A DNA stretch of 42,645 nt, taken from assembly GCA_949289215.1 (NCBI GenBank), contig CASENC010000050.1:1-42645 (forward strand). Direction: 5' to 3'. Below the pieces are notes generated by a model, which saw only the letters and a program-made list of their open reading frames with translations, ran no database searches and was not told the origin of the DNA. Shown here piece after piece: positions 1 to 42,645 of the stretch. Origin of the DNA: an uncultured Bacteroidales bacterium. Its GTDB lineage: Bacteria; Bacteroidota; Bacteroidia; Bacteroidales; Muribaculaceae. The position numbers and the translations under genes were made by a program. How positions within the stretch are numbered: position 1 is the first letter of the stretch; every line of letters begins with the position of its first letter.

Positions 1-70
1 AATCGGTAAACTCGAAATTCTCCGTAATTACTTCCGGAAATACTGTTCGTAATACTTGCCATTGTTTCAT
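1..70 (-). CDS. Transposase N-terminal fragment (ISAon1-like), cut by window edge
   Basis: Reading leftward from the ATG at 70-68, the frame is open to the window edge. The peptide begins MKQWQVLRTVFPEVITENF. It matches the pattern of the truncated ORF at the right edge (LR-x-x-x-P-[DE]-V, then NF-[DE]), although the DNA is clearly different. This pattern resembles the short N-terminal protein of ISAon1-type Bacteroidetes transposases; that family name is from memory and unverified. A TATCTTTG promoter-like box lies just upstream. Only 23 codons are visible, so intactness cannot be judged. Confidence 0.5.
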   Translation of the reverse strand, partial: MKQWQVLRTVFPEVITENFEFTD

Positions 71-110
71 GCCACAAAGATACGTCTTTTACAAGATACG
101 AGCATGAACC

Positions 111-132
111 CCAACCGGGTTTTCGGACTGAC
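111..132 (-). repeat. Probable insertion-sequence terminal motif, left copy
   Basis: On the minus strand this reads TCAG, eight bases, then CCCGGTTGG, ending 49 bases before the transposase start at 70. The same TCAG-N8-CCCGGTTGG arrangement occurs on the plus strand at 42508-42528, 48 bases before the other transposase fragment. Shared motif, spacing and distance to the start codon suggest the outer ends of two related insertion sequences. The exact end and any target duplication cannot be fixed. Confidence 0.4.
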
Positions 133-193
133 CCTAATAAGTTGATTTCCATGGAATACGGGATCAGCGGATGGGGATAGCCCATGGGCATAC

Positions 194-226
194 AAAAAAG
201 CAGCTAAGCGTGTGGCTTAACTGCTT
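194..226 (-). terminator. Intrinsic terminator of the tRNA gene
   Basis: On the minus strand a 12-bp stem (AAGCAGTTAAGC with GCTTAGCTGCTT, one G-T pair) closes a five-base loop and is followed directly by six T. It starts 12 bases after the tRNA 3' end, so it terminates the tRNA transcript. Confidence 0.85.
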
Positions 227-237
227 GATTGCTTGTG

Positions 238-311
238 TGGTCCCACTTGGGCTTGAACCAAGGACCCCCTGATTATGAGTCAGATGCTCTAACCAACTGA
301 GCTATGGGACC
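238..311 (-). tRNA. tRNA with CAT anticodon (Met, or Ile2 read by lysidine)
   Basis: The minus strand folds into a full cloverleaf: 7-bp acceptor stem GGTCCCA/TGGGACC, D arm GCTC/GAGC, anticodon stem TCTGA/TCAGG around CTCATAA, T arm CTTGG/CCAAG with loop TTCAAGC, and discriminator A. The loop places CAT at 34-36, giving elongator Met by the plain code. The acceptor pairs C4-G69 and C5-G68 and the T-loop TTCAAG look more like the E. coli Ile2 tRNA, whose C34 is changed to lysidine by TilS, than like E. coli elongator Met. It is not an initiator tRNA, because the acceptor begins with a paired G and the three G-C pairs of the initiator anticodon stem are absent. CCA is not encoded (ACAC follows), so it must be added. 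Confidence 0.95.
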
Positions 312-338
312 TGCTTATTGATTGCTCAAAAGCGATTG

Positions 339-369
339 CAAAATTATAAAACATATTTCACTTTTGCAA
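339..369 (-). promoter_or_regulatory. Bacteroidetes-type promoter of the tRNA gene
   Basis: On the minus strand, TTG (369-367), a 20-base spacer and TAATTTTG (346-339) fit the -33/-7 consensus of the Bacteroidetes primary sigma factor. Transcription should start near 332, leaving about 20 bases of 5' leader for RNase P to remove. Confidence 0.7.
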
Positions 370-424
370 CAATATCGTGGAATATTTTTCAAAAAAATTT
401 CCAAACCCTGCATAACGAGTCGTG

Positions 425-2368
425 TCATGGCACAAGGCGGTTGCCGGTCATGCGTTGCATATATTGTTGGATTATGGCTTTTAACTCATTTTCCATCAGC
501 GATATAGTATCGACAGGAGCAATAGGCAGAATGTTATTTTTAAGCAAAACGTCTTCCTTATACTTATATGCGGCCACCGGTTTGTCGCCATCGAATTGCA
601 ACAGGTAATCACCTTTTACATACTGGTAAATTCCATTATAATTCACGGCAAATGTTTCGGCAGGCGACGTGGCAAGCAAGTCACAGCCGAATGCCACATA
701 TGGATTATCATAACCAAGGTAACCAAGCACAGTGGGCATAATATCGATTTGCTGGGCTACCACATCGTCGCGCAATCCCACCAATGTGCTGTCGCCGGGA
801 GTATAAAATATCACGGGCACTTCAAACAGTCCGAGGTCGGTCTGGTAACGAGCAATATCCGACTGGTTAGTGTGGTCGGCAGTGATTACAAACAACGTAT
901 TGTCAAACCATGATGTCCGGCTTGCCGATTCAAAGAAACGGCGCAAGGCGTGGTCGGTATAACGTATGCACTTGTGTATAGGCACTTCCCCTTCGGGAAA
1001 AGTGTCGCGGTATTGCTCGGGGATTACAAACGGGTGATGCGAAGAAGCGGTGAAAATGGCAGTCATAAACGGCTCTTGCATACGGTTCATCACACTGCAA
1101 TAATATTGCATGAACGGCTCATCCCAAATGGCCCATGTGCCATCAAAATCACCGGTACCCACTTCACGGTCATACTCGTTCTTACCATAATATTGCTTGA
1201 AACCAGTCGCACGGGCAAATGCCTGGAAACCCATCGACCCATTTGGCGCTCCATGGAAAAACGCCGTTTCATAGCCTTTTTTATCAAGCTCGCCGGCAAT
1301 TCCCGATACATCGTTGAGCGATGCCGGGGTAAGGAAAAACGGTTCAACGAACATGGGTATGCCCGACAATACCGACGGCATACCATCGATGCTCTTGCGA
1401 CCGTTGGAATAACTGTGGCTGAATGTGAGCGAACGGCCTACAAGTTCATCGGTAAACGGCGTGAACCCTTCATACCCCGGCACATCCCGGTTAAGGCTCC
1501 CTATATATTCCTTGCCGAAACTCTCGATAATAATCACCACCACATTCTTGGAGTTGAATGTAACCGTATCGGCAGGAACATGAACCGGAGTGAAAAGCCG
1601 TTCCATATCGGCATCGGGCATATATTGAGGCACTTCAAAAGCTTGTTTACCTATGGTGCGGATAATTGAAAACGGTGTGTTCAAAACCACCGCTGCTTCA
1701 ACCGGGCGGTTCACATACTGGTTGGCATTGCTTATGGTGATGGGACGAACCGCAGCACCTATACCGCCGCGTATGCCAAAGATACAAAGCGGAACCACCA
1801 CAAGCAACGACACCACTTGCGTGGCATAATAGCGCAACAATCCCTTGCTGCGGCATCCTGCCTGTGGCACACGGTACAACTTCGACATTCCCCACACCAT
1901 AAATATGAAAACAAGCAGCAGCCACCAATGCATGGCCAGCTCCTTGAACACTATCGACAACAAATTGTCTTCATTGCCAAACTCGCTAAACACTGTAGCC
2001 GTGGTGCGCCTGCCGGTAAACTTGAAGTAAACCGTATCGGCAAGGTTTGCGACAAGAGCCACCGAATTAAGTGCCACCCATGTCCACTTTGTAACACGAT
2101 AATATGTTACATTTTCCTTCCAATGCAACGGCAACAGCACCATTACCATATAAAGCAGGTTGCAATAAATCACCCCCGAAGTGTCAAACACCAAAGCTCC
2201 TTGCAGCATCTCGCCCAAAAGCTTCCACGACATATAGTCGATGAAATAGCTGCTGTTTGCCCAAAAAAATATCAAGCGCGCAACAAAGAAAATTACATAT
2301 GACAATACAATGTTACACACCAAACTACCCACAAGCGAGCGGGCAAATTTTTTTAACGACAATACCAT
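425..2368 (-). CDS. LTA synthase/sulfatase-family membrane phosphotransferase
   Basis: A 647-residue protein with about five hydrophobic segments in the first ~210 residues, then an extracytoplasmic alkaline-phosphatase-fold domain. Members move phosphoglycerol or phosphoethanolamine groups onto envelope glycans. Expected active-site residues are visible: Glu in IIIESFG (~282), a nucleophile in NGRKSIDG (Ser ~326, where LtaS has Thr), and the Asp-His pair in ITADHTN (~498). Bacteroidetes lack lipoteichoic acid, so LPS, lipid A or a periplasmic glycan is the likely acceptor (inference). The frame extends upstream to a TTG at 2401, but that codon lies inside the TAATTTTG promoter box, so I place the start at the ATG at 2368. 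It follows three sugar-transfer and kinase genes on the same strand. Confidence 0.85.
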   Translation of the reverse strand: MVLSLKKFARSLVGSLVCNIVLSYVIFFVARLIFFWANSSYFIDYMSWKLLGEMLQGALVFDTSGVIYCNLLYMVMVLLPLHWKENVTYYRVTKWTWVALNSVALVANLADTVYFKFTGRRTTATVFSEFGNEDNLLSIVFKELAMHWWLLLVFIFMVWGMSKLYRVPQAGCRSKGLLRYYATQVVSLLVVVPLCIFGIRGGIGAAVRPITISNANQYVNRPVEAAVVLNTPFSIIRTIGKQAFEVPQYMPDADMERLFTPVHVPADTVTFNSKNVVVIIIESFGKEYIGSLNRDVPGYEGFTPFTDELVGRSLTFSHSYSNGRKSIDGMPSVLSGIPMFVEPFFLTPASLNDVSGIAGELDKKGYETAFFHGAPNGSMGFQAFARATGFKQYYGKNEYDREVGTGDFDGTWAIWDEPFMQYYCSVMNRMQEPFMTAIFTASSHHPFVIPEQYRDTFPEGEVPIHKCIRYTDHALRRFFESASRTSWFDNTLFVITADHTNQSDIARYQTDLGLFEVPVIFYTPGDSTLVGLRDDVVAQQIDIMPTVLGYLGYDNPYVAFGCDLLATSPAETFAVNYNGIYQYVKGDYLLQFDGDKPVAAYKYKEDVLLKNNILPIAPVDTISLMENELKAIIQQYMQRMTGNRLVP

Positions 2369-2398
2369 AAATTTTTGTACACAGTTAATACAAGTGCA

Positions 2399-2406
2399 CA
2401 AAATTA
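2399..2406 (-). promoter_or_regulatory. -7 box upstream of the LTA-synthase-like gene
   Basis: TAATTTTG on the minus strand ends 30 bases before the chosen ATG. No convincing -33 TTG is seen at the right distance. It may give this gene its own transcript besides read-through from the glycosyltransferase genes. Confidence 0.4.
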
Positions 2407-2443
2407 CAAATGAAGCGGAAAATAAACGAGAGAAAAACTGCTT

Positions 2444-3211
2444 TTATCTTTTAAACAACCCTAATAGGCTATCTTTTAAGTGCTTTATGCGACATTTCCT
2501 GTTAAATCGGCGATGACGATGTTTCCACCATCGGCGTGAAGCATCGACACGCTCGTCGGCAAATTGTTCCTTATCGGCAATGCCCATTATGGATGCATAT
2601 CGCAATGCAAGGTCGCGCAACGAATTGAAATCTTCATTTATGCCATTGAAGTTTTCATACAACCTTTTGCGCGAAGTTTCATGAAACTTCATGCGATTTA
2701 TATCGATAAGGTAAAACCTGTAATCATGGTCATATAGCACATTACCCGGCGTGAAATCACGATGGAACACCCCGGCAGAATGAAGCCCGGCCATAAGCCG
2801 CGCAGTGCCGTCGGCAATCGTGTCGCCATCGCTACGTTCGCCCCACCACCTTATGTCGTTGGCGTCGGTTATCATAAGGCACACATAATAACTGCGATAA
2901 AGCAACCCGTGCCGATACGTTTCCACATATGCCACAGGCTCGGGAGTAAGGAATCCAAGCCGCAGCAGCTCCATGGCGTGTTCATAAGAACGGCAGGCCT
3001 TGCCCTTGCGGAAAAAGGTATAAACAATGCGGTTGAACCACATCGGCACCTTAAAACTTTTAATTGACAAGTCCACGCCGCTTTCAACCGTATGGAACAA
3101 TGTGTTGCGACCGGGATATATCACACGCCCCAATTGCTCGCGACGATTGGGTATCGAGCGTAAATAATCGCCCAAAGCAGCCTCATACTTAGGATTTATG
3201 ACAATTTTCAT
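2444..3211 (-). CDS. Kdo/LPS-kinase-like protein (InaA/WaaP type)
   Basis: A 255-residue soluble protein with a bacterial kinase fold typical of sugar kinases that phosphorylate Kdo or heptose of the LPS inner core. Visible landmarks are a possible ATP-binding Lys (~51, LSIKSF), the catalytic loop HRDFTPGNVL (150-159), and the metal-binding Asp in LIDINRM (~170). The start overlaps the stop of the upstream GT4 gene as ATGA (3208-3211), so the two are translationally coupled. The context of GT2, GT4 and an LTA-synthase-like enzyme supports a role in modifying LPS core or another surface glycan. The exact acceptor sugar is unknown. Confidence 0.8.
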   Translation of the reverse strand: MKIVINPKYEAALGDYLRSIPNRREQLGRVIYPGRNTLFHTVESGVDLSIKSFKVPMWFNRIVYTFFRKGKACRSYEHAMELLRLGFLTPEPVAYVETYRHGLLYRSYYVCLMITDANDIRWWGERSDGDTIADGTARLMAGLHSAGVFHRDFTPGNVLYDHDYRFYLIDINRMKFHETSRKRLYENFNGINEDFNSLRDLALRYASIMGIADKEQFADERVDASRRWWKHRHRRFNRKCRIKHLKDSLLGLFKR

Positions 3212-4299
3212 TGTTTAAAAGCCCCGGTTATGCGTTCCATAAAATGGTTGTAATCAAGATTACTGTCAAACTCACATTTGGCGTTTTTTCCCATTTCGGC
3301 ACACAACGCATCGTCATCGAGCAGCCGCTCGATGGCGTCGGCAAGGGCTTTATAGTCGCCGGGCGGCACAAGCAATCCCGTTCGCCCGTCTTCTATATAC
3401 TCGGGTTGAGCACCGTTATTGGTAGTAATATGCACCTTGCCCAGCATCATATATTCGATATTAGTTATTCCGAAAGCCTCACGCACTATCGACGGCAACA
3501 CGCCAATGTCGCATTGCGCCACAAGCGGCTGCACGTGGTCTTGATAAGGAATGAACGATACATTGTGCAGCAACTGGTTGGCAATTATGAACGCCTTTAT
3601 CTCGCCCATATATTTCACCTCACCGCTACCCATCAGCACCAGGTGGAAACGCCTCTTGTCGAGCTGTGTGATTGCCCTCAGCAATATCGAAATCCCCTTT
3701 TCCTCGCATATGCGCCCATGAAACATTATGAGCTTCTTTTCGGGTGCTATACCATAACGGTCGCGAATGTCAAATGGAGGGACCTCCACCGGGTCGCGCT
3801 TCACACTGTCATATATTACCGCCGTTTTAGACAAGTCGAGCGATGGCATATTAAGCATAAACTCGTTGCGGGCCAGTTCCGAAACGAAGATAATGCCGTC
3901 AAGCTCATTATATATCATGCGGTGTACAAAACCTTTCTTGGCTCGCTCCACAGTGTGGACGGTGAGAATTATCCTTGTGTTGCGGTTTTCTGATATGCGC
4001 CTTGCAATCAAAGCCATGCGGGCATCTTTCACATTATGCACGTGCACGACATTGCGCCCCTTCTTTATCAACCGTGCAAAGCGTATGGGGCTTTCAAAAT
4101 CGGCCTTGCGCCTCAACGGTAATATTGAAATGGGTATTTCAAGCGGACGGAAACGGCTGATTATGCTTTCGCGCTTGGTGGTCACAATCTCCACATAGTT
4201 GCCAATACGCTTCAATTCCGAAGCCAGGTCATACACATACTGCTCCACCCCGCTCCATTTTTTCCCCGACACGATATGGAAAACATTCAGGCTCATCAC
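3208..4299 (-). CDS. Glycosyltransferase family 4 (GT-B fold)
   Basis: A 363-residue retaining GT4-like enzyme. The N-terminal half begins with VFHIVSGKKWSGVEQYV, the glycine-containing acceptor loop. The C-terminal nucleotide-sugar half has FHGRICEEKG (193-202) and the signature EX7E as EAFGITNIE (274-282). No membrane segment is seen, so it acts at the inner face of the inner membrane. It starts 4 bases after the GT2 stop and overlaps the Kdo-kinase-like gene by 4 bases, so the three form one operon, probably for LPS core or another cell-surface saccharide. The sugar is not predictable. ATG codons 1 and 2 are adjacent; the second is equally possible. Confidence 0.88.
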   Translation of the reverse strand: MMSLNVFHIVSGKKWSGVEQYVYDLASELKRIGNYVEIVTTKRESIISRFRPLEIPISILPLRRKADFESPIRFARLIKKGRNVVHVHNVKDARMALIARRISENRNTRIILTVHTVERAKKGFVHRMIYNELDGIIFVSELARNEFMLNMPSLDLSKTAVIYDSVKRDPVEVPPFDIRDRYGIAPEKKLIMFHGRICEEKGISILLRAITQLDKRRFHLVLMGSGEVKYMGEIKAFIIANQLLHNVSFIPYQDHVQPLVAQCDIGVLPSIVREAFGITNIEYMMLGKVHITTNNGAQPEYIEDGRTGLLVPPGDYKALADAIERLLDDDALCAEMGKNAKCEFDSNLDYNHFMERITGAFKQ

Positions 4300-4303
4300 T
4301 ATT

Positions 4304-5080
4304 CTACGATTTCTTTGTTTCAGCCATCTTCTTACCGGCCTTCTTGGCCATTTTGTAAGTCACAAGCCGCATTGCCGCGGCAGTCCGGGCTATTTCTCTA
4401 CCTTCGGGTCCGTCAAGAAACCCTCGTTTGAAAATATAAGTACGCATATACGCCGCGATGGCGCGTAAATAAGCCCCGAAACAAGTTGGTCTTATTCCCG
4501 AAGCCACAATAACACGCGCTTCAAGCACGGCATAAGCAGCCTCTTTGCGGCGATGCTCGGCAACCGATGCCCGTCGATTGTGCATCAACAATCCTTCTAT
4601 GGGAGCGGGCCATAAAGTTGCAGGAAACGTCACACGCTCATGCACATCGCGCAAATTCCAGCTGGCATATCGCTTGTCGAAAAGCCGCGTCTGGCGGTCG
4701 GGCCACCAACCGCTGTGCCTCACCGGTTTTCCGCCAAAGAAATTAAGGCGCGAAACACTGTAAATGCGATGTTCAAACCCTTGCTCTTTCAGGCGTAATA
4801 TCGACCGGCGCAAATCATCGTCGAGATACTCGTCAGCATCAATCGACAACACGTAACTATTGGTTGCAAGCGACACCGCATATTGTTTCTGTGCACCGTA
4901 ACCGTCGAGTTTTCGCTGCTTCACCTTGCAGCCATACCGGTTGCACACTTCCACTGTTCCGTCGCTTGAAAAAGCATCGACTACGATAATCTCGTCGGCA
5001 ATACCCGCAAGCGATTCAAGGCATCTGCCTATGGTGGCAATACTGTTGTCGGTGATAATCGTCGCTGAAATCTTTGCCAT
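4304..5080 (-). CDS. Glycosyltransferase family 2 (WaaE/KdtX-like)
   Basis: A 258-residue GT-A-fold inverting transferase. It starts ISATIITDNS, has VVDAFSSDGT near 33-42 for nucleotide binding, and the metal-binding DAD in SIDADEYLD (81-83). The later stretch with FGGKPVRHSGWWPDRQTRLF is typical of the WaaE/KdtX type that adds a glucose to LPS inner core. The C-terminus is very basic (KMAKKAGKKMAETKKS), perhaps for membrane contact. First gene of the leftward glycan operon, with its own promoter about 30 bases upstream. Confidence 0.88.
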   Translation of the reverse strand: MAKISATIITDNSIATIGRCLESLAGIADEIIVVDAFSSDGTVEVCNRYGCKVKQRKLDGYGAQKQYAVSLATNSYVLSIDADEYLDDDLRRSILRLKEQGFEHRIYSVSRLNFFGGKPVRHSGWWPDRQTRLFDKRYASWNLRDVHERVTFPATLWPAPIEGLLMHNRRASVAEHRRKEAAYAVLEARVIVASGIRPTCFGAYLRAIAAYMRTYIFKRGFLDGPEGREIARTAAAMRLVTYKMAKKAGKKMAETKKS

Positions 5081-5105
5081 GGCCTACATCAGTTGTTTTA
5101 TTTCA

Positions 5106-5137
5106 CAAATATAACAATTCCGTGTGAATTTACCCAA
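5106..5137 (-). promoter_or_regulatory. Promoter of the glycan operon
   Basis: On the minus strand TTG (5137-5135), a 21-base spacer and TATATTTG (5113-5106) match the Bacteroidetes -33/-7 pattern. The GT2 ATG is 25 bases downstream. Confidence 0.65.
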
Positions 5138-5157
5138 CCCGACAAATAATTATCATA

Positions 5158-6030
5158 TCAAAATGGCAAATCATAACTCGGAATATTTTCTTCCCGAAGA
5201 AATGTTGAACCTGCATTCTCTAAAACAGCAATATCATAAATCTTTTTACGATATAAATCAAAATTTGATATTTGTTCTATTTCTTTTTTACGATTTTGAC
5301 TAAGAATAAGGAATTCTTCTTCTTTGTCTATTCCTAAAAAGCGTCTTCCAAGAAGATTAGCAGCAATTCCGGTAGTACTACTTCCTGTAAATGGATCAAG
5401 AATCCATGCTCCACGGTTGGTCGATGCCAGAATAATACGGGACAATACCGACAAAGGTTTTTGTGTTGGATGTTTTCCACATGATTTTTCCCACCGCGCA
5501 ATAGCCGGCAAACGCCATACATCTGTCATTTGTTTGCCTTCATTGATTTGCTTCATTATATCATAATTATAGCAATGCGGAACTTTAGCCGATTTACGTG
5601 CCCATATGATAAACTCGGTTGAATAAGTAAAATAACGACGTGAAATATTTGGTGGAGGATTAGTCTTTACCCATGTCACAACATTCAAGATTTTAAAACA
5701 AAGTTCTGTCAAAATATTAGCAATAGAAAAAATATTATGATATGTTCCACTTATCCAAATAGTTCCGTTCTCCTTTAATTTACTGCGACATTCTTTTATC
5801 CATGCCATATTAAAAGAATTCACATATTCCAAAGTGCCGCCTTTATCCCATTCACCTTTATCCACACAAACAATTTTTCCATTTTGCATACTTATCCCAC
5901 CGTTACTTAAAAAATATGGAGGGTCGGCAAATATCATATCAAACTTAAAATCAAACTGCTTCAACAATTTGATACAATCTCCATGAAGAAGAGTAAAGGC
6001 ACGATCAATGGATTTAAAATAAGCAATCAT
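5158..6030 (-). CDS. DpnA/MboC-type DNA adenine methyltransferase (second GATC methylase)
   Basis: A 290-residue methyltransferase with catalytic DPPY (36-39, FADPPYFLS) ahead of the AdoMet motif DPFTGSSTTG (212-221) and KHPTQKP (~187). This motif order makes it a beta-class enzyme like M2.DpnII (DpnA) and M.MboIC. Such enzymes methylate adenine in GATC and can act on single-stranded or unmethylated DNA, protecting incoming or replicating DNA. It starts 2 bases after the endonuclease stop and is last in a three-gene operon. The DNA is much more A+T-rich than the flanks, as expected for an acquired cassette. Confidence 0.88.
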   Translation of the reverse strand: MIAYFKSIDRAFTLLHGDCIKLLKQFDFKFDMIFADPPYFLSNGGISMQNGKIVCVDKGEWDKGGTLEYVNSFNMAWIKECRSKLKENGTIWISGTYHNIFSIANILTELCFKILNVVTWVKTNPPPNISRRYFTYSTEFIIWARKSAKVPHCYNYDIMKQINEGKQMTDVWRLPAIARWEKSCGKHPTQKPLSVLSRIILASTNRGAWILDPFTGSSTTGIAANLLGRRFLGIDKEEEFLILSQNRKKEIEQISNFDLYRKKIYDIAVLENAGSTFLREENIPSYDLPF

Positions 6031-6032
6031 TC

Positions 6033-6893
6033 TTAAACCATTATTTTATTAATAATGCCATTTTCCAAATCGTTAATATTATAGATATGCTCAAGTACAT
6101 CAAAAGTTTCTTCCAAATTATTACGGGCACTGTTCCATCCTTGACCATCAGTAAACCAAACAAACGTAAAATCCGTAAGATCTTTCGTTTCTAAAGTAAT
6201 AGTCTTATAACTTCGTGCTGTTTCATTTAATTTAGAACCGCTACTACCATAAAAATTTGTTTCTATGCCATATACCATAGATGGTGTTTTTACAACAAAA
6301 TCAAAACGTTTTTCTGTCTTCCCTTGATTTGAGATAGAAGATAGATCTATACTAAATTTATTTTCTATTTCATGAATATACATTTCTTTAAAATATGTAC
6401 TGTCTTTTTTAAATCCAGCTTTTTTAATAAACGCCTCAACAAGATTTTCCATCAAATGTCCACCCCTGTTTTTTCTTCCATTTGAATCTAATCCCGTTTC
6501 CACACCAGTAACATAATCAACAAGGCTTCCTATGATACGATTTTCAAGTAAATTAAAAATGCCTGTTTTACGCATAAAAACTTTATATTGCTCTATATCA
6601 TAATTCATTATTCTGAAATTATAACAAAAGCTTCCATCTTCATCCAAAACCTCAATATCCATTTCCCGTTTTGCAATTAAAATAGGAATACACTTCAGTA
6701 TATTTGGATAAGAAGTTACTAACTTATCAAATTCAATTTCAATGTTTTTACTACCAATAAGGGAATTCATGATATTCAATTCCACTTTAATAGAATCGAC
6801 ATTTGTAAAAACTTTACCAAAATCTATATAATATTGATAATCTGCAATGCTCTTACGAAATTGTGCAAGCCAGTTATTGAAATCTCTTTTCAT
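6033..6893 (-). CDS. DpnII/MboI-family type II restriction endonuclease (GATC)
   Basis: A 286-residue protein with the DpnII endonuclease pattern. The central GGHLMENLVEAFIKKAGF is conserved in the family. The likely PD-(D/E)xK core is KRFDFVV (Asp ~198) followed by YGIETNFYG (Glu ~211), with Asn where Lys usually stands; DpnII-like enzymes tolerate this. It should cut unmethylated GATC. It lies between two adenine methylases with 2-base gaps on each side, so all three are one transcript. No frameshift or stop is present, so the system looks intact. Confidence 0.9.
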   Translation of the reverse strand: MKRDFNNWLAQFRKSIADYQYYIDFGKVFTNVDSIKVELNIMNSLIGSKNIEIEFDKLVTSYPNILKCIPILIAKREMDIEVLDEDGSFCYNFRIMNYDIEQYKVFMRKTGIFNLLENRIIGSLVDYVTGVETGLDSNGRKNRGGHLMENLVEAFIKKAGFKKDSTYFKEMYIHEIENKFSIDLSSISNQGKTEKRFDFVVKTPSMVYGIETNFYGSSGSKLNETARSYKTITLETKDLTDFTFVWFTDGQGWNSARNNLEETFDVLEHIYNINDLENGIINKIMV

Positions 6894-6895
6894 AA

Positions 6896-7810
6896 TTACT
6901 TATTATATTCTGTAATATTGGAAATCATCAATTCTGATAATTTACCTCTTTTACTTGAATTGGCATTAACCATTCGTGTTGCCATGACCCGTTTAATGGT
7001 ATATGCTTTATATATGTCATCAAAAAAATTATTATTCTTATCATTACCCTTTACATCTGAATTGCTCAGAATAAAATGAGCTTTACATACCGATATTTCA
7101 TGACAAAAATCTCGCAATCTTATTTGTTCGCTATCATCAAATTCCTCTTTCGCATATGAATTAAACGATGAAGTTTTACTTAATGGTTTATATGGTGGAT
7201 CAAAATAAAACAAAGCGTTTGGAGTAGCATAAATAATTGTTTCTGAAAAATCACCACATAATATTTCAACTTTCTGTAAAATCTTAGAATCAGCCAAAAT
7301 AGTATCTTTATCACAAATCTTAGGATTGGCATATCTACCATGAGGAACATTAAATTTCCCCTTAGAATTCACCCTATACAAGCCATTAAAACATGTCCTG
7401 TTTAAAAAAATGAATAAAGCAGCCACTTCTACATCTGACAAAGATGATAAATTATATATATCACGTTTTTTTAAATAATAATTTTTTCTGCCCACTTCAT
7501 CTAAAGGAATATATTCATTTTGAATAGTTTCCAATTGCGCAATTAGTTTATCAGGTTGATATTTAATAACTTTATATGTAGTTATCAAATGAGGATTGAT
7601 ATCATTAATTACTGCTTTTTTTATATTAGGAAATTGTTGCAATATCCAAAATAAAACAGCACCACCTCCAACAAAAGGTTCTACATAGAGAATATCTTCA
7701 TTTTGCAACAAATCCGATGGTAAAGAACGCTTTATATCTTTCAAAAGCTGCGTCTTTCCACCAACCCATTTCACAAAAGGTTTTGCTAACATCAATATTG
7801 TGTCGTTCAT
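6896..7810 (-). CDS. Dam-family DNA adenine methyltransferase (DpnM/MboA type)
   Basis: A 304-residue alpha-class N6-adenine methylase. It starts with the FVKWVGGKTQLL signature, has AdoMet motif EPFVGGG (44-50), and DPPY at 204-207 with FYFDPPYKPLS. The intervening FLNRTCFNGLYRVNSKG is typical of Dam/DpnM target recognition, so the substrate is GATC. It is first in the operon, so host DNA is protected before the nuclease is made. The start at 7810 is chosen because a TATCTTTG promoter box lies 25 bases upstream; the inner Met at residue 7 is possible. Confidence 0.92.
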   Translation of the reverse strand: MNDTILMLAKPFVKWVGGKTQLLKDIKRSLPSDLLQNEDILYVEPFVGGGAVLFWILQQFPNIKKAVINDINPHLITTYKVIKYQPDKLIAQLETIQNEYIPLDEVGRKNYYLKKRDIYNLSSLSDVEVAALFIFLNRTCFNGLYRVNSKGKFNVPHGRYANPKICDKDTILADSKILQKVEILCGDFSETIIYATPNALFYFDPPYKPLSKTSSFNSYAKEEFDDSEQIRLRDFCHEISVCKAHFILSNSDVKGNDKNNNFFDDIYKAYTIKRVMATRMVNANSSKRGKLSELMISNITEYNK

Positions 7811-7835
7811 ATCAGATACGATTGTTTACTATATG

Positions 7836-7843
7836 CAAAGATA
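7836..7843 (-). promoter_or_regulatory. -7 box of the restriction-modification operon
   Basis: A perfect TATCTTTG on the minus strand. The -33 element is unclear (a TTG lies about 23 bases upstream). No control (C) gene is visible, so expression is probably set by this promoter and gene order. Confidence 0.55.
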
Positions 7844-8562
7844 ACAAATCCATACGAAGAACATAACAATTGCATTCGCGCTGCAGAATGGCGGCACCGT
7901 TAACCGGCGTCCAATAAGCAACTATATTGATGCGCGACAGTCATGGCATTTTACGCATTAGGGGCTTTAATACAAGTTCCACAAGTTAACCGAAAACCTT
8001 CCCAATTGTTCCCTTGTGAAAGTGCTGACTCCCGTGCCAAAAAGTATTCGGACAATTGAAAATTCGTATATAATTTATCGAGTATAATATTGTTGGTATT
8101 TTTGATAGGCCATTTTCTATGTATGGACTTGGTTTGTTCGTTAGAAAAAGGCAAAGTTCTATATACCACCTTATCGAGTGCATACTCTATGCTAAATGCG
8201 CATTAGCAGCTATTGATGAGCAAAACAAAACAGCTAAAAGTAATAATATTTCCTTCGTTATCATTTTTTATTTGGTCTTACTTGAACCTTAATCGTTCTC
8301 GGTCATACATCATAACAGGAAATCATATTAGTTTAATTTTCATGATAATATGTCCATGCTGCAGGTTATTCTATGGTAAGTTTTTAATCCGGCTGTAAAT
8401 TTACAGAACATATCAAGCGTAAACAATTTTTTTGCAGCAAGATTTTGCCTCAACTGTCGGCAGGTGTTAACATGGTGGAACATATTGCAGGTGTTCAGGT
8501 TAAACAAAGTTAAGACAATGCGTTTTTTGCTTGGAAATTATGTTGGATAACATAAAATGTGA
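7844..8562. other. Intergenic stretch without a recognisable gene
   Basis: About 720 bases between the restriction cassette and the small-RNA candidate. Only short open frames of 61-72 codons are found, on both strands, with no recognisable motif or good start. One of them (minus, 7951-8169) holds ATG-initiated codons but matches nothing I know. A 14-base palindrome CTGTAAATTTACAG sits near 8391-8404. The region may be scar DNA from insertion of the cassette. I see no tRNA, terminal repeat or complete promoter before 8543. Confidence 0.4.
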
Positions 8563-8570
8563 TACCTTTG
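8543..8570 (+). promoter_or_regulatory. Promoter of the small-RNA candidate
   Basis: TTG (8543-8545), a 17-base spacer and TACCTTTG (8563-8570). The spacer is slightly short for the consensus but the -7 box is complete. Confidence 0.5.
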
Positions 8571-8576
8571 TAACGT

Positions 8577-8640
8577 GTTTTTCATGGTATTAGATTTAAG
8601 GTTAACAAGGTTGATTGTCGTGAGACAATCAATTTTTTTT
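8577..8640 (+). ncRNA. Candidate ~64-nt small RNA
   Basis: A short transcription unit with a TACCTTTG promoter, no open reading frame, and a strong intrinsic terminator 34-64 bases downstream. The unpaired 5' part (including CATGGTATTAGATTTAAGG) would be free for base pairing. I have the impression that similar stretches recur in Bacteroidales intergenic regions, but I cannot verify that here. It could be a regulatory small RNA or the aborted leader of the GSCFA gene. The GSCFA gene has its own TAAATTTG box downstream, which favours an independent RNA. Confidence 0.45.
8611..8640 (+). terminator. Intrinsic terminator of the small-RNA candidate
   Basis: TTGATTGTC (8611-8619), loop GTGA, GACAATCAA (8624-8632), then eight T. 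Perfect 9-bp stem with an immediate T run. Confidence 0.85.
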
Positions 8641-8720
8641 GCCCATGCTGAATTAACCACATTGTGCAATCCCACCCCGTAAAAAAACATGCAAAATGGT
8701 GTAAAATAAAAACTGTTGAC

Positions 8721-8728
8721 TAAATTTG
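8721..8728 (+). promoter_or_regulatory. -7 box for the GSCFA-murF/alr operon
   Basis: TAAATTTG, 38 bases before the GSCFA start codon. No clear -33 TTG at the expected distance. Confidence 0.45.
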
Positions 8729-8765
8729 CATATAGCATATAACAAGGGGAGGGTGAAGCACAATA

Positions 8766-9758
8766 ATGACATTCAGGACAGCTTTAGACATATCAAAAGT
8801 AAAGATGCCACCATTAAAGCATGATGGTTGTGTGTTGTTGACAGGCTCTTGTTTTTCCGACAACATGGGCACGTGCCTGCGCAATGCCATGGTTGATGCC
8901 GTGGTAAACCCGTTCGGTACAACCTACAACCCATTGTCGCTGCTTGAATGCGTGGAATGGCTGATAGAAAACCGCCAAATCACCCACAGTGAACTTTTCG
9001 AGGCTAATGGCGTGTGGAACCATTTCATGTTTCATTCACGTTTCTCGGGAACAGAACCGGGCGAAACAACTGCGGCAATGAACATCAGCATCGAGCGCGG
9101 ACACAGGCAATTGTCGCGATGCAGCCATATTTTTGTCACGCTCGGAACATCATTTGTGTACCGCCTCAACGACAGCGGACAAGTGGTAAACAATTGCCAC
9201 AAGTTGCCGGCCGGCCGTTTCAAGCGCAGCTTGTGCAGCATGGACGAAATTACCGCCGCCCTCGACACGATGGCCACGCGCGTACACGACTTTAACCCGG
9301 CGGCACATATCATTTTTACCGTAAGCCCCATACGCCACCTTGCCGACGGACTTGCAATGAACCACCTTAGCAAGAGCCTGCTGACAGTGGCGGCGCACAA
9401 CACAGTCGCATATCACCCCAATTATTGCCATTATTTCCCGGCATATGAAATACTCAACGACGACCTGCGCGACTATCGTTTCTATGCCGCCGATATGGCA
9501 CACCCGTCCGATGTGGCCGTAAACTATGTGTGGGAACTGTTCAAAGCCGCCTTTTTCAACGACAATGAGCGATCGAAAGCCGAACAGTGCGAACGCCTGT
9601 CGCGTATGCTTGCCCACCGCCCCAATAGCCCAAATATCAATGTTGTGGAACAATTCAGGCAAAAAGCAGCAAAATCACTTGCCGATATGGCTGCCCGTTA
9701 TCCACACATAGCAAAACTTGATTACTTGAAACACTACATAACCTGCAAGGAATTATGA
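8766..9758 (+). CDS. GSCFA-domain protein (SGNH-hydrolase-like)
   Basis: A 330-residue protein carrying the family name motif as LTGSCFSDNMG (26-36), and further on a conserved VSPIRH. Asp and His near the C-terminal part (AADMAHPSDVAVNYVW) resemble the DxxH of SGNH hydrolases, with Ser in GSCFS as the possible nucleophile. No signal peptide, so cytoplasmic. The substrate is unknown to me. Its stop overlaps the murF-alr start by 4 bases (ATGA at 9755-9758), so the two are translationally coupled. This suggests a role tied to cell-wall precursors (inference). Confidence 0.88.
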   Translation: MTFRTALDISKVKMPPLKHDGCVLLTGSCFSDNMGTCLRNAMVDAVVNPFGTTYNPLSLLECVEWLIENRQITHSELFEANGVWNHFMFHSRFSGTEPGETTAAMNISIERGHRQLSRCSHIFVTLGTSFVYRLNDSGQVVNNCHKLPAGRFKRSLCSMDEITAALDTMATRVHDFNPAAHIIFTVSPIRHLADGLAMNHLSKSLLTVAAHNTVAYHPNYCHYFPAYEILNDDLRDYRFYAADMAHPSDVAVNYVWELFKAAFFNDNERSKAEQCERLSRMLAHRPNSPNINVVEQFRQKAAKSLADMAARYPHIAKLDYLKHYITCKEL

Positions 9759-12235
9759 AGTACCCGATAAAAGAAATAGCGTCGATATTGCGAATACCGC
9801 AAGACACGCTTAGCGACAAAAGTGCCGAAATAAGCCACTTGCTTACCGACTCCCGGTCGCTGACATACCCGGCCGAAACTCTGTTTTTCGCCATTCGCAC
9901 CAATAACAACGACGGCCACCGCTACATAGCCAGCCTTTACGAACGCGGCGTGCGCAATTTTGTGGTCGATAACATAACTTATGTGCCACCCGAGCTACTC
10001 GACGATGCCAATTTCCTTGTGGTGCCTAACTCACGCGCCGCATTGCAATCCATTGCCACCTACCACCGCCGCCGTTTCGACATTCCTGTGATAGCCATCA
10101 CCGGCAGCAAAGGTAAAACCACCGTCAAGGAATGGCTTTACCAATTGCTCAAAGACGACTTCAACATAGTGCGCAGCCCGCGCAGCTACAACTCGCAGAT
10201 AGGCGTGCCGCTGTCGCTGTGGGAAATAGATGAAAACACCGACCTTGCCATTATAGAGGCCGGCATTTCGCAGCCGGGCGAAATGGTGTCGTTGCAGGCT
10301 ATGATACGCCCCACAGTGGGCATTATCACCAATCTCGGCGACGAACATAACGAAGGTTTCGAGTCGATGCAGCAGAAAATACACGAAAAAACGCAACTGC
10401 TCACCGCCTGCGACTGCATAATTTATTGCGCCGACTACAAGCTGATACGCGATGCCGTTATGCCAATACTTGCCATTGCGCAAGAAATTGCCTGGTCGCA
10501 ACGCGATGCCGACCGCCCTCTTGCAGTAACCTCAATCATAAAAGGCGACAAAGGGTCGGACGTGACTTACTCGTTCCTCGGGCTTGAAAACCATGTGCAC
10601 ATCCCATTTACCAAAGACAGTGAAATCGAGAACGTGATTAACTGCATAGCCACCATGATATATCTGCACATAAAGCCCGAAGTGATTGCCGAACGTGTGG
10701 CACGGCTCACACCCGTAGGCACACGGCTGAATGTGATGGAAGGCATAAACAACTGCCTTGTCATAGTTGACAGCTATACAAGCGACTTCAATTCGCTTGC
10801 CCCGGCCATCGACTTCATGACGCGTCGCGCAAAACCTGATATGTCGATGACGGTAATCCTCTCCGATGTATTGCACGAGGCTTACAGCCGTGACGAACTG
10901 TATGGCTATGTGGCCGAACTGCTTAAACAAAAAAGAGTGAACCGTGTCATAGGCATAGGACCCGAGATGTGCCGCAATTCGCGCTACTTCGACGTGAACT
11001 CGCGTTTCTTCGAGTCAACTGCCGACTTCATGCAAAATGTGTCGCAAAGTGATTTTGAAGATGAATTGATATTGATAAAGGGCGCACCGGAATTTGACTT
11101 CAAGCAAATAGCCGACCTGCTCGAAGCCAAGCAACACCAAACCGTGCTCGAAGTGAACCTTGATGCCGTAACACACAACTACAAATTCTTCCGCTCACGA
11201 CTGAAACCCGAAACCAAAATAGCCTGCATGGTGAAAGCATCAGGATATGGGGCCGGATGTTCCTATGCACTTGCCAAGACTTTGCAAGATGCCGGGGCAA
11301 GTTATCTTGCCGTAGCTGTACACGACGAGGGTGTAGATTTGCGAAAAGCCGGAATTACAATGCCTATAATGGTACTTAACCCGACTGTTGTCAATTACAA
11401 AGCCATGTTCTCCTACCGTCTCGAACCCGAAGTATTCAGCCTCGACCAGTGCCGGCGCATCATCAGAGAAGCTGAAAAATTCGGTATTACCGACTACCCT
11501 GTGCACATAAAACTCGACACCGGAATGCACCGCTTGGGATTCCTGAAAGAAGAATTACCCGAACTGATAGCAACACTTCGCAAGCAACGTGCAATATGCC
11601 CCGCGTCGGTATTTTCACACCTGTGTGTGGCCGATGATCCTGCACAAGACGATTACACTCGTGGGCAATTTGCATATTTCGACGAATGTTGCGATATGTT
11701 GCAAGCCGCTTTCCCGCACCACATCATGCGCCACATTCTCAACACAGCAGGAATATTGCGCTTCCCCAAACATCAGTATGACCTCGTAAGGCTCGGCATA
11801 GGGCTGTATGGAATGTCACCGATTACCGATAAAATCGATACCGTGCCGGTATCCTCACTTTACACTGTGATTATTTCCATAAAAGAATGGCCTGCCGGAA
11901 CCACAATAGGTTACGGGCGCAACGGTTTGCTGAAACGCCCGTCACGCATAGCCACCGTTCCCGTGGGATATGCCGACGGCATCGACCGCCACTTTGGCAA
12001 CGGTAACATCAATATGCTTGTCAACGGAACATTATGCCCCACCGTTGGCAACATCTGCATGGACGTGTGCATGATCGACGTGACCGATGCCCCCGGCTGC
12101 AAAGTCGGCGACCAAATAGAAATATTCGGCCGAAACATTTCGGTCGAAGAACTTGCCCGTGTGCGTGGCACCATCTCCTACGAAGTGCTCACTTCCATCT
12201 CCGAGCGAGTAAAACGCGTTTACTTCCGTGAATAA
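9755..12235 (+). CDS. murF-alr: MurF-alanine racemase fusion enzyme
   Basis: An 826-residue two-domain protein. Residues 1 to ~455 resemble MurF, which adds D-Ala-D-Ala to UDP-MurNAc-tripeptide: ATP loop TGSKGKTT (116-123), NLGDEH (~193-198), and DSYTSDFNSL (~339-348) in the ligase C-terminal domain. Residues ~464-826 form a fold-type III alanine racemase: VNLDAVTHNY, the PLP lysine in CMVKASGYGAG (Lys ~494), and the catalytic Tyr in TIGYGRNG (~720). The fusion makes D-Ala and uses its dimer in one polypeptide. Such fusions are known in Bacteroidetes. All key residues are present, so both halves look active. It is coupled to the GSCFA gene upstream, and a lipoprotein gene follows after 26 bases. 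Confidence 0.95.
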   Translation: MKYPIKEIASILRIPQDTLSDKSAEISHLLTDSRSLTYPAETLFFAIRTNNNDGHRYIASLYERGVRNFVVDNITYVPPELLDDANFLVVPNSRAALQSIATYHRRRFDIPVIAITGSKGKTTVKEWLYQLLKDDFNIVRSPRSYNSQIGVPLSLWEIDENTDLAIIEAGISQPGEMVSLQAMIRPTVGIITNLGDEHNEGFESMQQKIHEKTQLLTACDCIIYCADYKLIRDAVMPILAIAQEIAWSQRDADRPLAVTSIIKGDKGSDVTYSFLGLENHVHIPFTKDSEIENVINCIATMIYLHIKPEVIAERVARLTPVGTRLNVMEGINNCLVIVDSYTSDFNSLAPAIDFMTRRAKPDMSMTVILSDVLHEAYSRDELYGYVAELLKQKRVNRVIGIGPEMCRNSRYFDVNSRFFESTADFMQNVSQSDFEDELILIKGAPEFDFKQIADLLEAKQHQTVLEVNLDAVTHNYKFFRSRLKPETKIACMVKASGYGAGCSYALAKTLQDAGASYLAVAVHDEGVDLRKAGITMPIMVLNPTVVNYKAMFSYRLEPEVFSLDQCRRIIREAEKFGITDYPVHIKLDTGMHRLGFLKEELPELIATLRKQRAICPASVFSHLCVADDPAQDDYTRGQFAYFDECCDMLQAAFPHHIMRHILNTAGILRFPKHQYDLVRLGIGLYGMSPITDKIDTVPVSSLYTVIISIKEWPAGTTIGYGRNGLLKRPSRIATVPVGYADGIDRHFGNGNINMLVNGTLCPTVGNICMDVCMIDVTDAPGCKVGDQIEIFGRNISVEELARVRGTISYEVLTSISERVKRVYFRE

Positions 12236-12261
12236 ACAACCATTGAAATTTAATTAAACAT

Positions 12262-12822
12262 ATGATAAGACATTTTATATCGGCATTCATAATGATTACA
12301 GCCATATTTACCACCTCATGCAAAACGTCGCAGGGTGATACCAAGGTAACCGAGGCAATACCGGCAACAAAAATCGTCGCTGCAAAACGCGGAGGTAATA
12401 CATCGGTGGCGATGTTAGCCCCGATAATCATTTACAAGACGCATGGCGACTACCGCAACCTTGTTCCGGTGACTCTTAACGCCGACGGTACCGGCATTGT
12501 CTCATATCCGGCTCCCGGCGATGTGGGACGCAACGGGCGATACTCAACACCCGTGGAAATTGATGACGGATACCTGTGGGACCGACGCGGCATATCGGCT
12601 AACTCGGCATTTACCGACTACACCTACGAGCAATATGCCGCATTACAGTCGGCACCATCTACCGATGAACTGATGAGCCATATAAAATATCGCAACCCGT
12701 TTTCTGAAATGTATGTCGTGGAAGGTATGCGTAACCCCACTGTGGAACAGTTAGACAGCATAATTAAAAACGGTTTTAAAAATTGCCGCACAATCATAAA
12801 AAACGGCAAAAAAATAAAATGA
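12262..12822 (+). CDS. Small lipoprotein of unknown function
   Basis: A 186-residue protein with a lipoprotein signal: basic start, hydrophobic stretch, and lipobox TTSC with Cys at 20. The mature part has VTLNADGTGIVSYPAPGDV and LWDRRGISANSAFTDYTYEQY, which resemble conserved Bacteroidales lipoproteins without known role. The end is lysine- and asparagine-rich. It follows murF-alr by 26 bases with no terminator between, so it is probably co-transcribed, and may act at the outer membrane. No function is assigned. Confidence 0.75.
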   Translation: MIRHFISAFIMITAIFTTSCKTSQGDTKVTEAIPATKIVAAKRGGNTSVAMLAPIIIYKTHGDYRNLVPVTLNADGTGIVSYPAPGDVGRNGRYSTPVEIDDGYLWDRRGISANSAFTDYTYEQYAALQSAPSTDELMSHIKYRNPFSEMYVVEGMRNPTVEQLDSIIKNGFKNCRTIIKNGKKIK

Positions 12823-12923
12823 TGTTCAAAAACATATATTAGCCATAAAGCCTAAGCAGTCAATCGGTTAAACCGTGATTTTTTTGACAGTTTCGACTTA
12901 TTGATTTCATTTTATTACTTTAA

Positions 12924-12956
12924 TTTGCATTTTTGAAAAAAATATCATTATATTTG
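12924..12956 (+). promoter_or_regulatory. Promoter of the ~190-nt RNA candidate
   Basis: TTTG (12924-12927), a 21-base spacer and TATATTTG (12949-12956). Expected start near 12963. Confidence 0.6.
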
Positions 12957-12962
12957 CAATAA

Positions 12963-13156
12963 GATCGCGTGTGAACGCGTGATTATAACAAGCGTGTAAA
13001 AGCGTTGTTCTCAAATCATCTAGTCTAAATTTCCCTATGTCGTGAGTAAAGCGGACACATGTGAATGTCGAACCGATACGAATCGACAAACCATCATATT
13101 TCCCCATCGGGAAATTGATGATAAGCATCTGTCTTTTTCCCGGCAGATGCTTTTTT
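12963..13156 (+). ncRNA. Candidate ~190-nt structured RNA with two competing folds
   Basis: No coding frame is convincing here, but the stretch has a promoter before it and a strong intrinsic terminator at its end, and the next gene has its own promoter after the terminator. Local hairpins include CGCGT/ACGCG at the 5' end and TGTCGA/TCGACA in the middle. The segment 13109-13122 can pair in two exclusive ways: far upstream with 13015-13020 plus 13028-13035 (14 bp), or locally with 13092-13104 (TTTCCC/GGGAAA plus CATCA/TGATG). Size and autonomy would suit a 6S-like RNA, but the 5' and 3' ends do not pair as 6S ends do. A switch-like leader of the DUF1573 genes is the other option. Confidence 0.5.
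13123..13156 (+). terminator. Intrinsic terminator
   Basis: AAGCATCTG (13123-13131), 12-base loop, CAGATGCTT (13144-13152), T run to 13156. Ends the structured RNA. Confidence 0.85.
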
Positions 13157-13180
13157 ATGCCAAAACAAAAAAATAATTGC

Positions 13181-13188
13181 TATTTTTG
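13181..13188 (+). promoter_or_regulatory. -7 box of the DUF1573-meaB operon
   Basis: TATTTTTG lies after the terminator and 29 bases before the ATG at 13218. The -33 element is weak. Confidence 0.5.
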
Positions 13189-13217
13189 CATTTGTACTAT
13201 ATTAAAGCAAATGCATA

Positions 13218-13610
13218 ATGAAACAGATTATAATAACCATGTTAATGATATTCTTGGCTGTGCCTGCCATGCTTGCCAAGAGCGACAAATATCCGCAAGC
13301 CACCTTTCCAAAGAAGTCTCACGACTTCGGATACATAAAAGAAGCCGACGGGGTGGTGACATGCGAATTTGAATTTATAAATACCGGCAATGAACCTTTG
13401 GTTATCTTGTCGGCAAAACCAACGTGCGGTTGTACTGTACCCGATTATCCCAAAAAACCAATTAAACCTGACGAAAAAGGTGTGATAACTATAAGCTTCA
13501 ATCCTGCCGGATATTTCGGAGGTTTCCTTAAAACCATAAATGTGCGTACAAACGGACGCGAAAAACGCACCACACTCACTCTTGAGGGCTCGGTGATACC
13601 TAAGGAATGA
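13218..13610 (+). CDS. Secreted DUF1573 protein (short)
   Basis: A 130-residue protein with a signal peptide (MKQIIITMLMIFLAVPAMLA) and one Ig-like DUF1573 domain. Hallmarks are SHDFGYIKEADGVVTCEFEF, the NTGNEPLVI stretch and KPTCGCTVPDYPKKPIKP with its CGC. DUF1573 domains are common in Bacteroidetes envelope proteins; their role is not established. The stop overlaps the next gene's ATG by 4 bases, so the two DUF1573 proteins are made together and may interact. Confidence 0.88.
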   Translation: MKQIIITMLMIFLAVPAMLAKSDKYPQATFPKKSHDFGYIKEADGVVTCEFEFINTGNEPLVILSAKPTCGCTVPDYPKKPIKPDEKGVITISFNPAGYFGGFLKTINVRTNGREKRTTLTLEGSVIPKE

Positions 13611-14704
13611 AAAAGTTTGCAACATTTATATTTATCACGTGGTGGTGCGTAACTACGGCCATTGCCGGTGGCAAACTCGAATGGGTGGAAACCAGGCACT
13701 CGGTTGATGAAATAATGGAAAGCCACGGGCGTGTGACACACATATTCAAAGCCATAAACACCGGCAATGATGATGTAGTAATCAACCGTGTGCGTGCATC
13801 GTGTGGTTGCTCCACAGCCGAATATCCGCGCCGCCCAATTGCACCTGGCGATACAGCATTGGTAACAGTTACATTCAACCCTGTAGGGCGGGTGGGCAAT
13901 TTTACCATGTTTTATACTGTATTAACCAATGCGGAACCTCATCGCACCACATTGCAACTTGAAGGAAAAGTTAAAGCCGAGGAGATGACTGTAAATAAAA
14001 AATATCCCGTGGGAACAGGCTCACTGAAACTGAATGCAAGTTCCGTTCATTTTGGAGAAATGACGGCAGGTGAAAAACAAACCGCCACCATCGAGGCTTA
14101 TAACGACAGCGATGTGCCTATGTTGCTTTATACCGAAGATATTCCTAAAGGACTAAAAGTATCGCCACACAAAACAACAGTACAGCCACGAACGGTAACA
14201 GTGATTAAAGTGTCGTTAAATACCGAAATTTTGCAACTGCGGGGATATACCGAGACAAATTTTACCCTCTTTGCCGAACCACAAGAACCCGGTACCGGCG
14301 CATTGGCAGGTATAAGACATATTAACGTAATGGCCACGGTACACGACGATTTCTCATCGTGGAACGATGAACAAAAACGCAATGCACCGGAATTGGCCTT
14401 GAATACCGATCGACTTGTTTTTGCCGACATGGATACGCTTTCTGACGTATGCAATAAAAAACAATTTGTAATAAAAAATCACGGAAACAACAATCTTAAA
14501 ATATACGGAATTCACTCTATCGATGATTGCATAACCGTGAACTTACATAAAAAAACATTGGGCAAAGATGAAACAACAAGCGTCGATGTCACTGTTTTAC
14601 CAAGCAAAACAGATGATAATATTTTAAACACCTATATAATAATATATTGCAACGATCCGCTACATTATAAGCAAATGGTGCGTATCGTAGGTAACAAAAA
14701 ATAA
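13607..14704 (+). CDS. Secreted multi-domain DUF1573 protein
   Basis: A 365-residue protein with a signal peptide (KKFATFIFITWWCVTTAIAG). The first Ig-like domain (~20-120) repeats the pattern of its neighbour: THIFKAINTGNDDVVI and RASCGCSTAEYPRRPIAP. A second domain (~145-240; HFGEMTAGEKQTATIEAYN) and a third (~265-362; FADMDTLSDVCNKKQFVIKNHG) have the same beta-strand rhythm but lack the CGC motif. It is probably periplasmic or surface-exposed, and it overlaps the short DUF1573 gene by 4 bases. Function unknown. Confidence 0.85.
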   Translation: MKKFATFIFITWWCVTTAIAGGKLEWVETRHSVDEIMESHGRVTHIFKAINTGNDDVVINRVRASCGCSTAEYPRRPIAPGDTALVTVTFNPVGRVGNFTMFYTVLTNAEPHRTTLQLEGKVKAEEMTVNKKYPVGTGSLKLNASSVHFGEMTAGEKQTATIEAYNDSDVPMLLYTEDIPKGLKVSPHKTTVQPRTVTVIKVSLNTEILQLRGYTETNFTLFAEPQEPGTGALAGIRHINVMATVHDDFSSWNDEQKRNAPELALNTDRLVFADMDTLSDVCNKKQFVIKNHGNNNLKIYGIHSIDDCITVNLHKKTLGKDETTSVDVTVLPSKTDDNILNTYIIIYCNDPLHYKQMVRIVGNKK

Positions 14705-14714
14705 ATATAACATT

Positions 14715-15812
14715 ATGGAACATCCCGAAAACGACTCGAAATTTGCAGGTCTTGCCGTCAACAGCGGTGTGGAACAACCGCCGTCGGTCAACCCATACAT
14801 GAAAGCTCGCCGCCGTCGCCGCCTGTTATCGGCAGGTGAATATGTCGAGGGCATATTACGTGGCGACATTACCATATTGAGCCAAGCCGTAACACTTGTC
14901 GAGAGCCATAATCCCGAGCATGAAGCCGTGGCGCAGGAAGTGATAGAAAAGTGCCTTCCTCATTCGGGCAATTCTATACGTATAGGCATTACAGGAGTAC
15001 CCGGCGCAGGCAAAAGCACGAGTATCGACGTTTTCGGCCTGCACGTTTTGAAACAAGGCGGCAAACTTGCCGTACTTGCCATCGATCCAAGCAGTGAACG
15101 CTCAAAAGGAAGTATCCTTGGAGACAAGACGCGCATGGAAAAACTGTCGGTACACCCCGACGCTTTTATCCGACCCAGCCCATCGGCAGGCTCTTTAGGG
15201 GGCGTGGCACGCAAGACTCGCGAAACGATAGTGCTGTGTGAAGCTGCCGGATTTGACAAAATATTCGTGGAAACCGTAGGTGTGGGGCAAAGTGAAACTG
15301 CCGTACATTCAATGGTGGATTTTTTCCTGCTCATACAACTCGCAGGCACCGGCGACGAATTGCAAGGCATAAAACGCGGAATAATGGAAATGGCCGACGG
15401 CATAGTTATCAACAAAGCCGACGGTGATAATGTGGACCGTGCAAACCTTGCAGCCACACAGTTCCGCAACGCATTGCACTTGTTCCCATTGCCGCCAAGT
15501 GGTTGGGCTCCACGCGTACTCACCTACTCGGGTTATTATGAAATAGGAATTGCCGAAGTGTGGCAAATGATATATGACTATTTCGACTTCGTGAAAAAGA
15601 ACGGATACTTCCAGGAAAAACGCCGTCAACAAGAACTATACTGGATGTATGAGACCATCAACGAGAAACTGCGTGACAACTTCTATCAAAATCCGGCCAT
15701 CGAAGAAATGCTTGCTGCAAAGCAGCAATTAGTTCTCGGCAACAAGCAAAGCTCATTCGTAGCCGCCCACGAAGTTCTCGACCGCTACTTCACTCTGCTC
15801 CACTCCCGCTAA
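14715..15812 (+). CDS. meaB: MeaB, methylmalonyl-CoA mutase-associated GTPase
   Basis: A 365-residue G3E-family P-loop GTPase: Walker A GVPGAGKS (94-101), DPSSERSKGSILGDKTRM, VETVGVGQSE, and the guanine-specificity motif NKAD. MeaB chaperones the B12 cofactor into methylmalonyl-CoA mutase and protects it from inactivation. That step serves the succinate-propionate pathway common in Bacteroidales. The mutase genes mutA/mutB are not in this window. It starts 10 bases after the DUF1573 gene, so it is probably in the same transcript, an arrangement with no obvious functional reason. Confidence 0.93.
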   Translation: MEHPENDSKFAGLAVNSGVEQPPSVNPYMKARRRRRLLSAGEYVEGILRGDITILSQAVTLVESHNPEHEAVAQEVIEKCLPHSGNSIRIGITGVPGAGKSTSIDVFGLHVLKQGGKLAVLAIDPSSERSKGSILGDKTRMEKLSVHPDAFIRPSPSAGSLGGVARKTRETIVLCEAAGFDKIFVETVGVGQSETAVHSMVDFFLLIQLAGTGDELQGIKRGIMEMADGIVINKADGDNVDRANLAATQFRNALHLFPLPPSGWAPRVLTYSGYYEIGIAEVWQMIYDYFDFVKKNGYFQEKRRQQELYWMYETINEKLRDNFYQNPAIEEMLAAKQQLVLGNKQSSFVAAHEVLDRYFTLLHSR

Positions 15813-15838
15813 ACCTTATTTTAATTTTATTGCATGAG

Positions 15839-15891
15839 GGTGTGTCGAAATGCAAATGACGGCTTTGCCGTCCTTCGTATTTTAACACACC
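15839..15891. repeat. 53-bp imperfect palindrome (REP/MITE-like)
   Basis: Outer arms GGTGTGT (15839-15845) and ACACACC (15885-15891) enclose an inner perfect hairpin GACGGC-TTT-GCCGTC (15858-15872), with a partly paired A/T segment between. No T run follows on either strand, so it is not a simple terminator. It may be a small dispersed palindromic element. I see no second copy in this window. Confidence 0.45.
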
Positions 15892-16015
15892 TACATATTT
15901 CATCCCTAATGATAAGGTGGGGAATGGGTGAAAATACTTATTTTTAGGGATTTCAAGGGTCGATGGTTGTTGTTTACTTTGCAATCGTAACAATAACTCT
16001 AAAATCGACACTGAA

Positions 16016-16513
16016 ATGAAAAAGACTGTGATAATTTACGGGTCATCTACCGGAACTTGCCAAAGCATAGCCGAAACTATCGCCAAAAAACTTGGCGTGG
16101 CTGACATTCTTGACGTGGCAAAAGTTACAGCCGCACAAGTGGCCGGGTATGACAATCTTATACTTGGCACTTCGACTTGGGGCGCAGGCGATATGCAAGA
16201 CGACTGGTATGGCGGCATCAAAGAAATCAAGAATGCCAACCTACACGGAAAAACGATTGCACTGTTTGGCTGCGGCGATTCTCAATCTTACAGCGACACC
16301 TATTGCGACGGAATGGGCGAAATTTACCGTGAACTGCAAGGTACAGGCTGCAAAATACTTGAAGGCGTATCGACCGACGGATACACTTACGACGACTCCA
16401 CAGCCGTCATAAACGGTCGATTCGTGGGACTTGCAATTGATGATATAAATGAGAGCGACTTAACCGAAAGCCGCATTGACGCTTGGATAAAATCTATAAA
16501 AGAAAGTTTATAA
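16016..16513 (+). CDS. fldA: Flavodoxin
   Basis: A 165-residue long-chain flavodoxin. The FMN phosphate loop is YGSSTGTCQS (8-17). The isoalloxazine-stacking loops are STWGAGDMQDDWYGG (~57-71) and GCGDSQSYSDTYCDGMG (~90-106), with an aromatic residue in each. It carries low-potential electrons for anaerobic enzymes in the cytoplasm. It stands alone before the DUF2023 gene, 21 bases apart, a pairing I recall from other Bacteroidetes. A near-consensus box (TACTTTG, one base short) lies about 35 bases upstream. Confidence 0.95.
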   Translation: MKKTVIIYGSSTGTCQSIAETIAKKLGVADILDVAKVTAAQVAGYDNLILGTSTWGAGDMQDDWYGGIKEIKNANLHGKTIALFGCGDSQSYSDTYCDGMGEIYRELQGTGCKILEGVSTDGYTYDDSTAVINGRFVGLAIDDINESDLTESRIDAWIKSIKESL

Positions 16514-16534
16514 ATAAGCCAAACACATTTGCCT

Positions 16535-16885
16535 ATGCCTGCCGCATCGAATATCAATCCCGAAGTTGTGCAAGTATTCTTGAACCACATTTACGAATTC
16601 AAGAAAGGCGTGCGACAAATGGTGCTTTTCACTGCCGAAAAAAGGTATGCCGAATACACTACCCGCCGCCTGTCAAGTCAAAAAATCAATTATTTGATAC
16701 AACCTGTGGGCGATGACAAAATCAACTTGTTTTTTGGTAGAAAAGAATGCATAAACGCCATAAAGTTGATGGTTACGCGGCCTCTAAATAAGCTGACACC
16801 CGAAGAAGATTTCATACTCGGAGCCATGCTGGGATATGACATATGCGGACAGTGCCGCCGTTATTGCGAGCGCAAAAGCAAATAA
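16535..16885 (+). CDS. DUF2023 family protein
   Basis: A 116-residue soluble protein starting [22 protein letters not shown]. It contains [10 protein letters not shown]-like and [11 protein letters not shown] segments and ends [16 protein letters not shown], with a CxxCxxxC cysteine cluster that could bind metal. The frame opens at a TTG at 16529, but the ATG at 16535 is preferred. The family often follows flavodoxin in Bacteroidetes, which suggests a role with it, but none is established. A bidirectional terminator follows. Confidence 0.85.
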
Positions 16886-16976
16886 TTTTTACTGCAAGAA
16901 TTTTTTCACTATAAGAGACATAATAATAAACTGTGGGTCGGGAAGTGCCGTGAATGTGAATTTACGCGCTTTCCAT

Positions 16977-17016
16977 AAAAAAATAGTAGAAGCATCATGG
17001 CCTCTACTATTTTTTT
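16977..17016. terminator. Bidirectional terminator between DUF2023 and leuS
   Basis: AAATAGTAGA and TCTACTATTT arms around an 11- to 13-base loop, with an A run on one side and T run on the other. It works for both convergent transcripts. Confidence 0.85.
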
Positions 17017-17035
17017 CCGTATGCAAGTAAATACT

Positions 17036-19807
17036 TTATATTACAATGTTAACAATTTTCCCCGGAACCACTATTATTTTCTTCGGAGTTTTCCCGGCCA
17101 CCCATTTTTCGGCTCCGGGAGCCGAAAGAGCCGCTTTTTCGACATCTTCTTTCGATGTATCGGCTGCAACTTCTATGCTGTAACGTGTTTTACCATTAAA
17201 CGAAACAGCATATTTGACAGTGTTCTCAACCAAATATTTTTCATCGAATTGCGGCCAACTTGCATCACATACCGAACCTTCTTGACCGAGTGCGTGCCAC
17301 AACTCTTCACATATATGAGGTGCAAAAGGTGCAAGCACAACCACAAGATCACGATAAACAGCCTTGGCCACGCACTTCATGGCGTTGAGTTCATTGACGC
17401 ATATCATGAACGCGCTAACCGATGTATTATAAGAGAAGTGTTCTATGTCAAAAGTAACTTTCTTGATAAGCTTATGCAACGATTTCATGGCTTCGGCCGA
17501 TGGTTCTTCATCGGTAAGTTGCAATTCATCGCCTTTATAGAAAAGCGACCACAAGCGTTTCAAGAAACGATGCACACCATCTATGCCATTGGTATCCCAC
17601 GGCTTGCTTTGTTCGATTGGGCCAAGGAACATTTCATACAAGCGTAAAGTATCGGCACCGTAACGCTCAACCACATCGTCGGGATTAACCACATTAAACA
17701 TCGACTTCGACATTTTCTCAATGGCATATCCACACACATATTTTTCATTTTCAAGTATAAACTCGGCATTGGCAAATTCAGGACGCCATGCCTTGAATTT
17801 TTCCAAATCGAGAATATCGTTATTGACAATGTTGACATCTACATGAATAGGTGTTACATCATATTCCTTGCGCAAGTTGTAAGATACAAATGTATTAGTG
17901 TCTTTTATGCGATACACAAAATTAGAACGGCCTTGTATCATACCCTGGTTGATGAGTTTCTTGAACGGTTCAGGTTCACACACATAACCAAGGTCATAAA
18001 GGAACTTGTTCCAAAAACGGCTGTAAATCAAGTGCCCGGTAGCGTGTTCCGTGCCACCTACATACAAATCCACGTTTCTCCAATACTCATCGGTTTGTTT
18101 CGACACAAGAGCCTCGTCATTATGCGGGTCCATATAGCGCAAGTAGTAAGCCGACGAACCTGCAAATCCGGGCATTGTGCATAATTCAAGTGGACGGCCA
18201 TTCTTTGCCACCCAATTCTTTGCACGGCCAAGTGGCGGCTCGCCTGTCTCGGTAGGCAGAAACTTGTCAACCTCGGGCAATTCAAGCGGCAATTCGCTTT
18301 CATCGAGCACGTGCGGCATATTATTCTCATCATAATATACCGGGAACGGTTCACCCCAATAACGTTGGCGGCTGAAAATGGCATCGCGCAAGCGATAGTT
18401 CACTTTCACTTTGCCTATTCCGGCCTCTTCTATATATTTTTTTGTCTTGGCAATGGCTTCCTTTACTTCAAGCCCGTCGAGCTGCAAATTCCCGTTCGAT
18501 GAGTTTACCATCCTGCCTTCCTTGGCATCGAAACTCTCTTCACTTACATCGGCCCCCTCGATAAGCGGAATTATGGGCAAATCAAAGTGCCGTGCAAAAG
18601 CATAGTCGCGACTGTCATGAGCAGGAACAGCCATGATAGCTCCCGTTCCGTAACCTGCAAGCACATAATCGCTTATATATACAGGTATCTCTTTTCCGGT
18701 AACCGGATTAATGGCATAACTGCCACTGAATACACCCGAAACCTGCTTGTCGATGAGACGTTCGCGCTCGGTCTTGTGCTTCACTTCATCTATATATTTA
18801 TCAACTGCGGCACGCCGGTCTTCGGTGACAAGCATATCCACATATTCGCTTTCGGGGGCAAGTACCATAAATGTAACACCAAATATGGTATCGGCACGAG
18901 TTGTAAATATTTCAAGTTCTATGTCGCTGCCGGCAACCTTGAATTTCATTTCGGCACCTTCCGAACGGCCTATCCAGTTGCGTTGTGTTTCTTTTAGCGA
19001 GTCGGTCCAGTCAATGGTATCAAGTCCGTCGAGCAAACGTTGTGCATAAGCCGACACACGCAGACACCACTGCCGCATCATCTTTTGTTCAACAGGATAA
19101 CCGCCGCGTATCGACACCCCCTCGCTCACCTCGTCGTTGGCAAGCACGGTGCCGAGTTTAGGACACCAGTTCACCATGGTATTGCCAAGGTATGCAATTC
19201 GGTAATTCATCAATACTGTTTCCTTTTCATATTCGCTCTTGGCATTCCATTCATCGGCTGTAAACGACATTTCTTCGCCACAAGCAGCATTTACACCATC
19301 GGTACCTGCTGTTGAAAACTTGTCAATAAGGTTGGCTATAGGACAAGCCTTCTGCAAATCGTTATCATAATAGCTGTTGAACATCTTAATAAAAGCCCAT
19401 TGCGTCCACTTGTAATAGGCTGGATCACAAGTGCGTATTTCACGATCCCAGTCATAGCAGAAACCTATTTTATCGAGCTGTTCACGGTAACGATTAATGT
19501 TTTTAACCGTTGTCACTTCGGGATGCTGCCCCGTCTGTATGGCATATTGCTCGGCAGGCAAGCCGTAAGCATCATACCCCATGGGATGAAGCACATTAAA
19601 GCCCTGCAAACGCTTGTAACGCGAATATATGTCAGAAGCTATGTACCCCAACGGGTGCCCCACATGAAGTCCTGCCCCCGAAGGGTAAGGGAACATATCG
19701 AGTACATAGAACTTCGGCCTCGTATTATCTATTTCGGTCTTGTAAGTGTTATGAGATTTCCAATACTGTTGCCAGCGTTGTTCTATTTCTTTGAAATTAT
19801 ATTCCAT
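17036..19807 (-). CDS. leuS: Leucyl-tRNA synthetase
   Basis: A 923-residue class I aminoacyl-tRNA synthetase that charges leucine to tRNA-Leu. HIGH is HVGH (48-51) inside [20 protein letters not shown] is EKMSKSMFN (698-702). The CP1 editing domain is present: [17 protein letters not shown] and [15 protein letters not shown], which has the conserved editing Asp. Length is normal for the bacterial enzyme, with an ordinary C-terminal domain. It follows nadA by 22 bases, so the two are co-transcribed leftward. No T-box or leader peptide is seen. Confidence 0.97.
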
Positions 19808-19829
19808 TATAATGTATTATGTGATTTTT

Positions 19830-20798
19830 TTATTTCGACAATTCAAGCATTCTTTTTATAGGCCTTACGGCTTTTTCGGCCACTTCAGGATCTACTTCAA
19901 CAAGCGGCATTTCATATTTGAGTGAATTATACAGCTTCTCAAGTGTAACTTTCTTCATGTCGGCACACTCGTTACAATTGCACGAACCATCTTCAGGAGG
20001 AACCGGAATGAATTTCTTTTCCGGGCATTTTTTCATCATTTCGTGCAATATTCCACTCTCGGTTGCCACAATGAATGTATCACATTCGCTGTTTACGGCA
20101 TAATCAAGCAATACCTTGGTCGAACCGACCTTGTCGGCGGCTTCTTGTACCTGTCGGCGACATTCGGGATGTACAAGTACCTTGGCACCCGGATACTGCT
20201 CCTTGAGAGCATTTATTTTTTCAATTGAGAATTGTTCATGCACATGGCAGGCACCATCCCACAGCAGCATATCGCGTCCCGATTGAACATTGATGTAATG
20301 TCCCAAATTACGGTCGGGGCCGAAAATAATCTTTGCATCGCCGGGCAGGCTGTCGATAATCTTTCGAGCGTTGCCGCTTGTCACCACAATGTCGGTAACG
20401 GCTTTCACAGCAGCTGTGGTGTTGACATAACTTACAACGGTGTGACCCGGATGAGTTTTGACAAATTTTTCAAACTCATCGGCAGGGCAACTGTCGGCAA
20501 GGCTGCAACCGGCACTCATGTCAGGAACAATTACTTTCTTTCCGGGGCATAAAATCTTGGCAGTCTCGCCCATGAATTGAACACCACACATCACTATAAT
20601 GTCAGCCCGGCTGTCGGCGGCAATTTGAGCAAGCGCAAGGCTGTCGCCAATAAAGTCGGCTATATCCTGGATTTCGGGACGCTGGTAATAGTGAGCAAGA
20701 ATAATGGCGTTCTTTTCCTGTTTCAAACGCACAATTTCTTTCTTGAGGTCTATACCTTCCTCTATAGGAGCATCGACATAACCGTTGTCAACATTCAT
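19830..20798 (-). CDS. nadA: Quinolinate synthase
   Basis: A 322-residue 4Fe-4S enzyme that condenses iminoaspartate with dihydroxyacetone phosphate to quinolinate in NAD synthesis. Landmarks are ILAHYYQRPEIQDIADFIGDS, MCGVQFMGETAKIL, DMSAGCSLADSCP (Cys ~98), DGACHVHEQF (Cys ~184) and DGSCNCNECADMK (Cys ~273-278). By family comparison the cluster ligands are probably one Cys from each of the last three motifs. nadB and nadC are not nearby. Its promoter lies inside the candidate origin, about 200 bases upstream. Confidence 0.96.
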   Translation of the reverse strand: MNVDNGYVDAPIEEGIDLKKEIVRLKQEKNAIILAHYYQRPEIQDIADFIGDSLALAQIAADSRADIIVMCGVQFMGETAKILCPGKKVIVPDMSAGCSLADSCPADEFEKFVKTHPGHTVVSYVNTTAAVKAVTDIVVTSGNARKIIDSLPGDAKIIFGPDRNLGHYINVQSGRDMLLWDGACHVHEQFSIEKINALKEQYPGAKVLVHPECRRQVQEAADKVGSTKVLLDYAVNSECDTFIVATESGILHEMMKKCPEKKFIPVPPEDGSCNCNECADMKKVTLEKLYNSLKYEMPLVEVDPEVAEKAVRPIKRMLELSK

Positions 20799-20920
20799 AA
20801 TTATATATTTTTCTTTTTTTATTTTTTAAAATCTTCTTTTATGATTATGCTTATTGAGTGTCAATAGTGAAAGTAATTTTCATGAATTATACTTGCATAA
20901 CAAGTTATTAATATAATATT

Positions 20921-20988
20921 TCAACCGATTAATATGTTATGCACAACTTTGCAGGCTACTGTTCAACCGATTAAGCATTTTATGAACA
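20921..20988 (+). repeat. Two direct repeats, each followed by a DnaA-box-like nonamer
   Basis: TCAACCGATTAA occurs exactly at 20921-20932 and 20963-20974. Each copy is followed after 4 or 5 bases by TTATGCACA or TTATGAACA. The copies start 42 bases apart, about four helical turns, which would place bound proteins on the same face. They look like binding sites within the candidate origin. Confidence 0.6.
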
Positions 20989-21004
20989 CTTTGTTAGTAT
21001 CGTG

Positions 21005-21012
21005 CAAAGTTA
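21005..21012 (-). promoter_or_regulatory. -7 box of nadA-leuS
   Basis: TAACTTTG on the minus strand, the only complete TAnnTTTG found leftward in this gap. It would give a leader of about 200 bases that crosses the two direct repeats. Confidence 0.4.
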
Positions 21013-21229
21013 ATAATTTTGTGAGTAAAATATATTAATAACCTGCCAAAATGCTTGGTGAAAACTGTGATATAACAAAACAATAACTCTTTTGGAACTA
21101 AGCCGTGAAGTGTGGCTTATACAAATTTGCGGAAATTGAAAATAAACTTGTTGATTTTTGCTTCCGCAGTTTTGATGGTTTTTCCACAAGTTTTTGTCAA
21201 GTATTTAATACGTAAAAAAATTCATTGTT

Positions 21230-21772
21230 ATGAAAAAGAAGACTATGATTGAATTGCATCGCATATCGTGTGAAGAATTTAAAAGTACAAATAAAATACC
21301 ACTTGTGGTAATACTTGATGATGTGCGCAGCCTGAATAACATTGGTTCGATTTTCCGCACAAGCGATGCTTTTGTGGTTGAGCGAATTATACTTTGTGGA
21401 ATTACGGCTACTCCACCCCACCCCGATATTCATAAAACTGCACTTGGTGCCGAAGATTCGGTTGAATGGACTTACTTTGAGTGTGTGACCGATGCAATTG
21501 AACAATTGCGGTCGGCCGGCTATGTGATTTGTTCCATTGAGCAAGTTAATGGCAGTGTGTCACTTAACGACTTTAAGGTAGAACCAGGCAAGCATTATGC
21601 CGTGATACTTGGCAATGAAGTGAAAGGTGTGAGTCAACAAGCTGTTGACATGAGTGATTATTGTATAGAAATTCCTCAATATGGTACCAAACATTCATTA
21701 AACGTGTCAATAACTGCCGGAATAGTGATATGGGACTTGTTTAATAAAATGATGTTATCAACAAAGTTTTAA
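21230..21772 (+). CDS. SpoU/TrmH-family RNA 2'-O-methyltransferase
   Basis: A 180-residue SPOUT-fold enzyme with the three family motifs: NNIGSIFRTSDAF (36-48), ILGNEVKGVS (126-135) and IEIPQYGTKHSLNVSITAGIVIW (~147-169). The knot in the last two binds AdoMet. It transfers methyl to a ribose 2'-OH of tRNA or rRNA. Which nucleotide cannot be told, since TrmH, RlmB and TrmL are close relatives and this one lacks the N-terminal RNA-binding extension. It stands between the two halves of the candidate origin, transcribed away from nadA. Confidence 0.92.
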   Translation: MKKKTMIELHRISCEEFKSTNKIPLVVILDDVRSLNNIGSIFRTSDAFVVERIILCGITATPPHPDIHKTALGAEDSVEWTYFECVTDAIEQLRSAGYVICSIEQVNGSVSLNDFKVEPGKHYAVILGNEVKGVSQQAVDMSDYCIEIPQYGTKHSLNVSITAGIVIWDLFNKMMLSTKF

Positions 21773-22124
21773 TCATTGTTCTCTGTATTAGTTATGTGAT
21801 TATTAATACATTATGATGTAATATATAAAATAATCCACATTAATTCACATTATGTTGAAAACACGGTTTTCAACAAGTGTCAGTAAGTGATAATAAAGTT
21901 GTAAAGAGATAAAAAACACAAATACCTGTCGGTTTATACAGTTATCAACATATTTATCAACTTGTTATTAACATGTTAATTAGCTGTACAACAATTATAT
22001 GTAGAATTATATCAATTAGTAATCAACAATAAGTAGAAAACTAATATCAACAATATGTTGATATTTTAATATGCTATAAATCAGCTTATTGAACGAATGA
22101 TTTTACAATAATATATTTTTTTCT

Positions 22125-22132
22125 TACTTTTG
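22125..22132 (+). promoter_or_regulatory. -7 box of the AraC-type regulator gene
   Basis: TACTTTTG, 25 bases before the ATG at 22157. It overlaps an upstream in-frame TTG, which rules that codon out as a start. Confidence 0.5.
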
Positions 22133-22156
22133 TTAAGTTGTTATCGATTACACGCT

Positions 22157-23275
22157 ATGAATGACTTTTTTTCTTATACCTATGTTTCAGTCATATCAGC
22201 TTGTCTGGTATTGGTAATAATGTTATTATTCACCGACACTGTTAATAAAAACCACGGCAGGGCCAAAATATATTTGTTTGTATTGTTGGCCATGAGTATA
22301 GTGCAAGGAATCGCGCATATAATGTTGGCAAGTCCTTTAACTTCGGGTAACATAGAATTATTGCACATTTATCCCATGACGAGTTTCGGGCTTAAATCTA
22401 TGCTTGCGTATCTTATTTTATTGTCGATAATGAATGTGCTTGAGCTAAAAAGAAATGTAATATTTAAGATATATGCCTTGCCATTTTCATTGATTTTGAC
22501 ATACTCTATTCTGTATTTATTTTGTGATAGCATAAATATAGAAAGCATCGATGATATTACATTAAACGTGATGGTAATTGTGAGACTGTTGATATTTTTC
22601 ACCCTCAGCGCGGCATTTGTCACCTCTTTTGTGGTGATATATAAGTCTTATTTAAATTACCTGAACAGTGTTGATAATTATTATGCCGACAGTGAAAACA
22701 TGAAGTTGAAGAAGATGATGTATGTTGCACTGTTTTATTTAGTGGTGGGAATTTTGGGTTTGGCAAGTAATTTCACGGGCAGTGTGGGATTTATTTCGGC
22801 TTTCCATAGTGTCAACATTATTCTTTATATTGCTTTTGTGCTTATGTTGATAAATGAGCAAAAGATTGTTGAAAAAGTAAGCAATGAAATGGAACTTATC
22901 CACGTAGGCAATGAAGAGTGTACCTCTGATGATGAGAACGATGCCATACTTGATAAGATAAAAAACTGGGTGGAAAACGAGGAAAAACAATTCCTTAAGC
23001 AAGGCATATCGATACAGGAAGTGTCAGAATCGATAAAAGTGGGAAAGCGCGTATTGTCGTCTTTTATCAACCGCCACTATAATATGAATTTCAACACGTG
23101 GATAAATACTTTGCGCATGGAAGAAGTGTGTAAATATCTCAATGATGATTATTCATTTACCGAAATTGCCGAAATGACAGGTTTCACCGACTTGTCGTCG
23201 ATGAGCAAAATATTCAAAAGAATGAAAGGGATGACACTAACCGATTACCGTAAACAGCAACATTTCAAACAATAA
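22157..23275 (+). CDS. Membrane-anchored AraC-type transcriptional regulator
   Basis: A 372-residue protein. The first ~230 residues contain about seven hydrophobic segments (for example YVSVISACLVLVIMLLF and VALFYLVVGILGLASNF). After a charged linker (~240-275), the last ~100 residues are an AraC-type DNA-binding domain with two helix-turn-helix units: ISIQEVSESIKVGKRVLSSFINR and YSFTEIAEMTGFTDLSSMSKIFKR, ending MTLTDYRK. A membrane sensor that reads an envelope signal is likely (inference). The start follows the TACTTTTG promoter. The last 11 coding bases overlap the convergent GT9 gene. Target genes are unknown. Confidence 0.88.
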   Translation: MNDFFSYTYVSVISACLVLVIMLLFTDTVNKNHGRAKIYLFVLLAMSIVQGIAHIMLASPLTSGNIELLHIYPMTSFGLKSMLAYLILLSIMNVLELKRNVIFKIYALPFSLILTYSILYLFCDSINIESIDDITLNVMVIVRLLIFFTLSAAFVTSFVVIYKSYLNYLNSVDNYYADSENMKLKKMMYVALFYLVVGILGLASNFTGSVGFISAFHSVNIILYIAFVLMLINEQKIVEKVSNEMELIHVGNEECTSDDENDAILDKIKNWVENEEKQFLKQGISIQEVSESIKVGKRVLSSFINRHYNMNFNTWINTLRMEEVCKYLNDDYSFTEIAEMTGFTDLSSMSKIFKRMKGMTLTDYRKQQHFKQ

Positions 23276-24350
23276 TTCCGCGTTCGGCAAGAGCCTGGCG
23301 AATGTGGTCGATAATCATTTGCGGTTGTATGCCGGTGAGGCAAAAATAGTCGCCGCGCAAACATGGTTTGTTGCCGAATACCGAGCATGGGCGGCACGAC
23401 AAGTTAAGTTGCACGGCATTGCGTTCTTCCTGATGCCAACCAAGAAATCCGCAATACGGGTGTGTAGCTCCCCATACCGACACAACCGGCAATCGCACAA
23501 GTGAAGCAAGATGCATATTGGCCGAGTCCATCGATACCATGACGTCACAGTTGCTTAGCAATGCTAATTCACTTGGAAATCCGTTGCGGCGCGCGGCAAG
23601 ATTTTTTACGTTTTCATGATTGGCTGCCCATTTTTCAAACGTATCGCTTTCATCGCGTCCGGCTCCCATCAAGAACACCGTTACGTGAGGCCATTTGGCA
23701 ACAGTTTCCACCACTTTTTGCATCGATTGCAGCGGGTAGATTTTGCCTTGATGCTTGGCAAAAGGTGCTATGGCTATCCACAGGTCGTCGGGTTGTTTTG
23801 GTGTGGTGATTGAAGAATATAAATTAGATTCGGCTTTTTGGTTGCCGAATATCGACATGAACAAGTCGCCGGTGGCAAAACCGGCACGGTAAAACACTTC
23901 ACGGTAACGGGCCCTTGATGAGATAAGTGGCAACATATGCTTGTTGTGCTTGCGTGTAAGCTCATATTTGCCATGCCTGCCTTTTTTGAAGCGTAAAACT
24001 TTTATGCCACTTAAAAGGAATGAAACACTAAGTATCCATGTGCGCAACACATCATGCAAATCGATGAACAGGTCGATATCATATTGCTTTACAAGTTCAC
24101 TTTTAAGCCTGAATATACCCCTGATGCCGTGGTAATCGGTTTTGGTATCTACACCTATTACGATAAGGTTAGGCGGAGTGTTGATAAACAACGTCGAAGC
24201 CACCTTTTGTGTAATCATGATGAAACGTGTATCGGGATTGCCGACGCACACCGAGTACACTACCGGTATAGTCATAGCCACATCGCCAAGTGCCGAAAAG
24301 CGGGCGACAAGCACATTGTGGTATTTATTGCTACCCCTGTTTTTTTGCAT
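23265..24350 (-). CDS. Glycosyltransferase family 9 (heptosyltransferase-like)
   Basis: A 361-residue GT-B-fold enzyme. The N-terminus VLVARFSALGDVAMTIPVV is the usual GT9 start, and PVVSVWGATHPYCGF (~305-319) and MVSMDSANMHLASL mark the nucleotide-sugar site. GT9 proteins add heptose (WaaC, WaaF) or related sugars to LPS inner core on the cytoplasmic side. It overlaps the upstream DUF4254 gene by 20 bases and the convergent regulator gene by 11 bases. I take the ATG at 24350 because the family signature begins within the next 15 residues. Confidence 0.92.
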   Translation of the reverse strand: MQKNRGSNKYHNVLVARFSALGDVAMTIPVVYSVCVGNPDTRFIMITQKVASTLFINTPPNLIVIGVDTKTDYHGIRGIFRLKSELVKQYDIDLFIDLHDVLRTWILSVSFLLSGIKVLRFKKGRHGKYELTRKHNKHMLPLISSRARYREVFYRAGFATGDLFMSIFGNQKAESNLYSSITTPKQPDDLWIAIAPFAKHQGKIYPLQSMQKVVETVAKWPHVTVFLMGAGRDESDTFEKWAANHENVKNLAARRNGFPSELALLSNCDVMVSMDSANMHLASLVRLPVVSVWGATHPYCGFLGWHQEERNAVQLNLSCRPCSVFGNKPCLRGDYFCLTGIQPQMIIDHIRQALAERGIIV

Positions 24351-24942
24351 ATAGAACGGGATTGGTTGCCGGGTCGTTATACATTTTCATTTGGCAATAT
24401 ACTTTCATATATTTTCGTCCGGCGGCTATGTCGTCGAGCAATTGGTCGATTGCAGTTGTTAAGTCTTTACGTTGTTCAAGTAATACGGCAAGCTTGGCGG
24501 CACACTTGTCGCGATGTTCGGCAGAAGCATCGGTGCGTGAAGCCTCTTCTTTCATATGGTATATTTTCAAGGCAAGTATCGATAGCCGGTCGATGGCCCA
24601 TGCAGGGCTTTCGGTATTTATGGTCGCATCGGGTAATGGTTTCACTTGTGCATATTTGTTGCGGAAGTATGTGTCGATGCGTTCCACGAGGTCGGTACGG
24701 TCTTGGTTGGAACGGTCGATGCGGCGTTTCAGTGCCAATGCCTCTACCGGGTTTATTCCCGGGTCTCGTATTATGTCTTCCATATGCCACTGTACGGCAT
24801 CAATCCAGTTTTTCATAAACAGTTCATGCTCTATACATCCTTCATCATAAGGATTTTCGACTGTCGCATCAATATTGTCGTGGCGATGGTATTCGACCGT
24901 CGCTGCATCAAATATAGTGTTACATTCCTCTGCAAATGTCAT
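24331..24942 (-). CDS. DUF4254 protein
   Basis: A 203-residue, mainly helical soluble protein beginning MTFAEECNTIFDAATVEYHRHDN, with FMKNWIDAVQWHMEDIIRDP and RIDRSNQDRTDLVERIDTYF. DUF4254 genes usually sit beside GT9 genes in Bacteroidetes, as here with a 20-base overlap, so a role in LPS core assembly is likely; the biochemical role is unknown. The frame extends to a TTG at 24996, but a TATGTTTG promoter box lies inside that extension, so I start at the ATG at 24942. Confidence 0.88.
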   Translation of the reverse strand: MTFAEECNTIFDAATVEYHRHDNIDATVENPYDEGCIEHELFMKNWIDAVQWHMEDIIRDPGINPVEALALKRRIDRSNQDRTDLVERIDTYFRNKYAQVKPLPDATINTESPAWAIDRLSILALKIYHMKEEASRTDASAEHRDKCAAKLAVLLEQRKDLTTAIDQLLDDIAAGRKYMKVYCQMKMYNDPATNPVLYAKKQG

Positions 24943-24965
24943 AATAGTGTATGTATTGTTTCTCA

Positions 24966-24973
24966 CAAACATA
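24966..24973 (-). promoter_or_regulatory. -7 box of the DUF4254-GT9 operon
   Basis: TATGTTTG on the minus strand, 23 bases before the chosen ATG. -33 element unclear. Confidence 0.45.
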
Positions 24974-24999
24974 ATAATGTTTTGCCAAAGATGCAAATA

Positions 25000-25431
25000 T
25001 TATTCGCTTTTCATTGCCAACAGGGCTTCGATGGCAAGGCGGTAACAGTCCAGTCCAAATCCTGCTATCACACCGGCGCAAGCACACGATATCATGCTGT
25101 GGTGGCGTATAGGTTCACGCTTATGCACATTGGATATGTGCACTTCCACCACCGGCGATGTAATTGAGCGAATGGCATCGGCAATGGCGAGTGATGTGTG
25201 GGTGTAGGCACCGGCGTTTAGTACAATTCCGTCGCAGTCAAAGCCTGTGCGGTGCAATTCGTCGATTATCAATCCTTCCACGTTGCTTTGGAAATATTCA
25301 ATCGTAGCCACGTCGTTGTATTTGTGTTGCAGGCAGGCAAGGTAATCCTCGAAACGTCGGCCTCCGTATATTTCAGGTTCCCTCACGCCCAGCAAGTTTA
25401 AGTTCGGTCCGTTGATGATAACAATCTTCAT
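25000..25431 (-). CDS. aroQ: Type II 3-dehydroquinate dehydratase
   Basis: A 143-residue shikimate-pathway enzyme that dehydrates 3-dehydroquinate to 3-dehydroshikimate and works as a dodecamer. All catalytic landmarks are visible: NGPNLNLLGVREPEIYG (Arg 17, Tyr 22), YFQSNVEG, LNAGAYTHTS (Asn 72, His 78), VEVHISNVHKREPIRHHS (His 98 and the following Arg). Its own promoter box precedes it. A standalone aroQ next to LPS genes has no special meaning I can see. Confidence 0.96.
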   Translation of the reverse strand: MKIVIINGPNLNLLGVREPEIYGGRRFEDYLACLQHKYNDVATIEYFQSNVEGLIIDELHRTGFDCDGIVLNAGAYTHTSLAIADAIRSITSPVVEVHISNVHKREPIRHHSMISCACAGVIAGFGLDCYRLAIEALLAMKSE

Positions 25432-25450
25432 TGTGCTACTCTTTTTTTTG

Positions 25451-25458
25451 CAAATTTA
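25451..25458 (-). promoter_or_regulatory. -7 box of aroQ
   Basis: TAAATTTG on the minus strand, 19 bases before the aroQ ATG and downstream of the terminator of the large RNA. So aroQ does not depend on that RNA's transcription. Confidence 0.5.
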
Positions 25459-25513
25459 GCATAATATTCACGATATGCACTTCAAGTATAAAATAAAAAG
25501 CTTGAATTAGTGT

Positions 25514-25550
25514 AAAAGAAAACCCGGCAACCGGGATGCGAATTGCCGGG
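25514..25550 (-). terminator. Intrinsic terminator of the large RNA
   Basis: On the minus strand CCCGGCAA (25550-25543), 12-base loop, TTGCCGGG (25530-25523), then TTTTCTTTT. Perfect 8-bp G+C-rich stem. Confidence 0.88.
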
Positions 25551-25871
25551 CCAAACCTAAAAAAACTCCTAATTTACCCTATGTCGAAAAATTTACACCT
25601 GAAATCAAGAAGCGAAGACCCGCAATGAACTAAACAAAGCGGCACAGCCCCTTCCATACGTCACCGGGTGTTCGCCCTTAATATAAGGCGAAACGCCGTT
25701 TCCGACGTTTGCAGAAACTGCATAAGCCATCGTGTTTCACGATTTCATGAAAGCCTGTTTTAAAATGTTCATTGAAAATTTCTCCCAATACAACATTCAC
25801 CTAAGAATTTCCGATTGCAACGTCGGAAGTTGTTTCCCCGGTACCGTTTAATCCGCTCGTCTGTCAAGAAT

Positions 25872-25964
25872 TTACCTTTCAAGAATTACCATTCGGCCAT
25901 ATGTGTCGCTTATTCCTTGCGGTAATCGGGCTACACAGGGCTTGGTTTGGTAATGCATCCCCAT
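25872..25964 (-). CDS. Possible 30-codon small ORF inside the large RNA
   Basis: ATG at 25964 opens a 30-residue frame beginning MGMHYQTKPCVARLPQG and ending GRMVILER before TAA at 25872. It contains no signal sequence and matches nothing I can name. It could be a leader peptide or chance. The overlapping frame is also open for about 50 codons without an early ATG, which weakens the case. Confidence 0.2.
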   Translation of the reverse strand: MGMHYQTKPCVARLPQGISDTYGRMVILER

Positions 25965-26049
25965 AAGATTTACTAATACCCATCAATTGTGCATCATCGG
26001 GTGAAATACATAACCACAAGGTTATTCTTCACCAAAATAAACACATTTA

Positions 26050-26080
26050 CAAATATAGCCTTTACTACTTAAATTGCAAA
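26050..26080 (-). promoter_or_regulatory. Promoter of the large RNA
   Basis: On the minus strand TTTG (26080-26077), exactly 19 bases, then TATATTTG (26057-26050). One of the best consensus promoters in the window, suggesting strong transcription. Confidence 0.75.
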
Positions 26081-26245
26081 TAATTATGCAAAATAATTAT
26101 TTGATAAAACGAATAATAGACTATAAAATATCCGAAACAGAACAATGTTCTTATTTTCTGCAACAATATATCTAAATTCCACACTTCGTGATGCAATATT
26201 TGTGATAATTTTTACCGGTTGCCGGAGTGTAGCGGCAATTATATG

Positions 26246-27622
26246 CTATTGTTTTTTAAGATTGTTATTTGAGAAATATTCACGGGATAGACGCTTCACT
26301 TGCGGTGCAAGCATGATTATGGCTGCCATATTGGGAAATGCCATCAAGGCAAACGACAAGTCCATCAGTGCCACTACCGACCCAAGCGGAATAATTGCGG
26401 CGACTATAATCATTACAAGGTAAAAATAATTATAATACTTTGCACGATGTGCGCCAAACAGGAAATTGGTACATTTCAAACCATAGTATGAATAAGAGAA
26501 CATGGTAGAGAATGCAAAAAATAATACAATCACCATTAGCAAGTAATGTCCGTATCCCGGCAATAGCGCATCGAAAGAGTTAAGGGCTATGTAAAGTCCT
26601 TTTATTTCTCCAACTTCCATATAGTTGCCGGCAATGATGATGGGAATGGCGGTGAGAGTGCACACCAGTCCTGAATCTATCGACGGGCCTATCATTGTAA
26701 CCAGTCCCTCGCGTATGGGATTGTCGTTGCGCGAAGCTCCATGCATGAGCGATGTGGTTCCTACGCCGGCCTCGTTGACGTAAGCCGCCCGTCGGAATCC
26801 GATGATGGCCGTGCCCACGATTCCGCCAATGCCGGCATCAAGATTGAATGCCCCATGGAATATGGCGGCAAATACGCCTGGAACATGGTCGGCATGGATG
26901 ATAATAATGACAAAAACAAGTAAAAAGTACAACCCTACCATAGTAGGCACAATCTTGGTGGCAATGCGTGATATGCGTGTTATTCCACCTAATATCACCG
27001 AGGCTACTATTGCACAAAACACCGCACCGAGCATAAATCGCAGCAACAGTGTGTTTTCAATACCCATCGGGATGGTTATGACTGTGGTTATGGCCTCTAC
27101 AAGTTGGTTTGACTGCATGAAGCACAATGTGCCTATCAAGGCGAAAACGGCGAAGAAATAGGCCATGGGTTTCCATTTTTCCCCAAGACCATTGATAATG
27201 ATGTACATGGGGCCGCCTTGTACCTCGCCTGCACTGTCTTTACCCTTGTACATTATCGATAGTGCGCCTTCAAAGAACTTGGTACACATTCCCAATATGG
27301 CACTTATCCACATCCAGAATATCGCACCCGGCCCGCCCATGCACAAAGCTATGGCAACGCCGGCAATGCTGCCCATGCCCACTGTTGACGAAATTTCGCT
27401 CATCAAGGCTTGGAACGAACTTATCTGTCCGGCTCCTTTGTTTCCTTGCTTGTAGCGTAACGCGTTTATTGCACTGCCGTAACGGCGAATGGATATGCCG
27501 CCCGAGTAAACAAAGAAAAACAGTCCGCCGCAAACGAGCAGCAAAAAAAACGGGTATCCGCACACTGTATCGCTAATTGCAGTAAGCAATTTGCCAAAAT
27601 TGTCAAAAAATTGTTCCATCAT
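26246..27622 (-). CDS. Alanine/glycine:cation symporter (AGCS family)
   Basis: A 458-residue inner-membrane protein with about ten or eleven membrane helices. AGCS signatures are seen: GAGQISSFQALMSEISSTVGMGSIAGVA (~63-90), GGPGAIFWMWISAILGM, and NEAGVGTTSLMHGASRNDNP (~288-307). It imports alanine, glycine or a similar amino acid with Na+ or H+. Length is normal for the family and no residue is obviously missing. It lies 31 bases after thyA on the same strand, so it is probably co-transcribed with it. There is no strong terminator after it; a weak TTGCC/GGCAA stem lies near 26219-26238. Confidence 0.93.
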   Translation of the reverse strand: MMEQFFDNFGKLLTAISDTVCGYPFFLLLVCGGLFFFVYSGGISIRRYGSAINALRYKQGNKGAGQISSFQALMSEISSTVGMGSIAGVAIALCMGGPGAIFWMWISAILGMCTKFFEGALSIMYKGKDSAGEVQGGPMYIIINGLGEKWKPMAYFFAVFALIGTLCFMQSNQLVEAITTVITIPMGIENTLLLRFMLGAVFCAIVASVILGGITRISRIATKIVPTMVGLYFLLVFVIIIIHADHVPGVFAAIFHGAFNLDAGIGGIVGTAIIGFRRAAYVNEAGVGTTSLMHGASRNDNPIREGLVTMIGPSIDSGLVCTLTAIPIIIAGNYMEVGEIKGLYIALNSFDALLPGYGHYLLMVIVLFFAFSTMFSYSYYGLKCTNFLFGAHRAKYYNYFYLVMIIVAAIIPLGSVVALMDLSFALMAFPNMAAIIMLAPQVKRLSREYFSNNNLKKQ

Positions 27623-27653
27623 TCGAGGAAATGGTACGGGATATTAAAAACGG

Positions 27654-28448
27654 TTACACCGATACTTTGCCGCTTATGTGTGGCCAAGGATTGTAGTCGG
27701 TGAGTGTAAAGTCGTCGTATTGGAACGAGAAGATGTCGCGCACATCGGGGTTAAGGTGCATCTTTGGCAATGGACGTGGAGTACGCGACAATTGTTCTTC
27801 CACTTGTTCAAAATGGTTGGTATATATGTGTGCGTCGCCAAGGGTGTGAATGAAGTCGCCTGCGTGTAATCCCGTGACTTGTACCATCATTTGCAACAGC
27901 AAGGCATAAGAAGCAATGTTGAACGGAACACCCAGGAATATGTCGGCACTACGTTGGTAAAGCTGCAAGCTCAGTCGCCCGTCGGCCACATAAAATTGAA
28001 AGAACGCGTGGCACGGCGGCAAGTTCATGCGGTTGAGGTCGGCGACATTCCATGCGCTCACTATTATGCGGCGTGAATCGGGATTGTTTTTGATGTCGTT
28101 CACTGCTTGTGCAATCTGGTCGATATGCCCTCCGTCATAGTCGGGCCACGAACGCCATTGGTATCCGTATATATGTCCAAGGCTGCCGTCGGGGTCGGCC
28201 CATTCGTTCCATATTCTCACCCCGTGTTCTTGCAGGTAGTGCACATTGGTATCTCCTCGCAGAAACCACAGCAATTCATATATGATTGATTTCAAGTGCA
28301 ATTTTTTTGTAGTGAGCAATGGAAAACCATCGTCAAGGTTAAACCGCATTTGGTAGCCGAAAACGCTTCGAGTGCCGGTACCGGTGCGGTCGGCCTTCAG
28401 CACCCCATTGTCGCGCACATGACGCAGCAAGTCGAGATATTGTTTCAT
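27654..28448 (-). CDS. thyA: Thymidylate synthase
   Basis: A 264-residue enzyme, the same length as the E. coli protein, that methylates dUMP to dTMP with methylenetetrahydrofolate. Catalytic Cys 146 is in [13 protein letters not shown]. Other landmarks are [12 protein letters not shown] (20-31), LWFLRGDTN, the [20 protein letters not shown] dUMP site and GDAHIYTNH. In many Bacteroides folA follows thyA; here the alanine symporter follows instead. It is divergent from the Cys-rich gene. Confidence 0.97.
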
Positions 28449-28539
28449 TTCTTTGATTATTCCTGTTTATAGTGCAATATTCGCAAAAAATATCGAAATC
28501 TGCAAACACGTAAATGCATAACATTAGTCATATTTATTT

Positions 28540-28569
28540 TTGTAATACGTTTTATTTATGCTATCTTTG
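28540..28569 (+). promoter_or_regulatory. Promoter of the Cys/His-rich protein gene
   Basis: TTG (28540-28542), 19 bases, TATCTTTG (28562-28569): a full consensus promoter. The ATG is 43 bases downstream. Confidence 0.75.
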
Positions 28570-28612
28570 CGATGTAAGGTGCTAATGTTGAATATGTAAA
28601 CAGAATGAGATT

Positions 28613-28921
28613 ATGAAGAAGATTGGAATCATAGGAATTGTGGCGGTGTGCGCATTATGTTTCTCGGCTTTTGCTTTTGCCGGGAGCGATGATGACACCC
28701 GTGACGAAGGCAACCGGGTAGAATGTTGCTGCGGCCGTGATTGCGGTTGTGAAGGTGAATGCCGGTGTGGAGAAAATTGCGATGAATGTGATTATTGCCG
28801 CCACCATGACGGCTGTGCCGAGTGTGACGATTGCACTCATCGCGGATATTGTTGTGATTACCACAATGGCAACCACCACCGCAGGCATCATCGCCACGGA
28901 GGTTGCTGCCGCAGATATTAA
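28613..28921 (+). CDS. Small secreted Cys/His-rich protein, possible metal binder
   Basis: A 102-residue protein. The first 23 residues are a signal peptide (hydrophobic core, cut expected after AFAFA). The 79-residue mature part has 17 Cys and 9 His by my count. Cysteines come in CCC, CxC and CxxC groups (ECCCGRDCGCEGECRCGENC, then CDECDYC and CAECDDC), followed by a His/Arg tail (NHHRRHHRHGG) and a final CC. No lipobox motif precedes the start of the mature part. The pattern suggests metal binding or a disulfide-rich fold in the periplasm or outside the cell. I recognise no family. It has its own strong promoter and terminator, so it is a stand-alone gene. Confidence 0.75.
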   Translation: MKKIGIIGIVAVCALCFSAFAFAGSDDDTRDEGNRVECCCGRDCGCEGECRCGENCDECDYCRHHDGCAECDDCTHRGYCCDYHNGNHHRRHHRHGGCCRRY

Positions 28922-28925
28922 GAAT

Positions 28926-28965
28926 AAAGATGGGCTGATTTAGAGATATAAATCAGCCCATCTTT
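28926..28965. terminator. Bidirectional terminator
   Basis: AAAGATGGGCTGATTT (28926-28941) pairs with AAATCAGCCCATCTTT (28950-28965), a perfect 16-bp stem. It lies between the convergent Cys-rich gene and the cytochrome c maturation gene, whose stop codon (28968-28970) is 2 bases away. Confidence 0.9.
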
Positions 28966-28967
28966 GT

Positions 28968-31196
28968 TTATGCATAGCTGTGCAGGCCCACCATGATGAA
29001 GTTTGCACCGAAGTATGTGATAATCACACTGAGGAATGCTATTATCGAGAACCAATGGAAAAACATCGGGCGGCGCAATGCCGGCAGTGACGCAGTGTGC
29101 AGCGATGCCGCATACACCAGTAGTGTTATCAGTGCCCAGGTTTCCTTTGGATCCCACCCCCAATAACGCCCCCACGACACATTGGCCCAAATGGCTCCGA
29201 TGAAAATTCCCGCGGCAAGCAGGAATACTGCCGGATAGAGCATCAACCGGCTCAGTACTTGTAGCCGTTCAATTTGAATGGTACATTCCTTGCCTGAATA
29301 GCGCAATATGACTGCGGCAATGCCATTAAACATGGCGAAGCCAAAAAGGGAATATGCAATCATTATCACGGCTACGTGTATGCTTAACAACGGTGAGGAC
29401 AATACCGGCATAAGTTGTGTGACCGGTGGGTTGGATTCGCCAAACATTGCCACAAGCATGGCCAGTCCGCAAAGCATAAATCCGAATGATAATGACATCT
29501 CAAACCGCCGGTGCAATGTGATTGCCACGACCAGTGTGCAGGCGGCCATCAGTTGCATCGTCTCGAAACCGTTTGACGCCGGGAAATGACCTCCGATAAT
29601 TCCCCGCAAAGTCAATACCGATATAATATAGATTAAAACCAATGTCATGACTGTCACAAGCACACTGTTCACCCACGATTTGCGGCCGCTTTCACTGCGA
29701 GTCATGCGCCTGCAATAGAAAAAGAATGAAAGTATGCCTGCCGTGAGGCATAGCATGGCTGCCGGTCGGGTGAAATCGAGAGCATTGTAAAGTTTCTCGG
29801 CGTTGAAACGGGTATTTCCCGGTAAATATCCGGCTGCTTCTTTTGCCTGATATTTCTTGGTTTTTGCAAGCAGAGTGTCAACTGCGGCAAAATCTTTACG
29901 CGCCACCTTTTCGGCTATATAATTCATATCATACCGGATAAACATCCATTTCTCGTGCGGCATCGATGAAGGAAGCCTGTCGGAAACCGAATACCATGCA
30001 ATGCCGTCATCGGAGCGGTAAGGGAAAATTTTCAATGCGTTTCCTGTACATAAAGCACTCACAAGGCTGAATTTTTCGTCGGCTTCGCTCACGCCGCGCA
30101 GGTCTTTGATTTCAGTTCCCTGCTTCCATGCGTCGCCCAGTTTGTAACCTGTCGGGCCGAAAAAGTCGGTAAGCCTGGCATATTCTCCGTCTATGCCGAG
30201 CAAACGTCGCACTTCGCGGCTTTTTATGCGTATTATGGGTTCTTCCTTCCAGTCATCGTAATAGAAGAACCATCCGGCCAATACCTGTTCGGCGGTCATC
30301 CCTTTATATGATGCCTTGCCATACAGTTTCACGGTAAAATCCCGGGCGAGTGTTTGCAACGGGCATACACGGTCGTTATAATAAACATACATATCGCCGA
30401 AATTCGATGCCGTGGCCTCGGGCAATGACTTCGGGGTTTCATCAGCAGCCTGTATCGACAGAGCCACCAATGGCAGCATCGAGCACAGTGCCGTCTTGCG
30501 TAAAGTAGGGTGGTGCAGCAGCTTGCGAAACTCGCTGCCATGCTCAAAAAAGAACAGCAGCATGGAAAGCAGCAACAGTGCATAACCTGCATATGTGACG
30601 GCTATCCCATAAGGGTCGTGGTACACCGACAGGGTACTGCCACGGCCATCGGAGTCATAGGTTGACTGGTAAAAACGATAATTGAGATAATTGTATATGT
30701 TGTTCATCGATACTTTTCCTGTGGCGACGCTATCGCCATCATGCACCGAGATGGTGCTTATAAAGTCCATGGGGGCAACGGTTCCGGGATAATAAGAAAG
30801 TTCAAAATTTTCAAGTCTGATACCGAACGGTAATTCATATTCCCGTCCATCGGCCGAATGGAACACACCTGCAGGAGCATCGCCCTGCCGCAAATGCAGC
30901 ACTCCTTGTTCACCCCATGAATGTGATATGAATGCCCCGGCAAGTATTACCACAAACGACAAATGTAACAGGAAAGTCGCTTTGCGTTTTGCCATTTTGC
31001 AAGCCATGACATAAGCAAGAGATGAGGCCGTCACAAAAATCCATAATGCGACAAAAAACGGCGAGCCGTAGATATGCGTGGCGACAAACCGGGTGCCGCG
31101 AGCCGCCTCGATGAATGTGGTAACGGCAAGTAACAATGTAGTAAATGCCGTGAGTCCGAAACTGATGTTTCGTAGTAGCTTGATTTTGTCAGTCAT
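28968..31196 (-). CDS. ResB/CcsA-type cytochrome c maturation protein (fusion)
   Basis: A 743-residue membrane protein. The N-terminal half resembles ResB (Ccs1): membrane helices around a large periplasmic domain (ENFELSYYPGTVAPMDFISTISVHDG). The C-terminal half resembles CcsA (ResC), with the heme-handling WWD-type motif WGRYWGWDPKETWALITLLVYA near the end and about eight helices. Together they export heme and attach it to CxxCH apocytochromes in the system II pathway. The gene is last in the porin-imelysin-di-heme operon, so it probably serves the di-heme protein next door. The frame extends to a GTG at 31259, but that part reads as spacer, so I start at the ATG at 31196. Confidence 0.88.
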   Translation of the reverse strand: MTDKIKLLRNISFGLTAFTTLLLAVTTFIEAARGTRFVATHIYGSPFFVALWIFVTASSLAYVMACKMAKRKATFLLHLSFVVILAGAFISHSWGEQGVLHLRQGDAPAGVFHSADGREYELPFGIRLENFELSYYPGTVAPMDFISTISVHDGDSVATGKVSMNNIYNYLNYRFYQSTYDSDGRGSTLSVYHDPYGIAVTYAGYALLLLSMLLFFFEHGSEFRKLLHHPTLRKTALCSMLPLVALSIQAADETPKSLPEATASNFGDMYVYYNDRVCPLQTLARDFTVKLYGKASYKGMTAEQVLAGWFFYYDDWKEEPIIRIKSREVRRLLGIDGEYARLTDFFGPTGYKLGDAWKQGTEIKDLRGVSEADEKFSLVSALCTGNALKIFPYRSDDGIAWYSVSDRLPSSMPHEKWMFIRYDMNYIAEKVARKDFAAVDTLLAKTKKYQAKEAAGYLPGNTRFNAEKLYNALDFTRPAAMLCLTAGILSFFFYCRRMTRSESGRKSWVNSVLVTVMTLVLIYIISVLTLRGIIGGHFPASNGFETMQLMAACTLVVAITLHRRFEMSLSFGFMLCGLAMLVAMFGESNPPVTQLMPVLSSPLLSIHVAVIMIAYSLFGFAMFNGIAAVILRYSGKECTIQIERLQVLSRLMLYPAVFLLAAGIFIGAIWANVSWGRYWGWDPKETWALITLLVYAASLHTASLPALRRPMFFHWFSIIAFLSVIITYFGANFIMVGLHSYA

Positions 31197-31212
31197 TGTC
31201 AATAATAGAAAG

Positions 31213-31254
31213 GTGGTGTGCCACCGTGCCATCCGGTGAGGCAGGCGCACACCA
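31213..31254 (-). promoter_or_regulatory. Intercistronic hairpin before the cytochrome maturation gene
   Basis: Arms GTGGTGTGC (31213-31221) and GCACACCAC (31246-31254) enclose a GC-rich loop, in the 102-base gap between the di-heme and CcsA genes. There is no T run, so it more likely affects RNA processing or stability than termination. Confidence 0.45.
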
Positions 31255-31298
31255 CACACTCATAATGAAATTTACAGAGTTCGTCTATATGAGCTGTA

Positions 31299-33044
31299 TC
31301 AAATTGCATCGATAAACTTTACAATGGCATCGCGATCCTCTTTCGATAACTCGCGGAATTTTTCTACGCTCTTGCGTGCATCACTTTGCGGATTTCCGTG
31401 CCACATGATGGCTTCGACGACGGTGCGTGCGCGGTTATCGTGCAGGCGGTCGGCCGTGGGCGAACCGGTACACATTTGGTGCAAACCGCGTCCCCATAAC
31501 GGAGTGGTGCGGCACCAGCCTGTGCGGATGTCATTTTCCATGTGGAGTTTGTGCTGAACGAGGTCGGAATATGGCCAAATCGTTTGGTTGGGATATTTGG
31601 GAAGACGGCTGTCGCCACGGGCAAAAAATCCGTTGGGATCATAGAAATTGTCGCTGCCGGTCTTCCACGACGGACGGTGGCAATAAGTGCAGCCTATTTC
31701 TTCAAACAATTCTTTGCCGCGAACCACATCGGGATCGTCAATATTGCGCACGGCAGGCACGGCAAGCCCGCGATGCCAAACGGCGAAGTCGATGAAATCT
31801 TCATCGTCCATCTCCACATCGAGTTCGGTCGATGTGAGGTAAGCAGCAATTGCCGCAGCCACCTCCTCGGTATCGGTGTAATCGGCTGCGTGCCATGTGG
31901 GATGATTGCCTTCGGGGTCCAAGCTTTCGATATAATCCTTATATCCGGCTTGTACCTCGGGGTCATAAGCCGAAGCCTTAACCCACGAGCTGCCACCGAA
32001 TTTCGTTTTGTTCTCGTCGGTCGCAGCGGCAAAATATGTATCAAGATAGTGGTAGCGGCGATTGCTTCGAGTGACATTTGTGATGTTCCACATTGCATTT
32101 ATGCCTGCGGCATCTTGGAGCGGGCCGCGACTAAGGGCATAAGTGAAACGGAACGGGTGTTGTTCACCGGCGTCGGCAAATCCCGCAGCCACATCGGTCG
32201 CTTTGGTATTGCTATATTGCTTGACCCATTCTCCGCCCTTGAAGAAAGCCGGGTTAATGCCATTAGGCAGGTAACCGTCATTCTCCTGCTTGGTATATTC
32301 GGCTTTGAGGTCTTCATCGGGTATTGCATCGAGCAATCCTGTTCCATATATGCCGATAGTCGATTCAAGTACTACATTGTAATTGCCAAGGTCGGTGACT
32401 ACCCCTTTGTTATAAGCATATACAGCGTCGGGCGACATGGTGACCGAGGGATATTCAAGATCGTATGTCTCGCCGTCGGGGAATGTATTGTTCCACTCGT
32501 CGGTATATTTATTCCAAGTTATGATAACTTTACTTTCGTCGAGCGGAGCTTTGAACGGTTCGGCGGCGTGGCCTTGCGGCATACCGGTGAGCCAGCTCAC
32601 ATATGCATCGTTATCGGGATTATAAACCACAAGCAGGCAGCCGTTGCCTATCGAACTTGTTTCAAAGCTGCCTGCGGCATTGCGTTTGCCGTGTCCGTAA
32701 CCCGGATGGCAGTGGATGCAAGAGTTTCGCACGTAGGCCGGACCAAGGCCGCTGCGTACACCGGTGTGGTTGGTCATATACATTTTTTCAAACAATGCCT
32801 CGCCGTGCTTGAAGCGTTCGTTCATTTCGGCATCGGCTTCAACCACCGGTGTAGGCTGCTCATAGGCATTCGAAGTGCTAAGGTAAGCGGTGCCCAGTTC
32901 GCCGCCGGCGTAATACCAGTCGGGCAAAGATGTTTCTCCGGGATTGGTAGTTCCGGGGTCTTGGGCAGGTTCGTCGTCGTTGCAGCCGCACAAAGCACCT
33001 GCAACAAGCAGCAAGCTCATAAGGTAATAATTTGTCTTTTTCAT
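31299..33044 (-). CDS. Lipoprotein di-heme oxidoreductase (DUF1111 / DiHOR family)
   Basis: A 581-residue lipoprotein: signal MKKTNYYLMSLLLVAGALCGC with lipobox LCGC (Cys 21). Two heme-binding motifs are present: CIHCH (109-113) and CTYCH (452-456). Typical family motifs RTTPLWGRGLHQMCTG and MWHGNPQSDARKSVEKF lie at the C-terminus. DUF1111 proteins are di-heme c-type oxidases or peroxidases of the periplasm or outer membrane. In iron-uptake clusters they sit with imelysin, like EfeB with EfeO. The neighbouring CcsA/ResB protein would install its hemes. Iron redox chemistry is likely but not shown. Confidence 0.9.
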   Translation of the reverse strand: MKKTNYYLMSLLLVAGALCGCNDDEPAQDPGTTNPGETSLPDWYYAGGELGTAYLSTSNAYEQPTPVVEADAEMNERFKHGEALFEKMYMTNHTGVRSGLGPAYVRNSCIHCHPGYGHGKRNAAGSFETSSIGNGCLLVVYNPDNDAYVSWLTGMPQGHAAEPFKAPLDESKVIITWNKYTDEWNNTFPDGETYDLEYPSVTMSPDAVYAYNKGVVTDLGNYNVVLESTIGIYGTGLLDAIPDEDLKAEYTKQENDGYLPNGINPAFFKGGEWVKQYSNTKATDVAAGFADAGEQHPFRFTYALSRGPLQDAAGINAMWNITNVTRSNRRYHYLDTYFAAATDENKTKFGGSSWVKASAYDPEVQAGYKDYIESLDPEGNHPTWHAADYTDTEEVAAAIAAYLTSTELDVEMDDEDFIDFAVWHRGLAVPAVRNIDDPDVVRGKELFEEIGCTYCHRPSWKTGSDNFYDPNGFFARGDSRLPKYPNQTIWPYSDLVQHKLHMENDIRTGWCRTTPLWGRGLHQMCTGSPTADRLHDNRARTVVEAIMWHGNPQSDARKSVEKFRELSKEDRDAIVKFIDAI

Positions 33045-33090
33045 AAAGTTGATTTGTTTTTTTAGATTAATCTATTTTATGCTACAATGA

Positions 33091-33121
33091 GGAATGTGCC
33101 AATAATAATTGGCACACCCCT
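33091..33121 (-). promoter_or_regulatory. Intercistronic hairpin before the di-heme gene
   Basis: TGTGCCAAT-aata-ATTGGCACA (33095-33116) with partly paired GAGG/CTC flanks lies in the 100-base gap between imelysin and di-heme genes. Perfect inner stem, no T run. It may separate expression levels of the two genes. Confidence 0.5.
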
Positions 33122-33144
33122 CTTTATGCTGCGGGAAGCAATAT

Positions 33145-34359
33145 TTAATTGTTGACTAACACGTCATTAACCTTGTCTAAAGCAGTTTCAAGCTTGGTAA
33201 GGCTTTCCATTGCGGTTGCTGCAGTTTGTTCGGTGGCGTGCAATGCAAATGGTTCGGGAATAAGCATTATGTTGTCGATGCTTTCTTGTATAAGGTTGCG
33301 AACTTCGGTATCAACATCAGGAGCTACTGTGGCCACATAGTCGCTTATCGAAGCATCGTTGTTTTGTCCTTCATATGCATTCTTCACGCTGCGGATGTTG
33401 TCGGCAAAGTCAACAATCGAGTTCAGAGCATAAGGCGATTCTATATAGTTCTTGTCTTCGGTGCTTTGGCCGCTGTGCGGGCGTCCTATCTTTTGCACGT
33501 TAACCTCGTTCACGATATCGATAGCACCTTGGATTATCTGTTGAGCAGCAAGCGTAAGGCTTTGGTAGTTACTGCCTGCTTGGCCTGCAAGTTTCATGTC
33601 TTGTCCATAGTCTTTGGTAGGTTCAAGTTCGTTGTCGGTAAGAATTTGTTGTTTTTCCGACGTTACATTGTCCAATCCTGCCCAAGATGCCTCAAGGCGT
33701 ACGCACTGATTGCGCAAATCTTCGGCGACGGCTGCCATATATATCATGTGGTTATCGGTAACGGCAGTGCCTTCAAGCGTATGGCTTAAATCGCGAGGAG
33801 TGCTTGTTTGTCCGTCGGCCGACAATTCATAAAGCATATATTCAATGGCGTGGAATCCAAGCAAGCCGTAACCCAGGTTGGCACTGACGTATGCGCCTCC
33901 GCTCTCGCCTATTTGTTGCATCATTGAGGCATTTGCCAGCAAGTTTACAAGTGCCTGTTTGTCGAGAGGCCATGAGTCGATGTGCGGGTCGATGTTATAG
34001 TCGGCAGCTGCACCATATAACCATGCCTCGCTCAATTCCCACGCCTCACGCGACTTTGTCCAGTGATTGCAGGCATCGGCTATATAACCGTTGGCCGTGG
34101 TAATGTCGCCTTCCATGAAGCTGTCGCGGGCTTTTACACACAAGTCATAAAGTTCGATGGCTTCATCGGCCATGACTTTATAATTGGGGATAACGGTATT
34201 GTCAACATACGGGTCGATAGCGGCTTTCAGCGCAATGTCTTTTGCACTTTGTTCGCCACCATCGCCGCCGTTGGGTTCATCGTTGCTGCAAGCAGCGAGG
34301 CTCATAGCCATCATGGCGCACACGGCCATGCAGGAAACTGATTTTACAAACTTCTTCAT
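33145..34359 (-). CDS. Imelysin-family lipoprotein (EfeO-like iron binding)
   Basis: A 404-residue lipoprotein: signal MKKFVKSVSCMAVCAMMAMSLAAC with Cys 24. The family motif GxHxxE is GFHAIE (168-173). Other conserved parts are SREAWELSEAWLYG (~103-116), IDSWPLD and LRNQCVRLEASW. Imelysin proteins are helical, share the M75 fold, and take part in iron uptake; they are not true peptidases. It is second in the operon, after a porin and before a di-heme protein. Anchoring in the outer or inner membrane is not decided from sequence. Confidence 0.92.
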   Translation of the reverse strand: MKKFVKSVSCMAVCAMMAMSLAACSNDEPNGGDGGEQSAKDIALKAAIDPYVDNTVIPNYKVMADEAIELYDLCVKARDSFMEGDITTANGYIADACNHWTKSREAWELSEAWLYGAAADYNIDPHIDSWPLDKQALVNLLANASMMQQIGESGGAYVSANLGYGLLGFHAIEYMLYELSADGQTSTPRDLSHTLEGTAVTDNHMIYMAAVAEDLRNQCVRLEASWAGLDNVTSEKQQILTDNELEPTKDYGQDMKLAGQAGSNYQSLTLAAQQIIQGAIDIVNEVNVQKIGRPHSGQSTEDKNYIESPYALNSIVDFADNIRSVKNAYEGQNNDASISDYVATVAPDVDTEVRNLIQESIDNIMLIPEPFALHATEQTAATAMESLTKLETALDKVNDVLVNN

Positions 34360-34392
34360 TTTTAGTCAATTTATTCTTTTTAGGTTAAACAA

Positions 34393-35703
34393 TTACATGA
34401 AAAATCCAGAATAAGCTATGCCCACCGATATTGCCGGTTCGTTGTTATAAGGCGACTTCAACATCCCTATGGAATATTCACCTTTCACAACAATCTCCTT
34501 TATGGGATAATAATTTATGCCTGCTGCCACACGGCTGCGGCCGCAATATTCATAAATGTTGGTATTGGTTTTGTGCATCGAGTCGTAATAGTCATAACGG
34601 CCAAACACATAGAACTTTTGCCCTTTTTCATTGACTTTAGGCATATGCGCGAATATATTGTAACCGGCCTCAATGCCTCCGGCAATGGCTGCCTCACCCA
34701 CAGCCTGGTGCGGAGATGGGGAAGCCTGGCTCATGTGGTTGATATTGACATTGGTTATTACATCGGCATCGCTCAAATGTCCATAATCGAAGTTCCCGCG
34801 CACAATCAGGTTGTGGCCGGAGTAATTGAAATCGAAAGCACCTATCAGTACAGTGCCTTTCACGCCTTCATATCGCTTTGCGTTCCTGTTGGAGCTAAGA
34901 GTGTTGTTAAACGAATTGCCCGCATATCCGCTAAGCGAAAGGCGTAATCCCGGAATAGAGAAATTGTCCACACGGAATGCTCCGGCCACCGAGTTGCCTA
35001 TCTTGAATTCGTAAGGGCTGCCGGCACCGTCGTGTATCCAACCTTGTCGGCCGAAGCGTTCGGAATCAAGTCCGGGTATAAGTAATGCCTCGTAACGCCA
35101 GTCTCCGGCACGCCCCCAAATGCTGATGCCGGTCTCGTGCCATGTGCAAGGCATTATGGTGTTTTCGCCTTCGGGACGATAAACGCCAAAAAATTCGGTG
35201 GGCATATGGTGCATATTGGTTCCGCCTACTGGAACTATTATGTGGCCTACGCGAACATTGAGTTGCGGCATGAACGACTTTTGCAACCAAAACTGTTCAA
35301 GTGCGACTTCTCCGCCGCGTTCAACTTCACTTTCATATTCTCCGGCTTCCTCTTCTTCGATTTCCATTGCCGACTCGGTGCCGCCATGTTCAAACTCGAT
35401 TTCGCTGCCCATGGACCACCCCTTGCCGAAGTCGTAACCAAGGAAAATCACCACGTGGGGCAAGTCAAATCTCCCGTGAGACTCGTCCTTGTACTGTTCC
35501 GGGGTAAGGTACCGTGTGTATTTGTCGCTATACATATTGTAGGAATACACGGCCTCGCCGTAACCTCCCACCGTGAGCCGCGACATTACTTTTTCTATTT
35601 TGGAAGGTTCCTCGTCGCCTCTGTCGGCTTGTTTATCGGCAGCAAACGTCTCACCGCAGACCATGCCGAGCAACAGGGAAAATAATAAAACTTTTTCTTT
35701 CAT
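34393..35703 (-). CDS. Outer-membrane porin-like beta-barrel protein
   Basis: A 436-residue protein with a signal peptide (cut near ETFAA). A repeating pattern of alternating polar and aromatic residues follows, as in OprO/OprP-type porins: VRVGHIIVPVGGTNMHHMPTEF, GISIWGRAGDWRYEALLIPGL and YYPIKEIVVKGEYSIG. An acidic insert EIEEEEAGEYESEVERGGE (~116-134) may be an external loop that draws cations, which fits iron uptake (inference). First gene of the operon, with a strong promoter. It has no TonB box or plug domain, so it should be a passive channel. Confidence 0.8.
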   Translation of the reverse strand: MKEKVLLFSLLLGMVCGETFAADKQADRGDEEPSKIEKVMSRLTVGGYGEAVYSYNMYSDKYTRYLTPEQYKDESHGRFDLPHVVIFLGYDFGKGWSMGSEIEFEHGGTESAMEIEEEEAGEYESEVERGGEVALEQFWLQKSFMPQLNVRVGHIIVPVGGTNMHHMPTEFFGVYRPEGENTIMPCTWHETGISIWGRAGDWRYEALLIPGLDSERFGRQGWIHDGAGSPYEFKIGNSVAGAFRVDNFSIPGLRLSLSGYAGNSFNNTLSSNRNAKRYEGVKGTVLIGAFDFNYSGHNLIVRGNFDYGHLSDADVITNVNINHMSQASPSPHQAVGEAAIAGGIEAGYNIFAHMPKVNEKGQKFYVFGRYDYYDSMHKTNTNIYEYCGRSRVAAGINYYPIKEIVVKGEYSIGMLKSPYNNEPAISVGIAYSGFFM

Positions 35704-35736
35704 TCCTTTGCAATTTTTTTGTGATTTATTTCAGTG

Positions 35737-35767
35737 CAAAGGTATTTGCACCCGGAACCCTGAACAA
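35737..35767 (-). promoter_or_regulatory. Promoter of the porin-imelysin-di-heme-CcsA operon
   Basis: On the minus strand TTG (35767-35765), 20 bases, TACCTTTG (35744-35737). Transcription starts about 25-30 bases before the ATG. I looked for a Fur-type palindrome here and saw none. Confidence 0.7.
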
Positions 35768-35875
35768 TCCCTATTAGTTGGTAAAAAATCGTAAAACATC
35801 ACCATTTGTTACTATGCTTTGGTTATGCCGTTGAACCTTGAATTTGAAATATTTTATTGATTGGGTGGAAATTTG

Positions 35876-35883
35876 TAATTTTG
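35876..35883 (+). promoter_or_regulatory. -7 box of mutS
   Basis: TAATTTTG lies inside the upstream extension of the mutS frame. It argues that the real start is downstream, at GTG 35908. Confidence 0.5.
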
Positions 35884-35907
35884 AGGGTTAAAAACAAATA
35901 TACACAC

Positions 35908-38520
35908 GTGGCTAAAGAGATTGTAGAAACCCCGTTGATGAAACAGTATTTCGAGATGAAGCAAAAACATCCCGATGCGATATTGCTGTTTCGTGTGGGC
36001 GACTTTTATGAAACGTTTTCAGAGGATGCCATCGCCAGTTCCGAGATACTTGGCATAACATTGACGCGCCGTGCCAATGGGGCTGCACAATATGTGGAGC
36101 TTGCCGGATTTCCACACCATGCGCTCGACACTTACCTGCCAAAACTTGTGCGTGCGGGAAAGCGTGTGGCAATATGCGAGCAGCTCGAAGATCCCAAGCT
36201 GACCAAGAAACTTGTGAAACGCGGCATAACCGAGCTTGTAACACCGGGAGTGTCGATTAACGATAATATTCTCAATAACCGTGAAAATAATTTCCTTGCC
36301 GCCGTGCACTTTGGCAAACGTTCGTGCGGTGTGGCTTTCCTTGACATCAGTACGGGGGAGTTCCTTACAGCCGAGGGTACTACCGACTATATCGACAAGT
36401 TGCTGGGAAATTTTTCACCCAAAGAGGTGCTTGTAGAACGCAGTAACCGCAAACGGTTTGCCGAGACTTTTTCGTCGAAATATCTTACTTTCGACCTTGA
36501 TGACTGGATCTTCACCGAGGAGGCTGCCACCGACCGGCTGTTGCGCCACTTCGAGACAAAAAACCTGAAGGGCTTCGGTATAGATTCGATGCACTGTGCA
36601 ATTGTGGCATCGGGGGCAATATTGCATTACCTGGACATTACACAGCATACCCATGTGAGCCACATCACCACATTGTCGCGCATCGAAGAGGAGCGTTATG
36701 TGAGGCTCGACAAGTTTACCGTGCGAAACCTTGAACTCATCGGCTCGATGTGTGAGGACGGGAAAAGCTTGCTGTCGGTACTTGACGGGACTCTTACCCC
36801 GATGGGAGCACGAATGTTGCGGCGGTGGATTGTGTTCCCGCTGAAGGACGTGCGGCAAATCAATAACCGACTCGATGTGGTGGAATATTTTTTCCGTGAT
36901 ACAAAAGCTCGCGACACGCTCAAGCACCAGCTGGAAATGATTGGCGACATCGAACGGCTTATTTCAAAGGTGGCGGTGGGGCGCATAACTCCGCGGGAAC
37001 TTGTGCAACTGAAAAACGCCCTGACGGCAATAGAACCGGTAAAGGCACTTTGCACGAATGCCGACAACGATGTGTTGCATCACATAGGCGAACAATTGAA
37101 CCCGTGCAAAACTATACGTGACCGCATAGAACGTGAAATTAATCCCGATGCCTCCAATATGGTGAACCGTGGCAATGTGATATGCCGCGGTGTGAATTCC
37201 GAACTTGATGAATTGCGCGACTTGTCACATTCGAGCAAGGACTACCTGATGAAATTGCAGCAGCGCGAGAGTGAGCGGACGGGTATTCCAAGTTTGAAAA
37301 TAAGCTATAACAATGTTTTCGGTTATTATATCGAGGTCCGCAATACTCATAAAGACAAAGTGCCTCCCGAATGGGTGCGCAAGCAGACGCTTGTGAGTGC
37401 CGAACGCTATGTCACACAAGAGTTGAAAGAATATGAAGAGAAAATACTCGGTGCCGAGGAGAAAATAGTCTCGATAGAAACACGGTTGTTCAACGAGATT
37501 GTAGCCGCCGTTGCCGATTATATTCCTGCAATACAGGTTGATTCGAGCCTTATTGCCCACCTTGATTGCCTGCTTGCCTTTACTAAGGCCGCAGCCGACA
37601 ACCGTTATACGCGCCCTATACTCGACGATTCGCTTGACATCGATATAACCGAAGGCCGTCATCCGGTGATTGAGAAGCAATTACCTGTGGGTGAGAAGTA
37701 TGTTTCAAATAATATCAGGCTGGGCAATGAGGATCAACAAATAATAATGATTACCGGGCCAAATATGGCCGGTAAATCGGCTTTGTTGCGGCAAACAGCC
37801 TTGATTGTGCTCATGGCGCAAATAGGTTGCTTTGTGCCTGCCGATTCGGCTCGTATAGGTATAGTGGATAAAATTTTCACTCGTGTGGGTGCCAGCGACA
37901 ACATCTCGCTTGGTGAATCTACTTTCATGGTGGAAATGACCGAGGCAGCATCTATCCTGAACAATATAAGCGAACGCAGTCTTATATTATTTGACGAACT
38001 GGGGCGCGGAACCAGTACCTATGACGGAATTTCGATAGCTTGGTCGATAGTGGAATATTTGCACGAGAACGGTAAGGCCCACCCGAAAACACTTTTTGCC
38101 ACCCATTACCACGAACTTAACGAAATGGAAAAAACATATAAGCGCATAGCCAATTATAATGTTTCGGTTAAGGAAATCAATGGGAAAGTGGTTTTTGTGC
38201 GTAAATTGGTGCGTGGTGGCAGTGAACACAGTTTCGGTATTCATGTGGCAAAATTGGCAGGTATGCCGCCATCGATAGTTGAACGCGCCGATGAGGTGCT
38301 GCGTCAGCTCGAAGAAAATAATCGCGGGGAGAAAAAGCCGCTCAACATAAAGGATGCTCCGGCAACGGGTGGGGTACAATTGTCATTCTTCCAACTTGAC
38401 GACCCGGTATTATGCCAGGTGCGTGATGAAATATTGAATGTGGATATCGATAACCTCACTCCGATGCAGGCACTTAACAAGTTGAATGACATAAAGAAAA
38501 TAATAACAGGTAAAGATTAG
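35908..38520 (+). CDS. mutS: DNA mismatch repair protein MutS
   Basis: An 870-residue mismatch-recognition ATPase. FYE (33-35, [10 protein letters not shown]) is the mismatch-wedge Phe-x-Glu. Walker A is [14 protein letters not shown], the signature helix is [16 protein letters not shown], and Walker B is [14 protein letters not shown], with the His loop ATHYHEL. The C-terminal part is present, so it is full-length MutS1. The start is GTG at 35908, where [15 protein letters not shown] aligns with the usual start; the frame reaches 35857 but a promoter box sits there. ATG 35938 is the second choice. The TonB receptor gene follows after 17 bases. Confidence 0.96.
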
Positions 38521-38537
38521 CCGACCTATTTGTTTTA

Positions 38538-40886
38538 ATGAAACGACTGCTCACAGCAATTTTTATATTGACGGCATTGACGTTGCATGTCTTAGCAGCT
38601 GATGTTACAGGCGGTGTGCAAGGACGCATTACCGACGGCGATACCGGAGACCCTGTGGCTGGAGCCACAGTGGTGATGATGGGCGACACTTCTCTTGTGT
38701 GTGTCACCGACAGCCTTGGGTCTTATGTTATCGATGGGTTGCCTGTGGGGTATTGCATATTGCAAGTTGAGGCCGAGGGATATGAATACACCGCATCTGA
38801 GGCGTTTGCTGTTTCAACAGCGGCTCCGGCGGTGGTTAATGTGCAATTGATGCGTAGCAGGCATGAGCTTGACGAACTTACGGTTACGGCTTCGCCATAC
38901 CGTACCGGGATTGAAGCCCCTGTGTCGATGATGCGCATCGGTGCGCAGGAAATAGATCTCACCCCGGGTGCCAACCGCGATATATCCCGGGTGGTGCAAT
39001 CCATGCCGGGTGTACTGTCGGTGAGCAATTCCAATCGTAACGACTTGCTTGTGCGTGGCGGTGGGGCCAATGAAAATCGTTATTATATCGATGGTATTGA
39101 AATCCCGGTGTTAAATCACTTTGCCGTACAAGGCGGTTCGGGTGGGAATGCCTCGCTCGTCAATACCGAATTGTTGTCGGGAACCGAGTTCTATACGTCG
39201 GCATTCCCTGTGCAACTGGCTGCCGGGTTAAGTTCGGTTATGGAGATGACCATGCTCGAAGGGAACAACGACCGTTTTCACGGAAAGTTCATCGTGGGAT
39301 TTACCGATGCCGGTTTGCACGTCAATACTCCGGTTAGCCGTGATGGGCGCACCACGCTCACTGCATCGTGGCGCACAAGTTACCTTAATATGCTGTTCAG
39401 CTTGTTGAAATTGCCGTTCCTGCCTACTTACAACGATTATCAATTTAAACTTACAACACGGCTCGGCGATAACGACAAGTTATATTTTATCGGTCTCGGT
39501 TCAATCGACAATAATAAATTGAATACCGGTGAAAGCGACCTTGAACCTGACAGGGAATATATTCTTGGATATCTGCCTAATAATGACCAGACGAGTTTTA
39601 CCTTTGGGGCCGGATACATACATCGTTTCAACGGCGGGCGGTTGCGCGCCACGGCAAGTGTCGATTACCTGAAAAACAGGCTCTTCAAGTATCGCGACAA
39701 TGACAAGGTTCAATCATTGTTGTTCGATTTCGACAGTCGAGAAATGAATTATCGCATGAATATCGGTGTCGAGTGGTATGATGTGGGCGGGTTCAAGATA
39801 AGTGCCGGTATGGGTGGAGGTGTCGGTGTCGGCGAGCGGCACACATTCGGGCGATATGCAATGTATGCCTCGGTAAGTCGCGTCATAGGGCGATTTTCTG
39901 CCAACGCTTCGTTGCGATTCGACGGAATGGGTTACAACAGTATCATGAGTAATCCGTTCAAGCAAATATCGCCGCGTCTCAACCTGTCTTACCGCCTGTC
40001 GGGTAAATTTGCTTTGAGCGGCAGTGCTGCCCGATATTATCAGGAGCCTTCAATGACCTTGCTTGATTATGATGGTGACGACATTGCAGGGCATAGCCAA
40101 CGCAATGGCTTGCGTTATGCTGCTGTAAACCATTATGTGGGAGGCATCAGCTTTACCCCCGATGCTATGCAGGTGCTGCGTGCCGAAGGATTTTTCAAGC
40201 AATATTCCCGGCTTCCTGTATCGCTCATCGATGGTATGCCTGTGGCTACTCAGGATTTCAGTGATTACATTGTCGGCAACGTGCCGGCAAGTTCCATCGG
40301 GCGTGGCCGTGCATATGGTGTGGAATTGTCGTGGCGGCACCGCAATTTGTGGAACACTGTCGTCAATGCCTCATATACATTTGTGCGTTCGCAATTGCGA
40401 CGCACCGACGGTCAGCCCGGTTGGTGGAGTTCGGCTTGGGATGTGCGTAACATATTCACGGTTTCGGCAATTCATCGCCTCGGGCGCAATTGGACTATAG
40501 GAGCAAAATGGCAATTTTCGGGCGGCTTGCCGTTTACGCCTTATGACCGTGAACGTTCATCGCTGATTGCGGAATGGGATGCCCGTCATCGCCCCTATCC
40601 CGATAATTCCCTGTATAATTCGGGTCGTGAACCTGCTTATCATCAACTTGATATACGTGTAGATAAAATATGGTATTTCGACCATTGGCGGCTCGGCTTT
40701 TATATTGATGTGCAAAATGTGTACAACTACAGTCCGTGGGGGCGTCCGATACTTGCACCGGCAACCGATGCTGCGGGCAACTATATTGTATCGGCAACCG
40801 TTCCCGACCACTATGAAATGCAAGAAATTCCTCACGACATAGGTGGAACAGTGCTTCCCACCATAGGCATAACCTTTGAGTTTTAG
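38538..40886 (+). CDS. TonB-dependent outer-membrane receptor
   Basis: A 782-residue protein. Signal peptide (1-20), carboxypeptidase-like Ig domain (~25-110; GVQGRITDGDTGDPVAGATVVM), plug domain (~115-235; ISRVVQSMPGVLSVSNSNRNDLLVRGGGANENRYYIDGIEI), then a 22-strand type beta barrel ending with Phe (GITFEF). It should pull a ligand through the outer membrane with TonB energy. There is no SusD gene next to it, so it is not a paired glycan system; iron-siderophore, cobalamin or peptide ligands are possible. It is 17 bases after mutS without its own clear promoter, so it may be co-transcribed. Confidence 0.9.
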   Translation: MKRLLTAIFILTALTLHVLAADVTGGVQGRITDGDTGDPVAGATVVMMGDTSLVCVTDSLGSYVIDGLPVGYCILQVEAEGYEYTASEAFAVSTAAPAVVNVQLMRSRHELDELTVTASPYRTGIEAPVSMMRIGAQEIDLTPGANRDISRVVQSMPGVLSVSNSNRNDLLVRGGGANENRYYIDGIEIPVLNHFAVQGGSGGNASLVNTELLSGTEFYTSAFPVQLAAGLSSVMEMTMLEGNNDRFHGKFIVGFTDAGLHVNTPVSRDGRTTLTASWRTSYLNMLFSLLKLPFLPTYNDYQFKLTTRLGDNDKLYFIGLGSIDNNKLNTGESDLEPDREYILGYLPNNDQTSFTFGAGYIHRFNGGRLRATASVDYLKNRLFKYRDNDKVQSLLFDFDSREMNYRMNIGVEWYDVGGFKISAGMGGGVGVGERHTFGRYAMYASVSRVIGRFSANASLRFDGMGYNSIMSNPFKQISPRLNLSYRLSGKFALSGSAARYYQEPSMTLLDYDGDDIAGHSQRNGLRYAAVNHYVGGISFTPDAMQVLRAEGFFKQYSRLPVSLIDGMPVATQDFSDYIVGNVPASSIGRGRAYGVELSWRHRNLWNTVVNASYTFVRSQLRRTDGQPGWWSSAWDVRNIFTVSAIHRLGRNWTIGAKWQFSGGLPFTPYDRERSSLIAEWDARHRPYPDNSLYNSGREPAYHQLDIRVDKIWYFDHWRLGFYIDVQNVYNYSPWGRPILAPATDAAGNYIVSATVPDHYEMQEIPHDIGGTVLPTIGITFEF

Positions 40887-40894
40887 AAAATTAC

Positions 40895-40925
40895 TTTGAT
40901 TTATGCTCAATTTGCACTATTTTTG
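40895..40925 (+). promoter_or_regulatory. Promoter of the toxin-antitoxin pair
   Basis: TTTG (40895-40898), 19 bases, TATTTTTG (40918-40925): full consensus. The antitoxin ATG is 26 bases downstream. Confidence 0.7.
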
Positions 40926-40951
40926 TTGTGACATAAAAAGAATTAAGGAAT

Positions 40952-41218
40952 ATGGCAACGATAGAAATGTTACAAAACGAATTAATCCGTGATGTTTTAA
41001 ATATCAACGATATAAACATCTTGAAAAAGATACGGAACTTTTTGCGTAAAGAGGAACATGAAACTGCCGAGCAGCCTGTTGTGAGCGAAGATGAGGTGCC
41101 TTATATGTCGAAAGCCGAGATATTGGCCAATTTTGACCAAGCCTGCAAGGAGTTGAAACTTAACTTGGAAGGTAAGTTGGAGTTTAAAACTGCTGAAGAA
41201 CTGCTTGATGAATTGTAA
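40952..41218 (+). CDS. Putative antitoxin of a type II toxin-antitoxin pair
   Basis: An 88-residue acidic protein starting MATIEMLQNELIRDVLNIND. Its N-terminus resembles the short helical proteins that precede RelE/ParE-type toxins in Bacteroidetes. The C-terminal half (SKAEILANFDQACKELKLNLEGK) would wrap the toxin. No clear DNA-binding motif can be named. It overlaps the toxin gene by 11 bases, and the order antitoxin-toxin is typical. It probably represses its own promoter (family knowledge, not shown here). Confidence 0.65.
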   Translation: MATIEMLQNELIRDVLNINDINILKKIRNFLRKEEHETAEQPVVSEDEVPYMSKAEILANFDQACKELKLNLEGKLEFKTAEELLDEL

Positions 41219-41549
41219 AATAACATATACCCCCGACTTTGCAAAAGCACTTAAGAAATTGAGCAAACGTTATCGCTCGATAAAGCAAGACTATTCCCAA
41301 TTGTTAAAAGATCTACATTCTAATCCTTTGATGGGTGTGGACTTGGGGCATCATTTGCGCAAGGTACGAATGTCAATAACATCAAAAGGTTGTGGCAAAA
41401 GCGGTGGTGCAAGAGTTATTACATACACCGTTATTTTAACACAAATCGAGACCGAAATAAAGTTGATTACAATATATGATAAGTCGGACAAGGAAAATAT
41501 TTCCGACGCGGAATTGCTTGAAATACTTCGCAGCAACGGCATAGAATAG
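41208..41549 (+). CDS. RelE/ParE-superfamily toxin
   Basis: A 113-residue basic protein: MNCKITYTPDFAKALKKLSKRY (RelE-like first strand and helix), then GVDLGHHLRKVRMSITSKGCGKSGGARVITY, a stretch characteristic of a RelE-like subgroup, and IYDKSDKENISDAEL. Members cut mRNA on the ribosome or block gyrase; the KSGGARVITY subgroup is usually annotated only as RelE/ParE-family toxin. The frame opens at a TTG at 41205, but the ATG at 41208 is more likely. The pair is isolated between a receptor and a transporter, as mobile small systems often are. Confidence 0.82.
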   Translation: MNCKITYTPDFAKALKKLSKRYRSIKQDYSQLLKDLHSNPLMGVDLGHHLRKVRMSITSKGCGKSGGARVITYTVILTQIETEIKLITIYDKSDKENISDAELLEILRSNGIE

Positions 41550-41573
41550 CCCAATTATTAGGAAAGGCATGGG

Positions 41574-42488
41574 TTATTGAGGCATATCGGCGCGGCTTTT
41601 GCTGCGGGTTACGAGGTATACGCCTGTGAAGATGAGTATCACGGCTATGCCTTTTACCACATTGAAGGTGTCGAGGCCGAGTGTTATCGCCACAATGCAA
41701 GCAACCACGGGTTGCACATAATTATACATTCCTGCCACTGTGGGACGCAGTGATTTTTGCCCTACGACAATGAGCAGGTAACTTATAAATGTGGCAAATA
41801 TCACTATGTAGCATATTGAGAGCACCAAGGCGAGGTCGAGTGCGAGCCAGTCGGTAGCCATTAGGTCGTCGTAGGAGAATGGCAGCAGGCAAATGAATGC
41901 GTAGGTGAACATCCATTTCATTATTGTCACGAGCGAGTATTTGCCAACAAAGTTCTTATATAGCACAAGGTAAAGCGCGTAGCTTAATTGTGCCATCAGC
42001 ACCAACAGGTCGCCCAAGATATGATTTTCGCCACCGGCTGTTGCCGACGATTGTGAGCTGCCCACAATAAGCAGCAGTGCTCCGCAAGCGCCGGCGGCAA
42101 TGCCCATTACTTTTTTGCCCGTAATAGGTTCTTTTAGGAAAAATGCGGCAAGCACCATGGCCCATAGCGGCATACTTGTGGTTATAATCGATGCATCGCC
42201 GGGCGAAGTGAGGCTCACGCCAAAAATGAAACTGCCCTGGTTGAGCACTATGGCAAGCAACGATGCACCAAACAGCCTGACCATGTCGCCCGGTGACACG
42301 TGTTCGGGTTTCTGAAAAAGTGAAACAATCCAAAACATAATCATTGCTCCAAATGCACGTAAGTCGGTAACTACGAGCGGGGTGACTATCCCACTTGCCA
42401 TTACAATTTTGGCAATCGGAGACATCAGGCCCCAAATGGTGTTGGCGGCTAACATCGATGCATGGCCTTTTATACTTATTTTTTCCAT
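41574..42488 (-). CDS. EamA-family (DMT superfamily) transporter
   Basis: A 304-residue inner-membrane protein with two five-helix EamA repeats (~11-150 and ~165-295). The first begins SMLAANTIWGLMSPIAKIVM. Conserved FLKEPITGKKVMGI and FTGVYLV segments end each repeat. Such proteins export or import small metabolites; the substrate cannot be predicted. Its promoter box is only 9 bases upstream of the ATG, so the transcript may be nearly leaderless. A weak 9-bp stem (41545-41577) separates it from the convergent toxin gene. Confidence 0.88.
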   Translation of the reverse strand: MEKISIKGHASMLAANTIWGLMSPIAKIVMASGIVTPLVVTDLRAFGAMIMFWIVSLFQKPEHVSPGDMVRLFGASLLAIVLNQGSFIFGVSLTSPGDASIITTSMPLWAMVLAAFFLKEPITGKKVMGIAAGACGALLLIVGSSQSSATAGGENHILGDLLVLMAQLSYALYLVLYKNFVGKYSLVTIMKWMFTYAFICLLPFSYDDLMATDWLALDLALVLSICYIVIFATFISYLLIVVGQKSLRPTVAGMYNYVQPVVACIVAITLGLDTFNVVKGIAVILIFTGVYLVTRSKSRADMPQ

Positions 42489-42496
42489 TTCGGGCG

Positions 42497-42504
42497 CAAA
42501 AGTA
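42497..42504 (-). promoter_or_regulatory. -7 box of the EamA transporter gene
   Basis: TACTTTTG on the minus strand. It directly abuts the terminal motif of the right-hand insertion sequence, so any -33 element would lie in that element. Confidence 0.5.
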
Positions 42505-42507
42505 GGA

Positions 42508-42528
42508 TCAGCGGATTTTCCCGGTTGG
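42508..42528 (+). repeat. Probable insertion-sequence terminal motif, right copy
   Basis: TCAG, eight bases, CCCGGTTGG, the same arrangement as the left copy at 111-132 (minus strand). It ends 39 bases before the transposase ATG. It marks the outer end of the right-hand element. Confidence 0.4.
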
Positions 42529-42567
42529 TGGAGCAGGGATTTCAGGAATATAGCTTAACTTTGTATC

Positions 42568-42645
42568 ATGGAACATATTAAACTGCTACGTGCCATCCTT
42601 CCTGATGTGCTGATAGACAACTTCGATGTTGTAAATTTTGAGAAG
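42568..42645 (+). CDS. Transposase N-terminal fragment (ISAon1-like), cut by window edge
   Basis: ATG at 42568 opens 26 codons to the window end, beginning MEHIKLLRAILPDVLIDNF. It shows the same LR-x-x-x-P-[DE]-V ... NF-[DE] pattern as the left-edge ORF but is transcribed rightward, away from it. The DNA of the two is quite different, so these are different elements of one family. Family name unverified. Confidence 0.5.
   Translation, partial: MEHIKLLRAILPDVLIDNFDVVNFEK

Follow-up and report, generated by a model that had tools for sequence, protein, structure and literature searches.

Bacteroidota rank with the most common bacteria of the gut, and the position of the replication origin is needed for coverage-based growth estimates, for the rotation of assemblies and for origin plasmids. 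Prevotella intermedia belongs to the order Bacteroidales. In Helicobacter pylori and Bacillus subtilis oriC is bipartite, with two clusters of DnaA boxes that are separated by dnaA. For the Bacteroidetes, origins away from dnaA have already been published, according to the available parts of two papers (PMC4755523, PMC10197239). In the OMM12 gut bacteria, which include Muribaculum intestinale and Bacteroides caecimuris, ori was assigned by GC skew and parS; as far as the available text goes, read coverage is said to support these positions, which do not always coincide with dnaA (PMC10197239). The chromosome of Porphyromonas gingivalis is drawn with oriC at dnaA in the available part of another publication (PMC5771137).

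Here we analysed a stretch of 42,645 nucleotides (the window), which is the complete contig C50 of a Muribaculaceae-like genome of 2.58 Mb in 52 contigs; the closest named relatives of this genome are mainly uncultured Muribaculaceae. As judged from its sequence and that of its relatives, the window very probably carries a chromosomal replication origin in one or the other of two gaps next to nadA and trmH.

Results

DnaA-box-like sites cluster in two gaps around trmH

Two AT-rich gaps border trmH, the nadA-trmH gap of 431 bp and a second gap from 21773 to about 22153 (Table 1). The dnaA gene of the genome is located on a different contig (C7) and encodes a full-length DnaA, with matches to PF11638, PF00308 and PF08299. 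No skew switch was found in the 20 kb around this dnaA, all four 5-kb parts being negative, and the locus described here is not of the rpmH-dnaA-dnaN type, in which the origin is next to dnaA. Elsewhere in the window, about 13 kb from the candidate origin, an AT-rich block with odd skew (5158-7810) encodes a DpnII-type restriction enzyme and two DNA methylases; this block looks acquired.

Table 1. Coordinates of genes and candidate origin elements in the window
Feature	Position	Strand	Remarks
leuS	17036-19807	-	left of nadA
nadA	19830..20798	-	PF02445, E 6e-124; apparently conserved origin neighbour
Candidate unwinding element	20797..20846		T-rich on +, beside nadA start; predicted least stable 50-mer of the 42,645 bases
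nadA-trmH gap	20799..21229		best candidate for oriC proper: DnaA boxes and unstable DNA
DnaA-box-like TTATGCACA	20937..20945	+	+139 from nadA
DnaA-box-like TTATGAACA	20980..20988	+	+182 from nadA
Overlapping promoter-like -7 elements	21005..21021		nadA TAACTTTG (-), trmH TAATTTTG (+)
DnaA-box-like TTTTCCACA	21180..21188	+	+382 from nadA
trmH	21230..21772	+	SpoU-type methylase, called trmH here; PF00588, E 1e-32
Second, denser box cluster	21755..22064		trmH end and beyond; ten sites with at most one mismatch from TTATCAACA or TTATCCACA
Second least stable 50-mer of the window	21785..21834		predicted stability
AraC-type regulator	from about 22154	+	right of trmH

An earlier note on this DNA had placed a candidate origin around trmH on the grounds of clustered DnaA-box-like nonamers and a switch in base skew. 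The nonamers are found at the positions it gave: TTATGCACA at 20937, TTTTCCACA at 21180, and TTATCAACA, TTATCAACT and TTATTAACA in a row at 21942-21973. Together the two gaps (about 780 bp) hold 12 of the 64 window sites with no more than one mismatch from TTATCAACA or TTATCCACA, an enrichment of about 12-fold; such clustering of boxes in AT-rich DNA outside genes is one of the features by which an oriC is recognised. Taken separately, the upstream gap is weakly enriched (3 sites, shuffle P 0.02) and shows no enrichment over shuffles with a relaxed motif (P 0.14), while the downstream gap is strongly enriched (4 sites, P 0.003; 8 sites with the relaxed motif, 0 of 2000 shuffles). The AACA of TTATGAACA in the upstream gap is invariant across 9 aligned same-genus sequences.

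The density of TTWTNMACA per 500 bp peaks, within the window, in the stretch from 21751/21755 (6 sites), against a maximum of 4 in 15 other stretches of the same genome (258 kb). Per base, two other gaps of the genome have a similar or higher density of strict boxes (one on C47 before parA and one on C8 before a ThiF gene). Since the strict-box density is equalled there, density alone does not make the locus unique. Relaxed boxes number 6-10 in the first 500 bp after trmH, both in the window and in 7 of 8 loci from the same genus; L008 (genome G218) has 1, and its cluster, still dense, follows about 2.4 kb further on, with two genes intervening between it and trmH.

The skew switch is seen on both gene strands

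All eight hand counts of 60-base lines on which the skew switch had been based proved exact, and the argument drawn from them, that a switch on one gene strand cannot come from gene direction alone, applies to minus-strand and plus-strand genes alike. For the minus genes, 9 to the left and 10 to the right of the site, both GC3 and TA3 differed between the sides (p 0.0005 each); for the plus genes (8 left, 6 right) the difference was significant at p 0.045 for GC3 and p 0.003 for TA3. Lines with more G than C made up 36 of 176 on the left and 90 of 188 on the right in minus genes, and 44 of 116 and 85 of 118, respectively, in plus genes. The third-position skew of trmH is like that of plus-strand genes to the right of the site, and trmH is read here as the first gene of the right replichore. 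In the window, raw cumulative GC skew reaches its minimum at 20836, which lies in the nadA-trmH gap; after gene correction the minimum is at 20280, a position within nadA. The locus is accordingly positioned at a switch between leading and lagging skew, which relatives extend to distances beyond the contig.

Boxes recur at fixed distances upstream of nadA

The earlier note had proposed nadA and trmH together as an origin landmark. This held for nadA and not for trmH, which was next to nadA in only 33 of 66 trmH loci (mostly best-scoring matches, window included, and not a random draw). At least 4 boxes were present within 700 bp of trmH in 31 of the 33 loci where nadA adjoins, and in just 4 of the 33 where it does not. 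Moreover, the parS-like site of G188, G378 and G170 is located 10-14 kb from nadA and more than 500 kb from trmH, and trmH lies away from the origin in several other genera; trmH was rejected as a landmark on these grounds. The pooled GC3 of trmH differs with nadA adjacency (p 0.0001), and its pooled TA3 does not (p 0.18). The pooled TA3 of nadA was dropped as a side test, since nadA is mostly negative outside the order too.

In addition, 27 nadA loci were taken from 30 genomes, 3 of which gave no nadA match; these genomes had been chosen for a trmH without adjoining nadA, for a trmH that had not been looked at, or for a near-complete assembly. In 19 of the 27 at least 3 boxes occur in the 700 bp upstream of nadA, often at the same distances, while G120, G015, G074 and G047 have no box within these 700 bp. 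A set of 60 loci was assembled from 34 trmH loci and 26 of the 27 nadA loci, the rest having no nadA match or less than 450 bp upstream. Their upstream 460 bp contain 185 boxes, against 28 in shuffles (highest 44). Box positions recur: +180-199 is occupied in 36 of the 60 loci, +380-399 in 29, +120-139 in 13 and +140-159 in 11, and the window boxes at +139, +182 and +382 coincide with these recurrent positions. An unbiased count of nonamers upstream of nadA also returned TTATCAACA, in 31 loci against 0.9.

Among genomes of the class outside the order, 14 of 28 have at least 2 boxes upstream of nadA. For 20 such loci, hand-picked from 50 matches outside the order (the best 19 new ones, plus the one-contig genome G524), at least 2 boxes were present in the upstream 460 bp of 12, with 66 boxes in total against 9.6 in shuffles; 30 of these 66 come from two genomes of one genus (14 and 16 boxes, with eight TTATCCACA each). 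At the level of the phylum, 29 nadA loci gave 13 upstream boxes, compared to a shuffle mean of 5.9 and maximum of 14. Two of the 8 class loci in this set (L260 and L261, genomes G404 and G435) have several boxes, and none of the 21 loci of other classes has more than one upstream of nadA.

Predicted unstable DNA and promoter-like elements adjoin the boxes

In 39 of the 60 loci, the 50-mer with the lowest predicted stability in the upstream 460 bp has its centre at most 40 bp from nadA. As far as predicted stability goes, unstable DNA (DUE) thus adjoins the boxes, as is expected of an oriC. DnaA-trio-like runs are found in the T-rich element with modest enrichment (36 of 60 loci, shuffle mean 21, maximum 31), and no fixed distance between box and trio was apparent in the 60 loci. 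The sequences TAACTTTG and TAATTTTG in the nadA-trmH gap are called promoter-like by the -7 element consensus, TAnnTTTG. GCAAAGTTA is present in 34 of the 60 nadA upstream regions, where 0.56 would be expected. A search for an RNA element in the nadA leader gave nothing above chance.

In relatives the skew switches at nadA over long distances

Because the window's own genome is in 52 contigs that cannot be ordered, long-range skew was followed in relatives. A skew minimum far from the locus had been named as an outcome that would speak against an origin; instead, the switch is at nadA-trmH in G218, G307 and G145, and at nadA in the one-contig chromosome of G188. In G218, which belongs to the same genus, the eleven stretches to the right of trmH on a 250-kb contig, which cover 218 kb, are positive without exception, and skew is negative in the 21 kb to the left. 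In G307, also of the same genus, the six stretches sampled on the left (from within the contig's first 160 kb) and the adjacent 10 kb are negative, and the 21 kb on the right are positive. G145 represents another family and has trmH at 1.013 Mb of a 1.38-Mb contig. Left of it, between 10 kb and 1.0 Mb of the contig, raw skew is negative in 9 of 11 samples, the other two being negative at third positions on both strands; to the right, raw skew is positive in 8 of 8 samples, as are 15 of 16 strand-specific GC3 values. The change is located in the 20-kb stretch that contains nadA-trmH.

The widest test was provided by G188, a chromosome of the order with 4.81 Mb in one contig, from which 20 samples of 20 kb were taken. 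Raw skew is negative in 12 of 12 samples left of nadA and positive in 8 of 8 right of it, and its sign changes from one stretch to the directly adjoining one, the border between the two being inside nadA (2481834-2482787). Intergenic skew agrees with raw skew in 16 of the 20 samples: on the left 9 are negative, 2 about zero and 1 positive, and on the right 7 of 8 are positive. Third-position values taken by strand vary more than raw skew does. In this chromosome dnaA starts at base 412, on the far side from the switch, and trmH is 545 kb from nadA.

Three further genomes were sampled. Samples of the one-contig genome G287 place the switch in the interval 1.35-1.495 Mb, where nadA is at 1.380 Mb and parS at 1.420 Mb; three samples, at 0.67, 1.66 and 2.65 Mb, are discordant. 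Across the 8-kb flanks of nadA in G378, skew goes from -0.04 to +0.04. G367 has no nadA match and carries parS at 1.738 Mb; in its samples, raw skew becomes positive somewhere from 1.805 to 1.95 Mb, and strand-separated GC3 scarcely changes along the chromosome. Sampled skew and parS did not locate the origin of G367.

Divergent gene pairs pull raw skew minima to the gaps between them, and it is with this limit that the raw cumulative minimum was found in the nadA-trmH gap of all 6 same-genus loci run (a seventh, L006, was excluded, its contig starting 1.9 kb upstream of trmH). The gap also contains the raw minimum of G218 (240 kb of the contig on which L008 lies) and that of G307 (32 kb). The raw minimum is 5.5 kb off the gap in G145, 500 bp inside nadA in G188 and, in L010, where nadA is absent and a single box adjoins trmH, at the end of the locus. 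Once gene strand and codon position are corrected for, the gap contains the minimum of L003, L004, L007, G145 and the first 60 kb of G218. Distances of 0.5-3.5 kb from the gap were obtained for the window, L002, L005, L008 and G307; the corrected minimum of G188 is 5 kb off, and that of G218 is 44 kb off if 240 kb are analysed.

parS-like sites lie near nadA

A parS-like pattern was matched in 14 of 14 genomes, at one place per genome and, in G307, at a second on another contig; a reversed control of the pattern also matched, in 5 of the 14. Three of these genomes have parS and nadA on different contigs (the window's genome, G239 and G333), and G367 lacks nadA. Among the 10 genomes with both on one contig, the parS-like site is 10-89 kb from nadA in 9 (G252, G378, G325, G287, G170, G188, G145, G218 and G307), the exception being G120 with 171 kb. 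Both nadA and trmH have parS within 90 kb in G287 and G252. Proximity of parS to the candidate origin is thus an observation from relatives.

Box arrays elsewhere in the genomes

Dense boxes as sole proof of an origin were rejected, as arrays in G378 and in G120 (2.9886 Mb) come without a skew switch. The first, G378:C1:1429268-1429694 (L196:9268-9694), has 13 boxes, many about 22 bp apart, and adjoins tRNA-Met and an S24-type repressor gene; it resembles a DnaA titration site. The second, G120:C1:2988628-2988739 (L197:9628-9739), consists of five tandem TTATNAACA boxes at the start of a gene.

A different cluster in the latter genome, G120:C1:1652363-1652889 (L250:3363-3889), has nine boxes in about 530 bp; it is 20 kb from parS, the skew rises there, and the box-free nadA is 190 kb off. 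This is likely a relocated origin.

A box pair with an 11-bp spacer, TTATYAACA-N11-TTATCAACA, was observed at G000:C47:13449-13477 (L191:7449-7477) and in 7 of 12 genomes searched. It precedes a chromosomal parA-type gene in 4 of 4 cases checked (G000, G287, G378 and G120), and control of segregation genes by DnaA is possible. Finally, a ThiF-family gene is preceded by a gap of 257 bp that holds three box-like sites (G000:C8:8350-8460, L188).

Discussion

The boxes of the window, its skew switch, the switch at nadA in relatives and the proximity of parS together support the origin reading of the earlier note. Within this reading, we consider it likely that the nadA-trmH gap is the starting point, oriC proper; it is placed there because the least stable 50-mer of the window lies in this gap and because the raw minimum of G218 stays there. 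The same spot next to nadA appears to be the start point in many relatives, at a distance from dnaA, the gene by which origins are usually located. By all signs initiation would be of the ordinary DnaA type: DnaA, encoded on C7, would bind the TTATNMACA-type boxes at +139, +182 and +382 from nadA, oligomerise and open the T-rich unstable DNA beside nadA, from where two forks would depart in opposite directions. Over time, the opposite fork directions would give the two sides their opposite base skews. Box clusters are present on either side of trmH, and the origin may be bipartite, with trmH in the middle; we propose that the second cluster, behind trmH, is an auxiliary DnaA-binding region.

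Among the alternatives, the one that fares best keeps the origin at this locus and has initiation occur in the denser cluster behind trmH (21755-22064), with the nadA gap as an accessory. Its box density is higher, and the second least stable 50-mer, at 21785, is found there. We nevertheless regard it as decidedly unlikely, since the third positions of trmH already resemble those of right-replichore genes, and since boxes occur upstream of nadA without trmH in other genera and families. In addition, the cluster of G218 is displaced by about 2.4 kb, yet its raw minimum (21149) and its 60-kb corrected minimum (21500) both point to the nadA gap.

An origin that starts in the nadA gap also accounts better for the data than two readings that assign the boxes another function, each of which we hold to be very improbable. 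The boxes could serve a transcription factor, be it a regulator of NAD genes or a different one, with the skew switch being the endpoint of an old inversion. They do overlap the nadA promoter region, and other box-rich gaps precede parA and ThiF genes; against this, the same switch is seen in several genera and families, parS is near, and the nine-box cluster of G120, 20 kb from parS, coincides with a rise in skew while nadA is elsewhere and box-free. The other reading, just as improbable, takes datA, a DnaA titration site, as its model and sees here a titration or regulatory site that is near the origin and not at it. Relatives do have box arrays without a skew switch (beside tRNA-Met in G378 and at 2.9886 Mb in G120), but these lack a switch in 20-kb stretches, whereas the nadA-trmH locus has one. 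An origin at dnaA, as in many other phyla, where this is the general rule, has next to no chance in view of the steady skew around the genome's own dnaA and of the G188 dnaA (base 412) lying opposite the skew switch. Among Bacteroidetes, oriC is commonly far from dnaA, according to the available part of one paper (PMC4755523).

With the start point placed beside nadA, several practical consequences follow. As G188 illustrates with dnaA on the opposite side, starting a chromosome at dnaA can be the wrong place, and nadA with boxes at fixed distances offers a cheap origin search in draft genomes. The notion of an oriC that keeps its place next to a metabolic gene throughout an order or class, while dnaA is located elsewhere, is also relevant to the way in which origins move. 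A broader proposal is that the origin upstream of nadA is ancestral to the class Bacteroidia, was kept while dnaA and most neighbours moved, fires within the divergent nadA/trmH promoter and is bipartite around trmH in this genus. We think this rather unlikely as a whole; if true, initiation could be linked to the supply of NAD by transcription of nadA, a gene of NAD synthesis, across the unwinding element.

Among the described systems that resemble the locus most is the predicted oriC of Prevotella intermedia OMA14, likewise a box cluster at a skew switch and not near dnaA; the difference is that no neighbouring gene is named in the available part of that paper (PMC4755523). The OMM12 origins differ in that no origin sequence, boxes or nadA landmark are given in the available text (PMC10197239). 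More generally, nadA is not named as an origin neighbour in the literature searched, which consisted mostly of partial publications, and DoriC may show it. With the basal unwinding system and its DnaA-trios the locus shares boxes near unstable DNA and trio-like runs in a T-rich element, and it differs in its modest trio enrichment and in showing no fixed box-trio spacing, as far as that system is described in the available part (PMC10721633). What would be new is the position of the origin beside nadA and the age of that position; the mechanism is by all signs ordinary. The arrangement is like the bipartite oriC of H. pylori and B. subtilis in having two clusters around a gene; here, the clusters are separated by trmH instead of dnaA, and in one relative (G218) the second of them has a displaced position.
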